64,000 nucleotides of DNA from Geodermatophilus sp. YIM 151500 (lineage in GTDB: Bacteria > Actinomycetota > Actinomycetes > Mycobacteriales > Geodermatophilaceae): NCBI RefSeq assembly GCF_025716945.1, contig NZ_JAOVZT010000001.1, positions 468,271-532,270 of the forward strand, read 5' to 3'. The notes beneath the pieces were generated by a model. That model saw only the letters and a program-made list of their open reading frames with translations. It was not told the origin of the DNA and made no database searches. Numbering within the stretch: position 1 is the first letter of the stretch; each line of letters begins with the position of its first letter. Positions 1 to 64,000 of this stretch are shown here, piece by piece. The position numbers were made by a program, and so were the translations under genes.

Positions 1-38
1 GCATAGGAAGCTTTGCCCCGGGCCGTCCGGCGTCATCG

Positions 39-734
39 TCAGCCGGGACGGCGGCCGGCGCGGAGCGTGAAGCGGCGTTCGGGCCGACCGGCGGTGCCGT
101 ACCGCTGGCGGACGTCGGCCGCCTGCTCGCTGACGAGCTGCTCGAGGTAGCGGCGGGCGCTGACCCGGGCCAGGCCCGTGCGCTCGCTGCACTCGCTGGC
201 CGACAGCCCCTCCGGCCCGGCCTCGGCCAGCGTCCGGCGGACCAGCTGCAGGGTCTCCGGCGCGATGCCCTTCGGCGTCTGGGTGGCCCGCGGCGGTTCG
301 CCGCGGGACAGCCCGAACACCCGGTCGACGTCGCCCTGCCCGGCCTCCCCCAGCTCCGCGAGCTCGCCGCGCAGCGCCGCGTAGTCGGTGAGCCGCGCCT
401 CGAAGGTGCGCCGGTCGAAGGGCTTGACCAGGTAGTGCAGCACCCCGCCGTGCAGCGCGCTGCGGATGCTCTCCACGTCGCGGGCGGCGCTGATGACCAT
501 CACGTCGACCGGCGTGCGGGCGCTGCGCAGCCGGTGCAGCACCTCCAGGCCGGTCATGTCGGGCAGGTAGACGTCGAGCAGCACCAGGTCCGGCCGCAGC
601 CGCTCCACCTCCGCCAGCGCCTGGGCGCCGGTCGAGGCGGTGCCGACCACCTCGAAGCCCGCCAGCGCGGCGACGAAGCCGGCGTGCACCTTGGCCACCA
701 TGAAGTCGTCGTCCACGACCAGGACGCCGATCAC
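39..734 (-). CDS. CitB/DctR-type response regulator
   Basis: This 231-residue cytoplasmic response regulator most likely controls the divergent tctCBA transporter. The receiver domain (about residues 3-120) has the acidic pocket D8-D9-D10, phospho-acceptor D54 (LLDVYLP) and conserved lysine K104 (LVKPF). The C-terminal part (about 155-225) looks like the winged helix-turn-helix of CitB/DcuR-like regulators. The GTG start overlaps the stop of the sensor kinase gene as GTGA, so the two are translationally coupled. The family regulates uptake of di- and tricarboxylates; the actual ligand is inferred only from the neighbouring transporter. Confidence 0.93.
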   Translation of the reverse strand: MIGVLVVDDDFMVAKVHAGFVAALAGFEVVGTASTGAQALAEVERLRPDLVLLDVYLPDMTGLEVLHRLRSARTPVDVMVISAARDVESIRSALHGGVLHYLVKPFDRRTFEARLTDYAALRGELAELGEAGQGDVDRVFGLSRGEPPRATQTPKGIAPETLQLVRRTLAEAGPEGLSASECSERTGLARVSARRYLEQLVSEQAADVRQRYGTAGRPERRFTLRAGRRPG

Positions 735-2335
735 GAGACCACCAGCGTGGGCTCGGCGGGCAGCCGGGCGGTGAACGTCGAGCCGCCGTCGGTGCTGGCC
801 GTCGCCTCGCCGCCGCGCCGCGTGCAGACCAGGTGCACCAGCGACAGCCCGATCCCCCGCTCGCCGTGCGCGCCGCTCTTCGTCGACACGCCGCGCCGGA
901 ACACCTCCTTCTCCATGCCCGGCGGCACCCCGTCACCGGAGTCGCGGACGACGACCTCCACCTCGCCGTCCACGAGCCCCAGCGACACCTCGACCCAGCG
1001 CTGCGCCGACGCGGCGGCGGCGTCCAGCGCGTTGTCGACGAGGTTGCCGACGACGGTGGCGACGTCGGAGCTCAGCTCGTCGGGCAGCGCGGGCAGTTCG
1101 GAGTCGTCGTCGACGCGCAGCTCCACGCCCAGCTCGACGGCCTGGCTGGCCTTGGCGATCAGCAGCGCCGCCACCGACGGGTCCTGCACCGCCGCGGTCA
1201 CCACGCCGCTGAACTGCGACCGGCTGGAGCTGACCCGGTGCACGAAGCGGACCGCCTCCTCGGCCTCGCCGAGCTCGATCAGCCCGGCGATGGTGTGCAG
1301 CCGGTTGCTGAACTCGTGCGCCTGGGCGCGCAGCGTGTCGGTGACGTGCCGGGTGAGGTCGAGCTCGCGGCGCAGCTCGAGCAGCTCGGTGCGGTCGCGG
1401 AGCGTGGTCACCGACCCGATCGGCCGCCCCCGGCTGGAGATCGGCAGTCGGTTGACCACGAGCACGCGACCGGCGCTGGCCACCACCCGGTCGCGCTCCT
1501 CGTCGCCGTGCAGCAGCGCCTCGCGCACCTCCTCGCCGACGCCGAGCTCGCCCAGCTCACGGCCGAGGGCGTCGCCCGGGATGCGCAGCAGCCGGATGGC
1601 CTCGTCGTTCACCAGGGTCACCCGCCCGCGGGGGTCGAGACCCACGACGCCCTCGCGGATGCCGTGCAGCATCGCGTCGCGGTGCTCGACCAGCCCGGCG
1701 ATCTCCGCGGGTTCCAGGCCGAGGGTCTGCCGCTTGACCCGGCGGGCGACCAGCAGCGAGCCGACGATGCCGATGCCGCTGGCCAGGCCGAGGTAGGTGA
1801 GCAGGTTGGGCGCGGCCGCGGCGAGCCCGTCGAGGACGGAGGGCTGCGGACGGCGGACGGCGACGAACCCGAGCGTCGCCCCCTCGTCGGACAGCACCGG
1901 CGCCATCGCGACCGCGTAGTGCGCGTCGTCCCGCTCGCGGACGCCGGTCCAGCCGCGCCCCTCCAGGACCGGGCTCTCCCCGACGTCGTACCGGCCGCCG
2001 AGCTCCGCGGGATCGGCGCTGGCCAGCACGGTCCGATCGGGGAGCGCCACGACCACCGAGTCCGAGCCGGACGTGCTGCGGGACTGCTCGGCGGCCACGC
2101 GCACGTACGTGAGGGCGGCGTCGGAGAGCACGGACCCGCGTGGCTGGATCGCGGTCCGCAACGCCTGGCTGTTGGCCAGGGTCTCCGCCACGGCCTGCGC
2201 CCGCCGGCCCTCGGTCTCTGCAGCGCGCTTGGTCGACTGGGCGACGGTCACCGCGGCGACGCCGACGAGGACGACGCAGATGATCACCACCTGCAGCGCC
2301 AGGAGCTGGCCGGCCAGCGACAGCCGCCGCTTCAC
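731..2335 (-). CDS. CitA/DcuS-type sensor histidine kinase
   Basis: This is a membrane sensor kinase of 534 residues. A first transmembrane helix near residues 8-30 and a second near 170-190 enclose an extracytoplasmic Cache-like (PDC) domain. A PAS domain (about 210-310) follows, then the dimerisation helix with phospho-acceptor His340 (QAHEFSNRLH) and an HATPase domain with N box (VVGNLVDNALDAA) and G boxes (DSGDGVP, GIGLSLV). I chose the GTG at 2335 because AGGAGG lies six bases upstream; longer in-frame starts add a Cys/Arg-rich stretch unlike any signal. It pairs with the following response regulator and is divergent from tctC, matching known citrate/tricarboxylate sensing arrangements. 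Confidence 0.93.
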   Translation of the reverse strand: MKRRLSLAGQLLALQVVIICVVLVGVAAVTVAQSTKRAAETEGRRAQAVAETLANSQALRTAIQPRGSVLSDAALTYVRVAAEQSRSTSGSDSVVVALPDRTVLASADPAELGGRYDVGESPVLEGRGWTGVRERDDAHYAVAMAPVLSDEGATLGFVAVRRPQPSVLDGLAAAAPNLLTYLGLASGIGIVGSLLVARRVKRQTLGLEPAEIAGLVEHRDAMLHGIREGVVGLDPRGRVTLVNDEAIRLLRIPGDALGRELGELGVGEEVREALLHGDEERDRVVASAGRVLVVNRLPISSRGRPIGSVTTLRDRTELLELRRELDLTRHVTDTLRAQAHEFSNRLHTIAGLIELGEAEEAVRFVHRVSSSRSQFSGVVTAAVQDPSVAALLIAKASQAVELGVELRVDDDSELPALPDELSSDVATVVGNLVDNALDAAAASAQRWVEVSLGLVDGEVEVVVRDSGDGVPPGMEKEVFRRGVSTKSGAHGERGIGLSLVHLVCTRRGGEATASTDGGSTFTARLPAEPTLVVS

Positions 2336-2407
2336 GGTCGCCTCCTGGGGTCGTCGGGCGGGGGGACGCCGCCCAGTCCAGCACGCCGCCGGTGCGCTGT
2401 GGCCGTG

Positions 2408-2441
2408 ACCACAACGACCACAACGCCCATTGCGCACGCAA
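2408..2441. promoter_or_regulatory. Candidate response-regulator site between the sensor kinase and tctC
   Basis: The divergent intergenic region (2336-2517) has lower GC than its surroundings. It carries two perfect tandem copies of ACCACAACG (2408-2416 and 2417-2425), followed by the palindrome TTGCGCACGCAA (2430-2441). Tandem direct repeats are typical of response-regulator dimer sites, so these are candidates for binding by the adjacent CitB-type regulator. No convincing -35/-10 pair was identified. Confidence 0.45.
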
Positions 2442-2517
2442 GCGTGACACGCGCCACTCGCCCTCCGCACTGTTCCTCCCGAGCGGCGGGACCCCGCCCG
2501 ACACCGAGGAGGAACAC

Positions 2518-3525
2518 ATGCGCACTGCTTCCCTGTGGAAGCTCACCGCCGGCGGGCTGGCCGCCGGGCTGGTGCTCACCGGCTGCGGCACCACCGCCGA
2601 GGGCGGCGCGGCCGCGGGCGGCGGCACCGAGGAGGGCGCGATCACCGGCCTGCAGGTGATGGTCCCCAACTCCCCCGGCAGCGGCTACGACACCACCGCC
2701 CGTGCGTGGGCCCAGGTGCTCGAGGACGAGGGCCTGGCCGAGTCGATCGAGGTCTTCAACCTCGAGGGCGCCGGCGGCACGGTCGGCCTGCAGCGGCTGG
2801 TCAACGAGGAGGGCAACGCCGGCATGCTCATGCAGATGGGCCTGGGCGTGGTCGGCGCGCAGTACAGCAACAACTCCGAGGCCACCCTCGACCAGACCAC
2901 CCCGATCGCCCGGCTGATCGAGGAGGCCGAGGCGATCGTCGTCCCGGCGAACTCGGAGTTCCAGACCCTCGACGACCTGATCGCCGGCTGGCAGGCCGAC
3001 CCGGGCGGCACGCCGGTCGGCGGCGCCTCCAACCCCGGCGGCCCGGACCACCTCACCCCGATGCTGCTGGCCCAGGAGGTCGGCGTGACGCCGACCGACG
3101 TCAACTACGTCCCCTACGACGGCGGCGGCGAGCTGCTGGCCGGCATCCTCGGCAACGACGTCGACTTCGCTGCGACGGGGATCGGCGAGGTCGCCGAGTC
3201 CGCCGCCGCGGGCGACGTCCGGATCCTCGCCGTCACCAGCGAGGCGCCCGTCGAGGGCGTCGACGCCCCGACCCTCACCGAGGCCGGCGTCGACCTGACC
3301 TTCACCAACTGGCGGGGCGTCGTGGCCGCCCCCGGCATCTCCGACGAGGAGCAGCAGCGCTTCGTCGACGCCGTCACCGCCATGGCGGAGAGCGACGCCT
3401 GGCAGCAGGTGCTCGAGGACCAGGGCTGGACCGACGCCTTCCTCAGCGGGAACGAGTTCAGCTCGTTCCTGCAGGAGGAGAGCGACCGGGTGGCCGGCGT
3501 CCTGGGCGAGCTGGGCCTGACCTGA
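2518..3525 (+). CDS. tctC: Tricarboxylate-transport substrate-binding lipoprotein TctC
   Basis: This 335-residue extracytoplasmic solute receptor belongs to the tripartite tricarboxylate transporter (Bug/TctC) family. The N terminus is a lipoprotein signal with a lipobox ending LTGC (Cys23), then a low-complexity Gly/Ala/Glu linker. The mature protein has the family pattern around VMVPNSPGSGYDTTAR and a central GGASNPGGPDH loop that contacts a carboxylate. The ATG at 2518 is preceded by GAGGAGG and removes an unlikely upstream extension. It is first in tctC-tctB-tctA and overlaps tctB by one base. The substrate is a carboxylate, possibly citrate; exact specificity cannot be read from the sequence. 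Confidence 0.95.
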   Translation: MRTASLWKLTAGGLAAGLVLTGCGTTAEGGAAAGGGTEEGAITGLQVMVPNSPGSGYDTTARAWAQVLEDEGLAESIEVFNLEGAGGTVGLQRLVNEEGNAGMLMQMGLGVVGAQYSNNSEATLDQTTPIARLIEEAEAIVVPANSEFQTLDDLIAGWQADPGGTPVGGASNPGGPDHLTPMLLAQEVGVTPTDVNYVPYDGGGELLAGILGNDVDFAATGIGEVAESAAAGDVRILAVTSEAPVEGVDAPTLTEAGVDLTFTNWRGVVAAPGISDEEQQRFVDAVTAMAESDAWQQVLEDQGWTDAFLSGNEFSSFLQEESDRVAGVLGELGLT

Positions 3526-4040
3526 TGACCGCCACCTCCGCGGGAGGCGGCACCCGGGAGCAGGGCCGCTCCGAGTACGGAGTGGCCCTGTTCCTGGGGG
3601 CCCTCGGCCTCCTCGTCGTCGTCTCGGCCCTGCTCCTCCCCGAGAGCCGGATCACCCGGGGCCCGGTCGGCCCCGCGGCCGTCCCGATCGTGGTCGGCGG
3701 CCTGCTGGTCGTCACCTCCGTGTTCCTCGCCGTCGACGTCCGGCGCGGCGGCCGGGGTGAGCCGGAGGGTGGCGAGGACGTCGACCTCACCGCCCGCAGC
3801 GACTGGCGCACCGTCGGCCTGCTGGCTGCGGCGTTCGTCGCCAACGCGCTGCTCATCGAGAGCCTCGGCTGGGTGATCTCCGGCGCCGTCCTCTTCTGGG
3901 GCTCGGCCTTCGCGCTGGGCAGCCGGCACTACGTGCGCGACCTGCTCATCGCCGTCGGCCTGTCGGTCGGCTCCTTCTACCTGTTCGCCCTCGGGCTGGG
4001 CATCGTCCTGCCCCCGGGCATCCTGAGGGGGATCCTCTGA
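3525..4040 (+). CDS. tctB: Tricarboxylate transporter small membrane subunit TctB
   Basis: This 171-residue inner-membrane protein has four to five predicted hydrophobic helices (about residues 18-38, 46-66, 92-115 and a hydrophobic C-terminal third), typical of the small TctB subunit. The ATG shares its A with the tctC TGA stop (TGATG), so I start it here and not at the long upstream open frame, which is a shadow of tctC. Its own stop overlaps the tctA start by one base. The three genes form a translationally coupled operon for secondary carboxylate import. Confidence 0.92.
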
Positions 4041-5626
4041 TGGACGCCTTCGCCGACCTGGCCGGCGGCTTCGCCACCGCGCTGACGCCGACGAATCTCG
4101 CCTTCGCCCTGCTCGGGGTGCTGCTGGGGACGGCGATCGGCGTGCTCCCCGGCATCGGCCCGGCCATGACCGTCGCGCTGCTGCTGCCGCTCACCCGCGG
4201 GCTGGACGTGCAGCAGGCGCTGATCATGTTCGCCGGCATCTACTACGGCGGCATGTACGGCGGGTCGACCACGTCGATCCTGCTCAACACCCCCGGTGAG
4301 AGCTCGTCGGTGGTCACCGCGATCGAGGGCAACCGGATGGCCCGCGCCGGCCGGGCCGCCCAGGCCCTGGCCACCGCCGCCATCGGCTCGTTCGTCGCCG
4401 GCACCATCGCCACCCTGCTGCTGGCGCTGCTGGCGCCCACCGTCGCCGACCTCGCGGTGCAGATCTCCCCCGCCGACCGCTTCGCGGTCATGGTGCTGGC
4501 CTTCATCGCGGTGACCTCGGTCCTCGGCAGCTCCCGGGTCCGCGGCCTCGCCGCCCTGGGCCTGGGCCTGACGATCGGCCTGGTCGGCATCGACTTCACC
4601 TCCGGCCAGCAGCGGCTGACCTTCGGCATCGCCGAACTGGCCGACGGCATCGACGTCGTCGTCGTCGCGGTCGGCCTGTTCGCCGTCGGGGAGGCGCTGT
4701 GGACGGCGGCCCACCTGCGCCGCCGTCCGCTCGAGGTGATCCCGGTCGGCAACCCGCGGATGAGCCGGGCGGACTGGCGCCGGTCGTGGAAGCCGTGGCT
4801 GCGCGGCACCGCCATCGGGTTCCCGTTCGGGGCGGTCCCGGCCGGCGGCGCGGAGATCCCGACCTTCCTCTCCTACGTCACCGAGAAGCGGCTGTCCAAG
4901 CACCCCGAGGAGTTCGGCAAGGGCGCGATCGAGGGCGTGGCCGGCCCCGAGGCCACGAACAACGCCTCGGCGGCCGGTGGCCTGGTGCCGCTGCTCACCC
5001 TCGGCATCCCGACGACGGCGACGGCCGCGGTCATCCTGTTCGCCATCGAGAGCTACGGCATCCAGCCCGGGCCGCGGCTGTTCGACACCGAGCCGGAGCT
5101 GGTCTGGGGCCTGATCGCCAGCCTGTTCATCGGCAACGCGGCGCTGCTGCTGCTCAACCTGCCGTTGGCGCCGCTGTGGGCCAAGCTGCTGCGGATCCCG
5201 CGCTCCTACCTGTACGCGGGCATCCTCTTCTTCGCCAGCCTCGGCGCCTACGCGGCCAACGCCAACCAGTTCGACCTGTTCCTCCTGCTGGTCATCGGCG
5301 CGCTGGGCTTCATGATGCGGCGCTACGGGCTGCCGCTGCTGCCGGCGATCATCGGCGTCATCCTCGGCCCCTACGCCGAGGAGGAACTGCGCCAGGCGCT
5401 GCAGATCAGCAACGGCGACCTGGGCGGGCTGTTCGACCCGATGTCCGTGGTGGTCTACGCGATCGTCGCGCTGGTGCTGCTGTGGCCGCTGGTCCGCCTC
5501 GCGCTGCCCCGCAGGGCCACGGTGCCCGTCCTCGGCGAGGCCGTGCACGAGATCGAGGAGGCCCACCACCACACCGGCCTGACCGAGTCGGTCTCGGTCG
5601 AGCGGCACACCCGCCGGGAGGAGTGA
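4040..5626 (+). CDS. tctA: Tricarboxylate transporter large membrane subunit TctA
   Basis: This 528-residue polytopic protein is the transport subunit of the tripartite tricarboxylate transporter, with 10-12 predicted membrane helices. The conserved N-terminal loop [19 protein letters not shown] and the related internal segment [15 protein letters not shown], hallmarks of TctA, are present. The cytoplasmic tail is hydrophilic and His/Glu rich. The ATG overlaps the tctB stop. Transcription probably ends at the perfect hairpin at 5642-5684. Confidence 0.95.
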
Positions 5627-5641
5627 CCCACCCTCCGGAGT

Positions 5642-5684
5642 GCGGAGTGCCACGGCGCAGGTGTCCTGCGCCGTGGCACTCCGC
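5642..5684. terminator. Bidirectional hairpin terminator
   Basis: A perfect 20-base-pair stem (5642-5661 with 5665-5684) and a three-base loop lie between the convergent tctA and MFS genes. There is no strong U tract, common for actinobacterial terminators. It could stop transcription from both sides. Confidence 0.8.
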
Positions 5685-5696
5685 TGTGCTACCGGG

Positions 5697-7109
5697 TCAC
5701 CGCGACGGATCTCCTCCGCTCGGGAGCAGGGTGGTCAGCTCGCGGACGTAGACGCCGGTGCCGTGGCCGAAGCCGGAGACCACGGGCTGCAGCCGCTCGC
5801 CGACGCGCGTCACCCGGCGGGTCACCGCCCCGGCCGGCGCGGTGACCAGGACCCGGTCGCCGACGACGGTGAGGACGAGGAAGCCGGCCGCGAGCGCCAG
5901 CAGGGCGACCGAGCCCAGGGCGGCCGGCAGGCCGGCGTGCTCGGCGACCAGCCCGATCAGCGGCGGACCGCCGAGCAACCCGGTGTACCCGACGGTCGTG
6001 GCCAGCGCGATGCCCGGGGCACCGCCGATCAGGCCCGCGCGGGCGATGGCCAGCGGGAAGACGTTCGACAGCCCCAGGCCGACGACGACGAAGCCGGCGA
6101 GCGCGACCCACAGGACCGGGGTGGTCACCGCGACCGTGGCACCGACGGCCGCCAGCAGCGCGCCGCCGGCCAGCAACCGCCGCTCTCCCAGCGTGAGCAG
6201 GAGCCAGCCGCCGGCGAGCCGGCCGCCGGCCATCGCCGACGCGAAGCCCGCGTAGCCGAGGGCGCCCAGGGTGGCCGGGGCGCCGAGCTCCTCGCGGAGC
6301 AGCAGCGCCCCCCAGTCGGTCAGCGCGCCCTCGCCGAAAGCGGTGCACCCCGCGACGGCGCCGAGCACGACCAGCGCGGCGGTGCGGCGGCGGGCGGCCG
6401 GCCCGTCCCCGGGCGCGGCGTCCGGCCCGTCCGCGGGCGCGGCGTCCGGGGCCGGCCCCGGCGCCGGCAGGGGGGCGCGGGGGGCACCCAGCAGGGCGGG
6501 GAGCGCCCACGCGGTGGCGGCCAGCCCGGCGGCCGCGACCAGCGCCAGGTGCGGCGCGACGCCGAGCACCGCGGCGGCGGCGCCGCCGACGAGGGCGCCG
6601 GCCAGGCCACCGAGGCTGAAGCCGGCGTGCAGGCCCGACAGCAGCGGCCGCCCGACCCGGGCCTCGACCTGGACGCCGAGGGCGTTCGCCGCCACGTTGA
6701 CCATGCCGGTGGCGGCGCCGAAGACCAGCAACGCGGCGCACAGGACCGGCACGGAACCGGCCAGGCCGGGCAGCAGCGCCGACAGGCAGACGGCGACGCC
6801 GGCGGCCGCACTCACCGGGCCGGCGCCGAAGCGGGCGCACCAGCGGCCGGTGAGCCGCATGCAGACCAGCGCGCCCAGCGACAGGCACAGCAGCGCGACG
6901 CCGAGCGCGGTGTGGCCGGCGCCGACCTGGGCCGCCACGCCGGGCACGCGGGCGGCCCAGCTGCCGAAGACGGCGCCGTCGAGCACGAAGAGCACGGTGA
7001 CGGCGGCCCGCAGCCGGGCCGCCGACGGTTCGGGCAGGCGGGCCCGGGTGCTGCGCGCCAGCCCGGCGACCGGCGTGCGGGCACGCGAGAACAGGGCAGG
7101 AGTGGACAT
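5697..7109 (-). CDS. MFS transporter (YbjJ/FucP-like)
   Basis: A 470-residue major facilitator with about twelve hydrophobic helices. The N-terminal half has VLFVLDGAVFGSWAARVPGV and helices rich in small residues. The central cytoplasmic loop (about residues 210-245) holds an Ala/Pro/Asp/Gly linker with a short internal duplication (PADGPDAAPGDGP). The start at 7109 was chosen because the upstream frame is hydrophilic and unlike a transporter; GAGG lies about ten bases upstream, so the ribosome site is weak. Substrate unknown. It converges with tctA and is probably monocistronic. Confidence 0.85.
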   Translation of the reverse strand: MSTPALFSRARTPVAGLARSTRARLPEPSAARLRAAVTVLFVLDGAVFGSWAARVPGVAAQVGAGHTALGVALLCLSLGALVCMRLTGRWCARFGAGPVSAAAGVAVCLSALLPGLAGSVPVLCAALLVFGAATGMVNVAANALGVQVEARVGRPLLSGLHAGFSLGGLAGALVGGAAAAVLGVAPHLALVAAAGLAATAWALPALLGAPRAPLPAPGPAPDAAPADGPDAAPGDGPAARRRTAALVVLGAVAGCTAFGEGALTDWGALLLREELGAPATLGALGYAGFASAMAGGRLAGGWLLLTLGERRLLAGGALLAAVGATVAVTTPVLWVALAGFVVVGLGLSNVFPLAIARAGLIGGAPGIALATTVGYTGLLGGPPLIGLVAEHAGLPAALGSVALLALAAGFLVLTVVGDRVLVTAPAGAVTRRVTRVGERLQPVVSGFGHGTGVYVRELTTLLPSGGDPSR

Positions 7110-7322
7110 GGGAGGAAGACCTCGGGGGGACGCCGGCCACCGGCTCGTGCGGTGGCCTCGAGGGGCAGGGAGAAGAGCACACGACCTCGGGCACCCGCGT
7201 CCCACCGTGCCAGCCGGGGGCGCGCCCCGCCGTCCGGACACGTCTCCCACCGCCGTGAGAACCGCCACGGCCCGCTGGGCCGGAGCGGGACGGCGGCCGT
7301 CCTTCTCCCCGGCGGAGCTCGG

Positions 7323-8210
7323 TCAGATGCCGCGCCAGCGCCCCTCGGTCGCGTTCCCCTCCGGCCGGCTCCGGAAGACGTTGCCCTCGGACGGCGGGAC
7401 GTCGTCCCGGGCGAGGGCGAAGACCTTGAGCAGCGGCCCGACCAGCGCGTCGTAGACCGCCGGCAGCAGCCGGAAACCGGCGATGACCAGCGGGTTCAGG
7501 ACACCGGACTGGGTCAGCCGCCGTGGTCGGTCGAGCCTGGCGACCACGGCGCGGGCGACCCGGTGCGGCGAGTAGACCGGCGGCGGCGGGCGGCCGGTGC
7601 TGCCCGCCCACGTCCCGGCCTGGGAGTAGATCGGCGTGTCCGTGCCGCCCGGCGCGACGGCGGAGACCGTGATCCCGGGCACGTCTCGGGTCTCCAGCTG
7701 CAGGGTGCGCACCAGCCCGAGCTGCCCCCACTTCGCCGCGACGTAGGAGCCCATGAGCGGGGTCGCCACCGACGCCAGCAGCGAGCTGACGACCACCAGG
7801 TGGCCGGTGCCCTGCCGGCGGAAGAGCGGCAGCACCACCCGGGCGACGTTGGCGGTGCCGTGCAGGGAGGTGTCGACGACCGTCTCGAACGCCTCGCGGG
7901 GCACGTCCTCGATGCGGCCGTAGGCCATCACCTGCGCCGAGTGGACGACGGCGTCGAGCCGGCCGAAGCGGCCGAGGGCGGCCTCCACGGCCCCGCGGAC
8001 CGCGGCCTCGTCACCCACGTCGCCGGGGCACACGAGGACGTCGGCGGCCCCGGCCTCGCGCAGCTCCGCGGCGGTCTCCTCGAGCGAGGTGCGGCCGCGG
8101 GCCACCAGGACCAGGCGGGCGCCCCGGCGGGCCAGCAGCAGCGCGGTCGCCCGGCCGATGCCGCTGGAAGCGCCGGTGACCAGCACGTTCGAGGAGGGCG
8201 TCTCGCTCAT
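7323..8210 (-). CDS. SDR family NAD(P)-dependent oxidoreductase
   Basis: A 295-residue classical short-chain dehydrogenase/reductase with the cofactor motif TGASSGIG at residues 12-19 and the catalytic pair Y156/K160 (YVAAK) preceded by a serine in VVVSSLLAS. Arg39 after the second strand (VARGR) suggests NADPH preference. The C-terminal part carries basic and hydrophobic segments, as in membrane-associated SDRs. Substrate cannot be assigned. AGGAG lies about eleven bases before the ATG. Confidence 0.92.
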   Translation of the reverse strand: MSETPSSNVLVTGASSGIGRATALLLARRGARLVLVARGRTSLEETAAELREAGAADVLVCPGDVGDEAAVRGAVEAALGRFGRLDAVVHSAQVMAYGRIEDVPREAFETVVDTSLHGTANVARVVLPLFRRQGTGHLVVVSSLLASVATPLMGSYVAAKWGQLGLVRTLQLETRDVPGITVSAVAPGGTDTPIYSQAGTWAGSTGRPPPPVYSPHRVARAVVARLDRPRRLTQSGVLNPLVIAGFRLLPAVYDALVGPLLKVFALARDDVPPSEGNVFRSRPEGNATEGRWRGI

Positions 8211-8487
8211 CCGGGTGGCCTGGCTCCTGATCGCTCACGACGGGAGGCCGCCGGCCCCGCACCGCCTCGGCTCGGTCGTCGCGAGCGGCCCTACCCGGCC
8301 ACCCCGGGCGTCATGCCACCCAGCACCCCGTCGTGCGCGGCCGGTCGCCACCGCCCAACGGCATCCGCGAATCCCTGCCCGACCCGGGACGTTCGCCCGT
8401 TCTCCCCGGCATCCCCCGCCCGTGAGGCTGTCCCCGGAGCCGTGACGCGACCGGCGCCGCGGTGCCGACCTGCGAGGAGGGACCGAC

Positions 8488-8883
8488 ATGCAGCTGAAGG
8501 AAGTGCTCTCGACGGCGCAGGACGCGATCGCGGTCCGCCGGGTGTTCGCCGAGCCGTACGAGAAGGACGGGATCACGCTGATCGCCGCCGCCCGGATCGG
8601 CGGAGGCGTCGGCGGAGGCGGTGGCCACGACGAGACCGGCCAGGAGGGCGAGGGCGGCGGCTTCGGCATGGGCGGCCGCCCGGCCGGGGCCTACGTCATC
8701 GAGGACGGCTCGGTCCGGTGGATGCCGGCCGTCGACCCCGCCCGCATGCTCACCGTCCTGGGCGCGGTCGTGGTCGCGGTCGTGCTCTCACGGGCGCGGG
8801 TGGAGACCACGCGCGCCCTCGCGGCCGGCGCCGGGCCGCGCCACCGGAGCCGGCGGCGGCGGCGCCGGGCGCACGTCCGCTGA
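8488..8883 (+). CDS. GerW (YtfJ)-family protein
   Basis: A 131-residue protein of the GerW/YtfJ family, originally named from a Bacillus sporulation protein but widespread in non-endospore-forming actinobacteria. The family core is visible: an N-terminal helix (VLSTAQDAIAVRRVFAEPYE), GITLIAAARIGGGVGGGGG, then a Gly-rich region and GAYVIEDGSVRWMPAVD. A single hydrophobic helix (about 88-102) and a very basic Arg-rich C terminus suggest membrane association. Its function in actinobacteria is not established. GGAGG lies upstream of the ATG. Confidence 0.85.
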   Translation: MQLKEVLSTAQDAIAVRRVFAEPYEKDGITLIAAARIGGGVGGGGGHDETGQEGEGGGFGMGGRPAGAYVIEDGSVRWMPAVDPARMLTVLGAVVVAVVLSRARVETTRALAAGAGPRHRSRRRRRRAHVR

Positions 8884-8924
8884 GGAGCCGCTCCCCCGGA
8901 GCCACCAACCGGAGCCACCAGCCG

Positions 8925-9338
8925 TCAGGAGCGGTCGTCGGGTGCGACCGGCGGCAACTGCTCGAGCAACCACCCCGGCCCGGCGAGCCCAGCGGCCCCG
9001 GGCAGCCGGGCCCGGAGACCGCGGTCGGCGGTCACCACCACCAGCGCGGCGCCGTCCGTCGCGAGCCGCTGGGCCTCGGTCACGATGATGTCGTCGCCGC
9101 TGCCCGGGGCGCGCACGACCGTGACGCCGTCGACGTCGGCCACGTCGCGGGCCCGGCCCTCGACGACGGCGACCACGGCGGTGCACTCCAGCGGGCCGCC
9201 GTCCGGCCCGGGGAGCCGGCGGCCGGGCAGCCCGGCCAGCCGGCCGAGCAGCCGGGCGGTGGCGCCGGCGCGGTCGCGCCACCAGCCGTCGGGCCGGGAG
9301 CCGACCACGTTGGCGGCGTCGACGAGCAGGGTGGTCAC
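8925..9338 (-). CDS. NYN/PIN-like domain protein
   Basis: A 137-residue protein that looks like a small NYN (PIN-fold) nuclease domain. The N terminus LLVDAANVVGSRPDGWWRDR carries the first acidic residue (D7) and the conserved Asn. A second acidic cluster is in SGDDIIVTEA, and the third strand motif VVVTADRGLRARL is typical of the fold. Such proteins usually bind a metal and cut RNA, but activity is inferred from family only. It is divergent from the membrane protein at 9470. Confidence 0.72.
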   Translation of the reverse strand: MTTLLVDAANVVGSRPDGWWRDRAGATARLLGRLAGLPGRRLPGPDGGPLECTAVVAVVEGRARDVADVDGVTVVRAPGSGDDIIVTEAQRLATDGAALVVVTADRGLRARLPGAAGLAGPGWLLEQLPPVAPDDRS

Positions 9339-9469
9339 GACCGGCCGCCGTCCCGCCCGATCGCCCGATCAGGCGACCGAGCAGCCCGTTTGGCCGTGCG
9401 CCGGCCGGGAACCCTGCACGGCACACGACGGGGGATCACTGCGGCACGCCCGCACGGAGGAGGCCCACC

Positions 9470-10135
9470 ATGGCGACCGACCGCTCCAAGCACGACCCCA
9501 CCTCCCAGGACCCGACCTCCTACGACCGCGACGCCACCGTCACCGCCCCGGTCCCGCCCGAGGGCCCCCGCGTCACGCGGGGCGCCGCCCGTGACGCCGT
9601 CGCCGCGCAGAAGGCGCGCTTCGGCGGGCTCAAGGTCGGCGCCGCGTTCTTCGGCTGGCTGTCGGCCAACGGCCTCGCCGTCATCCTGCTCGCCCTGCTG
9701 TCGGCCGGCGGGGTCGCCCTCGGCCTCGCTCGCGGGGTCGACAGCGTCGACGCCGCCGCGCAGCAGGCCGGGACGGTGGGCATCGGCGGCGCCATTGCCG
9801 TGCTCGTCGTCCTGTTCCTCGCCTACCTGGCCGGTGGCTACGTCGCCGGGCGCATGGCGCGCTTCGACGGCGTCCGCCAGGGCGTCGCCGTGTGGGTGAT
9901 CGGCCTGGTGGTGGTGCTGCTGCTCGCCGTGGCCGGCGCGATCCTCGGCGCCGAGTACAACGTGCTGCAGCAGCTCAACCTGCCGCGGATCCCGGTCGAC
10001 GAGGGCGCCGCCACCACCGCCGGCATCGTCACGCTGGTCGCGATGATGCTGGTGACCCTCGTGGGCGCCGTGCTCGGAGGCAAGCTCGGCGACCGCTACC
10101 ACCGCAAGATCGACCGGGCCGGCTTCGCCGTCTGA
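9470..10135 (+). CDS. Hypothetical four-helix membrane protein
   Basis: A 221-residue protein of unknown function. A hydrophilic N terminus rich in Thr, Asp and Pro (about 1-55) precedes four hydrophobic helices (roughly 60-88, 103-127, 136-160 and 178-200), with a short basic C terminus (GGKLGDRYHRKIDRAGF). Glycine zipper-like spacing in the helices suggests tight packing. GGAGGAGG precedes the ATG. No partner is evident nearby; a hairpin follows the stop. Confidence 0.75.
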   Translation: MATDRSKHDPTSQDPTSYDRDATVTAPVPPEGPRVTRGAARDAVAAQKARFGGLKVGAAFFGWLSANGLAVILLALLSAGGVALGLARGVDSVDAAAQQAGTVGIGGAIAVLVVLFLAYLAGGYVAGRMARFDGVRQGVAVWVIGLVVVLLLAVAGAILGAEYNVLQQLNLPRIPVDEGAATTAGIVTLVAMMLVTLVGAVLGGKLGDRYHRKIDRAGFAV

Positions 10136-10159
10136 CCCGACCGGCCGCTCCGGCCCGCA

Positions 10160-10187
10160 GCCCCCGGACGACCCGCCTTCCGGGGGC
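10160..10187 (+). terminator. Hairpin terminator
   Basis: A perfect nine-base-pair stem (GCCCCCGGA with TCCGGGGGC) with a ten-base loop lies 25 bases after the membrane protein stop and before the DUF2277 promoter. Confidence 0.6.
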
Positions 10188-10223
10188 CGCGGTCCGCTCT
10201 CCTCGCCGGCCTGCCGGACGCCG

Positions 10224-10259
10224 TTCCGCGCCGGGTCGCGCGCTCCTAGGCTTCCGGTC
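10224..10259 (+). promoter_or_regulatory. Leaderless promoter of the DUF2277 gene
   Basis: A -10 element TAGGCT (10247-10252) sits seven bases before the ATG at 10260, with TTCCGC 17 bases upstream as a weak -35. There is no Shine-Dalgarno sequence. This is the usual layout of leaderless actinobacterial transcripts. Confidence 0.55.
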
Positions 10260-10535
10260 ATGTGCCGCAACATCCGCCCGCTGTCGAACTTCGAGCCACC
10301 GGCCACGGACGACGAGATCGCGGCCGCCGCGCTGCAGTACGTGCGGAAGATCAGCGGCACGACCCGGCCGTCGAAGGCGAACCAGGAGGCCTTCGACCGG
10401 GCGGTCGCCGAGGTCGCGGCGGTCTCGGCGCGGCTGCTCGACTCGCTGGTGACGACCGCGCCCCCGAAGGACCGCGCGGTCGAGGCCGCCAAGGCGCGGC
10501 AGCGGGCCGCCGTCCGGTACGGCGCGGCGGTGTAG
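10260..10535 (+). CDS. DUF2277 family protein
   Basis: A 91-residue conserved protein with the typical DUF2277 N terminus MCRNIRPLSNFEPPATDDE, followed by helices containing AAALQYVRKISGTTRPSKANQEAF and a basic C-terminal helix. The family is common in actinobacteria and has no known biochemical function. The Cys near the start and the helical content are conserved in the family. Translation probably starts without a leader. Confidence 0.9.
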   Translation: MCRNIRPLSNFEPPATDDEIAAAALQYVRKISGTTRPSKANQEAFDRAVAEVAAVSARLLDSLVTTAPPKDRAVEAAKARQRAAVRYGAAV

Positions 10536-10550
10536 CCGCCCCGGCATGCG

Positions 10551-10628
10551 GCGGCGCGGCCTGCTGCGGCCCGCGGCGGCGCGGCCTGCTGCGGTACGGC
10601 GGTGGGGCCTGCTGCGGTACGGCGGTGG
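10551..10628 (+). repeat. GC-rich tandem repeat cluster
   Basis: A 19-base unit starting GCGGCGCGGCCTGC occurs at 10551-10569 and 10576-10594. It runs into two perfect adjacent 23-base units (10583-10605 and 10606-10628) containing CTGCTGCGGTACGGCGG. The array lies between the DUF2277 gene and the membrane protein at 10703. No function is evident. Confidence 0.75.
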
Positions 10629-10702
10629 AGCGGAATCCCGGCATGGCCGGTCGGACGGCGGGTAGGTGCTGACCCCCATCGACCCGACCGAGGAGTCCGA
10701 CC

Positions 10703-11236
10703 ATGGCTCGCAACACCCTGTCCCGCTCGCTGCACGACCTGGGCCTGGCCGCCTGGTTCGGCGGCACGCTGGCCAATGCCGTCGCGCTGAACGCGGCCGC
10801 CGAGGAGGCCGGCGGTGACACGAGCAAGGTGGCCAACGTGGGGTGGGACCGCTGGACGCCGGTCAACGCCGCCGCCATCGGCACCCACCTGGTGGGCAGC
10901 TTCGGCCAGCTGGTCGCCAACCGCGGCCGGGTCGCCCAGCAGCAGGGTGTGGCCGGTATGTCGACGCTGAAGACGCTGCTCACGGTCGCCGCCCTCGGTG
11001 CCACGGCGTACAGCCGGGCGCTCGGCGCCAAGCTCTCGGCGGCCGGCAACCCGTCGGCGAGGTCGGGCACCAAGCCCACCAAGCTGACCAAGGGCGAGCT
11101 GGCCGACGCGATGGACCAGCTCGACCGTCTCCAGTGGGTCATCCCGGCCCTGACCGGAGCCCTCGTCGTGGTCAGCTCCTACGCCGGGGAGCAGCAGCGG
11201 CCGAGCGAGGTCGCGCGCGGCGTCGCCAACCGCTGA
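10703..11236 (+). CDS. Hypothetical actinobacterial membrane protein
   Basis: A 177-residue protein of unknown function. It starts LSRSLHDLGLAAWFGGTLANAVALNAAAEE, a pattern seen in uncharacterised actinobacterial membrane proteins, and has three to four weakly hydrophobic helices (about 10-28, 50-70, 88-108 and 143-162). A basic Lys/Thr-rich cytoplasmic stretch lies at about 120-135. A GAGGAG-like site precedes the ATG. A strong hairpin at 11250-11292 follows. Confidence 0.72.
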   Translation: MARNTLSRSLHDLGLAAWFGGTLANAVALNAAAEEAGGDTSKVANVGWDRWTPVNAAAIGTHLVGSFGQLVANRGRVAQQQGVAGMSTLKTLLTVAALGATAYSRALGAKLSAAGNPSARSGTKPTKLTKGELADAMDQLDRLQWVIPALTGALVVVSSYAGEQQRPSEVARGVANR

Positions 11237-11249
11237 CCCTCGCGGTTCT

Positions 11250-11292
11250 GGTGGTGGCCGGCCACTGCGGCAGGCGGTGGCCGGCCACCACC
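11250..11292 (+). terminator. Hairpin terminator
   Basis: A perfect 16-base-pair stem (11250-11265 with 11277-11292) and an 11-base loop lie 13 bases downstream of the membrane protein stop codon. Confidence 0.75.
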
Positions 11293-11376
11293 GCGGGCCC
11301 GCGCCGGGGGCGCCGGTGCGACCTCCCACCAGTCCTCCCGGACACTCCCACAGGGCGCCTGACCTGCGCATTCGCC

Positions 11377-11405
11377 TTGCCAGGCAGCGCTCCGGCGGCT
11401 ATCAT
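11377..11405 (+). promoter_or_regulatory. Sigma-70-type promoter of the DUF222-HNH gene
   Basis: TTGCCA (11377-11382) and TATCAT (11400-11405) are separated by exactly 17 bases. The -10 box abuts a perfect LexA box, so LexA binding would block RNA polymerase. Confidence 0.72.
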
Positions 11406-11420
11406 CGAACACACGTTCGA
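11405..11420. promoter_or_regulatory. LexA (SOS) box
   Basis: TCGAACACACGTTCGA matches the mycobacterial/Bacillus-type SOS palindrome TCGAAC-N4-GTTCGA exactly. It overlaps the end of the -10 box and the expected transcription start of the DUF222-HNH gene. LexA control of 13E12-type genes is known from mycobacteria, supporting DNA-damage induction here. Confidence 0.85.
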
Positions 11421-11437
11421 GTCGTCGGGGAGGTGCC

Positions 11438-12654
11438 GTGGGCGAACTGGCATCCGCGCTCGACGGGCTCGCCGCCGACGACCTGCACGCCCAGTTCGGC
11501 CCGCAGCTGCTCGACCGGCTCGGTCAGCTGCTGGCCGCGCAGAACCGGCTCGCCGCCGAAATCGTCCGCACCGTGCGCGAGGCCGACCTGACGTCGGCCA
11601 GCGAGCACGACGGGCTGCCGACCATGCAGTCCTGGCTGCGCGGCCGGGCCCGGATGTCGGCCGCTGCCGCCGCCCGTCTGGTGCGCGGCGGGCGGGCGCT
11701 GGAGCACCTGCCTGCGGTCGCCGCGGCCTTCGCGGCCGGACTCGTGTCGGCCGAGCAGGTCCAGGCCGTCGCCCCGGTCGCTACCGAGGAGGCGAGGCAA
11801 CGCGCCGCCGCGCAGCAGATCGACCTCGCCGAGGTCGACACCACCCTGACCGAGGTGGCCGCCGAACAACCCCACGCCGCCCTGACGCAGGTGGTGACCC
11901 ACTACCTGGACCGGCTCGATCCCGATGGGCCCGAACCCGACCCCACCGAGGAACGCGCGCTGACCCTGTCCCGGCATCCCGACGGGAGCTGGACCCTCCG
12001 CGGCACGCTCGACGGGTTCGGCGGGGAGAAGGTGGCCACCGCGCTGGAGTCCATCGCCGCTGCCGGCTGGTCCGCCGGCGACACCCGCACCCGCGCCCAG
12101 CGGACGGGCGACGCGATAGTCCAGCTGGCCGACTCAGCGCTGGCCGCCGGCGACCTGCCGGTGCTGCGCACCGTCAAGCCCCACGTGATCCTGACCCTCG
12201 GCGTGGCAGATCTGGCCGATCCGGCCACCGGACCGCACGCCGCCCGGACCGGGATGGGCGCCACCCTGTCGGCCGCCCGGGCCCGCTGGGCCGCCTGCGA
12301 CGCCACCATCACCCGGATCGTGCTCGACCCCGACGGCCTGCCGCTGGACGTCGGTCGTCGGCCCCTGCGCAGGGGCCCGCCGCGTGCGGAGCGCGTGGCG
12401 GGGGGCGCAGGGGTCCTTCAGTCGCCGGCTGTGGCGCGCCGACCCACTGGTGCGACGTCCACCACCTGGTGGAGTGGATCAACGGCGGCGAGACGTCGCT
12501 CGACAATTCCGCGCTGCTGTGCGAACGCCATCACACGAAGGTCCACCACGGCTTCCGGGTCGATCGCGACGACATGACCGCACCCGGACGCCGATGGCGC
12601 ACCTATCGGCCCGACGGCACCGAGATCACGATCTCCCCGCCGCTGCGGATCTGA
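11438..12654 (+). pseudogene. Frame-disrupted DUF222-HNH (13E12-type) endonuclease
   Basis: The GTG at 11438 has GGGAGG upstream and opens a DUF222 domain that runs in frame to about 12350 (DPDGLPLDVGR). The C-terminal HNH nuclease is intact but in a different frame, from about 12431 (AGCGAPTHWCDVHHLVEW, then CERHHTKVHH) to the stop at 12654. The roughly 80 bases between them do not read as the expected linker in one frame, so at least two small indels or local scrambling separate the domains. An undisrupted reading would be about 405 residues. Either the gene is broken, or the sequence has an error, or frameshifting occurs. These genes occur in many copies in actinobacteria and are often degraded. 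Confidence 0.82.
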
Positions 12655-12719
12655 GCCGCCCCTCGAGCGGCCGGAAATCCGGTGGTGCCCGGCCGGGTCC
12701 TTCGCCGACGCTGCACGGC

Positions 12720-13208
12720 GTGCACACCACCATCCGGCGGCTGGAGGAGGCGGACGTGGCCCCCGTGGTCAGGTTGTCCCTGACCGCTTGGGAGCCCGTG
12801 TTCGCGAGCTTCGAAGCCCAGCTCGGTCCGACCGTCTACCGCATGCTGTTCCCGGACTGGCGGAGCGCCCAGGCGCGCGCCGTCGAGACCACCTGCCGGG
12901 CACCCGACCACGACGTCTGGGTCGCCGACGCCGACGGGCGACCGGTCGGCTTCGTGGCCGTGACGGAGATCGAGGAGGACGCCGCCCGTGCCGGCGAGAT
13001 CGTGATGACCGCCGTTGACCCGGCCGTCCAGGGGGCCGGCGTCGGCACGGCCCTCCTGGACCACGCGGTCGGGGAGATCTCCGCGCGCGGTCTCCGGCTG
13101 GCGGTCGTGGCGACCGGCGGGGATCCGGGGCACGCCCCCGCCCGGGCGCTCTACGAGCGGCGGGGCTTCCGGCCGCTCCCGCTGGTCCGCTACTACCGGC
13201 CGCTCTGA
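12720..13208 (+). CDS. GNAT family N-acetyltransferase
   Basis: A 162-residue acetyltransferase of the GNAT fold. It begins TTIRRLEEADVAPVVRLSLTAWE. Motif A is visible as IVMTAVDPAVQGAGVGTALL, the acetyl-CoA pyrophosphate loop, and the C-terminal ALYERRGFRP motif B is complete. The GTG at 12720 is chosen because the family normally begins a few residues before TIRRLEEAD; the open frame upstream belongs to the broken HNH region. No strong ribosome site is seen. Substrate unknown. Confidence 0.88.
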   Translation: MHTTIRRLEEADVAPVVRLSLTAWEPVFASFEAQLGPTVYRMLFPDWRSAQARAVETTCRAPDHDVWVADADGRPVGFVAVTEIEEDAARAGEIVMTAVDPAVQGAGVGTALLDHAVGEISARGLRLAVVATGGDPGHAPARALYERRGFRPLPLVRYYRPL

Positions 13209-13236
13209 CCGCCCTCCACCGGGTCTGCGCCGTCCC

Positions 13237-14301
13237 TCACGAACGGACGACCTCGGCGAGCACGGCGAAGGTCCGCCGGGCCATGAGCGCCGCGTCGAGG
13301 CTCGCCTCGGCCCGCCGCCGGGCGGCGGCCGCCGCGGCCGCCCGGCGCGCCGGGTCGGTGAGCAGCGGGTGCAGGGCCGCGGCGAGCGCGCCGGCGTCCT
13401 CGACCGGCACGACGGCGACCTCCTCCCCCACCACCGCCCGGACGTCCCCCACGTCGGTCGCCACGCACGGCAGGCCCTCGGCCATCGCCTCCAGCAGCGC
13501 CAGCGGCAGCGCGTCGCGACGCGAGGACAGGCAGAAGACGTCCAACCCGCGCAGGAAGCCCCGGACGTCGTCCACGAAGCCGGTGAAGGTGACCGGCAAC
13601 CCCTCCGCCGCGGCGCGCAGCGCGGCCTCGTCGCGGCCGGCCCCACCGATGACCAACTCGACGGGCACGCCGTCGTCGACCACCCGGCGGGTCGCCGCGA
13701 GCAGCACGTCGAACCCCTTCTGCGCGACCAGCCGGCCCAGCGCGCCCAGCCGCGGCACGGCGGCAGCCGCCGGGCCGGCCGGGTCGGCGGGCAGGTCCAC
13801 GCCGTTGTGCACCACCCGGGCCCGGTCGGGCGGCACCCCGAGGTCGGCGAGCAGCTGCGCGCGGATGACCGAGGAGGGCGCGAGCACGGCGGCCAGCCGC
13901 CGGTAGCGCGCGGCCAGCGCCTCCCGTTCCGCGCCGGACCGGGTGTCGCCCTCCAGGTGCAGCGTGGCCACCGTCGGGGCGACGGCCAGCGCGGCGTCGA
14001 CCGCCGCGGCGTTCGACGCCGGGTCGACCAGGTTGACGGCGACCACGTCGGGCCGCGAGGCGCCCACGGCGTCCCGGACGGCGGGCGCCTCCCGCGTGTG
14101 CCGGGCCAGTGGCACGACCGCGACCCGGTCGGGCGGCAGCAGCCCGGCGAAGCCCGCCGCCACCGGCTCGGCCACCACGAGCGACGCCGTCCACCCGTTC
14201 TCGTCGGCCCGCCGCAGGTGGTGGGTCAGGTAGACCTCCGCGCCGCCCCAGGCGTCGGAGTCGCAGACGAACGTGACGCGGCGACGCGCCCGGGCGCTCA
14301 C
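13237..14301 (-). CDS. GT4-family glycosyltransferase
   Basis: A 354-residue GT-B glycosyltransferase. The N-terminal acceptor domain contains CDSDAWGGAEVYLTHHLRR, a typical GT4 start. The C-terminal nucleotide-sugar domain has RLGALGRLVAQKGFDVLL and a motif near SRRDALPLALLEAMAEGLPCVATDVG with the E-x7-E-like donor-binding pattern. The GTG start overlaps the stop of the GT9 gene (GTGA), which rules out the longer open frame running through that gene. The pair probably adds sugars to a surface glycan; donor and acceptor are unknown. Confidence 0.9.
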   Translation of the reverse strand: MSARARRRVTFVCDSDAWGGAEVYLTHHLRRADENGWTASLVVAEPVAAGFAGLLPPDRVAVVPLARHTREAPAVRDAVGASRPDVVAVNLVDPASNAAAVDAALAVAPTVATLHLEGDTRSGAEREALAARYRRLAAVLAPSSVIRAQLLADLGVPPDRARVVHNGVDLPADPAGPAAAAVPRLGALGRLVAQKGFDVLLAATRRVVDDGVPVELVIGGAGRDEAALRAAAEGLPVTFTGFVDDVRGFLRGLDVFCLSSRRDALPLALLEAMAEGLPCVATDVGDVRAVVGEEVAVVPVEDAGALAAALHPLLTDPARRAAAAAAARRRAEASLDAALMARRTFAVLAEVVRS

Positions 14302-15374
14302 CGGGCGACCGGTCCGACGGCGGCCAGCGCGCGGGCGGAGGCGGCGACGTCCTCGGGCCGCACCGACTCCGCGCAGCGGAACTCGATCGGGCAGGCCAGG
14401 TGCGGGCACGGCGCGCACGGCACGTCGGCGGCGTGCACCCGGTGCCGCTCCCCGCGGTGCGCCCAGCGGACCGGGTCGCCGGGCAGGAAGACGGTGACGC
14501 TGCGGGCGCCCACCGCGGCGGCCAGGTGCGCCGAGCCGGTGTCGTTGCCGACGAGGACGGCGCAGTCGCGCAGCAGCGCGGCCAACCCGCCGAGGCCCGT
14601 CGACCCGGTCAGGTCGACCGCCGGCGCCCGCATCGCGGCCACCAGGCGCGCGCCGGTGTCCCGCTCGCCGGCGGTGCCGGTGACGACGACGGCCAGCCCC
14701 TCGGCGGCCAGCGCGTCTCCGACGGCGGCGTACCGCTGCACCGGCCACCGGCGGGTCGGCGCCGACGCGCCGGGGTGCAGCACGGCGTACCGCCCCGGCG
14801 CCAACCCGGCCGCGGCCAGCGTCGCGGCGTGCTCGGCCTCGTCGTCGGGCCGGATCGGGAAGGAGAGGACGGGCGGCCCGGACGGCGGCAACCCCAGGTG
14901 CTCGAGGAGCCGGACGTGCCGCTCGGCCTCGTGCAGGCGCACCGGGTAGCGCAGGTGCAGGTGCTCGGTGCCCGCCGGCGGCCGCCAGCCGGTCGGGGCG
15001 AACCCACCGGTGAGCCGCGCACCCACCGCGGCGGCCACCTCGTTGGCCGCGGGCCGGTCGCCGTACACCTGCAGCGCGAGGTCGAACTCCCGCTCGGCGC
15101 AGGCGGCGAGGAAGGGCGCCCATCCGGCCGGGTCGGGCGTCCGCTCCGGGATGCCGGCGGCACCGGGGAACGGCAGCAGCTCGTCGACCGCGTCGCCCAG
15201 CCGGTCGACCACCGGGGCCATCTCCGGCCAGGTGATCAGGCTGACGGCGAGCTCGGGCCGTGCCTCTCGCAACCGCTGGAGCGCGGGCTGCGAGCACAGC
15301 AGGTCGCCGAGGCCGACGCGGAGCCGGACCAGGGCCACGCGGCGGACGGCCGGGTCGGCCAGGGGCGGGTGCAC
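14298..15374 (-). CDS. GT9-family (heptosyltransferase-like) glycosyltransferase
   Basis: A 358-residue protein of the GT9 family. It begins ALVRLRVGLGDLLCSQPALQRLREARP, typical of heptosyltransferase-like enzymes. The C-terminal domain has VLHPGASAPTRRWP and VGNDTGSAHLAAAVGARSVTVF, the family donor-site motifs, then a Cys-containing segment (VPCAPCPHLACPIEFRC). Such enzymes transfer heptose or related sugars; in an actinobacterium the target is more likely an exopolysaccharide or wall glycan than LPS. It is coupled to the downstream GT4 gene and divergent from the GT4 gene at 15438. Confidence 0.9.
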   Translation of the reverse strand: MHPPLADPAVRRVALVRLRVGLGDLLCSQPALQRLREARPELAVSLITWPEMAPVVDRLGDAVDELLPFPGAAGIPERTPDPAGWAPFLAACAEREFDLALQVYGDRPAANEVAAAVGARLTGGFAPTGWRPPAGTEHLHLRYPVRLHEAERHVRLLEHLGLPPSGPPVLSFPIRPDDEAEHAATLAAAGLAPGRYAVLHPGASAPTRRWPVQRYAAVGDALAAEGLAVVVTGTAGERDTGARLVAAMRAPAVDLTGSTGLGGLAALLRDCAVLVGNDTGSAHLAAAVGARSVTVFLPGDPVRWAHRGERHRVHAADVPCAPCPHLACPIEFRCAESVRPEDVAASARALAAVGPVAR

Positions 15375-15437
15375 GGCGGGCAGACTGCCCAGGTCAGCAC
15401 CCTGCTACACCGGCGGGACGGCGGAGGGTGTGCGACC

Positions 15438-16805
15438 GTGGCGGGCGTGCCGTCCTCGCCCGCCACCGCCGCCGGGCTGCACGTGCTCCGGCTGTGCAGC
15501 GTCTTCGAACCGCTCCCGGCCGATCCGCCGCCGTCCCCGGCCGATCCGCCGCCGTCCCCGACCGGCCCGGCGGTGACGGCCATGGACGCCGGGCCGGACC
15601 CGGAACCGGACGACGGGCCGGCCGTCCTGCGCGGCTCGCTGCCGCCGGGAACGGCCCGGTTCGACCCGATCGGCGGCATGCAGAACCACACCGCCTGCCT
15701 CACCCGCGCGCTCGACGGGCAGGGCTGCGCGCAGACGGTGCTCACCTCCCGGCTGGCCGGTCCCCGCGGCACCGCGCGGCTGGGGCGTGCGGCGCTGGTG
15801 CACCGCACGGGGGTGCCGGTGCCGGTGCTGCGCCAGCTGTGGGCGCTGGCCGCGCTCCCCCGGGCGCTGCGGCGCGGGCGGCCGGTCGACGTGGTGCACG
15901 CCCACCAGGGCGAGGACGTCGCCACGCTGGTGCTGGGCCGGCTGGCCGCGCACCGGCACCGCTGCCCCCTGGTGGTCACCGTGCACTGCAGCGTCCGGCA
16001 CACCCTGCGCGGCGGGTCGCTCCGGGCCCGGCTGCTGCGCCTCGTCGGCGGGGAGCTCGAGCGCCGGACGCTGCGGCGCGCGGACGCGGTCGTCGTCCTG
16101 ACCGCCCGCACCGCGGCCGAGCTGGCGCGCGACGGCGTCCCGGCGGAGCGGATCTCGGTGATCCCGTCCGGCTTCGACCCCGAGCTGTTCGCCGCCGCCG
16201 GGCGCGCGGGCGCCCGCGCGATCGCCGGCCGGCCGCGCATCGGCTACGTGGGGCGGCTGGCCGCGCAGAAGCGCGCCGACCTGCTGGTCGAGGCCTTCGG
16301 CCGGATGACCGAGGACGCCGACCTGCTCGTGGTGGGCGACGGGCCCGACCGGCCGCGCGTCGAGGCGGCGGCCGCCGCGACCGGCGACGCCGCCGCGCGC
16401 ATCACCCTGGCCGGCTTCGTCGAGCACTCCGCCGTCCCGGGCGTGCTCGCCCTGCTCGACGTGCTCGTGCTGCCGTCGGCCTACGAGGAGATGGGCTCGG
16501 TGCTGGTCGAGGCCATGGCCGCCGGGCTGCCGGTCGTCGCCAGCGACGTCGGCGGCATCCCCGAGGTGGTCGCCGACGGGCGGACCGGCCTGCTCGTGCC
16601 GCCCGGCGACGCCGGGGCGCTCGCCGCCGCCCTCGACCGGATCACCGGGGACGCCGGGTTGCGCGCCCGGCTGGCCGCCGGCGCCCGGGCGCGGGCGGCC
16701 GAGTACGGCTGGCCGCGGCTGGCCGAGCGGGTCGCGGAGGTCTACGCGCGCGTCCTCGGCGCGGAGGACGCCGTGCCCGGACCGGCCGAGCCCGCGGCCG
16801 CGTGA
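15438..16805 (+). CDS. GT4-family glycosyltransferase
   Basis: A 455-residue GT-B enzyme. The N terminus (LHVLRLCSVFEPL) is followed by an unusual Pro/Asp insertion (about 30-55) encoded by a 21-base direct duplication. The core then resumes with PIGGMQNHTACLTRAL. The donor domain has RIGYVGRLAAQKRADLLVEAF and PSAYEEMGSVLVEAMAAGLP with the E-x7-E pattern. The GTG at 15438 is nine bases after GGAGGG. It overlaps the next gene (GTGA), so the two are coupled. Confidence 0.9.
   Translation: MAGVPSSPATAAGLHVLRLCSVFEPLPADPPPSPADPPPSPTGPAVTAMDAGPDPEPDDGPAVLRGSLPPGTARFDPIGGMQNHTACLTRALDGQGCAQTVLTSRLAGPRGTARLGRAALVHRTGVPVPVLRQLWALAALPRALRRGRPVDVVHAHQGEDVATLVLGRLAAHRHRCPLVVTVHCSVRHTLRGGSLRARLLRLVGGELERRTLRRADAVVVLTARTAAELARDGVPAERISVIPSGFDPELFAAAGRAGARAIAGRPRIGYVGRLAAQKRADLLVEAFGRMTEDADLLVVGDGPDRPRVEAAAAATGDAAARITLAGFVEHSAVPGVLALLDVLVLPSAYEEMGSVLVEAMAAGLPVVASDVGGIPEVVADGRTGLLVPPGDAGALAAALDRITGDAGLRARLAAGARARAAEYGWPRLAERVAEVYARVLGAEDAVPGPAEPAAA
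15519..15560 (+). repeat. In-frame 21-base direct duplication
   Basis: Two adjacent copies of a 21-base unit starting GCCGATCCGCCG encode the repeated peptide ADPPPSP inside the N-terminal insertion of the GT4 enzyme. The unit is a multiple of three, so copy number can change without a frameshift. Confidence 0.8.
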
Positions 16806-18715
16806 CCGCGGCCGCCGGTCGCGCGGGCGGTCCGGACCGGGACGGCGGGACCGACGGGGACGGCGGCGGGCCGGCGCCGGCCCGGGTCGCCGTGCTGGTG
16901 CCCGTGCACGACCAGGCCGCGTTCCTGCCGCGGGCGCTGGGCAGCCTGCTCGACCAGACGGTGACCGACTGGGAGGCCGTCGTCCTCGACGACGGCTCCC
17001 CCGACCCGGACGCCGTCGCGGCGGTGCTCGCCGGGCTGCCCGACGCGCGGCTCCGGGCGACCGGCTGGCGCGCCAACCGCGGCCTGGGGGCCACCCTGAA
17101 CACCGGCCTCGACGCGACCACGGCCCCGGTCGTCGCATACCTCCCGGCCGACGACGTCTGGGCGCCCGACCACCTGGCCGCCCTGCTCGCCCGGCTGGCC
17201 GACCCGGCGGTGCCGATCGCCTGCTCCGAGCTCGACGAGCCCTCCGGCACCGGGTACGCACAGCTGGTCCAGGTGGCGCACCGCCGCACCGCCGACCGGT
17301 GGACCGAGCGGGCGGAGCTGGAGACCGACGACCTCGACCGGCTGTTCTGGCACCGGCTGCGCCGGGGTGCGCCGGCGGCGGGCACCGACGCGCCGGCGGC
17401 GGGCACCGGCCGGGTCACCTGCACGTGGACCCGGCACCCCGGGCAGCGCTCCCGGGCGATCCGGTCGGCCTTCGACGGCGGGCTGAACGTCTTCCGCAGC
17501 CGTTACCGGGTGCGCGAGCCGCTGCGCCTCGCCTCCACCGACGGTGCCGACGTCGACGAGGTCGCCCGGTACGCCCGCTTCCGCCACCGGCCGTACCGGC
17601 CCTCGCCCGACGGGCTGTCGGTGCTCGTGGTCGGGGAGCTGGCCTTCAACCCCGAGCGGGTGCTGGCGCTGGCCGAGCGCGGCCACCGGCTGACCGGGCT
17701 GTGGACCCGCGACGGCCTCGGCGACTCCACCGTGGGGCCGCTGCCGTTCGGGCACGTCGCCGACCTGCCCGGAGCCGACGCGCCGGACGGCGACTGGCGC
17801 GCCGAGGTCCGGGCGCTGCGCCCGGACGTCGTGTGGGCGCAGCTGAACTGGCGGGCGGTCCCGCTGGCGCACGCCGTCCGCAACGCCTGTCCCGACCTGC
17901 CGTTCGTCTGGCACTTCAAGGAGGCCCCGCAGCGCTGCATCGTGCGCGGCGAGTGGCCGCTGCTCGCCGACCTCGTCACCGGCGCCGACGCGTGCCTGCT
18001 GGCCACCGACGAGGAGCGGGACTGGTTCGCGGCGGCGCTGCCGGGCCGGGTCGAACCGGCCCGGCTCGGGGTCCTGGACGGCGACCTGCCGCTGCGCGAG
18101 TGGCAGCGGGGCACTCCGCGACCGAAGCTCTCCGACGCCGACGGGTGCCCGCACGCGGTCGTCGCCGGCCGCCCCTCCGGCCTGGACGCCGGCTGGCTGG
18201 TCGCGCTGGCCCGCCGCGGCGTGCACACCCACCTCTACGGCCAGGTGCGGGCGCCGGGGCCGGCCGCCGGCTGGGCCGCCGAGCTCGACCGGGCGCGCGC
18301 GGCGGCCCCGGGCTTCGTGCACCTGCACCCGCCGGTCGGGCCGGAGCGCTGGGTCGAGGAGCTCTCCCGCTACGACGCCGGCTGGCTGCACCGGTTCACC
18401 AGCCGCAACGGCGGCGACCTGCGCCGGGCCGGCTGGGACGACCTGAACTCCCCCGCCCGGCTGCCGGTGCTGCTCTCGGCCGGGCTGCCGGCGCTGCAGC
18501 AGGCCAACCCGGGTGCGCTGGTCGCGGTCGAGCGGCTGCTGCGCGCCGACGGGACCGGCCTGTTCTACCGGTCGGCCGACGAGGTGGCCGACGTGCTCGC
18601 CGCCGAGGTGGCCGGACGCCGCGGTGCGGCCGCGGCGCTGGCCGTGCGCGAGCGGCACACGTTCGACGCGCACGCCGACCGGCTGGTCGAGCTGTTCCGC
18701 TCGCTCGCGCGCTGA
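16802..18715 (+). CDS. GT2 glycosyltransferase fused to a second GT-like domain
   Basis: A 637-residue protein. After a Gly/Asp-rich N terminus, residues about 30-230 form a GT2 (GT-A) domain: VAVLVPVHDQAAFLPRALGS, VVLDDGSPDP and a DxD-like LPADDVW. The C-terminal half (about 275-637) begins LSVLVVGELAFNPERVLALAERGHRL and contains VWAQLNWRAVPLAH and a late SAGLPALQQANPGALV segment, resembling a GT-B glycosyltransferase. An internal 19-base repeat encodes PAAGTDAPAAGTG in the linker. The GTG start overlaps the upstream GT4 stop. A dual-activity enzyme is inferred; the C-terminal family assignment is less certain than GT2. Confidence 0.82.
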   Translation: MTAAAGRAGGPDRDGGTDGDGGGPAPARVAVLVPVHDQAAFLPRALGSLLDQTVTDWEAVVLDDGSPDPDAVAAVLAGLPDARLRATGWRANRGLGATLNTGLDATTAPVVAYLPADDVWAPDHLAALLARLADPAVPIACSELDEPSGTGYAQLVQVAHRRTADRWTERAELETDDLDRLFWHRLRRGAPAAGTDAPAAGTGRVTCTWTRHPGQRSRAIRSAFDGGLNVFRSRYRVREPLRLASTDGADVDEVARYARFRHRPYRPSPDGLSVLVVGELAFNPERVLALAERGHRLTGLWTRDGLGDSTVGPLPFGHVADLPGADAPDGDWRAEVRALRPDVVWAQLNWRAVPLAHAVRNACPDLPFVWHFKEAPQRCIVRGEWPLLADLVTGADACLLATDEERDWFAAALPGRVEPARLGVLDGDLPLREWQRGTPRPKLSDADGCPHAVVAGRPSGLDAGWLVALARRGVHTHLYGQVRAPGPAAGWAAELDRARAAAPGFVHLHPPVGPERWVEELSRYDAGWLHRFTSRNGGDLRRAGWDDLNSPARLPVLLSAGLPALQQANPGALVAVERLLRADGTGLFYRSADEVADVLAAEVAGRRGAAAALAVRERHTFDAHADRLVELFRSLAR

Positions 18716-18818
18716 CCGCGGGTCAACCGCGCTCGACCACCCGGAGCGGGGGAAGGACGACGTGTGCCGCGGGCGGGACCGGTCGAAGATGAACCCACGG
18801 GGACGGGAGGAGGACGCC

Positions 18819-19361
18819 GTGAGCGAACTCGGTGCCACACGCCGGCGCCGCGAGGACGCGCCCGAGGAGACCCGCAAGGAGCGCATCGACCGCGAGCTGC
18901 TCGAGCTGCTCAACGAGCTGCGGGTGGCCCTCCCCGGGGTGCAGTTCCTCTTCGCCTTCCTGCTCATCGTGCCGTTCCAGCAGACCCGCGACACGTTGGA
19001 CGACTTCCACCGGGACGTCTACTACGTCGCGCTGCTCGGCGCCGCGGTGGCCACCGGACTGCTGATCGCCCCCGCGGCTCAGCACCGGGTGCTGTTCCGG
19101 CAGAAGGACAAGGAGCGGCTGCTGCGGCGCAGCAACCGCTCCGCGCTGTGCGGGCTCATCGCCCTCGTCGTGGCGATCTGCGCCTCCCTGCTGCTCGTCA
19201 CCGACGTCCTGTTCAGCCGCGGCCAGGCCTGGCTGACCGCCGGTGGGGTCGCCGCGCTGCTCGCCTACTGGTGGATCGCCATGCCCTTCTGGCGCCGCGC
19301 GCGCACGGAGCTGGACGAACCGCCGGCCGAGCACCGGGAGCAGGCGCGCCACCGGTCGTGA
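18819..19361 (+). CDS. DUF6328-like membrane protein
   Basis: A 180-residue protein with a charged N terminus (RRREDAPEETRKERIDRELLELLNE) and four hydrophobic helices (about 37-52, 68-86, 110-130, 138-158). The segment ELRVALPGVQFLFAFLLIVPF is typical of DUF6328-family proteins of actinobacteria. The GTG at 18819 has a strong GGAGGAGG site five bases upstream, better than the ATG ten codons earlier. Function unknown. It overlaps the next gene by GTGA. Confidence 0.8.
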   Translation: MSELGATRRRREDAPEETRKERIDRELLELLNELRVALPGVQFLFAFLLIVPFQQTRDTLDDFHRDVYYVALLGAAVATGLLIAPAAQHRVLFRQKDKERLLRRSNRSALCGLIALVVAICASLLLVTDVLFSRGQAWLTAGGVAALLAYWWIAMPFWRRARTELDEPPAEHREQARHRS

Positions 19362-20227
19362 CCGGCCCCCGCGGACCGGACGACCCGCTCGGGGCCGCCG
19401 ACCTCCTCCGCCGGCCGGTGGCCTATCCCGGCACGGCGCTGACCGGGTCGGTGCTGCTCGGCGTCCCCGCCGACGGCCGGGACGGCGGCCGGTGGGCACC
19501 GCTGCTGGCGTTCCCGGAACCCGGCGCGCTGCGCGTCCGGCGAGCCGGCGGGGACCGACCGCTCGACGACGTCCTCCGCGACCACGGCGCCGCGCCGGCC
19601 GCAGCCCGGACGCCGGTGGCCGCCTTCGGCAGCAACGCCGATCCGCGGGTGCTGCACCGCAAGCTCGCCGCGGCGGCCGTGTCGACGCTCGTGCCGATGC
19701 GCGCCGGAAACCTGGCGGGTGCCCGGCTCGCCGCCTCGGCCCACGTCAGCTCTCCGGGGTACCTCCCCGCAGCGGCGGCTGCCGCCCCGGGCCGGTCGCT
19801 CCCGGTCGTGGTCGCCTGGCTCGACGACGACCAACTGCGCTGCGTCGACGCGACCGAGCCGAACTACGAGCGGGTGGTGCTCGACGGCACGGTGCACCCG
19901 GTGGTGCTGCACGACGACGGCCGGCCCCGGCGCGAGGTGGCCGTCTACGCGACCCGGTGGGGCGTGCTGCTCGTCGAGCCGGCCGCTCCGGGCCAGATCG
20001 CGCTGTGGCAGGCCGTGCTCCGGGCGCAGCCCGCGGTCGCCGCGGTGCTGGGGGCGGCGGTGCCCGTCGACGGCGCCGCGGTCCGCGCGGCGATGCAGCG
20101 GCTGGCGGGCGACCCGGCGCTGCGCGGGGCGGTCCGCGAGCTGCTGGCGGCGGCCGCCCGGCCGTCGGGCCTCGCCACCGCACCCGGCACCGGCACCGGC
20201 ACCGGCACCGGCACCGGCACCGGCTGA
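19358..20227 (+). CDS. Hypothetical protein with a Gly-Thr repeat tail
   Basis: A 289-residue soluble protein I do not recognise with confidence. The segment PVAAFGSNADPRVLHRKL followed by LDDDQLRCVDATEPNYERV is reminiscent of the gamma-glutamylcyclotransferase-like fold (Y/FGSN motif, later E-x-x-Y), but the match is weak and its catalytic residues are not clearly present. The C terminus ends in (Gly-Thr) repeats encoded by a six-base tandem repeat. The GTG overlaps the stop of the preceding DUF6328 gene. It lies between glycan genes, but no role can be assigned. Confidence 0.72.
   Translation: MTGPRGPDDPLGAADLLRRPVAYPGTALTGSVLLGVPADGRDGGRWAPLLAFPEPGALRVRRAGGDRPLDDVLRDHGAAPAAARTPVAAFGSNADPRVLHRKLAAAAVSTLVPMRAGNLAGARLAASAHVSSPGYLPAAAAAAPGRSLPVVVAWLDDDQLRCVDATEPNYERVVLDGTVHPVVLHDDGRPRREVAVYATRWGVLLVEPAAPGQIALWQAVLRAQPAVAAVLGAAVPVDGAAVRAAMQRLAGDPALRGAVRELLAAAARPSGLATAPGTGTGTGTGTGTG
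20186..20221 (+). repeat. Six-copy GGCACC hexamer repeat
   Basis: Six perfect copies of GGCACC encode Gly-Thr repeats at the C terminus of the hypothetical protein, ending just before the stop codon. The unit length keeps the frame, so slippage would only change tail length. Confidence 0.9.
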
Positions 20228-20247
20228 GGCTCGCCTAACCTGGCCCG

Positions 20248-21687
20248 GTGACCTCGTCGGCGATCCGCGTCCGCGTGCCGCCGTCCTCCGGCCCCGCGGC
20301 GGCGGTCCGCTGGTCACCCTGGGAACTGCTGCCGGTGGCGGTCGTCCTCGCCCTCGGCGCGCTGCTGCTCCGCCCGGGCCACGGCCTGTGGTTCGACGAG
20401 CTGTTCACCGCCGAGGTCGGCCGGCTGCCGCTCGGCGACATCGTCTCGGCGATCGTGCGCGGTGAGGGGACGACGAACTACCTGGCGGGCGTGCCGCCGT
20501 CCTACAACGCCCCGTACTACCTCGTCGTCCGGGCCTGGACGGCGCTGCCCGGCCTCGGCGGCGACACCTCGCTGCGGGTGTTCTCGCTGCTGGCGACCGC
20601 GGGCGGGCTGGCGCTGGCGACCCGGGCGGTCGCCCGGCTGGCCGGCCGGACGGCGGGCGTGCTGGCCGGCGCCGTGCCGGCCGCCAGCCCGCTGCTGCTG
20701 GAGCAGGCCGTCGAGGCGCGCAGCTACGGCCTGGTCGTGCTGGCCACCGGCGGCGCCGTCCTGGGCCTCGTCCGCTGGCTGCAGGAGGCCCCCCGCGGGC
20801 TGCTGCTGTTCGGGCTGGCCGGCGCCGGCATGGGGCTGGCGCACTGGTACGCCGTCACGGCGCTGGCCGCGTTCGTCGTCGCCGCCGTCCTGCTGCGCGG
20901 CCGGCGGGCGCTGCCGGTGGTGCTGGCCGGAGCGGTCGCCGTGCTGCCGCCGCTGGCGTTCGTCGTCCTCGCGCTGGCCAACGGCACCGGCGACCGCAAC
21001 GCCGAGCACCTGCGCGGCACGGGTGGCCGGCTCGGCGGCCTGGCCGTCGACGCGTGGGCCGGCGGATCGGCGTCGCTGGTGTTCGTCCTGCTGGCGCTGG
21101 CCGGGCTCGGCGCGCTGCGGGCGCGGGGGGCGCGGCTGGTGGCGGCTTCGTGGGCGGGAACGCCGCTGGTGCTGCTCACCGCGGCCGAGCTGGTGCGCCC
21201 GGTGTACCTGCCGCGCTACCTGCTCGCCGGGCTGCTCGGCCTCGGGGTCCTCGCCGCGCTGGGCGCCGCCACCCTGCCCCGGGGCTGGCGGGTGCCGGCG
21301 GTCGCGCTGCTGTGCGTGACCACCCTCGCGGCGTCCGCGCCGCTGCTCGAGCGGGGACCGCGCGAGCGCGCCGACGAGCTGGTCGACCTGCTCGCCGGGA
21401 TGCACCGACCGGGCGAGCCGGTCGTGGCCGCCGACCAGCGCTCGGCGATCGGGCTCGACCACTACGTGCGCACCCGCGAGCCGGGCCTGCGCCCGGATCT
21501 GGTGCTGCCGCCGGACGACGCCCCGCCGGACGCCGACCGGGTGTGGGTGGTGCGCCGGCTCGTCTTCGGCGTCCCGGAGCCGACGGACGACGACGCGATC
21601 CTCCGCGACGCCGGGCTCGGCCAGGCCGGGCAGTGGGAGCTGCCGGCGTCCAAGACCGACCTCGTCCTCCAGCTCTGGACCCGCTGA
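20248..21687 (+). CDS. GT-C (GT39-like) membrane glycosyltransferase
   Basis: A 479-residue polytopic protein with about ten membrane helices. The first extracytoplasmic loop carries GLWFDELFTAEVGR, the Asp-Glu catalytic pattern of lipid-linked-sugar GT-C enzymes of the GT39/ArnT/PMT type. Such enzymes move a sugar from a polyprenyl phosphate carrier onto an acceptor outside the cell. The GTG start has TAACCT seven bases before it and no Shine-Dalgarno, suggesting leaderless expression. It converges with the GT2 gene at 21697, nine bases away, which could supply the polyprenyl-linked sugar. Confidence 0.85.
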   Translation: MTSSAIRVRVPPSSGPAAAVRWSPWELLPVAVVLALGALLLRPGHGLWFDELFTAEVGRLPLGDIVSAIVRGEGTTNYLAGVPPSYNAPYYLVVRAWTALPGLGGDTSLRVFSLLATAGGLALATRAVARLAGRTAGVLAGAVPAASPLLLEQAVEARSYGLVVLATGGAVLGLVRWLQEAPRGLLLFGLAGAGMGLAHWYAVTALAAFVVAAVLLRGRRALPVVLAGAVAVLPPLAFVVLALANGTGDRNAEHLRGTGGRLGGLAVDAWAGGSASLVFVLLALAGLGALRARGARLVAASWAGTPLVLLTAAELVRPVYLPRYLLAGLLGLGVLAALGAATLPRGWRVPAVALLCVTTLAASAPLLERGPRERADELVDLLAGMHRPGEPVVAADQRSAIGLDHYVRTREPGLRPDLVLPPDDAPPDADRVWVVRRLVFGVPEPTDDDAILRDAGLGQAGQWELPASKTDLVLQLWTR

Positions 21688-21696
21688 CCGGGGTGG

Positions 21697-22377
21697 TCAG
21701 CGGTGGCGGGCGGCCCAGAGCAGCGAGCGGGCCGATTGGCGCAGCCGGGCGCGCGCCGTCCACGCCGACCGGCCGGCGGGACGGCGGTCCCGCACCACCG
21801 GCACGCTGACCGCCGGCCGTCCGGCCCGCGCGACGGCGAGCACCACGCTCGGCGCGCGGCCGGCGAGCACCAAGTCGACGACGGCGTCGCGCACGACCCG
21901 GTCCACCGCGAGGAAGGCGCCCGCGTCGGGCGGCAGGCCGGTGAGCGCGGCCGCCACCCGCCGGTGCAGCACGCCGCTGAGCCGCCGGGCCGGCGACTCG
22001 TACGCCCCGCGCCGGCCCGCGAACACCGCGCCGACGTCGCCGCGCGCCAGCCGGTCGAGCAGCAGCGGCACCGCCTCGGGCGGGTCCTGCAGATCGGCGT
22101 CCAGGCACGCCCAGGCGTCGGCATCCGGTTCGTCGGCCAGGCCGCGGGCCAGCGCGGCGTGCTGGCCGCCGTTGACGGTCAGCCCGGTGACGGCGATCCG
22201 TGGCTCGGCCGCGGCGAGCTCCGCGGCGACCGCGGCGCTGTCGTCGGGCGAGGCGTCGATCACCAGCCGCAGCCGCCACTCCCGCCCGGTCAGGGCTGCG
22301 GCGAGCCGGACGGCCAGCGGCCGCAGCGTGGCCGCGTTGCCGTGCACCGGGACGACGATGGCGACGCGGCCGGTCAC
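21697..22377 (-). CDS. GT2 (DPM1-like) glycosyltransferase
   Basis: A 226-residue GT-A enzyme. VAIVVPVHGNAATLRPLAVRL opens the fold, and CLDADLQDPPEAVPLLL contains the DxD-type metal motif followed by the QDPPE signature of dolichol/polyprenyl-phosphate sugar transferases. There is no C-terminal membrane pair, so it resembles soluble DPM1-like enzymes. The GTG overlaps the epimerase stop (GTGA). It may make a polyprenyl-phosphate sugar for the convergent GT-C enzyme; this link is inference. Confidence 0.87.
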   Translation of the reverse strand: MTGRVAIVVPVHGNAATLRPLAVRLAAALTGREWRLRLVIDASPDDSAAVAAELAAAEPRIAVTGLTVNGGQHAALARGLADEPDADAWACLDADLQDPPEAVPLLLDRLARGDVGAVFAGRRGAYESPARRLSGVLHRRVAAALTGLPPDAGAFLAVDRVVRDAVVDLVLAGRAPSVVLAVARAGRPAVSVPVVRDRRPAGRSAWTARARLRQSARSLLWAARHR

Positions 22378-23279
22378 GCCGGCTCCACCGCCGCCCCCAC
22401 CACCGGCTGCGCCGCGGGCTCGGTCGCCGCCCCGGCGCGCCAGGTGCGCGCCAGGCCCTCGGCGAGGTCGACCGTCGGCGTCCAGCCGAGCAGCCGGGCG
22501 GCGGCGCGCGGATCGCACATCCAGTCGGCGGTGTCCCAGTCGCGGCCGGGGTGCGCGCCGGGCGCCGTGGCTATCGGCCGGCCGCTGACCCGCTCGGCCG
22601 TGCCGACCAGCTCCTCGGTGCTGGTCTGCACGCCGGTGCCGATGTTGAGCACCGTGCCCCCGGGGAGGTCGTCGGCCAGCGCCGCCCGGACGCAGGCGTC
22701 GACCACGTCGCCGACCCACACCCAGTCGCGGCGGCTCACCCGCGTGGGCAGCGGCACGGTCGCCCCGGTGCGGGCGGCCTCGAGGACGACGGGTACCAGC
22801 CGGGCCGGGTGGTCACCGGGCCCGTAGACCTGGAACGCGCGCAGCACCGCCGACCGCACCCCGCGCTCGGCGGCCGCGGCCTGCAGCAGCAGCGAGCCCG
22901 CGGCCTTGGTGGCGCCGAAGAAGCCGCGCGGGCGCAGGGCGGCGTCCTCGGCCAGCGGGTGCGGCGCGGCCGCGTACTCGGTCGAGGACCCCAACCGGAC
23001 GACGGCCCGGCAGCGGTCGGGCAGCGCCTCGACCAGCCACGGGCTGGTGTTGACCGCCGTGGTGGCCGCCCGGTCGGCGGCGGTGGCCTTGCGACGGGCC
23101 GCGGCGAGGGAGAACACGACGTCCGGGTCGGCGGCCCCCACGGCGGCCGCGCCGGCGACCGGGTCGGCCAGGTCGACGTCGGCCCGGGTCAGGCCGGTCA
23201 CCGCCCAGCCGTCGGCGCGCAGCCGGGTGACGAGGTGCCGGCCGACGAAGCCGCCCGCGCCGGTGACCAGCGCCCTCAT
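22374..23279 (-). CDS. NAD-dependent epimerase/dehydratase (extended SDR)
   Basis: A 301-residue extended SDR. The N terminus has ALVTGAGGFVGRHLVTRL (GxxGxxG). The catalytic serine region is VVRLGSSTEY, and the usual YxxxK is replaced by FFGATKAAG, so the tyrosine position is Phe or shifted. The C-terminal half has YGPGDHPARLVPVV and NIGTGVQTSTEELV. These enzymes remodel nucleotide sugars. The ATG overlaps the stop of the aldolase gene (ATGA). The changed active site is worth noting because it may alter or abolish normal epimerase chemistry. Confidence 0.85.
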   Translation of the reverse strand: MRALVTGAGGFVGRHLVTRLRADGWAVTGLTRADVDLADPVAGAAAVGAADPDVVFSLAAARRKATAADRAATTAVNTSPWLVEALPDRCRAVVRLGSSTEYAAAPHPLAEDAALRPRGFFGATKAAGSLLLQAAAAERGVRSAVLRAFQVYGPGDHPARLVPVVLEAARTGATVPLPTRVSRRDWVWVGDVVDACVRAALADDLPGGTVLNIGTGVQTSTEELVGTAERVSGRPIATAPGAHPGRDWDTADWMCDPRAAARLLGWTPTVDLAEGLARTWRAGAATEPAAQPVVGAAVEPA

Positions 23280-24106
23280 GCGGAGGCGGCGACCGGCACC
23301 GCTGGGGCCGGCGCCGCCGTCGCCACCCGGCCGCCCGCGCGCGTGGCGAGCACGCTCGCGACGAAGCGGGCGCGGTCGTCGACCACCTCGGCGGGGTCGG
23401 CCCGGCGCAGCCTGTCGAGGGAGGCCAGCAGCCGCGGCACCTCGACCGCGGGATCGCGGCCGGCCATGTCGGCGGTGAAGGAGCGGCGCAGGAACGTGAA
23501 GTCGGCGCCCAGCCGCACCAGCTCGGCGGCCAGCAGGTCGCCGGGCACGGGCGCGCCGCCGCCGGGCAGCGTCAGGCCGCCGACGCCGAAGGGGCCGGGC
23601 ACCGCGGCGCGGACGGCGTCGACGGTGCCGTCCACCAGCGGGAGGAACAGGTTGTCCGAGCCGCGGTCGATGCGCAGGTCGTTGAGCCCGACGTAGATCC
23701 GCGACAGCGGCCGGGCGGCGAAGTCGGCGACGCGGACGACGGCATCCTGCGTCTCCACCAGGATCCCCAGGTCGCACCGGCCGGCCACCAGGTCCAGCAT
23801 CCGGTCGACCTGCTCGGGCGTGCGCACCATCGGCAGCAGCACCTCGTCGGCGCCCAGCGCGACGGCCGCGTCGACCTCCGCGCCGGTCCAGGGGCCGGCC
23901 GCGTTGACCCGGCAGAGCAGGCGGCCGTCGGTGGCCGCGCGCATCCGGGCCAGGTCGGCCGGCGTGTCGGCGTTGATCTGGGTGCCCTCGCCGGCCTGTC
24001 GGCGCGCCTTGCCGCGGCGCTCCCAGTCCACGACGATCCCGGCCGCCCCGGCGGCCACGACCTCGCGGCCGAAGCGGGGGTCGACGGTGAAGAGGAAGAG
24101 CTGCAC
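23276..24106 (-). CDS. HpcH/HpaI-type aldolase family protein
   Basis: A 276-residue TIM-barrel protein of the HpcH/HpaI aldolase and CitE-like family. It starts MQLFLFTVDP and contains GIVVDWERRGK, RVNAAGPWTGAEVDAAV, ADEVLLPMVRTPEQV and ILVETQDAV with the metal-binding Glu; YVGLNDLRIDRGS carries a second acidic ligand. The family cleaves or forms C-C bonds next to pyruvate or acyl-CoA groups. Its place at the head of an operon with an epimerase and GT2 suggests a role in sugar-precursor synthesis, but no specific reaction can be given. Its GTG start has no ribosome site and sits six bases after a TAAGCT -10 box. Confidence 0.83.
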   Translation of the reverse strand: MQLFLFTVDPRFGREVVAAGAAGIVVDWERRGKARRQAGEGTQINADTPADLARMRAATDGRLLCRVNAAGPWTGAEVDAAVALGADEVLLPMVRTPEQVDRMLDLVAGRCDLGILVETQDAVVRVADFAARPLSRIYVGLNDLRIDRGSDNLFLPLVDGTVDAVRAAVPGPFGVGGLTLPGGGAPVPGDLLAAELVRLGADFTFLRRSFTADMAGRDPAVEVPRLLASLDRLRRADPAEVVDDRARFVASVLATRAGGRVATAAPAPAVPVAASA

Positions 24107-24115
24107 GAGGGCAGC

Positions 24116-24134
24116 TTAGGCTTGGCTAACCTGC
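24116..24134. promoter_or_regulatory. Iron box (DtxR/IdeR-like) at the aldolase operon promoter
   Basis: TTAGGCTTGGCTAACCTGC matches the DtxR/IdeR consensus TWAGGTWAGSCTWACCTWA at 15 of 19 positions. On the minus strand the site overlaps the -10 TAAGCT of a leaderless promoter that lies just before the aldolase start. A DtxR-type repressor bound with Fe(II) would be expected to shut this operon off in iron-replete cells. Confidence 0.68.
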
Positions 24135-24181
24135 CTTTAGCAGCGGGCCCCGGTACGCGGAGCGCCGCCCGGCCGCGGCGG

Positions 24182-25315
<1,134 letters not shown>

Positions 25316-25325
25316 GGCGTGCGCT

Positions 25326-26828
25326 TCATGGGGTGAGGCTCCGTCGGGCGTCGCGGGACAACAGCACGGTCGCGGGGGCCGACAGCACCACCATGACCAC
25401 GGCGTACGGGGCGGCCGCGCCGTACTCGAGGGCGCTGCTGGCCGACCAGAAGGCGGTGGCCAGCGTGGTGGTGCCGGTCGGCGCGAGCAGCAGCGTGGCG
25501 GTCAGCTCGGTCACCACGGCGAGGAACACCAGCGCGGCGCCGGCGCCGAGGCCGGGCGCCAGCAGCGGGAGGGTGACCCGGCGCAGCCGCTCGACGGTCG
25601 AGCAACCGAGCGAGGCGGCGAGGTCGTCGTACAGCCGGGGCGACTGCTCCACCGCGCCGCGGACGGTGACGATCGCCCGCGGCAGGAACAGGACGGCGTA
25701 GGCCGCGAGCAGCAGCGGCACGGTCTGGTAGAGCCAGGGCGTCGCCCGGATGGCGATCGTCACCAGCGCCAGCGCGACGACGATGGCCGGCACCGAGCTG
25801 CCCAGGTAGGTGCTGCGCTCCAGCAGCGTGGTCACCCGCCCGCGGGCGCGCACGGCCAGCCAGCCGGTGGGCAGCGCCATGGCCGTGGTCGCGAGGGCGG
25901 CCGCGGCGGCCAGCGCGAGGGTCGTGCCGGTGGTGGTCAGCAGCGCGCCACCGTCCAGGCCGGTGGAGGCGCCGGCCAGCATCCAGTGGGCCAGGCTGTA
26001 CAGCGGGACGCCGAGCGCGAGGACGACGAGCGCGGCCAGGCCGGCCAGCGCCGGACCGGTGAGCCGCCGCAGCTCCACCGGCCGCACCGGGCGGGCGGCC
26101 CCCCGGCCGGTGCGCGCGTAGCCGCGCTGCCCGCGCAGCCGCAGCTCGGCCAGCAGCAGCACCAGGCAGAGCAGCACCAGGACGCCGGCCAGCATGGTGG
26201 CGCCGGGTCCGTTGAAGGTGGCCCGGTACTGGTCGTAGATCGCCGTGGTGAAGGTCGCGTAGCGCAGCATCTGCAGGGCACCGAACTCGGCCAGCAGGTG
26301 CAGCGCCACCAGCAGGCTGCCGCCGAGCAGCGCCACGCGCAGCTGCGGCAGCTGCACCCGCGCGAACACCGCCCAGCCGGACAGGCCCAGCCCGGCGGCG
26401 GTCTCCTCCAGGGCGGGGTCCAGGCCGCGGAACGCGGCGGCCACCGGCAGGTAGACGAACGGGAAGTACGACAGCGAGACGACCAGCAGCGCGCCGGCGT
26501 AGGTGTCGACGCCGGGCAGCAGCGAGATCCACGCGTAGCTGTTGACGAAGGCCGGCACGGCCAGCGGCGCGACCAGCAGCACGTGCCAGACCCGCCGTCC
26601 GGGCACCGCCGAGCGCTGCACCAGCCAGGCCGCGCCGACGCCGAGTACGGCGCACGCCGCCACCGTGCCGAGCACCAGCCGCCCGGTGTTCCAGAGCAGC
26701 TCGGCGACCCGGTCGCGGAGGACCAGCTCCCGCACGCCGGACCAGCCGACGTCGACCGTGTAGCCCGCGATGTAGCCCAGCGGCAGCAGGGCGAGCGCGG
26801 CGACGCACGCGGCCAGGGCCAGCGTCAC
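25326..26828 (-). CDS. fbpB: Fe(III) ABC transporter permease
   Basis: A 500-residue double-length permease of the FbpB/SfuB type with about twelve helices. Two BPD_transp_1 halves are visible, each with an EAA-type loop: LEETAAGLGLSGWAVFARVQLPQLR in the first and YDDLAASLGCSTVERLRRVTLPLL in the second. The GTG at 26828 is the only reasonable start after the substrate-binding gene. It would couple to the adjacent ATPase to import iron bound by the lipoprotein encoded upstream. Confidence 0.9.
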   Translation of the reverse strand: MTLALAACVAALALLPLGYIAGYTVDVGWSGVRELVLRDRVAELLWNTGRLVLGTVAACAVLGVGAAWLVQRSAVPGRRVWHVLLVAPLAVPAFVNSYAWISLLPGVDTYAGALLVVSLSYFPFVYLPVAAAFRGLDPALEETAAGLGLSGWAVFARVQLPQLRVALLGGSLLVALHLLAEFGALQMLRYATFTTAIYDQYRATFNGPGATMLAGVLVLLCLVLLLAELRLRGQRGYARTGRGAARPVRPVELRRLTGPALAGLAALVVLALGVPLYSLAHWMLAGASTGLDGGALLTTTGTTLALAAAAALATTAMALPTGWLAVRARGRVTTLLERSTYLGSSVPAIVVALALVTIAIRATPWLYQTVPLLLAAYAVLFLPRAIVTVRGAVEQSPRLYDDLAASLGCSTVERLRRVTLPLLAPGLGAGAALVFLAVVTELTATLLLAPTGTTTLATAFWSASSALEYGAAAPYAVVMVVLSAPATVLLSRDARRSLTP

Positions 26829-26926
26829 CGGCGACCGGCGCGGGCTCCCGGGTGCGGGCGCACGCCGACGACCCCGGGCGACCGGCGCGGCCGGCGTCCC
26901 GGGGTCGACGGGCGGGGCGGCGCTGC

Positions 26927-27937
26927 TCAGAGCAGGCCCACCTCCTGCATGAGCGCGGTCACCTCGGGCGAGCTGAGCGAGCCCGGGTCGACGTCGGGGG
27001 CGCCGAGCTCGGCCAGCGGCGGCAGGACCTCCGCCGAGGCGACCCCGTTGCCGACGGCGTACTCCAGGGCGGTGCTCTCCGCCAGACGCTCCTGCGCGGC
27101 CCGGTCGGTCAGGTACTGCACCAGGCGCTGGGCCTCCTGGGGCTGGTCGGACGACGCGAGCACCCCGGCACCGGAGACGCTGACGAACGCGCCCGGGTCG
27201 CCGCCGCCGAAGTAGTGCAGGCGCGCGTCGTCGCCGATCAGCCCGTTCTCGGCCTGGTCGCGGTACCAGTAGTAGTGGTACATGACGCCGAGGTCGACCT
27301 CGCGCTCGTCGACGGCCTTCATCACCGCCGTGTTGCTGGCGTACACCTCGGCGTTGCGCTCGAGGCCCGCCAGCCAGGCACGGGTGGCCTCCTCGCCCTC
27401 CAGCGCGAGGACGGCGCTGACGATGGCCTGGAAGTCGGCGCCTCCGGCGGCGACGGCGACGCGGCCCTCGTACCCCGGCTCGGCCAGCTCGAGGATCGAC
27501 GCGGGCAGCTCCGCCTCGGGCACGGCCTCGGGGTGGTAGGCGAGCACCGTGGAGCGGGCGGCGAAGCCGACCCAGTTGCCCGACGCGGGCCGGTACTGCT
27601 CGCCGACCTGGTCGAGGGTCGCCGGGTCGAGCGGGGCGAGCAGGCCCTCGCGGTCGACGACGTCGATGGCCGGGCTGTTCTCGGTGAGGAACACGTCGGC
27701 CGGTGACGCGTCGCCCTCCTGCACGATCTGGTTGGCCAGCTCGGTGTCGTTGGCGTCGCGGAACTCCAGCTCGATGCCGGTGTCCGCGGTGAAGCCCTCG
27801 AGCATGGTCCGCACCAGGCTCTCGTGCTGGGCGCTGTAGACGGTCAGCGTGTCGCCGTCCGAGCCGCAGCCGGCGAGCGCGGCCGCGAGGCCGAGGGCGG
27901 ACAGGACGCCGGTGGCGGCGCGCCCGGACGAGGTCAC
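26927..27937 (-). CDS. fbpA: Fe(III) ABC transporter substrate-binding lipoprotein
   Basis: A 336-residue family-1 solute-binding protein. The signal peptide ends in the lipobox LAGC (Cys24). The mature protein starts TLTVYSAQHESLVRTMLEGF, typical of iron(III)-binding FbpA/FutA proteins. The tyrosine-rich segment MYHYYWYRDQAE supplies likely Fe-ligand tyrosines. The GTG at 27937 follows GGAGG and excludes an upstream extension that would destroy the signal peptide. An iron box lies 23-46 bases upstream, so the importer is probably repressed by iron-bound DtxR/IdeR. Confidence 0.92.
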   Translation of the reverse strand: MTSSGRAATGVLSALGLAAALAGCGSDGDTLTVYSAQHESLVRTMLEGFTADTGIELEFRDANDTELANQIVQEGDASPADVFLTENSPAIDVVDREGLLAPLDPATLDQVGEQYRPASGNWVGFAARSTVLAYHPEAVPEAELPASILELAEPGYEGRVAVAAGGADFQAIVSAVLALEGEEATRAWLAGLERNAEVYASNTAVMKAVDEREVDLGVMYHYYWYRDQAENGLIGDDARLHYFGGGDPGAFVSVSGAGVLASSDQPQEAQRLVQYLTDRAAQERLAESTALEYAVGNGVASAEVLPPLAELGAPDVDPGSLSSPEVTALMQEVGLL

Positions 27938-27959
27938 GAGGGAGATCCTCCGCGGAGAG

Positions 27960-27983
27960 ATAGGCAAGGCAGACCTAACCTTA
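27960..27983. promoter_or_regulatory. Overlapping iron boxes upstream of the Fe(III) importer
   Basis: Two overlapping registers (27960-27978 and 27965-27983) each match the DtxR/IdeR consensus at 15 of 19 positions when W and S are allowed. The core on the minus strand reads AAGGTTAGGTCTGCCTTGCC. It lies between the Fe(III) importer and the divergent GNAT gene. Confidence 0.8.
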
Positions 27984-28052
27984 GAGGTCCACAGGTGGGC
28001 CCGGCACCCCGCTCCCGCGTCGGCCGCTCCGCGGTGGGCTAGAACCTTCCGC

Positions 28053-28508
28053 ATGACCGGTGCCGACGCGTCCGTCCCCGTCCTGCGGCGGGCACTGTTC
28101 GCCGAGCTCACGCCGTTCGAGGTCTACGCGCTGTGCCGGCTGCGGGTCGACGTGTTCGTCGTCGAGCAGCGCTGCCCCTACCCCGAGCTCGACGGGCGCG
28201 ACGTGGAGCCGGGCACCGAGCACCTGTGGTTCGAGATCGACTGTGCGGTTGCCGCCACCGTGCGGGTGCTCGACGACGGCGGCAGCCGCGCGATCGGCCG
28301 GGTGGCGACCGCGGAGCCGTTCCGGCGGCGCGGGCTCGCGGCCCGGCTGGTCGAGGAGGGCGTCGCGCTCTGCGGCGGCCTGCCGATCACGCTCGGGGCG
28401 CAGGCCCACCTGGAGGGCTGGTACGAGCGGCTCGGCTTCCGGCGCAGCGGCCCCGGTTACGTCGAGGACGGCATCCCGCACGTGCCCATGCGCCGCGAGC
28501 CGGCGTGA
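28053..28508 (+). CDS. ElaA-type GNAT acetyltransferase
   Basis: A 151-residue GNAT protein of the ElaA type. LTPFEVYALCRLRVDVFVVEQRCPYPELDGRD is the characteristic opening. The acetyl-CoA loop reads RVATAEPFRRRGLAARLVEEG, and YERLGFRRSGPGYVEDGIPHVPM is the typical end. The ATG at 28053 lies seven bases after TAGAAC, and no ribosome site is visible, so a leaderless mRNA is likely. Substrate unknown. Confidence 0.9.
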   Translation: MTGADASVPVLRRALFAELTPFEVYALCRLRVDVFVVEQRCPYPELDGRDVEPGTEHLWFEIDCAVAATVRVLDDGGSRAIGRVATAEPFRRRGLAARLVEEGVALCGGLPITLGAQAHLEGWYERLGFRRSGPGYVEDGIPHVPMRREPA

Positions 28509-28515
28509 CGGTGCC

Positions 28516-28545
28516 TTGACACCCGTCCAGAGGAGCTACACGCTC
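28516..28545 (+). promoter_or_regulatory. Promoter/operator of the TetR gene
   Basis: TTGACA (28516-28521) is a perfect -35. Downstream, the 13-base dyad GAGCTACACGCTC (28533-28545), with arms GAGC and GCTC, sits just before the TetR start at 28551. It is a plausible autoregulatory operator, but the -10 is not clear. Confidence 0.5.
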
Positions 28546-28550
28546 TAGCC

Positions 28551-29180
28551 ATGGCTACGGCGTCCAGCCTCACCCCGACCCGGGTGCAACGGCGGCGGGC
28601 CGCGGTCATCGAGGAGGCCCTCGACCACGCCGTCGCGATCATGGGCGCGGAGGGCGTCGGCGCGCTGAGCGTCTCGGAGGTCGCGCGCCGGATGGGCATG
28701 CGGGGCCCGTCCCTCTACAAGTACTTCCCCTCGCTCCACGCGCTCTACGACGCACTGTTCGCCCGCGGGCTCGCCGGCGAGCTGGCCGCGGCCGAGGCCG
28801 CTGTGGCCGGGCTCGGACCGGGCCTGCCGCGCATCCGCGCCGGCGCGATCGCCGTCGTCCGCTGGGCCGTGGAGAACCCGGCCCTGGCGCAGCTGCTGCA
28901 CTGGCGACCGGTGCCCGGCTTCGAGCCGTCGCCGGAGACCTTCGCGCCCAGCCGGGACGACATGGCGCAGGTGCGTGCCGACTGCGCCCAGGCGGCGGCG
29001 CTCGGGCAGGCGGCACCGGCGTTCGACAGCGACGCCGCCGTCCGCCTCCTCACCGTCGTCCTCTCCGGCCTGATCTCCCAGCAGCTGGCCAACGAGCCCG
29101 GGGCGTCCTTCGAGGACGGCGCCTACAGCCGGCTCACCGGCCTGGCCATCGACCAGTTCCTCGCCGCCTACGCACCCTGA
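28551..29180 (+). CDS. TetR family regulator
   Basis: A 209-residue regulator. The N-terminal HTH reads EEALDHAVAIMGAEGVGALSVSEVARRMGMRGPSLYKYFPS (residues about 22-64), typical of TetR. The ligand-binding part includes a WHG-like region (PALAQLLHWRPVPGFEPS). It is followed ten bases later by a SRPBCC gene and a small hypothetical gene, likely its regulated operon. Ligand unknown. Confidence 0.9.
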   Translation: MATASSLTPTRVQRRRAAVIEEALDHAVAIMGAEGVGALSVSEVARRMGMRGPSLYKYFPSLHALYDALFARGLAGELAAAEAAVAGLGPGLPRIRAGAIAVVRWAVENPALAQLLHWRPVPGFEPSPETFAPSRDDMAQVRADCAQAAALGQAAPAFDSDAAVRLLTVVLSGLISQQLANEPGASFEDGAYSRLTGLAIDQFLAAYAP

Positions 29181-29189
29181 GGAGTCGCC

Positions 29190-29696
29190 ATGCAGACGCT
29201 CGACCACGACGAGGTCAGCGCCGTGATCGCCGCACCACCGGAGACGGTCTACGCCCTCGTCGCCGACGTCACCCGCACCCCGGACTTCAGCCCCGAGATC
29301 GCGAGCTGCCGGTGGCTCGACGGCGCGACCGGCCCGGCCGTCGGCGCCCGCTTCGAGGCGGTCAACGAGAACCGCGCCGGCCAGCGGTGGAAGAACCGTC
29401 CGGTGGTCACCGTGGCCGAGCCCGGCCGGGAGTTCGCCTTCGCCCGGACCGAGCCCTTCGCGGGGACGATCACCTGGCGGTACCGGTTCGACCCCGTCGA
29501 GGGGGGCACCCGGGTTGCCGAGAGCTACGTGGTGGAGCGGCCGGTCACCCGCATCGGCTGGTTCGTCATCGAGAGAGTCTTCAAGGGCGGCAACCGGCGG
29601 GAGGAGCTGCGCGACGGCATGCGGACGACGCTGGCCCGGCTCGGGGCCGCCGCCGAGGCGAGCCGTCCGACACGGTCGTCCGCGGACCCGCGATGA
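29190..29696 (+). CDS. SRPBCC (START-like) family protein
   Basis: A 168-residue protein with a polyketide cyclase/START-like fold: VIAAPPETVYALVADVTRTPDFSPEIASCRWLDGA is the usual beginning, and ITWRYRFDPVEGGTRVAESYVVERP is the late strand region. These proteins bind hydrophobic ligands or act as cyclases. It lies in an operon with the TetR gene upstream and overlaps the next gene by ATGA. Confidence 0.88.
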   Translation: MQTLDHDEVSAVIAAPPETVYALVADVTRTPDFSPEIASCRWLDGATGPAVGARFEAVNENRAGQRWKNRPVVTVAEPGREFAFARTEPFAGTITWRYRFDPVEGGTRVAESYVVERPVTRIGWFVIERVFKGGNRREELRDGMRTTLARLGAAAEASRPTRSSADPR

Positions 29697-30067
29697 CCGC
29701 GGCGGCGCGGCGGCCCTTCGCGCACGAGGCCGTGCTGAGCCTGGGCTCCGGGACCGACGACCGCGCCGCGGGCGGGGCGATCACCACCGCGCTGTGCGGC
29801 AGCTGGTCGCACGAGCCGCCCTGCCCGCTCGCCCCGCACCACACGGCGGTCGAGCGGACCGGGGACACGCTGCGCGTCCGCGTCCTCTTCACCGCCGCCC
29901 CCGAGGACGAGCCGCGCGTGCGCTCGCTCGTCGAGGGGGTGCTCGCCGCGGGCGGGACGGAGGGCCCCGACGGCGTCCGGGCCGCCTGGCGGCTGGTCGA
30001 GGCCGGGCCGTCCGCCGTCCGCGCCGAGGAGCAGGAGCACGCGGAGCGCCTCGTCGCCGCACCCTGA
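29693..30067 (+). CDS. Hypothetical protein
   Basis: A 124-residue protein of unknown function. It has the pattern AVLSLGSGTDDRAAGGAITTALCGSWSHEPPCPLAPHHT and a hydrophilic C-terminal half with VRVLFTAAPEDEPRVRSLVEG. A Cys-Pro-Pro-Cys-Pro-like stretch around EPPCPLAPHH could bind metal, but this is only a possibility. The ATG overlaps the SRPBCC stop codon, so it belongs to that operon. Confidence 0.7.
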   Translation: MTAAARRPFAHEAVLSLGSGTDDRAAGGAITTALCGSWSHEPPCPLAPHHTAVERTGDTLRVRVLFTAAPEDEPRVRSLVEGVLAAGGTEGPDGVRAAWRLVEAGPSAVRAEEQEHAERLVAAP

Positions 30068-30092
30068 CCGCCTCGTGGGGCCTCCGCGGCGC

Positions 30093-31379
30093 TCAGGCGG
30101 GCCGATCGCCGTCCGGCCCGGCGGGGGCGGCGCGGGCGCGCAGGACGGCGCGCTCGCGCTCGTTGCGGGTCAGCCCGGCCGCCCGCGCGAACTCGGCGCG
30201 GGCCTCGGCGCCGCGCCCGAGGCGTGCGAGCAGGTCACCGCGGGCGGCGGGCAGCAGGTGGTAGCCGCGCAGCGCGGGGACGTCGGCCAGCGCGTCGACG
30301 ATCTCCAGCCCGGCCGCCGGCCCGTACGCCCGTGACACCGCCACCGCGCGGTTGAGCTCGACCACCGGTGAGGGCATGAGCTCGCCGAGCACCTCGTACA
30401 GCGCCGCGATCTGCGGCCAGTCGGTCTCCGCGGCGGTCCGGGCCCGGGCGTGGCAGGCGGCGATCGCGGCCTGGACGGCGTACGGGCCGAGCGCCGCGCC
30501 CGCGGCCCGGGCGGCGAGCTCGGCCCGCTGCAGCGCGGCCAGTCCCCGGCCGACGAGCACCCGGTCCCACCGGCTCCGGTCCTGCTCGTCGAGCAGCACC
30601 GGCTCGCCGCTCGCCGCGACGCGGGCGCGCAGCCGGGAGGCCTGCAGCTCCATCAGGGCGACCAGCCCGTGCACCTCGGACTCGCCCGGGGTCGCCGCGG
30701 CGAGGACCCGGCCCAGCCGCAGCGCTTCGGCGCAGAGGTCGGGCCGGGTCCAGTCGCTCCCGGCCGTCGCGGAGTAGCCCTCGTTGAAGACCAGGTAGAG
30801 CACCTCGAGCACCGAGGCGAGCCGGGCGGTGAGGTCGGCGCCGGCCGGGACCTCGAACGGGACCTTCGCCGCGCCGAGGGCCCGCTTGGCGCGGACCACG
30901 CGCTGGGCCACGGTCGACTCGGGAACAAGGAAGGCGCGGGCGATCTCGTCGGTGCGCAGGCCCCCGACCAGCCGCAGCGTGAGCGCCACCCGGGCCTCGC
31001 GGGACAGCACCGGGTGGCAGGCGATCAGCACCAGCCGCAGCACGTCGTCGTCGACCGGCTCGTCCAGCGCGGCCGCCCGGTCCGGCTCCTCCAGCTGGCG
31101 GGACGCCAGGTCCCGGCCGATCTCGGCGGTCCGGGCGCGGAGCCGCTCGGCGCGCCGGAAGCCGTCGATGGCCCGGTTCCGGGCGGCGGCCGTCAGCCAG
31201 GCGCCCGGCCGGTCGGGGACGCCGGTCACCGGCCACTGCTCCAGCGCGGCGACGAGCGCGTCCTGGGCGAGCTCCTCGGCGAGGCCGACGTCGCCGACCA
31301 CGCGGGTCAGCGCGCCGACGAGCCGCGCGGACTCCATCCGCCAGACCGCGTCCACGACGCGGCCGACGTCCGCCGTCAC
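30093..31379 (-). CDS. ECF42-type RNA polymerase sigma factor with TPR-like extension
   Basis: A 428-residue ECF sigma factor. Region 2 (about 15-85) has LTRVVGDVGLAEELAQDALVAALEQWP; region 4 (about 110-165) ends ESTVAQRVVRAKRALG. A long helical C-terminal extension of about 230 residues follows, the hallmark of ECF42-group sigma factors. This group is usually encoded next to a DGPF/YCII protein, exactly as here. A promoter matching the ECF42 pattern lies before the YCII gene, so the pair probably autoregulates. Confidence 0.9.
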   Translation of the reverse strand: MTADVGRVVDAVWRMESARLVGALTRVVGDVGLAEELAQDALVAALEQWPVTGVPDRPGAWLTAAARNRAIDGFRRAERLRARTAEIGRDLASRQLEEPDRAAALDEPVDDDVLRLVLIACHPVLSREARVALTLRLVGGLRTDEIARAFLVPESTVAQRVVRAKRALGAAKVPFEVPAGADLTARLASVLEVLYLVFNEGYSATAGSDWTRPDLCAEALRLGRVLAAATPGESEVHGLVALMELQASRLRARVAASGEPVLLDEQDRSRWDRVLVGRGLAALQRAELAARAAGAALGPYAVQAAIAACHARARTAAETDWPQIAALYEVLGELMPSPVVELNRAVAVSRAYGPAAGLEIVDALADVPALRGYHLLPAARGDLLARLGRGAEARAEFARAAGLTRNERERAVLRARAAPAGPDGDRPA

Positions 31380-31386
31380 GCCGTCC

Positions 31387-31420
31387 CCCCGCGGCGGTGA
31401 CGGCCATCACCGCCGCGGGG
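31387..31420. terminator. Intercistronic hairpin between YCII and sigma-factor genes
   Basis: A perfect 14-base-pair stem (31387-31400 with 31407-31420) and a six-base loop CGGCCA lie between the two coupled genes. It could attenuate read-through into the sigma gene. Its left arm and loop contain the 16-mer CGGCGGTGACGGCCAT, also present near 15568 and 36631. Confidence 0.6.
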
Positions 31421-31437
31421 AGCCGGCCGGGGCGGCA

Positions 31438-31860
31438 TCAGCCGTGCTGCGCTTCGACGGTCGCCCGCAGCCGGTCCTCCTGCTCGCGCAGCTCGGGGGT
31501 GAGCGCGTCGCCGAAGTCGTCGCTCTCGAACACCTGCCGCACCTCGACCTCGCCGCCCCGGAACGGCGCCTTGCGCACCCACTCCAGCACCTCCTCGCGC
31601 GAGGAGACCTGCAGGATCCAGAAGCCTGCGATGAGCTCCTTGGTCTCGGCGAACGGCCCGTCGACGACCGTCGTGCGGCCGTTCTCGTCGAAGCGCACCC
31701 GGGCACCCTTCGAGCTCGGGTGCAGGCCCTCGCCGGCGAGCATCACGCCGGCCTTCACCAGCTCCTCGTTGTAGGCACCCATCTCGGCGAGCTCCTGCTC
31801 GGTGGGCATCACGCCCTTCTCCGAGTCCTCCGACGCCTTGACGATCACCATGTACCGCAC
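31438..31860 (-). CDS. DGPF/YCII-domain protein, ECF42 partner
   Basis: A 140-residue YCII-related protein. It begins VRYMVIVKASEDSEKG and carries the family signature VVDGPFAETKELIAGFWIL. The GTG at 31860 has AAGGAGAG upstream and gives the usual family start. Proteins of this group are linked to ECF42 sigma factors and may be their partners or targets; the biochemical role is not known. It is upstream of the sigma factor gene on the same strand. Confidence 0.9.
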   Translation of the reverse strand: MRYMVIVKASEDSEKGVMPTEQELAEMGAYNEELVKAGVMLAGEGLHPSSKGARVRFDENGRTTVVDGPFAETKELIAGFWILQVSSREEVLEWVRKAPFRGGEVEVRQVFESDDFGDALTPELREQEDRLRATVEAQHG

Positions 31861-31928
31861 CGCTGCTCTCCTTCGTCGGATCGGGAACCGGTCGGCCGAC
31901 CGGCGCGTGGGCCCTCTCCCATCTCCCC

Positions 31929-31955
31929 GTCGAACGGGCACCGCCGGGATCGACA
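31929..31955 (-). promoter_or_regulatory. ECF42-type promoter
   Basis: On the minus strand TGTCGA (31955-31950) is followed after 17 bases by CGAC (31932-31929). This agrees with the TGTCGA / CGAY pattern I recall for ECF42 promoters. It sits about 70 bases upstream of the YCII gene and would drive autoregulation. Confidence 0.62.
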
Positions 31956-32140
31956 CGTCCGGGGACGTCCCTCGAGATTTTTTCGAGACGGCCGGCGGCG
32001 GGGCCGGACCTGCCAGCGGCGAACCTAGCCGGGGCGGGACCGGGGGCGGGAGGGAACTGCGTCCCGCAGCGGTCCGTCGGTCGGATGACGGTTCCGCAAC
32101 GCCGGAGTCGCGCGCCCGGCCCCGGGTACCCGGGGCCGCC

Positions 32141-33406
32141 GTGACCATCGACGTGCTGCTCCTGACCGGCGGCCTGCTGGCCGTGGCGGTGGCCGCGCTG
32201 TCGGAGCGGCTGCGCCGCCTCCCGGTCTCCGAGCCGCTGCTCGGCCTGCTCGCCGGCGTCGTCCTGGGGCCGGCGGTCTCCGGCGTCCTGGACGTCGCCC
32301 CGCTGACCGAGGACGCGCACTGGGCGCACACCACCACCCGGCTGCTGCTGGCCGTCTCGGTCATGTCGGTGGCGCTGCGCTACCCCCTGCGGACGGCGCG
32401 GACGCGGCTGCGGCCCGTGGCGCTGCTGCTCGCCGTCGCCATGCCGGCCATGGCGCTGGTGACCGCCGGCCTGTCCGCCGGGCTGCTCGGCGTCGGGGTG
32501 GGCACGGCCCTCCTGCTCGGCGCGGCGCTCTCCCCCACCGACCCGGTGCTGGCCTCCAACGTCGTCACCGGCCGACCGGCGGAGGAGGACCTCCCCGGCC
32601 GCGACCGCCAGCTGCTGTCGCTGGAATCGGGGGCGAACGACGGGCTGGCCCTGCCGCTGGTGCTGCTGGCGGTCGCCGTCGCCGGCGCGACGTCGGTCCC
32701 GCAGGCGCTGCTGGAGTCGCTGTGGCAGGTCGCCGGCGCCGCCGTCGTCGGGGCCGGGCTCGGCTGGCTCGGCGGCCGGGCCCTGCGGGCCGGCGAGGCC
32801 CACGGCGCCACGGACCCCGGGCCGCTGGCGCTGTTCACCGCCGTGCTGGCCTTCGCCGTCCTGGGGCTGTCCGGCCTGCTGCACGTCGACGGCATCCTGG
32901 CCGTCTTCGTCGGCGGGCTCGCCTTCAACCTGGCCGCCAGCGGTCACGAGCGCACCTCCGACGTGCCGATCGACGAGGCGGTCAACCGCTTCCTCGTGCT
33001 GCCGCTGTTCGTGGGCATCGGTGCCGCGCTGCCCTGGTCGGCGTGGGGCGACCTCGGCTGGCGCGGCGTCGCGCTGGCCGCCGCCGTCCTGCTGCTGCGC
33101 CGGCTCCCGGTCGCGCTGCTGCTGGCCCGGCTGCTGCGGCTGCGGTTCCCGGACGCGGTCTGGGTGGGCTGGTTCGGCCCGATCGGCGTCTCGGCGCTGT
33201 TCTACCTGGCGCTGGAGGCCGAGCGCCTCGGGCTCGACCCGGCCGTGCTGGCCGCCGGGACGCTGGTCGTCGCCGCGAGCACCGTCGTCCACGGCGTCAC
33301 CGCGTCGCCGGGCCGCGTGCTGTTCCGACGCGCGACGCGGAGCGGCGATCCGGAAGGTGACCGCGCCGCCGGCGCGGATCGGGACCGCGCCGGGCGGTCG
33401 GGATAG
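32141..33406 (+). CDS. Cation:proton antiporter (CPA1 family)
   Basis: A 421-residue membrane protein with about twelve helices. LLGAALSPTDPVLASNVV and LLSLESGANDGLALPLVLL are the CPA1 signature segments; the Asp residues are likely ion-binding. It probably exchanges Na+ or K+ for protons at the cytoplasmic membrane. The GTG at 32141 is chosen because the sequence upstream is hydrophilic and belongs to an intergenic region. It is followed nine bases later by the DUF421 gene. Confidence 0.88.
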   Translation: MTIDVLLLTGGLLAVAVAALSERLRRLPVSEPLLGLLAGVVLGPAVSGVLDVAPLTEDAHWAHTTTRLLLAVSVMSVALRYPLRTARTRLRPVALLLAVAMPAMALVTAGLSAGLLGVGVGTALLLGAALSPTDPVLASNVVTGRPAEEDLPGRDRQLLSLESGANDGLALPLVLLAVAVAGATSVPQALLESLWQVAGAAVVGAGLGWLGGRALRAGEAHGATDPGPLALFTAVLAFAVLGLSGLLHVDGILAVFVGGLAFNLAASGHERTSDVPIDEAVNRFLVLPLFVGIGAALPWSAWGDLGWRGVALAAAVLLLRRLPVALLLARLLRLRFPDAVWVGWFGPIGVSALFYLALEAERLGLDPAVLAAGTLVVAASTVVHGVTASPGRVLFRRATRSGDPEGDRAAGADRDRAGRSG

Positions 33407-33415
33407 GAGACGGAC

Positions 33416-33928
33416 GTGTGGTTCGACAGCTGGTCCGACCTGGGCCGAGTGCTGGCCGTGGGCGCCACCGCCTACGCGACGCTGGTGGTGGTGCTGCGCC
33501 TCTCCGGCAAGCGCACGCTGGCCAAGCTCAACGCCTTCGACCTCGTCGTCACGGTGGCGTTCGGCTCGACGCTGGCGACGATCCTGCTCAGCGCGACGGT
33601 GTCGTGGTCGGAGGGTGCGACGGCGCTCGCGCTGCTGGCCGCGCTGCAGTTCGCCGTCGCCTGGACGAACTCGCACTGGCCGGCCAGCCGGGCGGTGGTC
33701 ACCTCGGAGCCCACGTTGCTGCTTGAGGACGGCGAGCCGCTGCACCACGCTCTGGCCGCGCAGCGGGTGGACATGGCGGACCTGCGCCAGGCCGTGCGCT
33801 CCTCCGGCGCGGGCTCGCTGGCATCCGTGGCGGCGGTGGTGCTGGAGACCGACGGCTCGCTGAGCGTCGTCCCCGCCGCGCAGGCGGGCGACCGCTCGGC
33901 GCTCCGGGGCGTCCGCCGCGCCGGCTGA
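33416..33928 (+). CDS. DUF421 (YetF/YcaP-like) membrane protein
   Basis: A 170-residue protein. Three hydrophobic segments at the N terminus (about 8-25, 38-60, 65-85) and the conserved RLSGKRTLAKLNAFDLVVTVAFGS are typical of the family. The C-terminal soluble part has PTLLLEDGEPLHHALAAQRV. GTG start with AGGAGA upstream. The family function is unknown. It is probably co-transcribed with the antiporter. Confidence 0.9.
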   Translation: MWFDSWSDLGRVLAVGATAYATLVVVLRLSGKRTLAKLNAFDLVVTVAFGSTLATILLSATVSWSEGATALALLAALQFAVAWTNSHWPASRAVVTSEPTLLLEDGEPLHHALAAQRVDMADLRQAVRSSGAGSLASVAAVVLETDGSLSVVPAAQAGDRSALRGVRRAG

Positions 33929-33967
33929 CGCACCCGTTCCGACCGGGCCGTCGGCCACCGGACGGAC

Positions 33968-34007
33968 GGGGAGGGGTGGACGCCGCGTCGCGGCCTCCGC
34001 CCCTCCC
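33968..34007. terminator. Bidirectional hairpin terminator
   Basis: A long imperfect hairpin, with an outer stem of GGGAGGGGTGGA against TCCGCCCCTCCC and an inner GCCGC-GTC-GCGGC stem, lies between convergent genes (33928 and 34019). Confidence 0.75.
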
Positions 34008-34018
34008 CTGCGTGCGTC

Positions 34019-34252
34019 TCAGCGGAGGCGGGACGCCAGCATCTGCTTGCCCATCTCCGCGCCCTTGCGGCTGTCGGCCTGCGCCTTGCGGAAGAAGTCG
34101 GCCAGCTCGTTGTCGCCCGCCCGCTCCGCGTCCTGGATGTAGATGTCCAGCCGCATCGCGTTGCTCAGGCACTGCTCGGTGTACCAGATGATGTTGTAGT
34201 CCTTGTCCTGGGTGCCGGTGACGTTCCCGGTCTCGCTGGACATGGTCGTCAT
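34019..34252 (-). CDS. Small helical hypothetical protein (ferritin-like segment)
   Basis: A 77-residue protein, mostly helical. The sequence around YNIIWYTEQCLSNAMRLDIY and ELADFFRKAQADSRKGAEMG has the Glu/His-poor spacing of a rubrerythrin-like helical pair but lacks an obvious EXXH metal motif. The ATG at 34252 has AAGGAGA eight bases upstream. Function unknown. Confidence 0.78.
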   Translation of the reverse strand: MTTMSSETGNVTGTQDKDYNIIWYTEQCLSNAMRLDIYIQDAERAGDNELADFFRKAQADSRKGAEMGKQMLASRLR

Positions 34253-34377
34253 GGCGCGTCTCCTTCGCGGCTCGCTCGGTCGCATCGCCGCCGGTGCCGC
34301 CCGCGGCCCGCTGCTGAGCCCGGCCCCGGCACCCCCAGTGCTAGCGCATCCGGCCGCCGTCCGCGACCGGGGGCCCG

Positions 34378-34428
34378 CCGAGCGGAGGGGATCCGCGCGG
34401 GTCACGCGCACGGATCCACTCCGCTCGG
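34378..34428 (-). terminator. Hairpin terminator
   Basis: A long stem with 10 outer pairs (34378-34387 with 34419-34428), one mismatch, then 7 inner pairs (34389-34395 with 34411-34417), directly downstream of the gene at 34431-34847. Confidence 0.75.
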
Positions 34429-34430
34429 GA

Positions 34431-34847
34431 TCATCGCGCCGGCCGGCCCCCCGCCAGGTCCCGCGCCGAGGCGGCGGCGTCCTCGGTGAGCTCGGTGGCC
34501 TCGATGGCCCGGTGGTAGGCGTCCCAGGCCTCGGCCGGGGTGATGTCGAGCGCAGCGGCGATCTGCTCCCAGCTCGCGCCCTCGCGCAGCGCCGCACGCA
34601 TGCCGATCAGCTGGCTGCCGTGCGCCTTGCGGGCGACCACCTCGCCGAGGGCGAGCAGTTCGAGTGCCTCGAAGACGTCGAGGTTCGTGCCGACGCGGCG
34701 GACGAGCGAGCTCCAGTCGTCCTCGGCCGGGTCCACGACGGTGTTGAGCGTCGTCTCGCCGCTGTCGCGGCGGCCGAGGAAGTCCAGCCGGGTCGCCGCG
34801 GTGGTCAGCGAGAACTCCTCCGCGAGGGCGTCGGGCGTGATGTCCAT
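34431..34847 (-). CDS. Hypothetical protein with HTH-like segment
   Basis: A 138-residue acidic protein. The segment REGASWEQIAAALDITPAEAW resembles a helix-turn-helix, so it may bind DNA, but no family is recognised. The N terminus MDITPDALAEEFSLTTAATRLDFLG is helical. Its ribosome site is weak. It is followed by the hairpin at 34378-34428 and separated from upstream genes by another terminator. Confidence 0.7.
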   Translation of the reverse strand: MDITPDALAEEFSLTTAATRLDFLGRRDSGETTLNTVVDPAEDDWSSLVRRVGTNLDVFEALELLALGEVVARKAHGSQLIGMRAALREGASWEQIAAALDITPAEAWDAYHRAIEATELTEDAAASARDLAGGRPAR

Positions 34848-34948
34848 GGTCCGAGACTGTCGCAGGCAGGCGCTGGGCGCACCGCGTCCGGGTCGGGATC
34901 ACACCGTCGGGCGTCGGACGGCGTGGACGCCCCGCGACCGCGGACGCA

Positions 34949-34981
34949 CGAAGGGCCCGCCCCGACGGGGCGGGCCCTTCG
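34949..34981 (-). terminator. Hairpin terminator
   Basis: A perfect 15-base-pair stem with a three-base loop (GAC) lies just after the stop of the ferritin-like gene that ends at 34997. Confidence 0.85.
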
Positions 34982-34996
34982 GCGTGCGGCGGGCGG

Positions 34997-35983
34997 TCAG
35001 CTGCTGGTGACGCCGACCGCCTCCTTGGCCAGGGCGGCCAGCTGGGTCTGCGCGGCGCTGGCGACGTTGGCCCGCTTCTTGTGCGTCTCCTCGTACCGGA
35101 TGACGACGTTGATGTCGTGCGCGGTCTTGAGCTGCTTGATCTCCTTGACCGCGTCGTTGACCGACAGCGAGTCGTACCCCTTGATGGGCAGCTCGTCGGC
35201 GCTGACGTCGCCGAGCTCCTCGCGGGCGGCCTTCGCGGCGTCGGCGGCCGCCACGTCGCCCTCGCGGCGGGCGACCTGCTCGGCGCGGCGCAGCGACGCG
35301 CTGCGGCCCGCGGTGAGCACCTCGCGCAGCGCGGCGCCGTAGGCGGCGGCGCGGCCGGCGAGCCCGCGGGCCTCCTCGCGCGCCTCGTCACCGACGCTCT
35401 CGGCGGTGTGCTGCACGGTGTCGACGGCGCGGTTGACGGTGTTGGCGACGAAGCGCACCGGCGCGCTCACCACGCGGGTGGCCCCGCCGGCGACCTTCTG
35501 GAACGGGGTGGCCTGCAGTGCGGCCGGACCGCCGAGGGCCTCCTCGGCCAGCACCACGGTCAGCCACTCGACGGTGGCCTCGTGCGCGCCGATCAGCCGC
35601 TCGGCCAGCGCCTTGACCTTCGCCTGGCCGGCGGTGTCGGCGAGGACCTTGAGGTAGGTGGCGCGGTCGAGCAACTGGTGCTCGAGCTGCAGGTCCTGCA
35701 GCAGGGCCTCCTCGATCGGCTCGGCCTGCTCGAGGGTGGCCTTGACCAGGGCGCCGAGGCGCCCGACGGCGGGGGTCACCACGTCGGGCACACCACCGAG
35801 GGCGCGCAGCTGGTCGGCGATGGCCTTGCTGCGGTCGGCCGCGTTGTCGGCGTTCTGGTTCAGCTCGCGGCGGACGGCGTCGGTGCGCGCCTGGGCGATG
35901 CGGATGCGCGCGATCTGCTCCTCGGTCTGGGTGAGCAGCAGGAGGGCGCGCAGCTGGTTGATCAGCTTGGCGTTGTCGGTCAT
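34997..35983 (-). CDS. Ferritin-like helical protein
   Basis: A 328-residue protein. The N-terminal half (about 10-150) is a ferritin-like four-helix domain with LQLEHQLLDRATYL and LIGAHEATVEWLTVV, containing Glu/His residues that could bind metals. The middle (about 175-230) has an amphipathic, apolipoprotein-like stretch. The C-terminal part holds repeated Ala/Arg/Glu helices and ends IKGYDSLSVNDAVKEIKQLKT. GGAGA lies upstream of the ATG at 35983. A dyad GCAAGC-N5-GCTTGC lies about 75 bases upstream. Function unknown; ferritin-like membership is moderately supported. Confidence 0.75.
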   Translation of the reverse strand: MTDNAKLINQLRALLLLTQTEEQIARIRIAQARTDAVRRELNQNADNAADRSKAIADQLRALGGVPDVVTPAVGRLGALVKATLEQAEPIEEALLQDLQLEHQLLDRATYLKVLADTAGQAKVKALAERLIGAHEATVEWLTVVLAEEALGGPAALQATPFQKVAGGATRVVSAPVRFVANTVNRAVDTVQHTAESVGDEAREEARGLAGRAAAYGAALREVLTAGRSASLRRAEQVARREGDVAAADAAKAAREELGDVSADELPIKGYDSLSVNDAVKEIKQLKTAHDINVVIRYEETHKKRANVASAAQTQLAALAKEAVGVTSS

Positions 35984-36056
35984 GAGGTGTCTCCAGACAT
36001 CGGGGCGTGACCTGACGGGTCCGGTCATGCCCCTCGACGGGCCGGCGCTAACTCCT

Positions 36057-36073
36057 GCAAGCAGATTGCTTGC
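36057..36073. promoter_or_regulatory. Perfect dyad upstream of the ferritin-like gene
   Basis: GCAAGC-AGATT-GCTTGC, with comparatively low GC, is a candidate regulator site for the gene starting at 35983. Confidence 0.45.
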
Positions 36074-36287
36074 CGTGATCCGGGTCACCCCACCACCGCC
36101 CGGGGGTCGTGGGTGGCGGTACCGCTCTCCCACGCCCACCCCGCTCGGCCGACCTCCCGCCCCGGGGAGGGCGGCGTCCGGTGGCCTCCTCGTCGAGGCC
36201 GCCGGGCGCCGCCGGTCGGGGTGCCGCGCCCGGTCGGCGGTCGCGCCGCGCGGTTGCGGGAGGGGCGGTGGCGGGAGGGGCGGTGGC

Positions 36288-36485
36288 TCAGGGTGCGACG
36301 ACCGGTACGGCCGCGCGGTGGGACGGCGGCACCTCGAAGCGCAGCACCGGCTGCGTCTCGTCGAGCGCGCGCGGCGCGGGGATGCGCGCCGGCCGGACGG
36401 GGCGCAACGCGAACGGCAGCTTCCGCCCGCAGCCGACGCAGAACCGACCGCGCTGGCCGGCCGCACTGCAGTGTGCACACGTCAT
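36288..36485 (-). CDS. Small zinc-ribbon protein
   Basis: A 65-residue protein. Two CxxC motifs (CAHC at residues 3-6 and CVGC at 16-19) form a zinc ribbon, followed by a basic Pro/Arg-rich tail. AGGAGG lies upstream of the ATG. Function unknown; such ribbons often mediate nucleic acid or protein contacts. Confidence 0.8.
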   Translation of the reverse strand: MTCAHCSAAGQRGRFCVGCGRKLPFALRPVRPARIPAPRALDETQPVLRFEVPPSHRAAVPVVAP

Positions 36486-36766
36486 GTCTGGCCTCCTGGA
36501 CCTCGTCGACCGGGATCGGCCGCCCGGTGGCCGAACCCTGGCAGGGATCTCGGCGGCCCGCGCTGCGACGTGCGCCCGATCCGGCGACTCGTCACCAGAC
36601 CGTCATCGACCCCCACCCGCCCGGCCCGACCGGCGGTGACGGCCATGACCGCCGTTCGAGGGCGGCGGATGTGACACCGGGCATCGATCAGGACCACCTG
36701 CCCCACGCGTCACAGCAGTCGGGTGCGTCCGGCGTGGCGGATCCCCCCATTCGGTAGACAGGAACC
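36486..36766. other. Noncoding interval before the DUF4011 helicase
   Basis: About 280 bases hold the dyad-like CGGCGGTGACGGCCATGACC (36631-36650), which shares a 16-mer with 31392 and 15568, and an AGGA-containing ribosome site before the GTG at 36767. No gene or canonical promoter is convincingly supported here. Confidence 0.5.
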
Positions 36767-39700
36767 GTGGGGGAACCAGCGGACGGACGGCCCGGCGACG
36801 CGGTCGCCACCGTCGCGCTGCCCGCGGACGGTGCCGCGCCGGCGTCGCCGCAGGTGACCGTCGAGGTCACCGCCACGCCCGTGCTCGGGCACGCGATGGC
36901 GCACAACCGCGTGCCGGTCGTCCCCCGGCTGGCGATCACGCCGGGCGAGTCGGTGCGCGCGGCGGGCGTGCGGCTGACCGTGCGCGACGCGGAGGGCCCG
37001 ATCGCGACCACCGCCGAGCTGCTGGTCGACCTCGACGCCGGCCGGACGACGGTGCTCACCGACGTCGACCTGACCGTCGACCCCGCGGCGGTGGCCCAGG
37101 TGGAGCACCAGCGGCCCGGCGTGGTCGAGGTCGAGGTGACCGACGGCGACCGCGTGCTCGGCGGCGCGCGGGTCGGCGTCTCGGTGCTGGCCGCGCAGCA
37201 GTGGCTGGCCAGCCCCGTGCCGCTGGCGCTGGAGATGCTGGCCGCGCACGTGCTCCCCCACCACCCGGCGATCCCCGTGCTGCTCGACGAGGCCGCCGAC
37301 CTGCTCGAGCAGCGCACCGGCAGCCGCGCGATCAGCGGCTACGCCGCCGGGCCCGAGCGGGTCGACCAGACCGTCCGCGCGCTCGCCGACGCGGTGCGGG
37401 CCCGCGGCATCGGCTACAGCGAGCCCCCGGCCAGCTGGGTGCACCTGGGCCAGCAGGTGCGCACGCCGGGCGACGTCCTCACCTGGCGGGTCGGGACGGC
37501 GCTGGACCTGGTGCTGCTGCTGGCCGCCGCGCTGGAGCGGGCCGGCATCCGGCCGCTGGTGTGGCTCGCCGACGGCCTGCCCGGCCCCGGGGGGCACGGC
37601 ACCGCCGCGCACGGCGCCGCCGATCCGGGCGGCACCGGCGCGCGGCTGGGCGCCGGTGGTCACGCCTTCCTGGGCTACTGGCGCGACGAGCGCAGCGCGG
37701 AGAGCGCGGCCACCACCGACGTCGCCCCGCTGGCCGAGCTGGTCGAGGCCGGCCTGGTCGGGCTGGTCGAGACCACGCTGCTCACCGCGCTCGGCGAGCC
37801 GGGTGCCGACCTGCACGAGCCTGCGCACGCCGCGTGGCTGGCCGGCGGGCCGGACCGGGTGCTCGGCGTCACCGACGTCCACCGGGCCCGGCGCGACGGC
37901 ATCCGGCCGCTGCCCGCCCGCGCCCGGGACGCCGAGGGCGTCCTCCACGTCGTCGAGTACGCGGCCGCCGAGCACGGCGGGCCGGCCCACCCGGCACCGC
38001 CCCGGGCTCCGGGGTCGACCCGCCCGGAGCCGCCGCCACGCGTGCAGCAGTGGAAGAACGCCCTGCTCGACCTCTCGCTGCGCAACCGCCTGATCAACTA
38101 CACCGAGCGCTCCGGCCTCGGCCTGGCCGTGCCCGGCCCGGCGCTGGGCATCTTGGCCAACTTCGTCTCCGACGGCACGCCGATCACCCTGCTGCCCGCC
38201 GACCGGCTGACGCCCGAGCAGCAGGAGGGCGGGCTCGCCGACGCCCGCCAGCTGCCCGCCGAGCAGCGCACCCAGCTGCTCGTCGACCGCCGCGAGGTGC
38301 ACGCCGGCATCAGCTCCGGCGGGTACCTGCCGCGCCTGCGCGCGCTGGCGCACAAGGCGCGGACGGTGGTCGAGGAGACCGGCGCCAACAACCTCTACCT
38401 GGCCCTGGGCAGCCTGGTCTGGGAGCTCGACGGCCGCCCGCTGCGCTCGCCGCTCGTGCTGGTGCCGGTCACGCTGACCGCGACCGTCCGCGAGGGCACC
38501 TACCGGCTGGCCCTCGACGAGTCGGGCACCAGCACGCCGAACCACTGCCTGCTGGAGAAGCTGCGCCAGCTGCACGGCCTCGCCGTCCCGACGCTCCCCG
38601 AGCCGGCCGACGGCAGCCTCGACGTCGCGTCGGCGCTGGAGGCCGTGCGGCTCGCCCTGGTCGGCCACCGGCTGCCCTTCCGGGTCGAGGAGACCGCCGA
38701 CCTGGCGATCCTGCAGTTCGCCAAGTTCCGGCTGTGGAAGGACCTCGACGAGCACTGGGCCGACCTGGCCAGCAGCCCGCTGGTCGCCCACCTGGTGGAG
38801 CAGCCGCCCGCGGACCAGCCGTCCCGGGCCTTCGCCGATCCGGTGCCCGAGCCGGGTCCGGTCGACCTCGACGAGCTGGCCGCCCGCTGCCCGGTGCCGG
38901 CCGACGCCTCCCAGCTGCGGGCGATCGCCGAGGCGGCCGCCGGCCGCACCTTCGTGCTGGAGGGCCCGCCCGGCACCGGCAAGTCGCAGACCATCACCAA
39001 CCTGCTCGCCCGGGCGGTCGCCGAGGGCAAGCGGGTGCTGTTCGTCGCGGAGAAGCGGGCGGCCCTCGACGTCGTCGCGCGGCGGCTGGAGGCGGTCGGC
39101 CTCGGCCCGTTCGCGCTCGACCTGCACGACAAGGCGGCGCGGGCGTCGACGGTGCGAGCCCAGGTGCGGGCGGCGCTCGAGCACGCCACCGACGTCGACG
39201 AGCAGGCCCTGGCCGCGGACGCGGGCGCGCTGCGCGCGGCCCGCGGGACGCTGGACGACTACGCCGAGCAGCTGCACACCCCCAATGCCGCCGGGCTGTC
39301 GCTGTACTCGGCCCGGACGGCGGAGCTGGCCGCCGGCGCCGACGTCGTCCCGCTGCCGGTGCCCGCCGGCTTCGTGGCCTCCGCACCGGTGGAGACGCTC
39401 ACCGCCGTCCGCCGGGCGCTGGGGCTGCTGCCCGACATCTCCGACCTGACCCGGCCATCGCCGCGGCACCCGTGGGCGTTCGTCGACACCCCGGACGTCG
39501 ACCTGCCGGCCGCGCAGGCCGCCGCCGTGGAGGTCGACGCCGCCGTCCGCGAGCTGACCGGCTTCCCCGCGCTGGCCCAGGTGCTCCGCCACGCCCGGAC
39601 GCCGGAGGACCTCGACGCGCTGGGGCACCTGCTGGCCGGCCCGCCGGTGGGGCTGGACGTGCTGGACGAGACCTTCGCCGAGATGTGGACGGCGGCGACC

Positions 39701-42700
39701 AGCGCCGTCCTGGGCGAGGTCGCCGCGTTCACCGCGTTCCGCCACCCCGGGCTCGACGTCTGCGAGCCCGGCGTGCTGGCGCTGCCGCTGGCCGAGGTCT
39801 ACGTGGCCGCGCAGACCGCGGCGGCGTCCGGCTGGGTCGGCCGGCAGCGCCGGCTGACCGCCGTCCGCGACCGGCTGGCCCCGCACGTCCGGACCGGGGC
39901 GACGCTGCGGCCCACCGACGTGCCCGCCGTGGTCGAGGCGCTGTGGCGGGTGCAGACCGCGGTGCACCAGATCGCCGCCCGCGCGGCGTCGGTGCCCGGG
40001 CTGGTCGTGCCGCCGGACTGGAACCCGTTCAACGACCCGGGCCTGCTCGACCGGCAGGTGCAGTGGCTGCGGCGGGCCGGCGCGGCCGTCGACGGGGCGA
40101 CCCCCTTCCACGTGGCGCTGCGCCGGCTGGTGGTGGCCGGCACGTCCGCCGACCCGGCCGCGGCCCGCGCCGGGGCACGGCTGCGCGACGCGCTGACCGC
40201 GCTGCTCGACGTCTGCCGGTCGACGCCGGAGCGGCTGGCCGCCTGGGCCGGCGACGACGGGTTCCTGCTGCGCTGGTCGATGACCCGGCCCGAGCGGGGG
40301 GTCGAGCACAGCGGGCTGATGTCGCTGCGCCGCTGGGTGAGCCTGCTCGACACGCTGCAGCCGCTGCGCGCGGCCGGGCTGGACGACGCCCGGCGGATGC
40401 TGGTCCGCGGCGAGGTGCCCGCCGGCGACGCCGTCCGGGCGTTCGACCGCGGCGTGGCGGCGGCCTCGATCGCCGAGCGGCGGGAGGCCACCGGCCTGAC
40501 CGGGTTCGCCGCCGAGGAGCACGAGCGGGTGATCGGCCGGTTCACCGCCACCGCCCGGGCGGTGCGGGCACGGTTGGCCGCGGCCCTCCCGGCGGCGGTG
40601 ATCGCCGGCCGGCCGGCCGGGGCCACCTCCGGCGACGGGCCGGTCGACGCGCTGACCCGCGAGCTGGCCGCGCAGCGCCGCGGCCTGGGCGTGCGCGCGC
40701 TGCTCGCCGAGCACGGCGAGCTGATCACCTCCGTGATGCCGTGCGTGCTGGTGTCGCCGGACTCGGTGGCCCGGTTCTTCCCCGCGCGCGCCGGCCTGTT
40801 CGACCTGGTCGTGTTCGACGAGGCCTCGCAGATCCGGGTGGCCGAGGCGGTCGGCGCGCTGGGCCGCGCCAGGGCGGCGGTGGTCGTGGGCGACAGCAGG
40901 CAGCTGCCGCCGACGACGTTCTTCGCCGAGCCGTCGAGCGACGACGAGGCGACCGACCTGGACGGCGTCGCGGTCGAGGACGAGGAGTCGATCCTCTCCG
41001 AGTGCGTGCAGGCCGGCGTGCCGCGGCAGTGGCTGACCTGGCACTACCGCAGCCAGGACGAGTCGCTCATCGCCTTCAGCAACGCCGCCTACTACGGCAA
41101 CCGGCTCTCGTCGTTCCCCGCGCCCTCGCACGGCCGGGCCTCCGCCGACCCGACCGGCCGCGGGGTGGCGCTGGTGCGGGTGCAGGGCACCTTCCACCGG
41201 TCGGGCGCCGGGCGGCTGCTGCGCACCAACCCGCTGGAGGCGCGGGCGGTGGTGGCCGAGATCCGCCGCCGCTTCGAGCTGTCGCGGGGCGCGCCGCCGT
41301 CGATCGGCGTGGTGACCTTCAACGCCCAGCAGCGCTCCTACATCGAGGGGCTGCTGCGCGACGCCGACGACGCGCGGCTGGCCGAGGCGCTCGACCGCAC
41401 CGACGGCGAGGGCATCTTCGTCAAGAACCTGGAGAACGTGCAGGGCGACGAGCGTGACGTCGTGCTGTTCTCGACCGGCTTCTCCCCCGACGAGTCCGGC
41501 CGGCTGCCGCTGAACTTCGGCCCGCTCAACCGGGTCGGCGGCGAGCGGCGGCTCAACGTGGCCGTCACCCGCGCGCGGCGACAGGTCGTCGTGTTCTCGT
41601 CGTTCGACCCCGAGCAGCTGCGCGCCGAGGAGACCTCGTCGGTGGGCGTCAAGCACCTGCGGGCCTACCTCGACATGGCAGCGCACGGCACCGACGTGCT
41701 GCCCAGCGACCTGCGGCCCTCGCCGGCGGTCGACCGGCACCGGGAGCAGCTGGCCGCCGCGCTGCGGGCGCGCGGGGTCGTCGTCCGGACGGCGGTCGGC
41801 CTGTCGGAGTTCAAGGTCGACCTGGTCGTCGCCCGGGCGGCGGATCCGGACGTGCCGGTGATGGCCGTGCTGCTCGACGGGCCGGCCTGGGCCGGGCGCG
41901 GCACCGTCGGTGATCGCGACGGCCTGCCGGTCGAGGTGCTGGGCGGGATGCTCGGCTGGCCGGTGGTCGAGCGGGTGTGGCTGCCGGCGTGGCTGGCCGA
42001 CCCGCACGCGGTGCTCGACCGGCTGGTGGCGCGGCTGCACGGCCCGCCGGTCGAGGAGCGGCTGGCCGAGGTCGTCGAGCTGCCGCGGCCGCGCCGCAGG
42101 TCGTCGTCCGGGTCGGCGTCGTCTGGGTCGGCGTCGTCCGGGTCGGCGTCGTCCGGGTCGGCGGCCCCGGAGGCGGGCCGGGTCGCCGCGCTGCGCGCGG
42201 TGGTGGGCGACGTGGTCGCCGCGCCGGTGCCGAAGGCGAAGCCGTCGCCGCGCACCCGCAAGGCCCCGACGCCCGCCCCGGCCCTGGACGGCGAGACGCC
42301 GTTCGTGCCCTGGACGCCGAGGACCGCCGGCGAGAAGGCGGTGCTCGACGCGCTGCCCGAGGCGAAGGCGGCGCGTGCTGTGCGGCGCGTGCTGGCCGCC
42401 GGCATCAAGGCCGAGGGGCCCGTCCACGTCGACCGGCTCGCGAAGCTGACGGCGGGCGCGTTCGGGCTCTCCCGGGTGACCGACGCGCGCCGGGCGGTGT
42501 TCCTGTCGCTGCTGCCGCCGTCGGCCGTGGAGAACGACGTCTGCTGGCCCGAGGCGCTGGAGCGGCCGTGGACCGGCTTCCGCCGCCAGGCCACGTCGGC
42601 CGAGCGGCCGCTGGACCACGTGCCGGTCGAGGAGGTCGGCAACGCGATGGTCGCGCTGTGCCGGGCCTCGACCGGGATGGCCCGCGACGAGCTGCTGACC

Positions 42701-42832
42701 GCCGCCGCGCAGGTGTTCGGCTACAAGCGGCGGACGCCGACGCTCACCCCGGCGCTGGAGCGTGCGCTGCACCGGGTGCTCGAGCGCGGCCGGCTGGTGG
42801 AGCAGTCCTCCGGCCTGTTCACCGCCGGCTGA
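36767..42832 (+). CDS. DUF4011-helicase-nuclease-DUF3320 protein (Hhe-like)
   Basis: A giant 2021-residue protein in one intact frame. Residues about 1-400 have an N-terminal region with a weakly conserved transglutaminase-like segment. DUF4011 starts near 425 (QQWKNALLDLSLRNRLINY). A superfamily-1 helicase follows, with Walker A GPPGTGKSQ (733-741), Walker B VVFDEAS (near 1350), GDSRQLPPTTFF, TWHYRSQDESLIAF and NVAVTRARRQVVVFS. A Vsr-like nuclease domain sits at about 1650-1760 (GLSEFKVDLVVA, then VLLDGPAWAGRG), where the usual E-x-D pattern reads L-L-D. A Ser/Gly repeat linker (about 1779-1798) precedes a basic region and DUF3320 near 1925-2010. This architecture resembles the Hhe anti-phage candidate. 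No toxin or partner gene sits next to it. Confidence 0.85.
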   Translation: MGEPADGRPGDAVATVALPADGAAPASPQVTVEVTATPVLGHAMAHNRVPVVPRLAITPGESVRAAGVRLTVRDAEGPIATTAELLVDLDAGRTTVLTDVDLTVDPAAVAQVEHQRPGVVEVEVTDGDRVLGGARVGVSVLAAQQWLASPVPLALEMLAAHVLPHHPAIPVLLDEAADLLEQRTGSRAISGYAAGPERVDQTVRALADAVRARGIGYSEPPASWVHLGQQVRTPGDVLTWRVGTALDLVLLLAAALERAGIRPLVWLADGLPGPGGHGTAAHGAADPGGTGARLGAGGHAFLGYWRDERSAESAATTDVAPLAELVEAGLVGLVETTLLTALGEPGADLHEPAHAAWLAGGPDRVLGVTDVHRARRDGIRPLPARARDAEGVLHVVEYAAAEHGGPAHPAPPRAPGSTRPEPPPRVQQWKNALLDLSLRNRLINYTERSGLGLAVPGPALGILANFVSDGTPITLLPADRLTPEQQEGGLADARQLPAEQRTQLLVDRREVHAGISSGGYLPRLRALAHKARTVVEETGANNLYLALGSLVWELDGRPLRSPLVLVPVTLTATVREGTYRLALDESGTSTPNHCLLEKLRQLHGLAVPTLPEPADGSLDVASALEAVRLALVGHRLPFRVEETADLAILQFAKFRLWKDLDEHWADLASSPLVAHLVEQPPADQPSRAFADPVPEPGPVDLDELAARCPVPADASQLRAIAEAAAGRTFVLEGPPGTGKSQTITNLLARAVAEGKRVLFVAEKRAALDVVARRLEAVGLGPFALDLHDKAARASTVRAQVRAALEHATDVDEQALAADAGALRAARGTLDDYAEQLHTPNAAGLSLYSARTAELAAGADVVPLPVPAGFVASAPVETLTAVRRALGLLPDISDLTRPSPRHPWAFVDTPDVDLPAAQAAAVEVDAAVRELTGFPALAQVLRHARTPEDLDALGHLLAGPPVGLDVLDETFAEMWTAATSAVLGEVAAFTAFRHPGLDVCEPGVLALPLAEVYVAAQTAAASGWVGRQRRLTAVRDRLAPHVRTGATLRPTDVPAVVEALWRVQTAVHQIAARAASVPGLVVPPDWNPFNDPGLLDRQVQWLRRAGAAVDGATPFHVALRRLVVAGTSADPAAARAGARLRDALTALLDVCRSTPERLAAWAGDDGFLLRWSMTRPERGVEHSGLMSLRRWVSLLDTLQPLRAAGLDDARRMLVRGEVPAGDAVRAFDRGVAAASIAERREATGLTGFAAEEHERVIGRFTATARAVRARLAAALPAAVIAGRPAGATSGDGPVDALTRELAAQRRGLGVRALLAEHGELITSVMPCVLVSPDSVARFFPARAGLFDLVVFDEASQIRVAEAVGALGRARAAVVVGDSRQLPPTTFFAEPSSDDEATDLDGVAVEDEESILSECVQAGVPRQWLTWHYRSQDESLIAFSNAAYYGNRLSSFPAPSHGRASADPTGRGVALVRVQGTFHRSGAGRLLRTNPLEARAVVAEIRRRFELSRGAPPSIGVVTFNAQQRSYIEGLLRDADDARLAEALDRTDGEGIFVKNLENVQGDERDVVLFSTGFSPDESGRLPLNFGPLNRVGGERRLNVAVTRARRQVVVFSSFDPEQLRAEETSSVGVKHLRAYLDMAAHGTDVLPSDLRPSPAVDRHREQLAAALRARGVVVRTAVGLSEFKVDLVVARAADPDVPVMAVLLDGPAWAGRGTVGDRDGLPVEVLGGMLGWPVVERVWLPAWLADPHAVLDRLVARLHGPPVEERLAEVVELPRPRRRSSSGSASSGSASSGSASSGSAAPEAGRVAALRAVVGDVVAAPVPKAKPSPRTRKAPTPAPALDGETPFVPWTPRTAGEKAVLDALPEAKAARAVRRVLAAGIKAEGPVHVDRLAKLTAGAFGLSRVTDARRAVFLSLLPPSAVENDVCWPEALERPWTGFRRQATSAERPLDHVPVEEVGNAMVALCRASTGMARDELLTAAAQVFGYKRRTPTLTPALERALHRVLERGRLVEQSSGLFTAG
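42103..42162 (+). repeat. Four-copy 15-base in-frame repeat
   Basis: Four adjacent copies of GTCGTCCGGGTCGGC (one with a single C-to-T change) encode SSGSA repeats in the linker between the nuclease and DUF3320 domains of the large helicase. The 15-base unit keeps the frame. Confidence 0.88.
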
Positions 42833-42859
42833 CGGCCGCCGGCTCGGCGCGGCCCACAG

Positions 42860-43828
42860 TCAGGCCTGGACGGGCGTCCGCGGCGGTTCGCCGGCCAGCA
42901 CGGCCCGGACGTTGTCCACGGCCAACCGCCCCATCGCGTCGCGCGTCGCCCGGCCGGCGCTGGCGATGTGGGGCAGGACCACGACGCTGTCCATCTCCAG
43001 CAGCGCCGGGTGCACGCGCGGCTCGTCCTCGAAGACGTCCAGCCCCGCTCCGGCGATCTCCCCGCGCCGCAGGGCGTCGACCAGGGCGCTCTCGTCGACG
43101 ATCGGCCCGCGCGCGGTGTTCACCAGGATGGCCGTCGGCTTCATGGCGGCCAGCTCGTCGGGGCCGATCAGGTGGCGGGTGTCCGGGGTCAGCGGGCAGT
43201 GCAGCGTGACGACGTCGCTCTCCGCCAGCAGTCGGGGCAGCTCGACCTGCTCGACGCCGTACGCGGCCGCCTCCGCGCCGGCGGCCCGCCGCCCGGTGGC
43301 CAGGATGCGCATGCCGAAGGCGGCGGCCCGGCGGGCCACGGCCAGGCCGATCCGGCCGAGCCCGACGATGCCGAGCGTGGCACCGGCGCTGAGGTCCAGT
43401 CCGACGAACAGCTGCGGCCCCCAGATCCAGTCGGTCCCGGCGCGCAGGAAGCGGTCGGCCTCGACCAGGCGGCGGGCGGTGGCGAGCACCAGCCCGAAGG
43501 CGCAGTCGGCGGTCGCCTCGTCGAGCACCCCGGGGGTGTTCGTCACGACGATCCCCCGCGCGTGCGCCGCCGCGACCGAGACGTTGTCGTAGCCGACCGC
43601 GCAGTTGGCGACGATCCGCAGGTCCGGGCCGGCCGCGTCGAGCAGCTCGTCGTCCACCCGCTCGGTCAGCAGGGTGATCAGGGCGGACGCCCCGGCCGCG
43701 TCGCGCAGCAGCCGGTCGCGGGAGGGGGGCCGGTCCGGGTCGTCGTGCACCACGACCGGCAGGTCCAGCGAGCGCAGCGCCGCCATCGCGCCGGGGGTGA
43801 GCTCGCGGCTCAGGTAGACGTGGCTCAT
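42860..43828 (-). CDS. D-2-hydroxyacid dehydrogenase
   Basis: A 322-residue NAD(P)-dependent oxidoreductase. The nucleotide fold is LGIVGLGRIGLAVARR. The catalytic triad appears as Arg in NTARGPIVDE, Glu in FEDEP and His in LPHIAS. This family reduces glyoxylate, hydroxypyruvate or related 2-oxoacids. The ATG at 43828 overlaps the RraA-like stop (ATGA), so it is the last gene of the catabolic operon. The likely role is handling a C2-C3 hydroxyacid from the pathway. Confidence 0.93.
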   Translation of the reverse strand: MSHVYLSRELTPGAMAALRSLDLPVVVHDDPDRPPSRDRLLRDAAGASALITLLTERVDDELLDAAGPDLRIVANCAVGYDNVSVAAAHARGIVVTNTPGVLDEATADCAFGLVLATARRLVEADRFLRAGTDWIWGPQLFVGLDLSAGATLGIVGLGRIGLAVARRAAAFGMRILATGRRAAGAEAAAYGVEQVELPRLLAESDVVTLHCPLTPDTRHLIGPDELAAMKPTAILVNTARGPIVDESALVDALRRGEIAGAGLDVFEDEPRVHPALLEMDSVVVLPHIASAGRATRDAMGRLAVDNVRAVLAGEPPRTPVQA

Positions 43829-44511
43829 CCGCCCTCGACCTCGACGACCTTCAGCGACGCGTCGACCCAGGACCGGTCCCACGTGCCGGCCCGGATGGCC
43901 CGCATCTGGTCGGCCTCCTTGGCGACCACCTGCTCGGCCGCCTCCAGCGCCTGCCGCGCCCGGGCGCGCGGCACGACCGCCACGCCGTCCGCGTCGCCGA
44001 GGACGACGTCGCCGTCGTTGACCGCGACGCCCGCGATCGAGACGGGTCCGTGGATCTCACCGGGTCCGTTCTTGTAGGGCCCGAGGTGGGAGAAGCCCCG
44101 GGCGAAGACCGGGATGCGTCCCCCGGACAGCGAGTTCTGGTCGCGGACCGCCCCGTCGACGACCAGCCCGGCGATGCCGCGGGTGGCGGCGTACTCGGCC
44201 ATCAGCTCGCCGAGGATCGCGTTCACCAGCTCACCGCGCGCGTCGACGACCAGCACGTCGCCGGGCCGGGCGAGGTCCAGGGCCTTGTGGACGACGAGGT
44301 TGTCACCGGGCCGGGTGCGGACGGTCAGCGCGGGGCCGACCATCGCGCGGCCGCCCAGCGAGGACAGCGAGCCGCCGACCGGCTGGATGCCGGGGAAGCC
44401 GGCCATGCGCTCTAGGACGTCGGAGAGGTTGGAGACCGGGATCCGGCTGAACCGCTCGACCAGCTCGGGATCCAGGGGTTCGGTCGGCGGGAACAGGCGG
44501 ACCTCGCTCAT
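43825..44511 (-). CDS. RraA-like protein (aldolase/demethylmenaquinone-methyltransferase-like fold)
   Basis: A 228-residue RraA-family protein. RRRD-like residues are not conserved, but the family core RPGDVLVVDARGELVNAILGELM and IAGLVVDGAVRDQNSL is clear. Members include 4-hydroxy-4-methyl-2-oxoglutarate aldolases and the RNase E inhibitor RraA; in sugar-acid operons an aldolase-like or metal-dependent lyase role is more likely. Its start is embedded in a tandem repeat of two short coupled minicistrons, an unusual layout. Confidence 0.88.
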   Translation of the reverse strand: MSEVRLFPPTEPLDPELVERFSRIPVSNLSDVLERMAGFPGIQPVGGSLSSLGGRAMVGPALTVRTRPGDNLVVHKALDLARPGDVLVVDARGELVNAILGELMAEYAATRGIAGLVVDGAVRDQNSLSGGRIPVFARGFSHLGPYKNGPGEIHGPVSIAGVAVNDGDVVLGDADGVAVVPRARARQALEAAEQVVAKEADQMRAIRAGTWDRSWVDASLKVVEVEGG

Positions 44512-44528
44512 CGCAGCACCTCGTTCAT
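44508..44528 (-). CDS. Six-codon minicistron 2 (MNEVLR)
   Basis: ATG-AAC-GAG-GTG-CTG-CGA-TGA. Its stop overlaps the start of the RraA-like gene as ATGA, and an AAGGTG-like site lies upstream. Together with minicistron 1 it forms a chain of overlapping starts that could act by reinitiation. Expression is unproven. Confidence 0.45.
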   Translation of the reverse strand: MNEVLR

Positions 44529-44545
44529 CGCAGCACCTTGCTCAT
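44525..44545 (-). CDS. Six-codon minicistron 1 (MSKVLR)
   Basis: ATG-AGC-AAG-GTG-CTG-CGA-TGA. The stop overlaps the start of minicistron 2 (ATGA). GGAAGGTG lies eight bases upstream of its ATG. It arose by duplication of the start region of the downstream gene (MSEVR). Expression is unproven. Confidence 0.45.
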   Translation of the reverse strand: MSKVLR

Positions 44546-44665
44546 CACAGCACCTTCCAGGTGCAGCACCTTCCAGGTGCAGCACCTTCCAGGTGTCGTT
44601 CCGGGGCGGGAGGCGACGGGGTCCCCGGTCCCCCCGGGACGACGGGCCGCCGGTCGTCGCGCCGC

Positions 44666-45832
44666 TCACAGCGACCGGCGCATGATGCCGACCAGGTCCG
44701 CGCTCGTCGTCGCCCGCGGGTTCACGACGATGTTGCCGGCGCCGGACTTCATGGCCGCCTCGGCCAGCTCCGGCAGATCGGCCTCGGTCACCCCGTAGTC
44801 GCCCAGCTGGCGCGGAGCGGCGACGTCGGTGACCAGCCGCTCGACGGCGGCCACGCCCGCGTCGGCCGCGGCGCGCAGCGACAGCCCGTCGACCGGCTCG
44901 CCGAAGATGCGCGCGATCCGGGCGAACTTCGCCAGGTTGCCGACGACGTTGAACCGCATGACCTCGGGCAGCAGGATCGACACGACGTCCCCGTGCGGGA
45001 TCTTGGCCCGGGCGCCGAGCGGCATGGCCAGCGCGTGCGCGAGACCCAGCCGCGTCGAGTTGAACGCCGCCGCGGCAAGGGTGGAGGCCATCAGCATGTC
45101 CGCCCGCGCCGCCGGGTCGTCCCCCTTCCACACGGCGTCCCGCAGCGATTGCGCGACCAGCTCCATCGACTTCTCCGACATCGCCTCGGAGAACGGCTGG
45201 GTGGCCTTGTTGACGTAGGACTCGAGCGCGTGCGCGAGCGCGTCCAACCCGGTGACCGCGGTCAGCCGCGGCGGCAGGGTGACCGACAGGTCCGGGTCGA
45301 GCAGCGCGAGGTCGGCGGTCATGTGCGGGCCGCCGACGCCGTACTTGGTCCTGCTGGCCTTCTCCGAGATGACCGCCCAGATGGTCGCCTCGCTGCCCGT
45401 GCCCGCGGTGGTCGGCACGGCGATGATCGGTACGCCCTCGCGGCTGTCGACGCCGAGGCCGGCGTAGTCGCGGATGTGCCCGGGATTGCGGCTCATCAGG
45501 GAGATGGCCTTCCCGGTGTCGAGCACGCTGCCGCCGCCGATGGCCACGACCAGGTCGCAGCCTTCGCCGGCCAGCAGCTCGGCGCCGGCCTGCACCCCTG
45601 CGGCGTCCGGCTCCGGCTCGACGGCGGTGAAGAGGACGTGCTCGATCTTGGCGTCGTCCAGGACGGAGGTCACCCGGTCTGCCATGCCGATGGCGGCCAG
45701 GACCTCGTCGGTGACCACGAGGACACGGGTGCCCCCGAGGTCGGTGACGCGCTGCCCGAGGTGGGCCAGCGAGCCGGATCCGAACTCGATCCGGGTCGGC
45801 AGCTCGAAGACGAAGTGGCTGTGGGCGCCCAC
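44666..45832 (-). CDS. Iron-containing alcohol dehydrogenase
   Basis: A 388-residue group III alcohol dehydrogenase. GGGSVLDTGKAISLM and AVPTTAGTGSEATIW bind the nucleotide, and DALAHALESYVNKATQPFSE plus LAHALAMPLGARAKIPHGD supply metal ligands. It interconverts an alcohol and an aldehyde or ketone with NAD(P). In this operon it could reduce a short aldehyde or oxidise a polyol. Substrate not assigned. Confidence 0.94.
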   Translation of the reverse strand: MGAHSHFVFELPTRIEFGSGSLAHLGQRVTDLGGTRVLVVTDEVLAAIGMADRVTSVLDDAKIEHVLFTAVEPEPDAAGVQAGAELLAGEGCDLVVAIGGGSVLDTGKAISLMSRNPGHIRDYAGLGVDSREGVPIIAVPTTAGTGSEATIWAVISEKASRTKYGVGGPHMTADLALLDPDLSVTLPPRLTAVTGLDALAHALESYVNKATQPFSEAMSEKSMELVAQSLRDAVWKGDDPAARADMLMASTLAAAAFNSTRLGLAHALAMPLGARAKIPHGDVVSILLPEVMRFNVVGNLAKFARIARIFGEPVDGLSLRAAADAGVAAVERLVTDVAAPRQLGDYGVTEADLPELAEAAMKSGAGNIVVNPRATTSADLVGIMRRSL

Positions 45833-45882
45833 AGTGGTTCCTTCCAGGGTCGGGTGGGTCCGGCGGCGTCAGCGACGCGCGG

Positions 45883-47349
45883 TCACCGGCGGTACATCGA
45901 GTAGACGGCCTTGAGGGAGGTGAAGAAGTCCTTGGCGCTGTCGCCGATGCCGTAGGCCCCCTGCCCGGACTGCTTCATGCCGCCGAAGGGGACCTGCCCC
46001 TCGCTGTTGGTGCCGTGGTTGACGTGCACCATGCCGGTCTGCGAACGGCGGACGAAGGCGTGCGCGGCGTCCATGTCGTCGGTGAAGATCGCGGCCGTGA
46101 GGCCGTACCGGGTCTCGTTGGCCACGTCGATCGCCTCCTCGAGGTCGTCGACCGGGACGATCGACAGGACGGGCCCGAAGACCTCCTCCACCGCCAACGC
46201 GCTGCCGCGCGGGACGTCGGTGACCACGGTCGGCGCGTAGTAGTAGCCGTCGTCGTACCCGCCGCCGGTGAGCGGGCCGCCGCCGGTGAGGACGCGGGCT
46301 CCGTCGCGGACGCCCTGCTCGACGTAGCCGTGGATCTTGGTGAACTGGTCCTTGCTGACGATCGGCCCCATGACCGTGTCGGTGGCCAGCCCGTGGCCGA
46401 CGCGCAGGGCTGCGGCCTTCTCGACGAGCACCCGTTCCAGTGGCTCCCGGACGTCGGGGGTGACCACGACCCGGCTGATCGCCGTGCACCGCTGCCCGGC
46501 GACGGCGAACGCCGCGGCGGAGATCTCCGCGGCCGCGCGGTCCACGTCGGCGCAGCGGGTGACGACGGCGGCGTTCTTGCCCCCCATCTCCAGCTGCAGC
46601 CGCACGTTGCGGGCGGCCGCGTCGCCGGCGATCCGGAGCCCCACGTCGGTGGAGCCGGTGAAGGTGATGCCGGCGATGGCGGGGTGGCCGACCAGGGCGG
46701 CACCGACGTCGGAACCGCCCCCGATCAGCAGGCCGAAGACCCCCGCCGGCACGCCGAGCTCGTGCAGCATCGCGGCGATGTGCACCGAGGCCCCGGGCGC
46801 CTGCAGCGCCGGCTTGAGGACCACCGGGCACCCGCTGACGAGGGCGGGCACCACCTTGCGCAGCGGGCTGAGGATGGGGAAGTTCCAGGGCGTGATCCCG
46901 GCGACCGGCCCGATCGGCTCCCGGATGGTGGCGATCTCGGTGTGCGGGCGCGCGCTGGGGAAGGTGCGGTCGCCGAGGCGGAGCGCCTCCCCCGCCCAGA
47001 AGCGCAGCTCGGCCACCGCGCGCGAGGCCTCGCTGCGCGACTCCGCGAGCGGCTTGCCCATCTCCAGGGAGACGATCTCGGCGACGGTCTCCATGCGGGT
47101 CTGCCACAGGTCGACCAGGCCGTACACCAGATCGCTGCGCCGGCCGGCGGTGGTCTCCGCCCACGCCGGGAACGCGTCGCGGGCGGCGGCGGCCGCCCGC
47201 TCCGCGTCCTCCGGCGTGGCCAGGAGGTAGCGGGAGACGGTGTCCCGGGTGCGGCCGGGGTCGACGATCTCGTAGTGCCGGGCGTCGGGGCCGGCGGTCC
47301 ACTGACCGGCGACGTAGCTGCGCCAGGGGGCGTCAGGCAGATCCAACAC
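45883..47349 (-). CDS. Aldehyde dehydrogenase
   Basis: A 488-residue NAD(P)-dependent aldehyde dehydrogenase. The catalytic Glu lies in LQLEMGGKNAAVV and the catalytic Cys in VAGQRCTAISR. TPWNFPILSPLRKVVPALVSG is the usual cofactor segment. The start is a GTG at 47349 after GGAGGG; the coding start lies within the last 17 bases of the kinase gene. It would oxidise the aldehyde from the aldolase step to an acid, for example glycolaldehyde to glycolate. That substrate is inference. Confidence 0.94.
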   Translation of the reverse strand: MLDLPDAPWRSYVAGQWTAGPDARHYEIVDPGRTRDTVSRYLLATPEDAERAAAAARDAFPAWAETTAGRRSDLVYGLVDLWQTRMETVAEIVSLEMGKPLAESRSEASRAVAELRFWAGEALRLGDRTFPSARPHTEIATIREPIGPVAGITPWNFPILSPLRKVVPALVSGCPVVLKPALQAPGASVHIAAMLHELGVPAGVFGLLIGGGSDVGAALVGHPAIAGITFTGSTDVGLRIAGDAAARNVRLQLEMGGKNAAVVTRCADVDRAAAEISAAAFAVAGQRCTAISRVVVTPDVREPLERVLVEKAAALRVGHGLATDTVMGPIVSKDQFTKIHGYVEQGVRDGARVLTGGGPLTGGGYDDGYYYAPTVVTDVPRGSALAVEEVFGPVLSIVPVDDLEEAIDVANETRYGLTAAIFTDDMDAAHAFVRRSQTGMVHVNHGTNSEGQVPFGGMKQSGQGAYGIGDSAKDFFTSLKAVYSMYRR

Positions 47350-48940
47350 AGGAAGGGTCCCTCCGTGGGTGCGTGCGGTCGGTCGTGCGGGGTCCGGCAC
47401 CGCGGCCGGCCGCGAGCCGGGCCGCCCCGGCCAGCGGGGCCAGGTACGGCTGCAGGGCCGGGTACAGGTGTTCGTAGACGTGGTACAGGCGCTCGTAGAC
47501 GGCGCTGGTCTGCGCATCGGCCGTCGGCTCGACGCGGGTCGTCGCCACGGGGACGGCGGCGCGGGCGGCGGCGGCCGGGCCGGGGTGCAGGCCCGCCGCG
47601 GTGGCCGCCAGCAGCGCGGCACCGCGCGCAGCGACGTCGCCCTGGCGGGCGCGCAGGAAGACCCGGCCGGTGACGTCGGCCTTGACCGCGGTCCAGAAGG
47701 CGCTGCTGGTCCCGCCCCCGACGGACACCAGCTCGGGGAGCGGGTTGCCGCTGACCCGCCCCTCGAGCTCGATCAGCTGCCGCAGGCCGTAGGCCGACCC
47801 CTCGAAGACCGACCGCGCCAGGTCGGCCGGCCCGGTGCCGAGGGTCATGCCGAACCAGACGCCGCGCGCGTGCGGGTCCCACACGGGGCTGCGCTCCCCG
47901 GCGAGGTAGGGCAGGAAGACCAGGCCGCCGCTGCCGGGCGGCGCGGAGGCGGCCAGCTCACCGAGCGCCGCCATGCTCGACGCTCCCGGCGCCTGCGCCA
48001 GCACGTGCTCGCGGAGCCAGGACACGCTCGCCCCGCTGGAGGACATGGCGGCGTGCGACAACCACCGCCCGGGGATCACGTGCGGCCGGCTCATCGCGTG
48101 CGCGGCCGGCAGCGGGCGGTCCCGGCACACGGTGAGCACCCCCGACGTCCCGACGGACTCGAAGGCGTCCCCGTCGTCGACGCAGCCGACGGCCAGCGCG
48201 GAGGCCGCCGTGTCGGCGCAGCCCGCGGCGACGCTCGTCGCCGCCGGGAGGCCGAGGACGTGGCGCGCCTCGTCGGTGACCGCGCCGACGCGCTGGGCGG
48301 ACGGCACCAGCTCGGGGAGTCGCAGCCGCTCCAGCCCGAGCACCGCCGCACCCTCGGCGGACCACCGCTCCGGAGACGAGACGTCCAGCGCCCCGGTGTA
48401 GGCGGCGTTCGTCGGGTCCATCACCCAGCACCCGGTCAACCGGTGGACGACGAACGAGGCCAGGTGCCCCAGCACCGCCGGGCCGCCGGTCGCCGCGGCG
48501 AGCCGCCGGGCGGTCAGGGCGGAGCACGTCGACACGGCCACCGGGTTGCCGGTCATCCGCTCGAACGCGCCCTCGGGCAGTCGCGTCCGCAAGGCGTCCA
48601 CGTCGTCGGCGGCGCGGGCGTCCGCGAAGGTGCAGACCGCGGAGAGCAGCCGTCCGTCCGGATCGGCGACCAGCGGCGTCGGGCAGGCGGCGGCCACCCC
48701 GACGCCCGCCACCGCCACGCCCGGCACGTCGTGCAGCAGCGCCCGGGTGGCCGCGACGACGGCCGCCCAGACGTCCTCGGCGTCGACCTCGCTGTGGCCC
48801 GGATGGGGGGACCGCACGGCGAGCGCGACGCGCCGCAGGCCGAGCTGCACGCCGTCCGGGGTGTACAGCCCGGCCTTGACCGCGCTCGTGCCGACGTCCA
48901 GGCCGAGCAGGACGTCGTCGGTCCCGGGCCGACCGGTCAC
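47333..48940 (-). CDS. FGGY-family carbohydrate kinase
   Basis: A 535-residue kinase of the FGGY family (xylulokinase-like). The N-terminal phosphate motif reads LLGLDVGTSAVKAGLYTPDG and the C-terminal domain has FLPYLAGERSPVWDP and LVSVGGGTSSAFWTAVKADVTG. Family members phosphorylate ketoses, polyols or autoinducer-2 (LsrK). The GTG start overlaps the DctM stop (GTGA). It overlaps the aldehyde dehydrogenase start by 17 bases. Substrate unassigned. Confidence 0.92.
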   Translation of the reverse strand: MTGRPGTDDVLLGLDVGTSAVKAGLYTPDGVQLGLRRVALAVRSPHPGHSEVDAEDVWAAVVAATRALLHDVPGVAVAGVGVAAACPTPLVADPDGRLLSAVCTFADARAADDVDALRTRLPEGAFERMTGNPVAVSTCSALTARRLAAATGGPAVLGHLASFVVHRLTGCWVMDPTNAAYTGALDVSSPERWSAEGAAVLGLERLRLPELVPSAQRVGAVTDEARHVLGLPAATSVAAGCADTAASALAVGCVDDGDAFESVGTSGVLTVCRDRPLPAAHAMSRPHVIPGRWLSHAAMSSSGASVSWLREHVLAQAPGASSMAALGELAASAPPGSGGLVFLPYLAGERSPVWDPHARGVWFGMTLGTGPADLARSVFEGSAYGLRQLIELEGRVSGNPLPELVSVGGGTSSAFWTAVKADVTGRVFLRARQGDVAARGAALLAATAAGLHPGPAAAARAAVPVATTRVEPTADAQTSAVYERLYHVYEHLYPALQPYLAPLAGAARLAAGRGAGPRTTDRTHPRRDPSCVGSA

Positions 48941-50223
48941 GGCACTCCCCGGTCGGTCAGCAGCTCGACCGGCCAGAGGGTGACCTGCGGGACGACCGCG
49001 AGCACGACCAGGGCGACCAGCATGATCAGGTAGTGCGGCCGGGAGGCCCGGGCGATGCGCTCGATCGGCAGACGGCTGACGTAGGAGGTCGCGAAGAGGC
49101 AGACGCCCACCGGCGGGGTCACCAGCCCGAACGAGAGGGCGGCGACGAGGAAGACGACGAAGTGGATCGGGTCGATGCCGACCGCCAGGGCGGTCGGCAT
49201 CAGGACGGGCACCAGGATCAGGATCGCCGCGATGATGTCCATAACCGTGCCGACCAGCACCAGCACCACGCCGAGCAGCAGCATCACCACCGTCGGGTCG
49301 TCCGACACCTCGGCGACGGCCGTGCTGACCCGCACCGGCAGCCCGTCGATGGTGAAGATGTAGGACGCCGCGCTCGCCACCATGGCGATGAACAGCACGG
49401 TGCCCGTGCTCACGCCCGAGCGGATCAGCATGCCGGGGATGGCGCGCACCCCCAGGTCCCGGTAGAGCAGCACGCCGACCGCGAGGCTGTAGACGACGGC
49501 GAGCCCGGCGGCCTCCGTGGGCGTGACGAACCCGCCGAAGATGCCGCCCAGGATCACCACCGGCCCGCCGAGGGCGGGCAGCCCGACCGCGATGGAGCGC
49601 ACGGCGGCGCGGAGCGAGGTCCGCGACACCTCGCCGTAGCCGCGGCGCACCGCGGTGACGTAGTTGAGGACCATCAGCGAGACGATGAAGACCACGGACG
49701 GGCCGATCCCGCCGGCCAGTGCCGCGCCGATCGACTCCCCTGCCGCCGCCGCGGCGACGATCATGAGGATGCTCGGCGGGATGACCGAGGACAGCGTCGA
49801 GGTCACCATCGTCATCGCCGCCGCGTAGTCCCGCGGGTACTTGTGGTCGGTCATCGCCTTGATCTCGATCTGACCGAGGCTGGCGACGTCGGCCACCGAC
49901 GAGCCGGAGATGCCCCCGAAGACGGCGCTGCCCAGGATGTTCACCTGGCCGAGGCCGCCGCGCCAGCGGCCGACGACCGCCTCGGCGGCGTGGAATATCC
50001 GGTCGGAGATGCCGCCGCCGGCCATGATGTTGCCGGCGAGGATGAACAGCGGGACCGCGACGAGCAGGAAGCTGTTCATCGACGTGTACATCGACTGCGG
50101 CACGAGGTCCAGCGGCAGGTCGAAGACCAGCAGCGTCGCGATGACGCCCAGGCCCAGGGCGACCGCCAGCGGGACGCCCAGCGCCGCGAGGACGAGGAAG
50201 ACGGCGAGCAGCGTGTAGCTCAT
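48937..50223 (-). CDS. dctM: TRAP transporter large permease DctM
   Basis: A 428-residue membrane protein with twelve or more helices, the DctM subunit of a TRAP transporter. SMNSFLLVAVPLFILAGNIM and GISGSSVADVASLGQIEIKAM are typical. VTPTEAAGLAVVYSL and VTPPVGVCLFATSYV carry the two conserved hairpins. The ATG at 50223 overlaps the DctQ stop. With DctP and DctQ it imports a carboxylate or sugar acid driven by ion gradients. Confidence 0.95.
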   Translation of the reverse strand: MSYTLLAVFLVLAALGVPLAVALGLGVIATLLVFDLPLDLVPQSMYTSMNSFLLVAVPLFILAGNIMAGGGISDRIFHAAEAVVGRWRGGLGQVNILGSAVFGGISGSSVADVASLGQIEIKAMTDHKYPRDYAAAMTMVTSTLSSVIPPSILMIVAAAAAGESIGAALAGGIGPSVVFIVSLMVLNYVTAVRRGYGEVSRTSLRAAVRSIAVGLPALGGPVVILGGIFGGFVTPTEAAGLAVVYSLAVGVLLYRDLGVRAIPGMLIRSGVSTGTVLFIAMVASAASYIFTIDGLPVRVSTAVAEVSDDPTVVMLLLGVVLVLVGTVMDIIAAILILVPVLMPTALAVGIDPIHFVVFLVAALSFGLVTPPVGVCLFATSYVSRLPIERIARASRPHYLIMLVALVVLAVVPQVTLWPVELLTDRGVP

Positions 50224-50858
50224 GACGCGGTCATCTCCCCGCGCTCGAGGCGCCGACGGATCTCGACGGAGCGGTAGACCGACTGCAGGTGGCCCAGGAC
50301 CGCCAGCACGGCCGAGACGATGATGGGCAGCGTGGCGATCCACATGCCGATGCCGAGGGCGGGCGAGGTCTCCTCGCTCTCGTACTGCTGCACGACCAGC
50401 TCCCACCCCTGGTAGCCGACGACGACGAAGAACGTGACGCCGGCGGCCACGTAGAGGTGGACGGCCGCCCGCTGGGCGAACCGGGGCAGCTTGGCGACGA
50501 CGAAGGCGATCCGGGCGTGGTCGGCGTGCCGGAAGCCGGCCGCCATGCCGAGGAACGCGGTGTAGATGAACAGGAAGCGCGTGAGCTCCTCGGTCCAGGG
50601 CACGGCCGCGCCCAGCGACCGCGAGACGACCTGGAGGCTCACCGTGAGGACCATCCCGAGCACGCCCACCAGGACGACCGCGTCGACGACCTTCCAGAGG
50701 GGTCCGTGCGGCTCGAGCCGGGCCGAGGCCGGGACGTAGTGCTCGGCCGACTCCACGAGCGGCACGTGCCCGCCGGCGACGGGGCCCGCGGGGAGCGCCG
50801 GGTCCGGGGCGCCTCCCCGGCCCGGCGTGCCCCGGCGGCCCGCCATGCTGAGCCTCAT
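50220..50858 (-). CDS. dctQ: TRAP transporter small permease DctQ
   Basis: A 212-residue protein with four hydrophobic helices starting near residue 62. RFLFIYTAFLGMAAGFRHADHARI is the DctQ signature. The ATG at 50858 overlaps the DctP stop (ATGA), so I prefer it to the internal ATG at 50846. The N-terminal 60 residues are Gly/Pro/Arg rich and poorly conserved. It stabilises the DctM channel. Confidence 0.9.
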   Translation of the reverse strand: MRLSMAGRRGTPGRGGAPDPALPAGPVAGGHVPLVESAEHYVPASARLEPHGPLWKVVDAVVLVGVLGMVLTVSLQVVSRSLGAAVPWTEELTRFLFIYTAFLGMAAGFRHADHARIAFVVAKLPRFAQRAAVHLYVAAGVTFFVVVGYQGWELVVQQYESEETSPALGIGMWIATLPIIVSAVLAVLGHLQSVYRSVEIRRRLERGEMTAS

Positions 50859-51901
50859 CCCTGCTCGACGAAGGCCAGGGTCTCGGCGACGAAGTCGGCG
50901 CCGACGAGGTCCTCGAACTGCGGGTAGAGCTTCCGCGCCTCCTCCTGGAAGGCCGCCATCTGCTCCGCGGAGAGCTCGTTGACCTGCATGCCGTTGGCCT
51001 CGAGGTCGGCGATGGCCTTGTCGGCCTGCTCGTCGTCGTACTGCCGCTTGTACTCGGCGGTCTCGGCGGCGGCGTCGCGCAGGATCTGCTGGGCCTCCTC
51101 GTCCAGACCGGCGAACTTGTCGGCGTTGAAGCCGAGGATGTACCCGTCGACGATGTGGTTGGTCAGCGACAGGTAGTCCTGGACCTCGTAGAACTTGTTC
51201 GCCAGCGGCACCTCGACCGGGTTCTCCTGGCCGTCGATGACGCCGAGCTGCAGGGCCGTGTAGACCTCGGTGAAGTCCATCGGGGTGGGGTTGGCGCCCA
51301 GGGCTCCGAAGAACTCCACCCACAGCTCGTTGTTGGGCACCCGCAGCTTCAGCCCCTGGAGGTCCGCCGGGTCCTCGATCGGCTGCTTGGAGTTGGTCAC
51401 CTGGCGGAAGGTCCGGGTCATCATCGCCAGGCCCTCGGTGTTCACCTTGTCCAGCGAGTCGAGCAGCGTCTGGCCGGGCTCGCCTTCGAGGTAGGACACG
51501 TACTGGTCGAAGTCGTCGAACAGGTAGGGCAGGCTGATCGCGTTCATCCGCGGCTCGAACGACGCGTAGACCGACGTCGAGAGGATGGTCCCGTCGATCG
51601 TGCCGTTCTGGACCTGGTTGACCGCCGCGTTCTGGTCGCCGCCGAAGAGCGTCCCGTCGGGGTAGACCTCCACGGTGATCCGCCCGTCGCTGCGCTCGGC
51701 CACCTCGTCGGCGAAGTGCTCCGCGGTGACGCCGACCGACGACGTGGCGGGGTCGCCGACGGCGAGCCGCAGGGTCACTTCCTCACCCCCGCCGGCGCCT
51801 CCACCGGCGCCCCCGGAGCCGGCGGAGTCGCCTCCGCCACCGCCGCAGGCGGTCAGGGTGAGCGCGGCTGCGGCGACGGTGCTGATGACGCGGACGTTCA
51901 T
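50855..51901 (-). CDS. dctP: TRAP transporter substrate-binding lipoprotein DctP
   Basis: A 348-residue solute receptor. The signal peptide has lipobox LTAC (Cys19) followed by a Gly/Ser linker. RITVEVYPDGTLFGGDQNAAVNQVQNGTIDGTIL and LRVPNNELWVEFFGALGANPTPMDFTEVYTALQLG are hallmark DctP regions; the Arg of LKLRVP probably binds the substrate carboxylate. The ATG at 51901 has GGAGGA upstream and overlaps the GntR stop codon (ATGA). Confidence 0.94.
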   Translation of the reverse strand: MNVRVISTVAAAALTLTACGGGGGDSAGSGGAGGGAGGGEEVTLRLAVGDPATSSVGVTAEHFADEVAERSDGRITVEVYPDGTLFGGDQNAAVNQVQNGTIDGTILSTSVYASFEPRMNAISLPYLFDDFDQYVSYLEGEPGQTLLDSLDKVNTEGLAMMTRTFRQVTNSKQPIEDPADLQGLKLRVPNNELWVEFFGALGANPTPMDFTEVYTALQLGVIDGQENPVEVPLANKFYEVQDYLSLTNHIVDGYILGFNADKFAGLDEEAQQILRDAAAETAEYKRQYDDEQADKAIADLEANGMQVNELSAEQMAAFQEEARKLYPQFEDLVGADFVAETLAFVEQG

Positions 51902-52605
51902 GCGGATTCCTCCGGATCGGTGGTGCGCAGGTCGGCCGGGGCGGCCGAGGCGTGGACGGTGGCGACGAGCGTGTCGCGCGCCGAGAGGATGTGGGCCACG
52001 AGCGCGTCGGTCGCCCCGGGGACGTCCCGGCGGGCGAGCGCGCCGCAGATCGCGCGGTGCTCGCCGAGGCTCTGGTCGACGCGACCCTCGTAGCGGTACG
52101 AGGTGAAGTGGCGGAACCGGCTCAGCTCCCGGGACAACAGGCGGTAGGCGTGCGCGAGCCGGCGGTTCTCGGCCGCTCCGACGATCGTCGCGTGGAACTC
52201 GTCGTCGACCCGTAGGTAGCGGGCGATGTCGTCGGTGCCCATCGGCGTCGAGAAGTCGTCGAAGAGGGTCACGAACCGCCGGAGGCGGTCGTCGTCCCAG
52301 GACGCGATGCGCGGCACGCCGGCCGGCTCCAGCAGGCACCGGAGGTCGAAGAGCTCCTCGACGTCGCGCACCTCGACCCGGGTGACCGACCAGCCCACCC
52401 GGCCCCGCCGCTCGACCAGGCCGGTCGACTCGAGCTGCCGGAGGGCGTCCCGCACGGGCGTACGGGAGACGCGGAGCTCCTCGGCGAGCTGACGGTCGCT
52501 GAGCGCCGCACCCGGTTCGATGCGGCACTCGACGATGGCCCGCTCCAGGGCCTCGAAGACCCGGGAGCTCACCCGCTCGACGTCGAGCGGCTCGAGACTG
52601 CTCAT
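51898..52605 (-). CDS. GntR/FCD-family transcription regulator
   Basis: A 235-residue regulator. The N-terminal winged HTH reads LEPGAALSDRQLAEELRVSRTPVRDALRQLESTGLVERR-like sequence (about residues 25-62 of the chosen protein). The C-terminal FCD domain (about 90-215) has His-containing DDEFHATIVGAAENRRL and LGEHRAICGALARRD, which usually bind metal plus an organic acid. I chose the start at 52605 because FCD regulators begin shortly before this helix; an alternative ATG at 52665 has a better ribosome site. Its stop overlaps dctP, so it heads the operon and probably autoregulates at the nearby GGTAT/ATACC dyad. Confidence 0.88.
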   Translation of the reverse strand: MSSLEPLDVERVSSRVFEALERAIVECRIEPGAALSDRQLAEELRVSRTPVRDALRQLESTGLVERRGRVGWSVTRVEVRDVEELFDLRCLLEPAGVPRIASWDDDRLRRFVTLFDDFSTPMGTDDIARYLRVDDEFHATIVGAAENRRLAHAYRLLSRELSRFRHFTSYRYEGRVDQSLGEHRAICGALARRDVPGATDALVAHILSARDTLVATVHASAAPADLRTTDPEESA

Positions 52606-52611
52606 GTACTG

Positions 52612-52626
52612 GGTATACCGAATACC
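52612..52626. promoter_or_regulatory. GntR-type operator
   Basis: GGTATACCGAATACC is a dyad with arms GGTAT and ATACC and a five-base spacer. It lies 7-21 bases upstream of the preferred GntR start and resembles GTATAC-type FadR/FCD operators. A site here would repress the GntR-TRAP operon. Confidence 0.6.
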
Positions 52627-52782
52627 GGGCTGGGGCGGAAGAGCGTCGACCTCAACTCCGCTCATCACCTGCCCTCCCTCCGACACCGGACCGGACGCTA
52701 TGGCGTGGGTCACTGCCGGGATGCTCCAACCGCTCACGGGTTCGTGTCAAGAGGGCGCCATGGGTGCACTTTCCGCTCACCG

Positions 52783-52816
52783 GTTGCGCGAGTCGCTCAT
52801 GCCGTTGCACGAGTCG
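52783..52816. promoter_or_regulatory. Direct repeats with 21-base spacing in the GntR-DeoR interval
   Basis: GTTGCGCGAGTCG (52783-52795) and GTTGCACGAGTCG (52804-52816) lie exactly 21 bases apart, two helical turns, in the divergent region between the two regulators. A GCTCAT motif (52795-52800) overlaps the end of the first copy. Confidence 0.5.
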
Positions 52817-52862
52817 ACCGCTCGCTGGCCCGTCCGCCCCGCGGTTCTTGACGGCAGAAGGC

Positions 52863-52914
52863 ATGAGCGGTTCAATCATCGTGTGATCAGTTTGCTCATC
52901 GAGTTGACATGAGC
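52863..52914. promoter_or_regulatory. Inverted ATGAGC/GCTCAT array at the DeoR start
   Basis: ATGAGC occurs at 52863-52868 and at the DeoR start codon (52909-52914); GCTCAT occurs at 52894-52899. GCTCAT-N9-ATGAGC is a perfect dyad covering the DeoR start, so autorepression at the start codon is plausible. DeoR-family regulators often use such repeated sites. Confidence 0.5.
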
Positions 52915-53730
52915 GGTCCCGAGGGCCGGCTGCCGGCACACGTGCGGCGGGAGCAGATCGTCCAGCTGCTCGTCCGCCGCGGGGACCAGCCGCTCCCCGT
53001 CGAGGAACTCGCCGCGACGTTCGGCATCTCCCCGGCGACGGCCCGCCGCGACCTGGAGCAGCTCCGCGGCGAGGGCCGCATCACCCGGACCTACGGGGGC
53101 GCGGTGCTGGGCGCGGCCTCGGCCGAGCAGTCCGTGCGGCAGCGGGAACTGAGCCATGCGGCCGAGAAGGACGCGATCGCCCGGGTCGCCGCGGACCTCG
53201 TCCAGCCTGACTCCGTCGTCCTGCTCGACGCCGGCAGCACCACGGAGCGCCTGGCCCGGCAACTGCGCACCATCCCCGGGCTGACCGTGGTCACCAACGG
53301 CGTGGCGGCGACGACCACCCTCCTGGAGTCCGGCGACACCGAGATCGTCGTGCTGGGCGGCCGGCTGCGACGGATCAACCAGACCATCAGCGGATCGACG
53401 GCCGAGCAGATGGTCCGCGGTCTCTACGCGGACGTCGCCTTCATCGGCGCCGACGCGGTGGACCCGCGGCGCGGGATCGCCTCGCGCACGCTGGAGCAGA
53501 GCGTCCTCAAGTCCGTGATGGCCGAGCACGCCCGCACCGTCGCCGTGGTCGCCGACTCGACCAAGCTCAGCGGCGGGTGGACCTCCTACTGGTCACCCCT
53601 GCAGCGGCCGTGGCTGCTGCTCACCGACGACGGCGCCGATCCCGGCGTCCTCGAGTCCTTCCGGACGGCGGACCCCCACGTCGAGGTCGTCGTCTGCCCG
53701 GTCGCCACGACCGGGACCGCCACCGGCTGA
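52909..53730 (+). CDS. DeoR/GlpR-family transcription regulator
   Basis: A 273-residue regulator. The N-terminal HTH reads PVEELAATFGISPATARRDLEQL. The C-terminal sugar-phosphate-binding domain has LLDAGSTTERLARQL, VTNGVAATTTLL and VAVVADSTKLSGGW, typical of DeoR sensors of sugar phosphates. It is divergent from the GntR-TRAP operon and directly upstream of the zinc alcohol dehydrogenase and aldolase genes. The inducer is probably a pathway sugar phosphate. Confidence 0.94.
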   Translation: MSGPEGRLPAHVRREQIVQLLVRRGDQPLPVEELAATFGISPATARRDLEQLRGEGRITRTYGGAVLGAASAEQSVRQRELSHAAEKDAIARVAADLVQPDSVVLLDAGSTTERLARQLRTIPGLTVVTNGVAATTTLLESGDTEIVVLGGRLRRINQTISGSTAEQMVRGLYADVAFIGADAVDPRRGIASRTLEQSVLKSVMAEHARTVAVVADSTKLSGGWTSYWSPLQRPWLLLTDDGADPGVLESFRTADPHVEVVVCPVATTGTATG

Positions 53731-53797
53731 GGCCGGCAGCGATCGAACCCGCCGCGCGCGCGAGCGCCCGTCCCCGGCCGAACTGGAGTCGCGAAGC

Positions 53798-54841
53798 ATG
53801 AAGCAAGCCGTCCTGCACGCCCCGCTGGACCTCAAGGTGGAGGACGCGGACGTGCCCGCCCTGGAGTCCGGCGACGTGCTGCTGCGCGTCGAGAGCGCCC
53901 TGGTGTGCGGCACCGACGTCCGCATCTTCGAGGGGCGGAAGAAGCGCAACGTCACCTACCCGACGGTGATGGGCCACGAGTTCTCGGCCACGGTCGTGGA
54001 CTCGGCCGGCGTGCTGCCCGACGGCGTGTCCGAGGGAGCCCTCGTCTGCGTCTACCCGCTGCTCCCGTGCGGCGAGTGCGTGGCCTGCACGCGCGACCAC
54101 CCGAACATCTGCCGCAACCGCGTGGCCTTCGGATACCAGCTGGCGGGTGGCTTCTCGCAGTACGTGCGCGTGCCCGCCGCCGCCGTCCGCGCGGGGAACC
54201 TCGTGCCCGTCGGGACCGCCTCGCCGGGTGCCGGTGCCCTCGTCGAACCCCTGGCCTGCGCCTACAACGGGCAGCGGCTCGCGTCCGCGGCAGGAGCGCC
54301 GTCGATGCTGGTGAGCGGCTGCGGCCCGCTCGGCCTCATGCACATCCGGCTGGCCCGCCAGCTCGGCGTGCAGCGGATCGCCGCCGTCGACCCGATCGAG
54401 CAGCGCCGCGCGGCCGCCGCGACCTCCGGCGCCGAGCTCACCCTGGCCCCGGGCGAGGACGCCGCCCGGCAGGTGCTCGACTGGACCGGCGGTGCCGGTG
54501 TCGACGTCCTGGTGATGGCCGTGGGCCGCACGGACGCGCTGCACCCCTACCTGGGCGTCCTCGCCCCCGGCGCCCGCGTGAGCGTCTTCGCCGGCTTCAG
54601 CGGCGAAGGCACCGCCCTGGAGATCCCGGCCAACGACATCCACTACAACGAGTGGACCGTCGTCGGCGCCTCGTCCTGCCGGCTCGACGACTTCCAGCAG
54701 GTCGCCGGCCTCGTCCGGTCCGGAGCGCTGCAGGTGGACGACCTCGTCGGCGCCCAGCTGCCGATCGACGAGGCCGTCGGTGCCATCGAGCTCGCCGCCT
54801 CCGGCCGGGACATGCGCGTCGGCATCGCCCCCTGGGCCTGA
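53798..54841 (+). CDS. Zinc-dependent alcohol/polyol dehydrogenase
   Basis: A 347-residue medium-chain dehydrogenase. The catalytic zinc region is VCGTDVRIFEG followed by GHEFSA; the structural zinc Cys cluster is CGECVACTRDHPNIC. The nucleotide fold is LVSGCGPLGLMHIRLARQLG. It probably oxidises a polyol or sugar alcohol to a ketose, the first catabolic step of the island. GGAG lies upstream of the ATG. Confidence 0.93.
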   Translation: MKQAVLHAPLDLKVEDADVPALESGDVLLRVESALVCGTDVRIFEGRKKRNVTYPTVMGHEFSATVVDSAGVLPDGVSEGALVCVYPLLPCGECVACTRDHPNICRNRVAFGYQLAGGFSQYVRVPAAAVRAGNLVPVGTASPGAGALVEPLACAYNGQRLASAAGAPSMLVSGCGPLGLMHIRLARQLGVQRIAAVDPIEQRRAAAATSGAELTLAPGEDAARQVLDWTGGAGVDVLVMAVGRTDALHPYLGVLAPGARVSVFAGFSGEGTALEIPANDIHYNEWTVVGASSCRLDDFQQVAGLVRSGALQVDDLVGAQLPIDEAVGAIELAASGRDMRVGIAPWA

Positions 54842-54887
54842 GCCTCCCTCCCCTCCATCCCACCCCTGCGACGACTGAGGACCCCGC

Positions 54888-55787
54888 ATGACCGCCACGT
54901 TGAACCCGGCCGCCCCCGCCGGCTCGTCCACGTCCCTGCCCGACGGTCGCCTGCCCCGCGGCCCGCTGCAGATCACCCCCTACGGCAGCACCGCCGCCCT
55001 CGGCCGGGCCATCCGGCTGCGCCGGATCTTCGGCGAGAGCGGGCGCACCGTGACCGTGGCCCTCGACCAGGCCGTGCCGCGGGGCGTGGCACCCCGGCTG
55101 GCCGACATCGGGCCGACCTACGCCGCCGTCGCGTCCGCGCGGCCCGACGCGATCACGATGTTCAAGGGCCTCGCCGCTGCGGTGCTCGCGCACAACACGA
55201 CGCCCGTGCCGTTCATCATGAAGGCGTCCACCTTCTCCGTGGACTTCCACCTGACCCGCGAAGCGACCGTCGGCACGGTGGACGAGGCGCTCCGGCTGGG
55301 TGCCGACGCCGTCGCCGTCGGCATCAGCGCCGGCTCCGCGCACCAGGTCGAGGGCTTCTCCGAGCTGGCCGCGATCACCGCGCGCGCCTCCGAGGTGGGC
55401 CTGCCGGTCGTCTGCCACGCCTACCCGAGCGGCGAGCTCTGGGCCGAGGACAAGAAGGGCAGCACCGAGGCGGTCCTGTACGCCGCACGGGCGGCCGCCG
55501 AGATGGGCACCGACATCGTCAAGACCTGGTACACCGGCTCGACGGCCGAGTTCGCCAAGGTCGTCGAGGGCGTGCCGGCCATCGTGGTGGCGGCCGGCGG
55601 GGCCAAGGCCGACAACCCGCTGGACGTGCTGCGCCAGGCCGCCTCCGTCGTGGAGGCGGGGGGCTACGGGGTGACCACCGGACGCAACGTCTGGGGAGCG
55701 GCCGACCCGGCGAAGATGGTGCGTGCGCTGCGGGCCGTCGTGCACGAGGGCGAGCGGCCCGAGACGGCGGCCAAGCTGCTGGACTGA
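54888..55787 (+). CDS. DhnA/LsrF-type class I aldolase
   Basis: A 299-residue TIM-barrel protein. The family start reads VTVALDQAVPRGVAP and the Schiff-base lysine is probably in DIVKTWYTGS. GVTTGRNVWGAADPAKMVRAL is a late barrel segment that binds phosphate. Class I fructose-bisphosphate aldolases, transaldolase-like enzymes and the AI-2 thiolase LsrF belong here. In this cluster it most likely cleaves a ketose phosphate. A strong hairpin follows. Confidence 0.9.
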   Translation: MTATLNPAAPAGSSTSLPDGRLPRGPLQITPYGSTAALGRAIRLRRIFGESGRTVTVALDQAVPRGVAPRLADIGPTYAAVASARPDAITMFKGLAAAVLAHNTTPVPFIMKASTFSVDFHLTREATVGTVDEALRLGADAVAVGISAGSAHQVEGFSELAAITARASEVGLPVVCHAYPSGELWAEDKKGSTEAVLYAARAAAEMGTDIVKTWYTGSTAEFAKVVEGVPAIVVAAGGAKADNPLDVLRQAASVVEAGGYGVTTGRNVWGAADPAKMVRALRAVVHEGERPETAAKLLD

Positions 55788-55793
55788 ACGACC

Positions 55794-55844
55794 GACGGAC
55801 CCGCCCCCCGGCCGCGTGGTGCCCGGCCGGGGGTCGGGTCCGTC
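55794..55844. terminator. Hairpin terminator between the catabolic island and the F420 gene
   Basis: The outer stem GACGGACCCG (55794-55803) pairs with CGGGTCCGTC (55835-55844), and an inner stem of nine C/G pairs (55805-55813 with 55825-55833) extends it. It sits between convergent genes. Confidence 0.85.
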
Positions 55845-55848
55845 CGCG

Positions 55849-56817
55849 TCACGAGGACGGCGTCAGCGACCGCACGCGTTCGATCAGCTCCTTCTCGCAG
55901 ACGTCGAGGAAGCCGTCCGGGTCCGGCCCGGCGTTCATCAGCACGACGTGGTCGAAGCCGGCGTCGACGTAGGGCTGCGCCTGCGCGACGTGCCGGTCGA
56001 GGTCCGGGCCGCAGGAGAACTGCTGCTTGATGTCATCGAGCTTCACCGTGCTGCTGGCGGCGTCGAAGTTCACCGGGTTGGGCAGCTCGCTCATCACCTT
56101 CCAGCCGGTGAGCGCCCACCGGGTGGTGTCGAGCGCGGCCTGCGCCGCGGTGTCCTCGTCGGGCGCCCAGGCCATCGGCACCTCGGCGTACGTGGGCCCG
56201 TCGCCGCCGGCGCCGGTGTAGGCCTCCACCAGGTCGCTGCGCGGCTCGGTGGCGAACAGCCCGTCGCCGAGCTCGGCGGCGATGGTCGAGGCCATCTCCC
56301 CGCCGGTGGCCACCGCGATGACCGGCGGGGTGTCGGGGAGGTCGAAGACCCGGGCGTCCTCGAGCTGCAGGTACTGGCCGTCGTAGGACTGGTAGCCGCC
56401 CTGCCACAGCAGCTTGATGATCTCCAGCGCCTCGCGGAGCATCCGGTGCCGGATCCGGACGGCGGGCCAGCCCTGCCCCACCACGTGCTCGTTGAGCCGC
56501 TCACCGGCACCGATGCCCAGCGTGAACCGGTTGTCCGACAGGATGGCGACGGTCGCCGCGGCCTGGGCGACGATCGCCGGGTGGTACCGGATGATCGGGC
56601 AGGTCACGCCGGTGGCCAGGCCGATGCGCTCGGTCCGCGCGGCCATCGCACCCAGCATCGACCAGGTGAAGCCGCTGTGGCCCTGGTTGTCTAGCCACGG
56701 GTGGAAGTGGTCGCTGAGCTCGACGAAGTCGAACCCGGCCCGCTCGGCCCGGACCGTCTGCTGCACGATCTCGGCCGGGCCGAAGGCCTCGGTGGCGAGC
56801 TTGTAGCCGACCTGCAT
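55849..56817 (-). CDS. F420-dependent LLM-class oxidoreductase (G6PDH-like)
   Basis: A 322-residue TIM-barrel flavin/F420 enzyme of the luciferase-like family, in the F420-dependent glucose-6-phosphate dehydrogenase-like subgroup. MQVGYKLATEAFGPAEIVQQTVRAERAGFDFVELSDHFHPW is the typical start, and GIGAGERLNEHVVGQGWP and VAVATGGEMASTIAAELGDGLFAT are core motifs. It uses reduced cofactor F420 in redox chemistry. The ATG at 56817 follows GGAGGG. The substrate is not confirmed. Confidence 0.92.
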   Translation of the reverse strand: MQVGYKLATEAFGPAEIVQQTVRAERAGFDFVELSDHFHPWLDNQGHSGFTWSMLGAMAARTERIGLATGVTCPIIRYHPAIVAQAAATVAILSDNRFTLGIGAGERLNEHVVGQGWPAVRIRHRMLREALEIIKLLWQGGYQSYDGQYLQLEDARVFDLPDTPPVIAVATGGEMASTIAAELGDGLFATEPRSDLVEAYTGAGGDGPTYAEVPMAWAPDEDTAAQAALDTTRWALTGWKVMSELPNPVNFDAASSTVKLDDIKQQFSCGPDLDRHVAQAQPYVDAGFDHVVLMNAGPDPDGFLDVCEKELIERVRSLTPSS

Positions 56818-56921
56818 GACGATGGTTCCCTCCGCCGGTGGGTGCACGGGCGCCGGCCGGCGACCGCGGTGCACCCCGGCGGTGCCCGACCGGCGCGCCG
56901 GGAAACCGGGCGCGGGCGGGG

Positions 56922-59174
56922 TCAGCTGCGGCCCAGACCGACCAGCGTCACGTCGTCGGTGTCGGGCGGGTCGAGGGCGGCGAGCACGTCGTCGAGCAGC
57001 TGCTGCGGCTCCGCGGACGCCGTCGCGACGGCGGCGCGCAGCGCGTCCAGGCCCTCGGTGAGGCTCGCGCCGCGCCGCTCCACCAGGCCGTCGCTGTACA
57101 GCAGCAGCCGGTCGGCCGCGCGCAGCCGAACCCGCGACGCGGTGTAGCCGGCGGTGTCGAGCAGGCCCAGCGCCGGGCCGCGGCCGTCGGTGAGGTAGTC
57201 CGCGCCGTCCGGCGTGCGGCGCAGGACCGGCAGGTGGCCGGCGCTGGCGACGGCCACCTCGCCGCTGGACGGGTCGAGCTCGGCCACGACGGCGGTCGCC
57301 AGCTCGCCGGGCAGCAGCGCGGCGACCAGCTCGTTGAGCGCCTGCAGGGCCGCGGCCGGGCCGAGGTCGCGCAGCAGGTGGGCGCGCAGCGCGTGGCGCA
57401 GCTGGGCGGTGACCGCCGCGGCGGCCAGGCCGTGCCCGGCGACGTCCCCGAGCACGACCGACAGGCGCCCGCTGGGCAGCGGCACCAGGTCGTACCAGTC
57501 GCCGCCGACCACGTCGGCGGCGCTCGGCCGGTACCGCGCGGCCAGCCCCACCCCCGGGACCTTGGGCAGCTCCTCCAGCAGCAGGGTGCGCTGCAGGGTG
57601 ACGGCGAGCCGGTTCTCCTCGTGCGCGCGGGCGCGCGCGGCCTCGGTCACGGCGGTGGCCAGGGCGCGGGCGGCGGTGACCTCGTGCGCGCGCCACGGGC
57701 CGGCGGTGCCGCGGACGGTCTCGCTCCACCGCTCGAACGACCGCCGCGGGGACAGCCGCGGGCCCTCGGCGTCCTCGGTGACCTCGCCGTCGTGCGGATC
57801 GCCGCCCCAGACGACCTCCCGCAGCGTCTCGGGCCGGAACCAGGCGAGGAAGTCACCGGGCCCGCCGCCGGCCCGGACGACGAGCACGCCGCTGGCGGTG
57901 GCGGCCAGATCGGCCGCGTCCGGCACCACCTGACCCAGCGCGTCGGTGACCCGGACGCCGGGCTCGTCCTCCGCGCCCGAGGCGAGCAGCGCGGTGACCA
58001 GCGGCGCCACGCGGTCGGCCGGCGGCGTCTCGCCGAGCAGCACCAGCCGCCCGTCGAGCCGCACCGCGGCGCCTCCCGCGGGCAGCAGGTCGAGCACGGT
58101 CGGCCCGCCCTCGGTGAGGGCCCGCGCCGGGGCGCGCGGCGAACGGCCGACGGCGGCGACGAGCTCGGCCTGCCGCCGGGCGACGCCGACGACGTCACCC
58201 GTCTCGACCTCCGCGACCTTCGTGTGCAGCAGCAGCGACGCGGTCCGGCCGAGGAACTCCGCCGCCGTGCGATCCGCGTAGGACGGCCGATGCGGGCCGC
58301 TGTAGGAGTGGCAGGCCACCAGGCCCCAGAGCCGGCCGCGATCGATCAGCGAGATCGACATCGAGGCGACCACGCCCATGTTGGCCAGGTACTCCAGGTG
58401 CACCGGCGAGACGCTGCGCAGCATCGCGCCGGAGAGGTCCAGCGGACGGCCGGTCAGCGGGTTGGTGGCCGGGTGCAGCGGCACCGGCGCGTAGCCGGCG
58501 TCGGGGATGAGCCGCAGCCAGTTGATCGCGTACAGCGCGCGGGCCTGGGCCGGGATGTCGCCGGCCGGGTAGTGCAGGCCCAGGAAGGGTTCGAGGTCGG
58601 CGCGCCGGCTCTCGGCGACGACCTCGCCGTTCCAGGCGGCGTCGAACCGGTAGACCATCACGCGGTCGAAGCCGGTGAGCGCCCGGACGTCGCCGGCCAG
58701 GACGTCGGTCAGCTCCGGGAGCGTCTCGGTCGCCGAGAGCCGCTGCAGCACCGTCGGCAGCCGCCGGTGCCAGGCGACACCGACCTCCTCCGCGCCGAGC
58801 ACCGGCTCCCACTCGGTGATCAGCAGGCCGTCGGCGCGGTGCAGCACCAGGTCGACGTCGGTCTCCCCGACACGGAGGCGCACCGGGTTGACCTCGGCCA
58901 GGTCGCCCGGCAGGACCACCCGCAGCCGGGCGCGGGCGGCGGGGGCGAGCAGCTCGTCGAGCCGCCGGCCGGCGGGGTCGGTGCCGAACAGCGCGCCGGC
59001 GTTGGCCGAGGTGACGACGACGGTCAGGTCGGGCTCGGTGACCGCCAGCAGCACGCCGTGCGGCTGGACGGCGCCGGGTACGGCGATCGGCTCGTCGGCG
59101 CAGCGGAGCAGTGCCTCGTCGGGGATCCGACCGGCGCCGCCGGTGCCCCCGCCGCCGGCTGGCCGGCCGGCTAT
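56922..59174 (-). CDS. Bacteriophytochrome-SpoIIE (PP2C) phosphatase
   Basis: A 750-residue fusion if started at the ATA at 59174. PAS (about 30-115) carries Cys25 before EPIAVPGAVQPHG, the bacteriophytochrome bilin Cys. The GAF domain (about 135-295) has Y202-P203-A204-G205-D206-I207-P208 and the conserved His of SPVHLEYLANMGV and ACHSYSGPH. PHY (about 305-490) has a complete tongue: WFRPE, WGGDP and LSPRRSFERWSETVRG. A PP2C/SpoIIE domain (about 525-745) has GGDWYD, LGDVAGHG, YSDGLVERRG and DDVTLV. No ATG, GTG or TTG start is available; ATA overlapping the STAS stop is the natural place. The product should couple red/far-red light to dephosphorylation of the STAS protein. Confidence 0.85.
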   Translation of the reverse strand: MAGRPAGGGGTGGAGRIPDEALLRCADEPIAVPGAVQPHGVLLAVTEPDLTVVVTSANAGALFGTDPAGRRLDELLAPAARARLRVVLPGDLAEVNPVRLRVGETDVDLVLHRADGLLITEWEPVLGAEEVGVAWHRRLPTVLQRLSATETLPELTDVLAGDVRALTGFDRVMVYRFDAAWNGEVVAESRRADLEPFLGLHYPAGDIPAQARALYAINWLRLIPDAGYAPVPLHPATNPLTGRPLDLSGAMLRSVSPVHLEYLANMGVVASMSISLIDRGRLWGLVACHSYSGPHRPSYADRTAAEFLGRTASLLLHTKVAEVETGDVVGVARRQAELVAAVGRSPRAPARALTEGGPTVLDLLPAGGAAVRLDGRLVLLGETPPADRVAPLVTALLASGAEDEPGVRVTDALGQVVPDAADLAATASGVLVVRAGGGPGDFLAWFRPETLREVVWGGDPHDGEVTEDAEGPRLSPRRSFERWSETVRGTAGPWRAHEVTAARALATAVTEAARARAHEENRLAVTLQRTLLLEELPKVPGVGLAARYRPSAADVVGGDWYDLVPLPSGRLSVVLGDVAGHGLAAAAVTAQLRHALRAHLLRDLGPAAALQALNELVAALLPGELATAVVAELDPSSGEVAVASAGHLPVLRRTPDGADYLTDGRGPALGLLDTAGYTASRVRLRAADRLLLYSDGLVERRGASLTEGLDALRAAVATASAEPQQLLDDVLAALDPPDTDDVTLVGLGRS

Positions 59175-59524
59175 GACGGGTCCCCGTGCCGCCGGCCCGG
59201 TGGCAGGCTCTCCACGACGGGCACGACGGAATCGACGTCGAGCAGGTCGAGCACCAGCCGCACCGGCCCGTTGTCGCGCGGGCAGAGCAGTTGCACGGTC
59301 ACGCCGTCGGCCTGCCCCTGCCGGCCCAGCCGGACCAGCTGCCGGGCACCGGAGGAGTCGAGGAACGTCGTGGCGGAGAGGTCGACGACCAGCGCGGCGG
59401 GCCGTCCGGCCAGCTCGGCCGCGCCGGCGGCGGCCAGGACGGGCGCCGTGGCGATGTCGAGCTCGCCGCGGACGACGAGCGCCGGGCGGCCGGAGACCGT
59501 CGTCCGCTCCACGTCGAACAGCAC
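59171..59524 (-). CDS. STAS anti-anti-sigma factor (RsbV-like)
   Basis: A 117-residue STAS protein. The phosphorylatable serine lies in TTFLDSSGARQLVRLG. MLFDVERTTVSGRPALVVRGELDIATAPVL opens the fold. The GTG start has GGAGGAGGG upstream. Its stop overlaps the phytochrome-phosphatase region. In partner switching, unphosphorylated STAS binds an RsbW-type kinase and frees a sigma factor; the linked SpoIIE phosphatase would reactivate it. Confidence 0.93.
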   Translation of the reverse strand: MLFDVERTTVSGRPALVVRGELDIATAPVLAAAGAAELAGRPAALVVDLSATTFLDSSGARQLVRLGRQGQADGVTVQLLCPRDNGPVRLVLDLLDVDSVVPVVESLPPGRRHGDPS

Positions 59525-59583
59525 GACCGTTCCCTCCTCCCGCCGGCTTCTGGGAGAGTAGCCGCACCCGTCTGCGAGGTCCC

Positions 59584-60036
59584 ATGAAGATCGACTTCAC
59601 CGTCACCCTGCCGGTCGACGTCCACAGCGTGCCGTTCGTCCGCGGGTTGTGCCGGGAGGCGCTCGAGCACATGGCGGTGGAGCGCCGCACCATCGACGAG
59701 GTCGTGCTCGCACTGACCGAGGCCTGCGCCAACGTGGTCGACCACGCCGGCGGCGGGGCGTACGAGGTGCGGGTGCGGATCGGCGACGACGCCTGCCGGA
59801 TCAGCGTGCTCGACGCCGGTGCCGGCCCCGACGCGGCGGAGACCCGCGACCCGCCCGGTGCCGACGCCGACGGCGACTCCCGGGCGGAGCGCGGGCAGGG
59901 CCTGCTGCTCCTGCAGGCGCTGGTCGACCAGCTCGACTTCGTCCGGGAGCCCGACGGGCGGCACCGGGTGATGCTGGAGAAGCGGCTGACGCCGCGCGCG
60001 CCGCTGCGCCTGCTCGACCGGCCGGACCCCTCCTGA
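59584..60036 (+). CDS. RsbW-like anti-sigma factor/kinase (HATPase)
   Basis: A 150-residue GHKL kinase. The N box reads LALTEACANVVDHAGG and the G boxes are VLDAGAGPDAAE and RGQGLLLLQALVDQLDF. It probably phosphorylates the neighbouring STAS protein and binds a sigma factor encoded elsewhere. The ATG has GAGG upstream. It is divergent from the STAS-phytochrome pair, so the three genes make up one signalling unit. Confidence 0.92.
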   Translation: MKIDFTVTLPVDVHSVPFVRGLCREALEHMAVERRTIDEVVLALTEACANVVDHAGGGAYEVRVRIGDDACRISVLDAGAGPDAAETRDPPGADADGDSRAERGQGLLLLQALVDQLDFVREPDGRHRVMLEKRLTPRAPLRLLDRPDPS

Positions 60037-60047
60037 CGTCCACCGGC

Positions 60048-60164
60048 ATGGCGACGTCGGAGGCGGCACGACGGCTGCGGACGGTGCTCGCGGGCGGCAG
60101 CTACGTCGAGGGGCCGCGCTGGCACGCCGGCTCGTGGTGGGTGTCGGACTGCAGGTGCTGCTAG
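60048..60164 (+). pseudogene. Truncated SMP-30/gluconolactonase-like remnant
   Basis: An open frame of 38 residues reads MATSEAARRLRTVLAGGSYV, then EGPRWHAGSWWVSD, typical of the N terminus of SMP-30/gluconolactonase-type beta-propellers, and then stops as CRCC. The remaining propeller is missing. It directly follows the RsbW-like gene. It may be the leftover of a deletion. Confidence 0.6.
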
Positions 60165-60829
60165 CGGTCACGCGCGGCGGGAGCGCCCCCGGACGGGCCG
60201 GCGGCGTCGTCCGAGCCCGCCTCGTCATCGGCGTCGGCGCCGCTGCCCCGGTCGCGGGCGAGCAGGAAGGTGGCCCCGCCGAGGAGCAGGCCGGCCAGCA
60301 CGGACGCGCCGACGATCGCCGGCGTCCCGACGTCGCCGAGCAGGTCGGTGAGCAGCACCCGGGACTCCGACGTCGGGTCGGCGAGCACGACCCCGACGAA
60401 GACGGCGACCAGCAGGCCCGCGGCCACGGCGAAGACGTGCGAGAAGCGGCCGGTGAACCCGAACCGCTCGCGGACCTCGCGGGCGGCCCGGACGATGCGG
60501 CGGGCACGCAGCACGCGCAGGGCGCCGACGGTGCGCACCAGCCGCAGCACCTGCACCGGCCCGACGGCGAGGACGACGGCGACGAGCACCACGACGGTGA
60601 GCGCGATCAGGCCGACGTGCCCGCGGATCCACGCGCGGCGGTCCTCGGCGACGGCGACCAGGACGACGGTCTCGGCGACGAGCACCACACCGCTGGCGAT
60701 GTCGACGACGCGGCCGGTCGCCCCCCACACGCCCGGGGCGATCGCCAGGAACATCGCCGGGATGCTGGTGAGCGCGGCGACGAGCACCGGCAGGGCGAGC
60801 CGCCGCTGCCAGCGCTCCTCCCGGCTCAC
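60161..60829 (-). CDS. Ion-channel-like (voltage-sensor-type) membrane protein
   Basis: A 222-residue membrane protein with four to six helices. The segment LRLVRTVGALRVLRARRIVRAAREVRERFG has Arg every third or fourth residue, the mark of an S4 voltage-sensor helix. The selectivity filter TVGYG of potassium channels is not seen: the pore-like stretch reads LLGDVGTPAIVGASVL. It may therefore be a voltage-sensor protein without a normal pore. The GTG at 60829 starts a plausible N terminus (SREERWQRR). The acidic C-terminal tail is Asp/Gly rich. Confidence 0.75.
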   Translation of the reverse strand: MSREERWQRRLALPVLVAALTSIPAMFLAIAPGVWGATGRVVDIASGVVLVAETVVLVAVAEDRRAWIRGHVGLIALTVVVLVAVVLAVGPVQVLRLVRTVGALRVLRARRIVRAAREVRERFGFTGRFSHVFAVAAGLLVAVFVGVVLADPTSESRVLLTDLLGDVGTPAIVGASVLAGLLLGGATFLLARDRGSGADADDEAGSDDAAGPSGGAPAARDR

Positions 60830-60861
60830 GGCCGCCACGCTAGTGCGCCCCGGCCCGACCC

Positions 60862-61812
60862 TCAGGCGAGGCGGCGGACCGGGTCGCCGGCGAGCCAGGC
60901 GGCGACGTCCTCGACGGCCTCGCGGAAGTAGACCGCGTACGAGCCCGTCGTGACGTAGCCGAGGTGCGGGGTCAGGACGGCGTTGCGCAGCTGCCGGATC
61001 GGCGCGTCGGGCGGCAGCGGCTCGACGTCGTACACGTCGACGGCCGCGCCGGCGATCCGCCCGCCGCTCACGGCCTCGACCAGCGCGGCCTCCTCGACGA
61101 TCGGGCCGCGGCTGGTGTTCACGAGGTACGCGGTCGGTTTCATGAGCGCCAGCTCGTCGCGACCGATCAGCCCGCGGGTGCGGTCGGAGAGCTTGAGGTG
61201 GATCGTCACGACGTCCGAGGTCGACAGCAGCTCGTCGCGCTCGACCCGCCGGACGCCGACCTCGGCCGCGCGCTCCTCGGTGAGGTTCTGGCTCCACGCG
61301 ACGACGTCCATCCCGAAGGCCCGGCCGACCTGGGCCACCTTCCCGCCGAGCCGGCCCAGGCCGACCACGCCGAGCCGGGCCCCGGCCAGGTCGGTGCCGA
61401 CGGTGTGCTGCCAGCCACCCGCCCGCACGGCGGCGACCTCCTCGGGCACGTGCCGGACGGCGGCGAGGATCAGCGCCCAGGTGAGCTCCACGGTGCTGCG
61501 CGCGCTGGAGCCGGTGCCGCAGACCACGACGTCGTGGTCACGGCAGGCGTCGAGGTCGATCGAGGCGTTCTTCTCCCCCGTGGTCACGAGCAGCTTCAGG
61601 TTGGGCAGCCGGGCGAGCACGCCGCGCGGGAAGGGTGTCCGCTCGCGCATGGCCACGACCACGTCGAACGGGTCGAGCCGGGCGACCAGCGCGTCCTCGT
61701 CGGCGACGTGGTCGGCGAAGGCGACCACCTCGGCCTTCTCGGGCAGCGCCGACCAGTCGGCGTGGTCGGCGGAGACGGACTGGTAGTCGTCGAGGACGGC
61801 GATGCGCAGCAC
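60862..61812 (-). CDS. D-2-hydroxyacid dehydrogenase (second copy)
   Basis: A 316-residue NAD-dependent dehydrogenase. LGVVGLGRLGGKVAQVGRAFG is the cofactor motif. Catalytic Arg lies in NTSRGPIVEE, Glu in YDVEPLPPDAP and His in LTPHLGYVTTG. It is only distantly similar to the enzyme at 42860. Substrate unknown; not in an evident operon. Confidence 0.92.
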   Translation of the reverse strand: MLRIAVLDDYQSVSADHADWSALPEKAEVVAFADHVADEDALVARLDPFDVVVAMRERTPFPRGVLARLPNLKLLVTTGEKNASIDLDACRDHDVVVCGTGSSARSTVELTWALILAAVRHVPEEVAAVRAGGWQHTVGTDLAGARLGVVGLGRLGGKVAQVGRAFGMDVVAWSQNLTEERAAEVGVRRVERDELLSTSDVVTIHLKLSDRTRGLIGRDELALMKPTAYLVNTSRGPIVEEAALVEAVSGGRIAGAAVDVYDVEPLPPDAPIRQLRNAVLTPHLGYVTTGSYAVYFREAVEDVAAWLAGDPVRRLA

Positions 61813-61870
61813 GCCGCCGTGTGTACTGCACCCCGTGACCGGGCGCGGACCCGGGACGGGCGCGGACGCG

Positions 61871-61910
61871 ACCGCGCCCCCGCCCGCGGCGTGCGGGACG
61901 GGGGCGCGGT
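61871..61910 (-). terminator. Hairpin terminator
   Basis: A 12-base-pair outer stem (61871-61882 with 61899-61910), an inner CCCGC/GCGGG stem and a one-base bulge lie just downstream of the small gene ending at 61928. Confidence 0.78.
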
Positions 61911-61927
61911 GAGCCGGGCGGGAACCC

Positions 61928-62098
61928 TCAGACGCGGCCGCTGCGACCGGGCGGCGGGGTGCCGGGCCCGTGGCCCCGGTTCTTGCTCGTCAGGTCGTTG
62001 ACGAACTTCTTGATCTTGGCCTGGTTGTGCGGCTTGCGGGCCTCGTCGATGACCTTCTTCGCGATGCCGGCCTTGGCCGCCTTGCTGAACAGCCCCAT
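61928..62098 (-). CDS. Small basic hypothetical protein
   Basis: A 56-residue basic protein starting MGLFSKAAKAGIAKKVIDEA, with a Lys-rich helix and a Pro/Gly-rich tail. AAGGAGG sits six bases before the ATG at 62098, much better than the upstream ATG at 62134. Function unknown. Followed by a strong terminator. Confidence 0.78.
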   Translation of the reverse strand: MGLFSKAAKAGIAKKVIDEARKPHNQAKIKKFVNDLTSKNRGHGPGTPPPGRSGRV

Positions 62099-62179
62099 GT
62101 CGGCCTCCTTCCGTCCGTTCCGGGCCGCTGACATGCCCGGAGGGCGGCGGTGCCAACCGTGACCGTCACCTCTCCGTGA

Positions 62180-62503
62180 TCAACCGACCGCGCGGACGGC
62201 GACCAGCGCCAGCGCGGCCACCCCCAGGGTCACCGTGGCCGCGGTCAACAGCAGCACCGCGCCGGGGGCCGCCCGTACCCGCCCCTGCCGGAGCCGCTGC
62301 TCCTGGACCCACGAGACCCCGAGCGCGCTTCCCGCGCCGAGCACCGTGACCGCGACGGCCCCCGGCCCGTGGTCGGCGGTGAGCCGGAGGGCGAGCAGGG
62401 CGCAGGCGGCGAGGGCGAGCGAGGTGCGGGTCCACGCCTTGTGGGTGCGCTCGGGCTGGGCGCCCGGGTCCCACAGCGGCCGGCCGCGGCCGAGCACCTT
62501 CAC
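62180..62503 (-). CDS. DUF202 membrane protein
   Basis: A 107-residue three-helix protein. The conserved DUF202 pattern ERTHKAWTRTSLALAACALLALRL is clear. It is downstream of another DUF202 gene that ends at 62523, a common tandem arrangement. Its GTG start has a weak ribosome site. Function unknown. Confidence 0.85.
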   Translation of the reverse strand: MKVLGRGRPLWDPGAQPERTHKAWTRTSLALAACALLALRLTADHGPGAVAVTVLGAGSALGVSWVQEQRLRQGRVRAAPGAVLLLTAATVTLGVAALALVAVRAVG

Positions 62504-62522
62504 GACGACGCCCGCGACGCGG

Positions 62523-62906
62523 TCACGCCGGGGTGAGCAGGCCGACGAGCAGCACCACGCCGGCGACCGCCAGGGCCAGCGCGAGCACCGGACCGATCGC
62601 CAGGCCGGGCAGCGACCGGCCGTCCCGCAGCGCCCGCTCGCTGAGCAGCCACCGGCGGAAGGCGATGACCGCCAGCGCCGCGCCGAGCAGCAGCAGCCCG
62701 GCCGCCAGCCCCTGCCGCACGCCGGGGCGGAGCACGTCACCAACGAACGCCTCCAGGCCGATGCCGGCGGCGAGCAGGGCCAGCGCGGTCCGGATCCAGG
62801 CGAGGAAGGTGCGCTCGTTGGCGAAGGTGAAGCGCGGGTCGGGGTCGGTGCCGCGGGCCATGAGCCGGCCGACCCAGCCCCGCGGCCGCCGATCCGGACC
62901 GGTCAC
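62523..62906 (-). CDS. DUF202 (YidH-like) membrane protein
   Basis: A 127-residue membrane protein with three helices. FTFANERTFLAWIRTALALLAAGIGLEAF is the YidH/DUF202 signature. The GTG at 62906 overlaps the enoyl-CoA hydratase stop (GTGA), though an ATG 16 codons downstream (ARGTDPDPRF) is an alternative. Function unknown; the tandem DUF202 pair is conserved in many bacteria. Confidence 0.86.
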   Translation of the reverse strand: MTGPDRRPRGWVGRLMARGTDPDPRFTFANERTFLAWIRTALALLAAGIGLEAFVGDVLRPGVRQGLAAGLLLLGAALAVIAFRRWLLSERALRDGRSLPGLAIGPVLALALAVAGVVLLVGLLTPA

Positions 62907-63703
62907 CGACCCTTCCACCGCGGCGCGCGCTGCTCCAGCCGGGCGGCGATGCCCTCGGCGCGGTCCTCGCTCGTGTAGGGGTCCGGGCCGACCTCCAGCC
63001 GCAGTGCCTGCCACAGCGGCATGTCGGCGGTCTTGACCACCGTCTCCTTCATCCGGCGGACGGACACCGGTGCGTTGGCGGCGATCCGCCGTGCCAGGTC
63101 GAGCGCGGCGTCCAGCAGCTCGGGCGCCGGGACGACGCGGTTGACCAGCCCGTGCCGGACCGCCTCGTCGCTGGTCATCGGGTCGCCGGTGAACAGCAGC
63201 TCCAGCGCCAGACCGCGCGGGACCAGCTTGGGCAGCAGCACCGAGCCGAAGTTGGCGCCCATGCCGATCTTCGCCTCCGGCAGGCCCATCGGGATCCCCG
63301 GTGCGGCCAGCCGGATGTCGCAGGCCAGCGCCAGCTCGAAGCCCCCGGCGACGGTCGCGCCGTTCAGCGCGGCGATCGTGGGCTTCGGGCACTCGGTGAC
63401 CACCTCGAGGAACGACCGGGTGGTGCGGTGCATCGGCGAGCGGAACCGCTCGCCGCGCGCGTCGAGCTCGCGGATCTCCTTGAGGTCGAGGCCGGCGCTG
63501 AACGCCGGCCCGGTGCCGGTGAGGACGACGGCACGCACGTCGGGGCTCTCGCCGGCGTCGAGGAACTCCTCGACCAGGTCCTCCTGCAGCGCGGTCGACA
63601 GCGCGTTGCGCCGCTCCGGGCGGTCGAGGGTGAGCAGGCGGACGTGCTCGCGGCTCTCGACGACGAGTCCGGACGTACGGCGCCTCGGTTCGGGGTCGGG
63701 CAT
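62903..63703 (-). CDS. Enoyl-CoA hydratase/isomerase family protein
   Basis: A 266-residue crotonase-fold protein. FSAGLDLKEIRELDARGERF and LNGATVAGGFELALACDIRLA form the CoA-binding and oxyanion-hole region. The family hydrates or isomerises acyl-CoA, but the usual catalytic glutamates need checking in an alignment. The ATG at 63703 follows GAGGAG. It is coupled to the downstream DUF202 gene. Confidence 0.9.
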   Translation of the reverse strand: MPDPEPRRRTSGLVVESREHVRLLTLDRPERRNALSTALQEDLVEEFLDAGESPDVRAVVLTGTGPAFSAGLDLKEIRELDARGERFRSPMHRTTRSFLEVVTECPKPTIAALNGATVAGGFELALACDIRLAAPGIPMGLPEAKIGMGANFGSVLLPKLVPRGLALELLFTGDPMTSDEAVRHGLVNRVVPAPELLDAALDLARRIAANAPVSVRRMKETVVKTADMPLWQALRLEVGPDPYTSEDRAEGIAARLEQRAPRWKGR

Positions 63704-64000
63704 GGCTCTCCTCGGGGTCGTCGTCCGGTCGGCCCATCCTGGCGCGTGCCCGGGACCCCGTCCGGCCGGACCCACCTGCTGTGAGATCGACCACGTAGCG
63801 TCACCGGCCGAGGGGGGCGTCGTCCACGGCCCGCTCGCGGCCCGCTGGCAGTGGTCGTGAGACCTGCGTCACTGACGCAACGCCAATCGCGCTTTACACG
63901 GAGTCATGCCGTGCGGCGTGTCGCGATGTTACGCAGCGTCATGTCGTTACCTGACCGAGACCTGGCCGCCCGGTGACGAGTTACGGAACTCCACTGGTGG
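63704..64000. other. Terminal noncoding interval with a perfect dyad
   Basis: The end of the window has lower GC than the genes around it. It contains TGCGTCACTGACGCA (63865-63879), a perfect 7-1-7 inverted repeat, then repeated GTTAC and TCATG motifs (63903-63950). No complete gene is seen; it may be the promoter of a gene beyond the window. Confidence 0.45.

Follow-up and report, generated by a model that had tools for sequence, protein, structure and literature searches.

A predicted light-gated partner-switch module of phytochrome-SpoIIE phosphatase, STAS and RsbW-like genes in Geodermatophilaceae

Introduction

The RsbP/RsbU-RsbV-RsbW system of Bacillus subtilis combines a sensor-linked PPM phosphatase, which carries a helical phosphatase linker, with a STAS protein and a HATPase kinase, as described in the available parts of PMC12143880 and PMC3019169. 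The sensor is a PAS domain in RsbP and an RsbT-binding domain in RsbU, and control of the PPM phosphatase by a coiled coil has been demonstrated for RsbU (PMC12143880, available part). Red light has been reported to affect SigB in B. subtilis, where RsbP/Q is required, and also in Listeria (PMC3019169, available part). Phytochrome-SpoIIE fusions are already published: the legend of Fig. 2 in PMC9587094 names SpoIIE/PPM as a bacteriophytochrome effector class (PAS-GAF-PHY-SpoIIE). The available part of the same source describes the PadC phytochrome-diguanylate cyclases, in which a helical linker connects a photosensory module with an enzyme.

Here we describe a three-gene module found in a window of 64,000 nucleotides from Geodermatophilus sp. 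YIM 151500 (contig NZ_JAOVZT010000001.1, positions 468,271 to 532,270). The module consists of a phytochrome-SpoIIE phosphatase gene and a STAS gene, both on the minus strand, and a divergent HATPase_c_2 kinase gene on the plus strand. It shares the phosphatase, STAS, kinase and helical linker with the B. subtilis system as outlined above, but its sensor is a phytochrome, its kinase gene is divergent and a SigF-like gene was not found in the locus. In common with PadC, it has a photosensory module, a helical linker and an enzyme; its output is a serine phosphatase in place of a diguanylate cyclase. The fusion is of the same kind as that in PMC9587094, the available part of which mentions neither a STAS nor a kinase gene nearby and reports no functional test, whereas the class reported here has both genes, co-inherited. 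Among the literature matches listed, drawn mostly from non-subscription journals, none described a phytochrome-phosphatase gene flanked by STAS and kinase genes.

Results

The long frame (56922..59177, minus strand; 751 codons counted from a GTC at 59177-59175) gave Pfam matches above cut-off to PAS_2 (3e-19), GAF (2e-14), PHY (7e-46) and SpoIIE (2e-43), in that order. The 117-aa frame just upstream (59171..59524, minus strand) matched STAS (7e-11), and the divergent 150-aa frame (59584..60036, plus strand) matched HATPase_c_2 (1e-20). These annotations agree with the coordinates, strands and gene order given by a first-pass annotation of the DNA, and they bear out its view that a SpoIIE phosphatase here carries a complete phytochrome photosensor where its customary sensory part would be. 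In line with that annotation, no histidine-kinase domain was found in the fusion protein by Pfam. A further frame at 60164-60838 gave no Pfam match.

The window protein has the residues that we take to be the hallmarks of a bacteriophytochrome, namely a chromophore-binding Cys before the PAS domain, a DIP Asp, a pocket His and a PRxSF tongue motif. The Cys is the first residue of the PAS_2 match (58800..59102, minus strand; residues 26-126). It is indeed present as the earlier annotation stated; its number is 26 when counted from 59177, and 25, as given there, only if the next codon is taken as 1. The GAF domain (58239..58715, minus strand; residues 155-313) contains the PAGDIP motif (D207), H260 and H290, and the PHY domain (57630..58172, minus strand; residues 336-516) contains the tongue motifs WGGDP and PRRSF; the DIP motif and the PHY tongue had both been noted previously. 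The SpoIIE/PPM phosphatase domain (56934..57506, minus strand) includes D560, D578, D696 and D742, with the Pfam profile match spanning residues 568-748; the GGDWYD motif sits just ahead of this match. In a structure alignment of 46 of the 79 phytochrome-SpoIIE proteins, the four metal-binding aspartates were invariant, as were the photosensor residues C26, D207, H260, Y263, H290, P477-R478 and S480-F481. The match to the BphP equivalog NF041576 (NCBIfam) stops at residue 521, before the phosphatase, and reached 325.6 of the 1040 bits needed.

An AlphaFold2 model of the protein showed an unbroken helix between PHY and phosphatase (residues 497-532; 57582..57689, minus strand). The spacing from PRxSF to GGDWYD was 80 residues in all 76 proteins counted (three of the 79 were dropped for missing one of the two motifs), whereas in PadC the linker length varies, mostly by sevens (PMC9587094, available part). 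A fold search with the whole model returned phytochromes or phytochrome chimaeras among the best 50 matches listed, and a sequence search of solved structures with the SpoIIE part alone gave no match at E 0.01.

The STAS protein carries a candidate phospho-acceptor, Ser57 in the motif LDSSG, which was conserved in 52/52 aligned sequences, as expected of an anti-anti-sigma protein. Both of its top-ranking solved relatives were anti-sigma factor antagonists, with RsfB in second place; its score against the antagonist model TIGR00377 (NCBIfam) was 38.7 bits, below the cut-off of 53.45. The kinase has the N, G1 and G2 boxes of RsbW/SpoIIAB-type proteins, and residues E46, N50, D77, G79, G81, G104 and G106 were conserved in 48/48 sequences. 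L030 was excluded from the kinase alignment after a stop codon in its reference. Against the RsbW/SpoIIAB equivalogs of NCBIfam it reached 37.5, 31.5 and 23 bits, compared with cut-offs of 145 for RsbW and of 155.05 and 135, and against the RsbA-type subfamily 44.7 of 210 bits. Among solved structures, the kinase came closest to RsbW (6m36, E 6.5e-5), followed by DevS, a histidine-kinase ATPase domain; anti-sigma F factor (1til) was far weaker (E 0.08).

The intergenic region between the STAS and kinase genes is 59 bp in the window. At aligned columns, 44 of 45 such regions contain TAnnnT on the STAS strand, represented in the window by TACTCT (59555..59560, minus strand), a -10-like hexamer about 30 bp ahead of the STAS start. 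A Sigma-B-type promoter was considered and rejected, as the conserved hexamer is TAnnnT and no GGGTA-type element was seen there by eye; both consensus forms are those that we take to be typical. An inverted-repeat search gave 12 short pairs.

The first-pass annotation had proposed a database search for phytochrome-SpoIIE proteins with adjacent STAS and RsbW genes. In relatives belonging to the class of the window protein, hereafter class A, a STAS gene lies no more than 700 bp upstream of the phytochrome gene, in the same orientation, in 51/51 loci, and a divergent kinase gene lies within 200 bp of the STAS gene in 44/51. The partnership holds across the 112 family genomes: class A and the STAS orthologue (E <= 2.2e-37; next best match 6.6e-17) occur in exactly the same 55 genomes, and the kinase orthologue (E <= 1.8e-59; next best match 1.3e-13) in 53 of these 55 and in none of the other 57, two class A genomes thus being without it. 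These are raw counts that ignore shared ancestry, and neighbouring genes travel together anyway; the hypergeometric value for the kinase (4e-30) likewise ignores kinship and is not used as evidence. None of the frames flanking the module in the window had matches in more than 15 of 52 loci. Several neighbours common to relatives, a DUF4011 helicase-like protein (43/52), threonine dehydratase (39) and RtcB (25), are missing there in the window, and are unlikely to be clients of the kinase.

A second class of phytochrome-phosphatase, class B, has the same domains and linker spacing with 42-45% identity to the window protein, and occurs in 42 of the 55 class A genomes, leaving 13 with class A only. 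Among the 15 class B neighbourhoods analyzed (of 77 genomes), 14 have a heme oxygenase gene just upstream, and none has a match to the STAS and kinase genes of the module.

A scan of the Geodermatophilus genome with PF01126 gave no heme oxygenase match, and such an absence would have argued against light sensing. This was overturned by a model built from eight heme oxygenases of the family, which matched at E 8.3e-88 an orphan gene elsewhere in the genome (G000:C6:14221-14823); the frame also exceeds the Pfam cut-off, reaching 27.3 bits where 23 are required. The gene is a predicted biliverdin source. A heme oxygenase match was present in all 90 genomes with a phytochrome-SpoIIE match, including all 13 with class A only, one of which (G027) has a single TGA within the match, compared with 0/7 genomes lacking a phytochrome match (those at least 90% complete). 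This distribution, together with pocket residues invariant in 46 rows, makes it very improbable that the bilin pocket is a relic in a protein sensing a cue other than light, such as redox or temperature, a general possibility to which we can add one relative (L031) with Ser where the chromophore Cys is expected.

Discussion

With this architecture and motif conservation, a fixed linker spacing, three co-inherited genes and a heme oxygenase gene in the genome, we consider it fairly probable that the module is a light-gated partner switch running from phytochrome-phosphatase to STAS to kinase. By analogy with known families, biliverdin, probably from the orphan heme oxygenase, would bind the phytochrome, and red/far-red photoconversion would be relayed through the PHY tongue and the fixed-length helical linker to the phosphatase. 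The active phosphatase would then dephosphorylate Ser57 of STAS, the product of the adjacent upstream gene. In its unphosphorylated form, STAS may bind and sequester the divergent RsbW-like kinase, pulling it off a second client, which could be a sigma factor, perhaps the SigF of the genome, or something else. Weighing against this reading are the missing canonical start codon of the phytochrome gene in this genome, the two class A genomes that lack the kinase orthologue, the Ser of L031 at the chromophore position, the NCBIfam scores of kinase and STAS protein below cut-off, DevS as the runner-up among solved relatives of the kinase, and the TGA in the heme oxygenase match of G027.

The identity of this client is the point at which the earlier light-to-sigma interpretation, partly supported overall, loses ground. 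That the kinase binds the SigF/SigB-type sigma of the genome, so that light releases a general stress sigma, is possible but rather doubtful. RsbW as the solved structure closest to the kinase, anti-sigma factor antagonists as those closest to the STAS protein, and the presence in the genome of a sigma above the SigB/F/G cut-off all speak for it. However, a tblastn search with the genome's own SigF (E 1e-3; positive control recovered) found no SigF-like gene in the window or in the 51 class A loci with flanks of up to 6 kb, a result that sets the locus apart from SigB/SigF partner-switching loci. The sigma above the cut-off is the only one, lies about 280 kb from the module and already has its own HATPase upstream; a further STAS gene and the gene for a SpoIIE-HATPase-STAS protein are close by. 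Moreover, the genome has 12 SpoIIE domains and at least 22 HATPase_c_2 matches (22 above cut-off among the 30 matches listed, some probably histidine kinases), so that each switch can hardly own a SigB/F-type sigma. The first-pass proposal of a sigma factor bound by the kinase found no support in these results.

The same absence of a SigF-like gene and the same excess of HATPase_c_2 proteins, together with a kinase score far under the RsbW equivalog cut-off, lend themselves to another explanation, that the client is a regulator or enzyme other than a sigma and the output of light is different or indirect. We regard this too as possible but rather doubtful, as no such client is evident beside the module and the shared neighbours of relatives look unrelated.

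The phytochrome gene itself might be damaged in this genome, through a lost start codon in a decaying module or a sequencing error at that base. Over the 90 codons that precede the Cys, the window frame has no in-frame ATG, GTG or TTG, and the position at which relatives start reads GTC, unlike the 51/51 class A relatives, which have an in-frame start within this distance. Interrupted frames also occur among relatives: three are short (L046, L048 and L062), and G012 and G030 each have a match split in two. On the other hand, the 751-codon frame is otherwise open and retains the catalytic and pocket residues, and translation might start from a near-cognate codon; we therefore consider damage unlikely. 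The missing canonical start codon had gone unmentioned in the earlier annotation.

Taking the module as a light-gated partner switch, a single cassette of three genes encodes the sensor with its phosphatase, the probable substrate and the probable kinase, and it occurs in cultured genera, e.g., Geodermatophilus and Blastococcus, so that a light-to-partner-switch chain could be rebuilt from three proteins. The module may also offer a naturally occurring model, its linker length conserved, for the design of an optogenetic serine phosphatase. In our judgement, little is settled about what phytochromes do in soil- and stone-dwelling bacteria that lack photosynthesis. The joint inheritance of a sensor-phosphatase, its probable substrate and a probable opposing kinase suggests that light may reach cell regulation here with no histidine kinase involved. 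We tentatively propose that this unit, inherited in Geodermatophilaceae, may be a self-contained red/far-red switch that would signal to a client other than a sigma factor of its own.

Architecture of the module

The phytochrome-SpoIIE frame (56922-59177, minus strand) matched the Pfam families PAS_2, GAF, PHY and SpoIIE, each above the curated cut-off. Directly upstream lies the gene for a STAS protein of 117 residues (59171-59524, minus strand; Pfam), and divergent from it, across an intergenic gap of 59 bp, is the gene for a HATPase_c_2 protein of 150 residues (59584-60036, plus strand; Pfam). Pfam matches, coordinates and strands thus agree with the first-pass annotation, which had described a phytochrome photosensor joined to a SpoIIE phosphatase, with STAS upstream on the same strand and a divergent RsbW-like gene. 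By sequence, the nearest solved structures of the photosensor were bacteriophytochromes (6bap, E 2.4e-110), and those of the STAS protein were the anti-sigma factor antagonist 4qtp and RsfB (8ih8). In a sequence search, the nearest solved relative of the module HATPase was RsbW (6m36, E 6.5e-5), second came the DevS ATPase domain, from a histidine kinase (E 0.002), and the anti-sigma F factor scored E 0.08.

Conservation of the three genes as a unit

Scanning one genome per species yielded 78 loci from the best 80 of 191 matches, and 51 of these carried class A, the phytochrome-SpoIIE type of the window (69-76% identity, best segment). The database check for adjacent partner genes was positive: STAS lay on the same strand, at most 700 bp upstream of the phytochrome, in 51/51 class A loci, and the RsbW-like kinase was divergent and at most 200 bp from STAS in 44/51. 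At locus L018, frames including a cytochrome P450 (L018:4013-5413, Pfam) lie between STAS and the kinase, which is about 3 kb off. At L019, where the kinase was not found, a cytochrome P450 by resemblance (L019:4038-5438) lies upstream of STAS, at the usual place of the kinase.

Among 112 genomes of the Geodermatophilaceae, 90 had a phytochrome-SpoIIE match, including G105, whose listed match spans residues 23-480 only. Class A was present in 55, class B, a second type (43-49% identity, best match per genome), in 77, and both in 42. An orthologue model of the STAS protein separated 55 genomes (E ≤2.2e-37) cleanly from the next match (6.6e-17), and these were exactly the 55 class A genomes. The corresponding kinase model matched 53 genomes at E ≤1.8e-59 (next, 1.3e-13), all of them class A, and found no orthologue in the class A genomes G022 and G027. 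All of these are raw counts, uncorrected for shared ancestry.

Conserved residues and the linker

In a 46-row alignment, the photosensor residues Cys26 (chromophore), D207, R222, R254, H260, Y263, S272, S274 and H290, the tongue residues P477-R478 and S480-F481, and D560, D578, D696 and D742 of the phosphatase were invariant. Likewise, Ser57 in the LDSSG motif of STAS was kept in 52/52 proteins, and E46, N50, D77, G79, G81, G104 and G106 of the kinase in 48/48. In L031 (Blastococcus sp. CCUG 61487), an otherwise typical class A protein carries Ser at the chromophore Cys position.

Between the tongue motif PRxSF and the motif GGDWYD, the spacing was 80 residues in 76/76 proteins, both motifs being detected in 76 of 79. 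Within this stretch, residues 497-532 form a single unbroken helix in an AlphaFold2 model (mean pLDDT 86.6, pTM 0.63). Passages in PMC12143880 present coiled-coil transmission as demonstrated in RsbU and as a proposed mechanism of PPM phosphatases in general. A helical linker of constant length is what such transmission would require.

Start codon and promoter region

In the window, none of the 90 codons upstream of the Cys in the phytochrome frame is ATG, GTG or TTG; an in-frame start was found in that range in 51/51 class A relatives. In five relatives (L025, L034, L041, L044 and L062), frame coordinates place the STAS stop and phytochrome start in a GTGA overlap. At this site (within 59171-59180) the window reads GTC ATA G, with GTC as the expected start codon, and its STAS frame extends one codon past the relatives' overlap, to TAG. 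A base change, a sequencing error or near-cognate initiation would each fit the missing start.

A TAnnnT hexamer upstream of STAS was kept in 44/45 aligned intergenic regions (window gap 59525-59583), suggesting a housekeeping-type promoter for STAS-bphP. The flanking region 48900-55800 holds a putative cluster with genes for a TRAP-type transporter, regulators resembling GntR and DeoR, alcohol dehydrogenase and an aldolase-like protein.

Heme oxygenase and class B

A PF01126 profile scan of the window's genome (G000) returned no heme oxygenase; this profile weakly matches the heme oxygenases adjoining class B phytochromes in other genomes. A second model, trained on 8 heme oxygenases from Geodermatophilaceae, matched 87/112 genomes, and its match in G000 (E 8.3e-88) led us to reject the absence. 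The matched frame (L185; G000:C6:14221-14823), missed by the whole-genome PF01126 scan, is an orphan, bphO-like gene with a Pfam score of 27.3 bits against a cut-off of 23.

With both models pooled, a heme oxygenase match was present in 90/90 genomes with a phytochrome-SpoIIE match, including 13/13 with class A only; a TGA lies inside the match in G027 (class A only), G063 and G108. Among the 22 genomes lacking a phytochrome-SpoIIE match, no heme oxygenase match came from the 7 with a completeness of 90% or more (G033, G053, G061, G071, G073, G074 and G075), and G036, G097 and G099 (at most 80% complete) had one.

In 15 sampled class B neighbourhoods (L158-L172), the heme oxygenase lay just upstream of the phytochrome in 14, the exception being G104, and the module STAS and kinase had no match at E 1e-3. 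Comparison of these with the class A loci therefore places class A with switch partners and class B usually with the chromophore enzyme. Actinotalea soli has a strong heme oxygenase gene (L054:8165-8839, Pfam 188 bits) that sits, on the opposite strand, at the 3' end of its phytochrome-SpoIIE gene.

Phylogenetic placement

In a midpoint-rooted tree of the photosensory module from 54 selected proteins, Geodermatophilaceae class A clustered (support 99/96) with Quadrisphaera and NP160, a record that bears a Streptomyces sp. label, followed by Cellulomonas and Actinotalea. Class B grouped separately, together with Oerskovia and one record from Nocardioides (support 99/93). Quadrisphaera and NP160 have a related kinase gene running divergently from the phytochrome gene, with no adjoining STAS match. 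L058, labelled Bacillus sp. AZ43, carries a Geodermatophilaceae-like module and L053, labelled Streptomyces sp. NP160, a Quadrisphaera-like one; both organism labels are therefore probably wrong.

Possible clients of the kinase and relation to known systems

The first-pass proposal that the kinase holds a sigma factor found no support at the module: a SigF query, which recovered its own locus as a positive control, detected no SigF-like gene in any of the 51 class A loci, nor in the window. One sigma factor in the window's genome exceeded the SigB/F/G cut-off, about 280 kb from the module. It has a HATPase immediately upstream, an adjoining SpoIIE-HATPase-STAS protein and another STAS gene nearby. 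At this SigF locus (L184; G000:C11:240000-252000), the SpoIIE-HATPase-STAS protein has 618 residues and is divergent from the HATPase-sigma pair, whose HATPase has, by eye, Ile at the expected N-box Asn position. The genome encodes 12 SpoIIE domains and, among 30 HATPase_c_2 matches listed, 22 over the cut-off; some of these matches are probably histidine kinases. We give equal weight to several switches converging on one sigma factor and to some having other clients.

The phytochrome-SpoIIE fusion is already known, since the Fig. 2 legend of PMC9587094 lists SpoIIE/PPM phosphatase among bacteriophytochrome effectors. Passages in PMC3019169 report that red light affects SigB in B. subtilis, with RsbP/Q required, and in Listeria, by an unknown route. 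Our searches of the open-access literature turned up no account of phytochrome-SpoIIE together with STAS and the kinase; the fusion being known and the trio absent from those searches, we regard the trio as a new version of an established scheme, partner switching, in which a phytochrome supplies the input.
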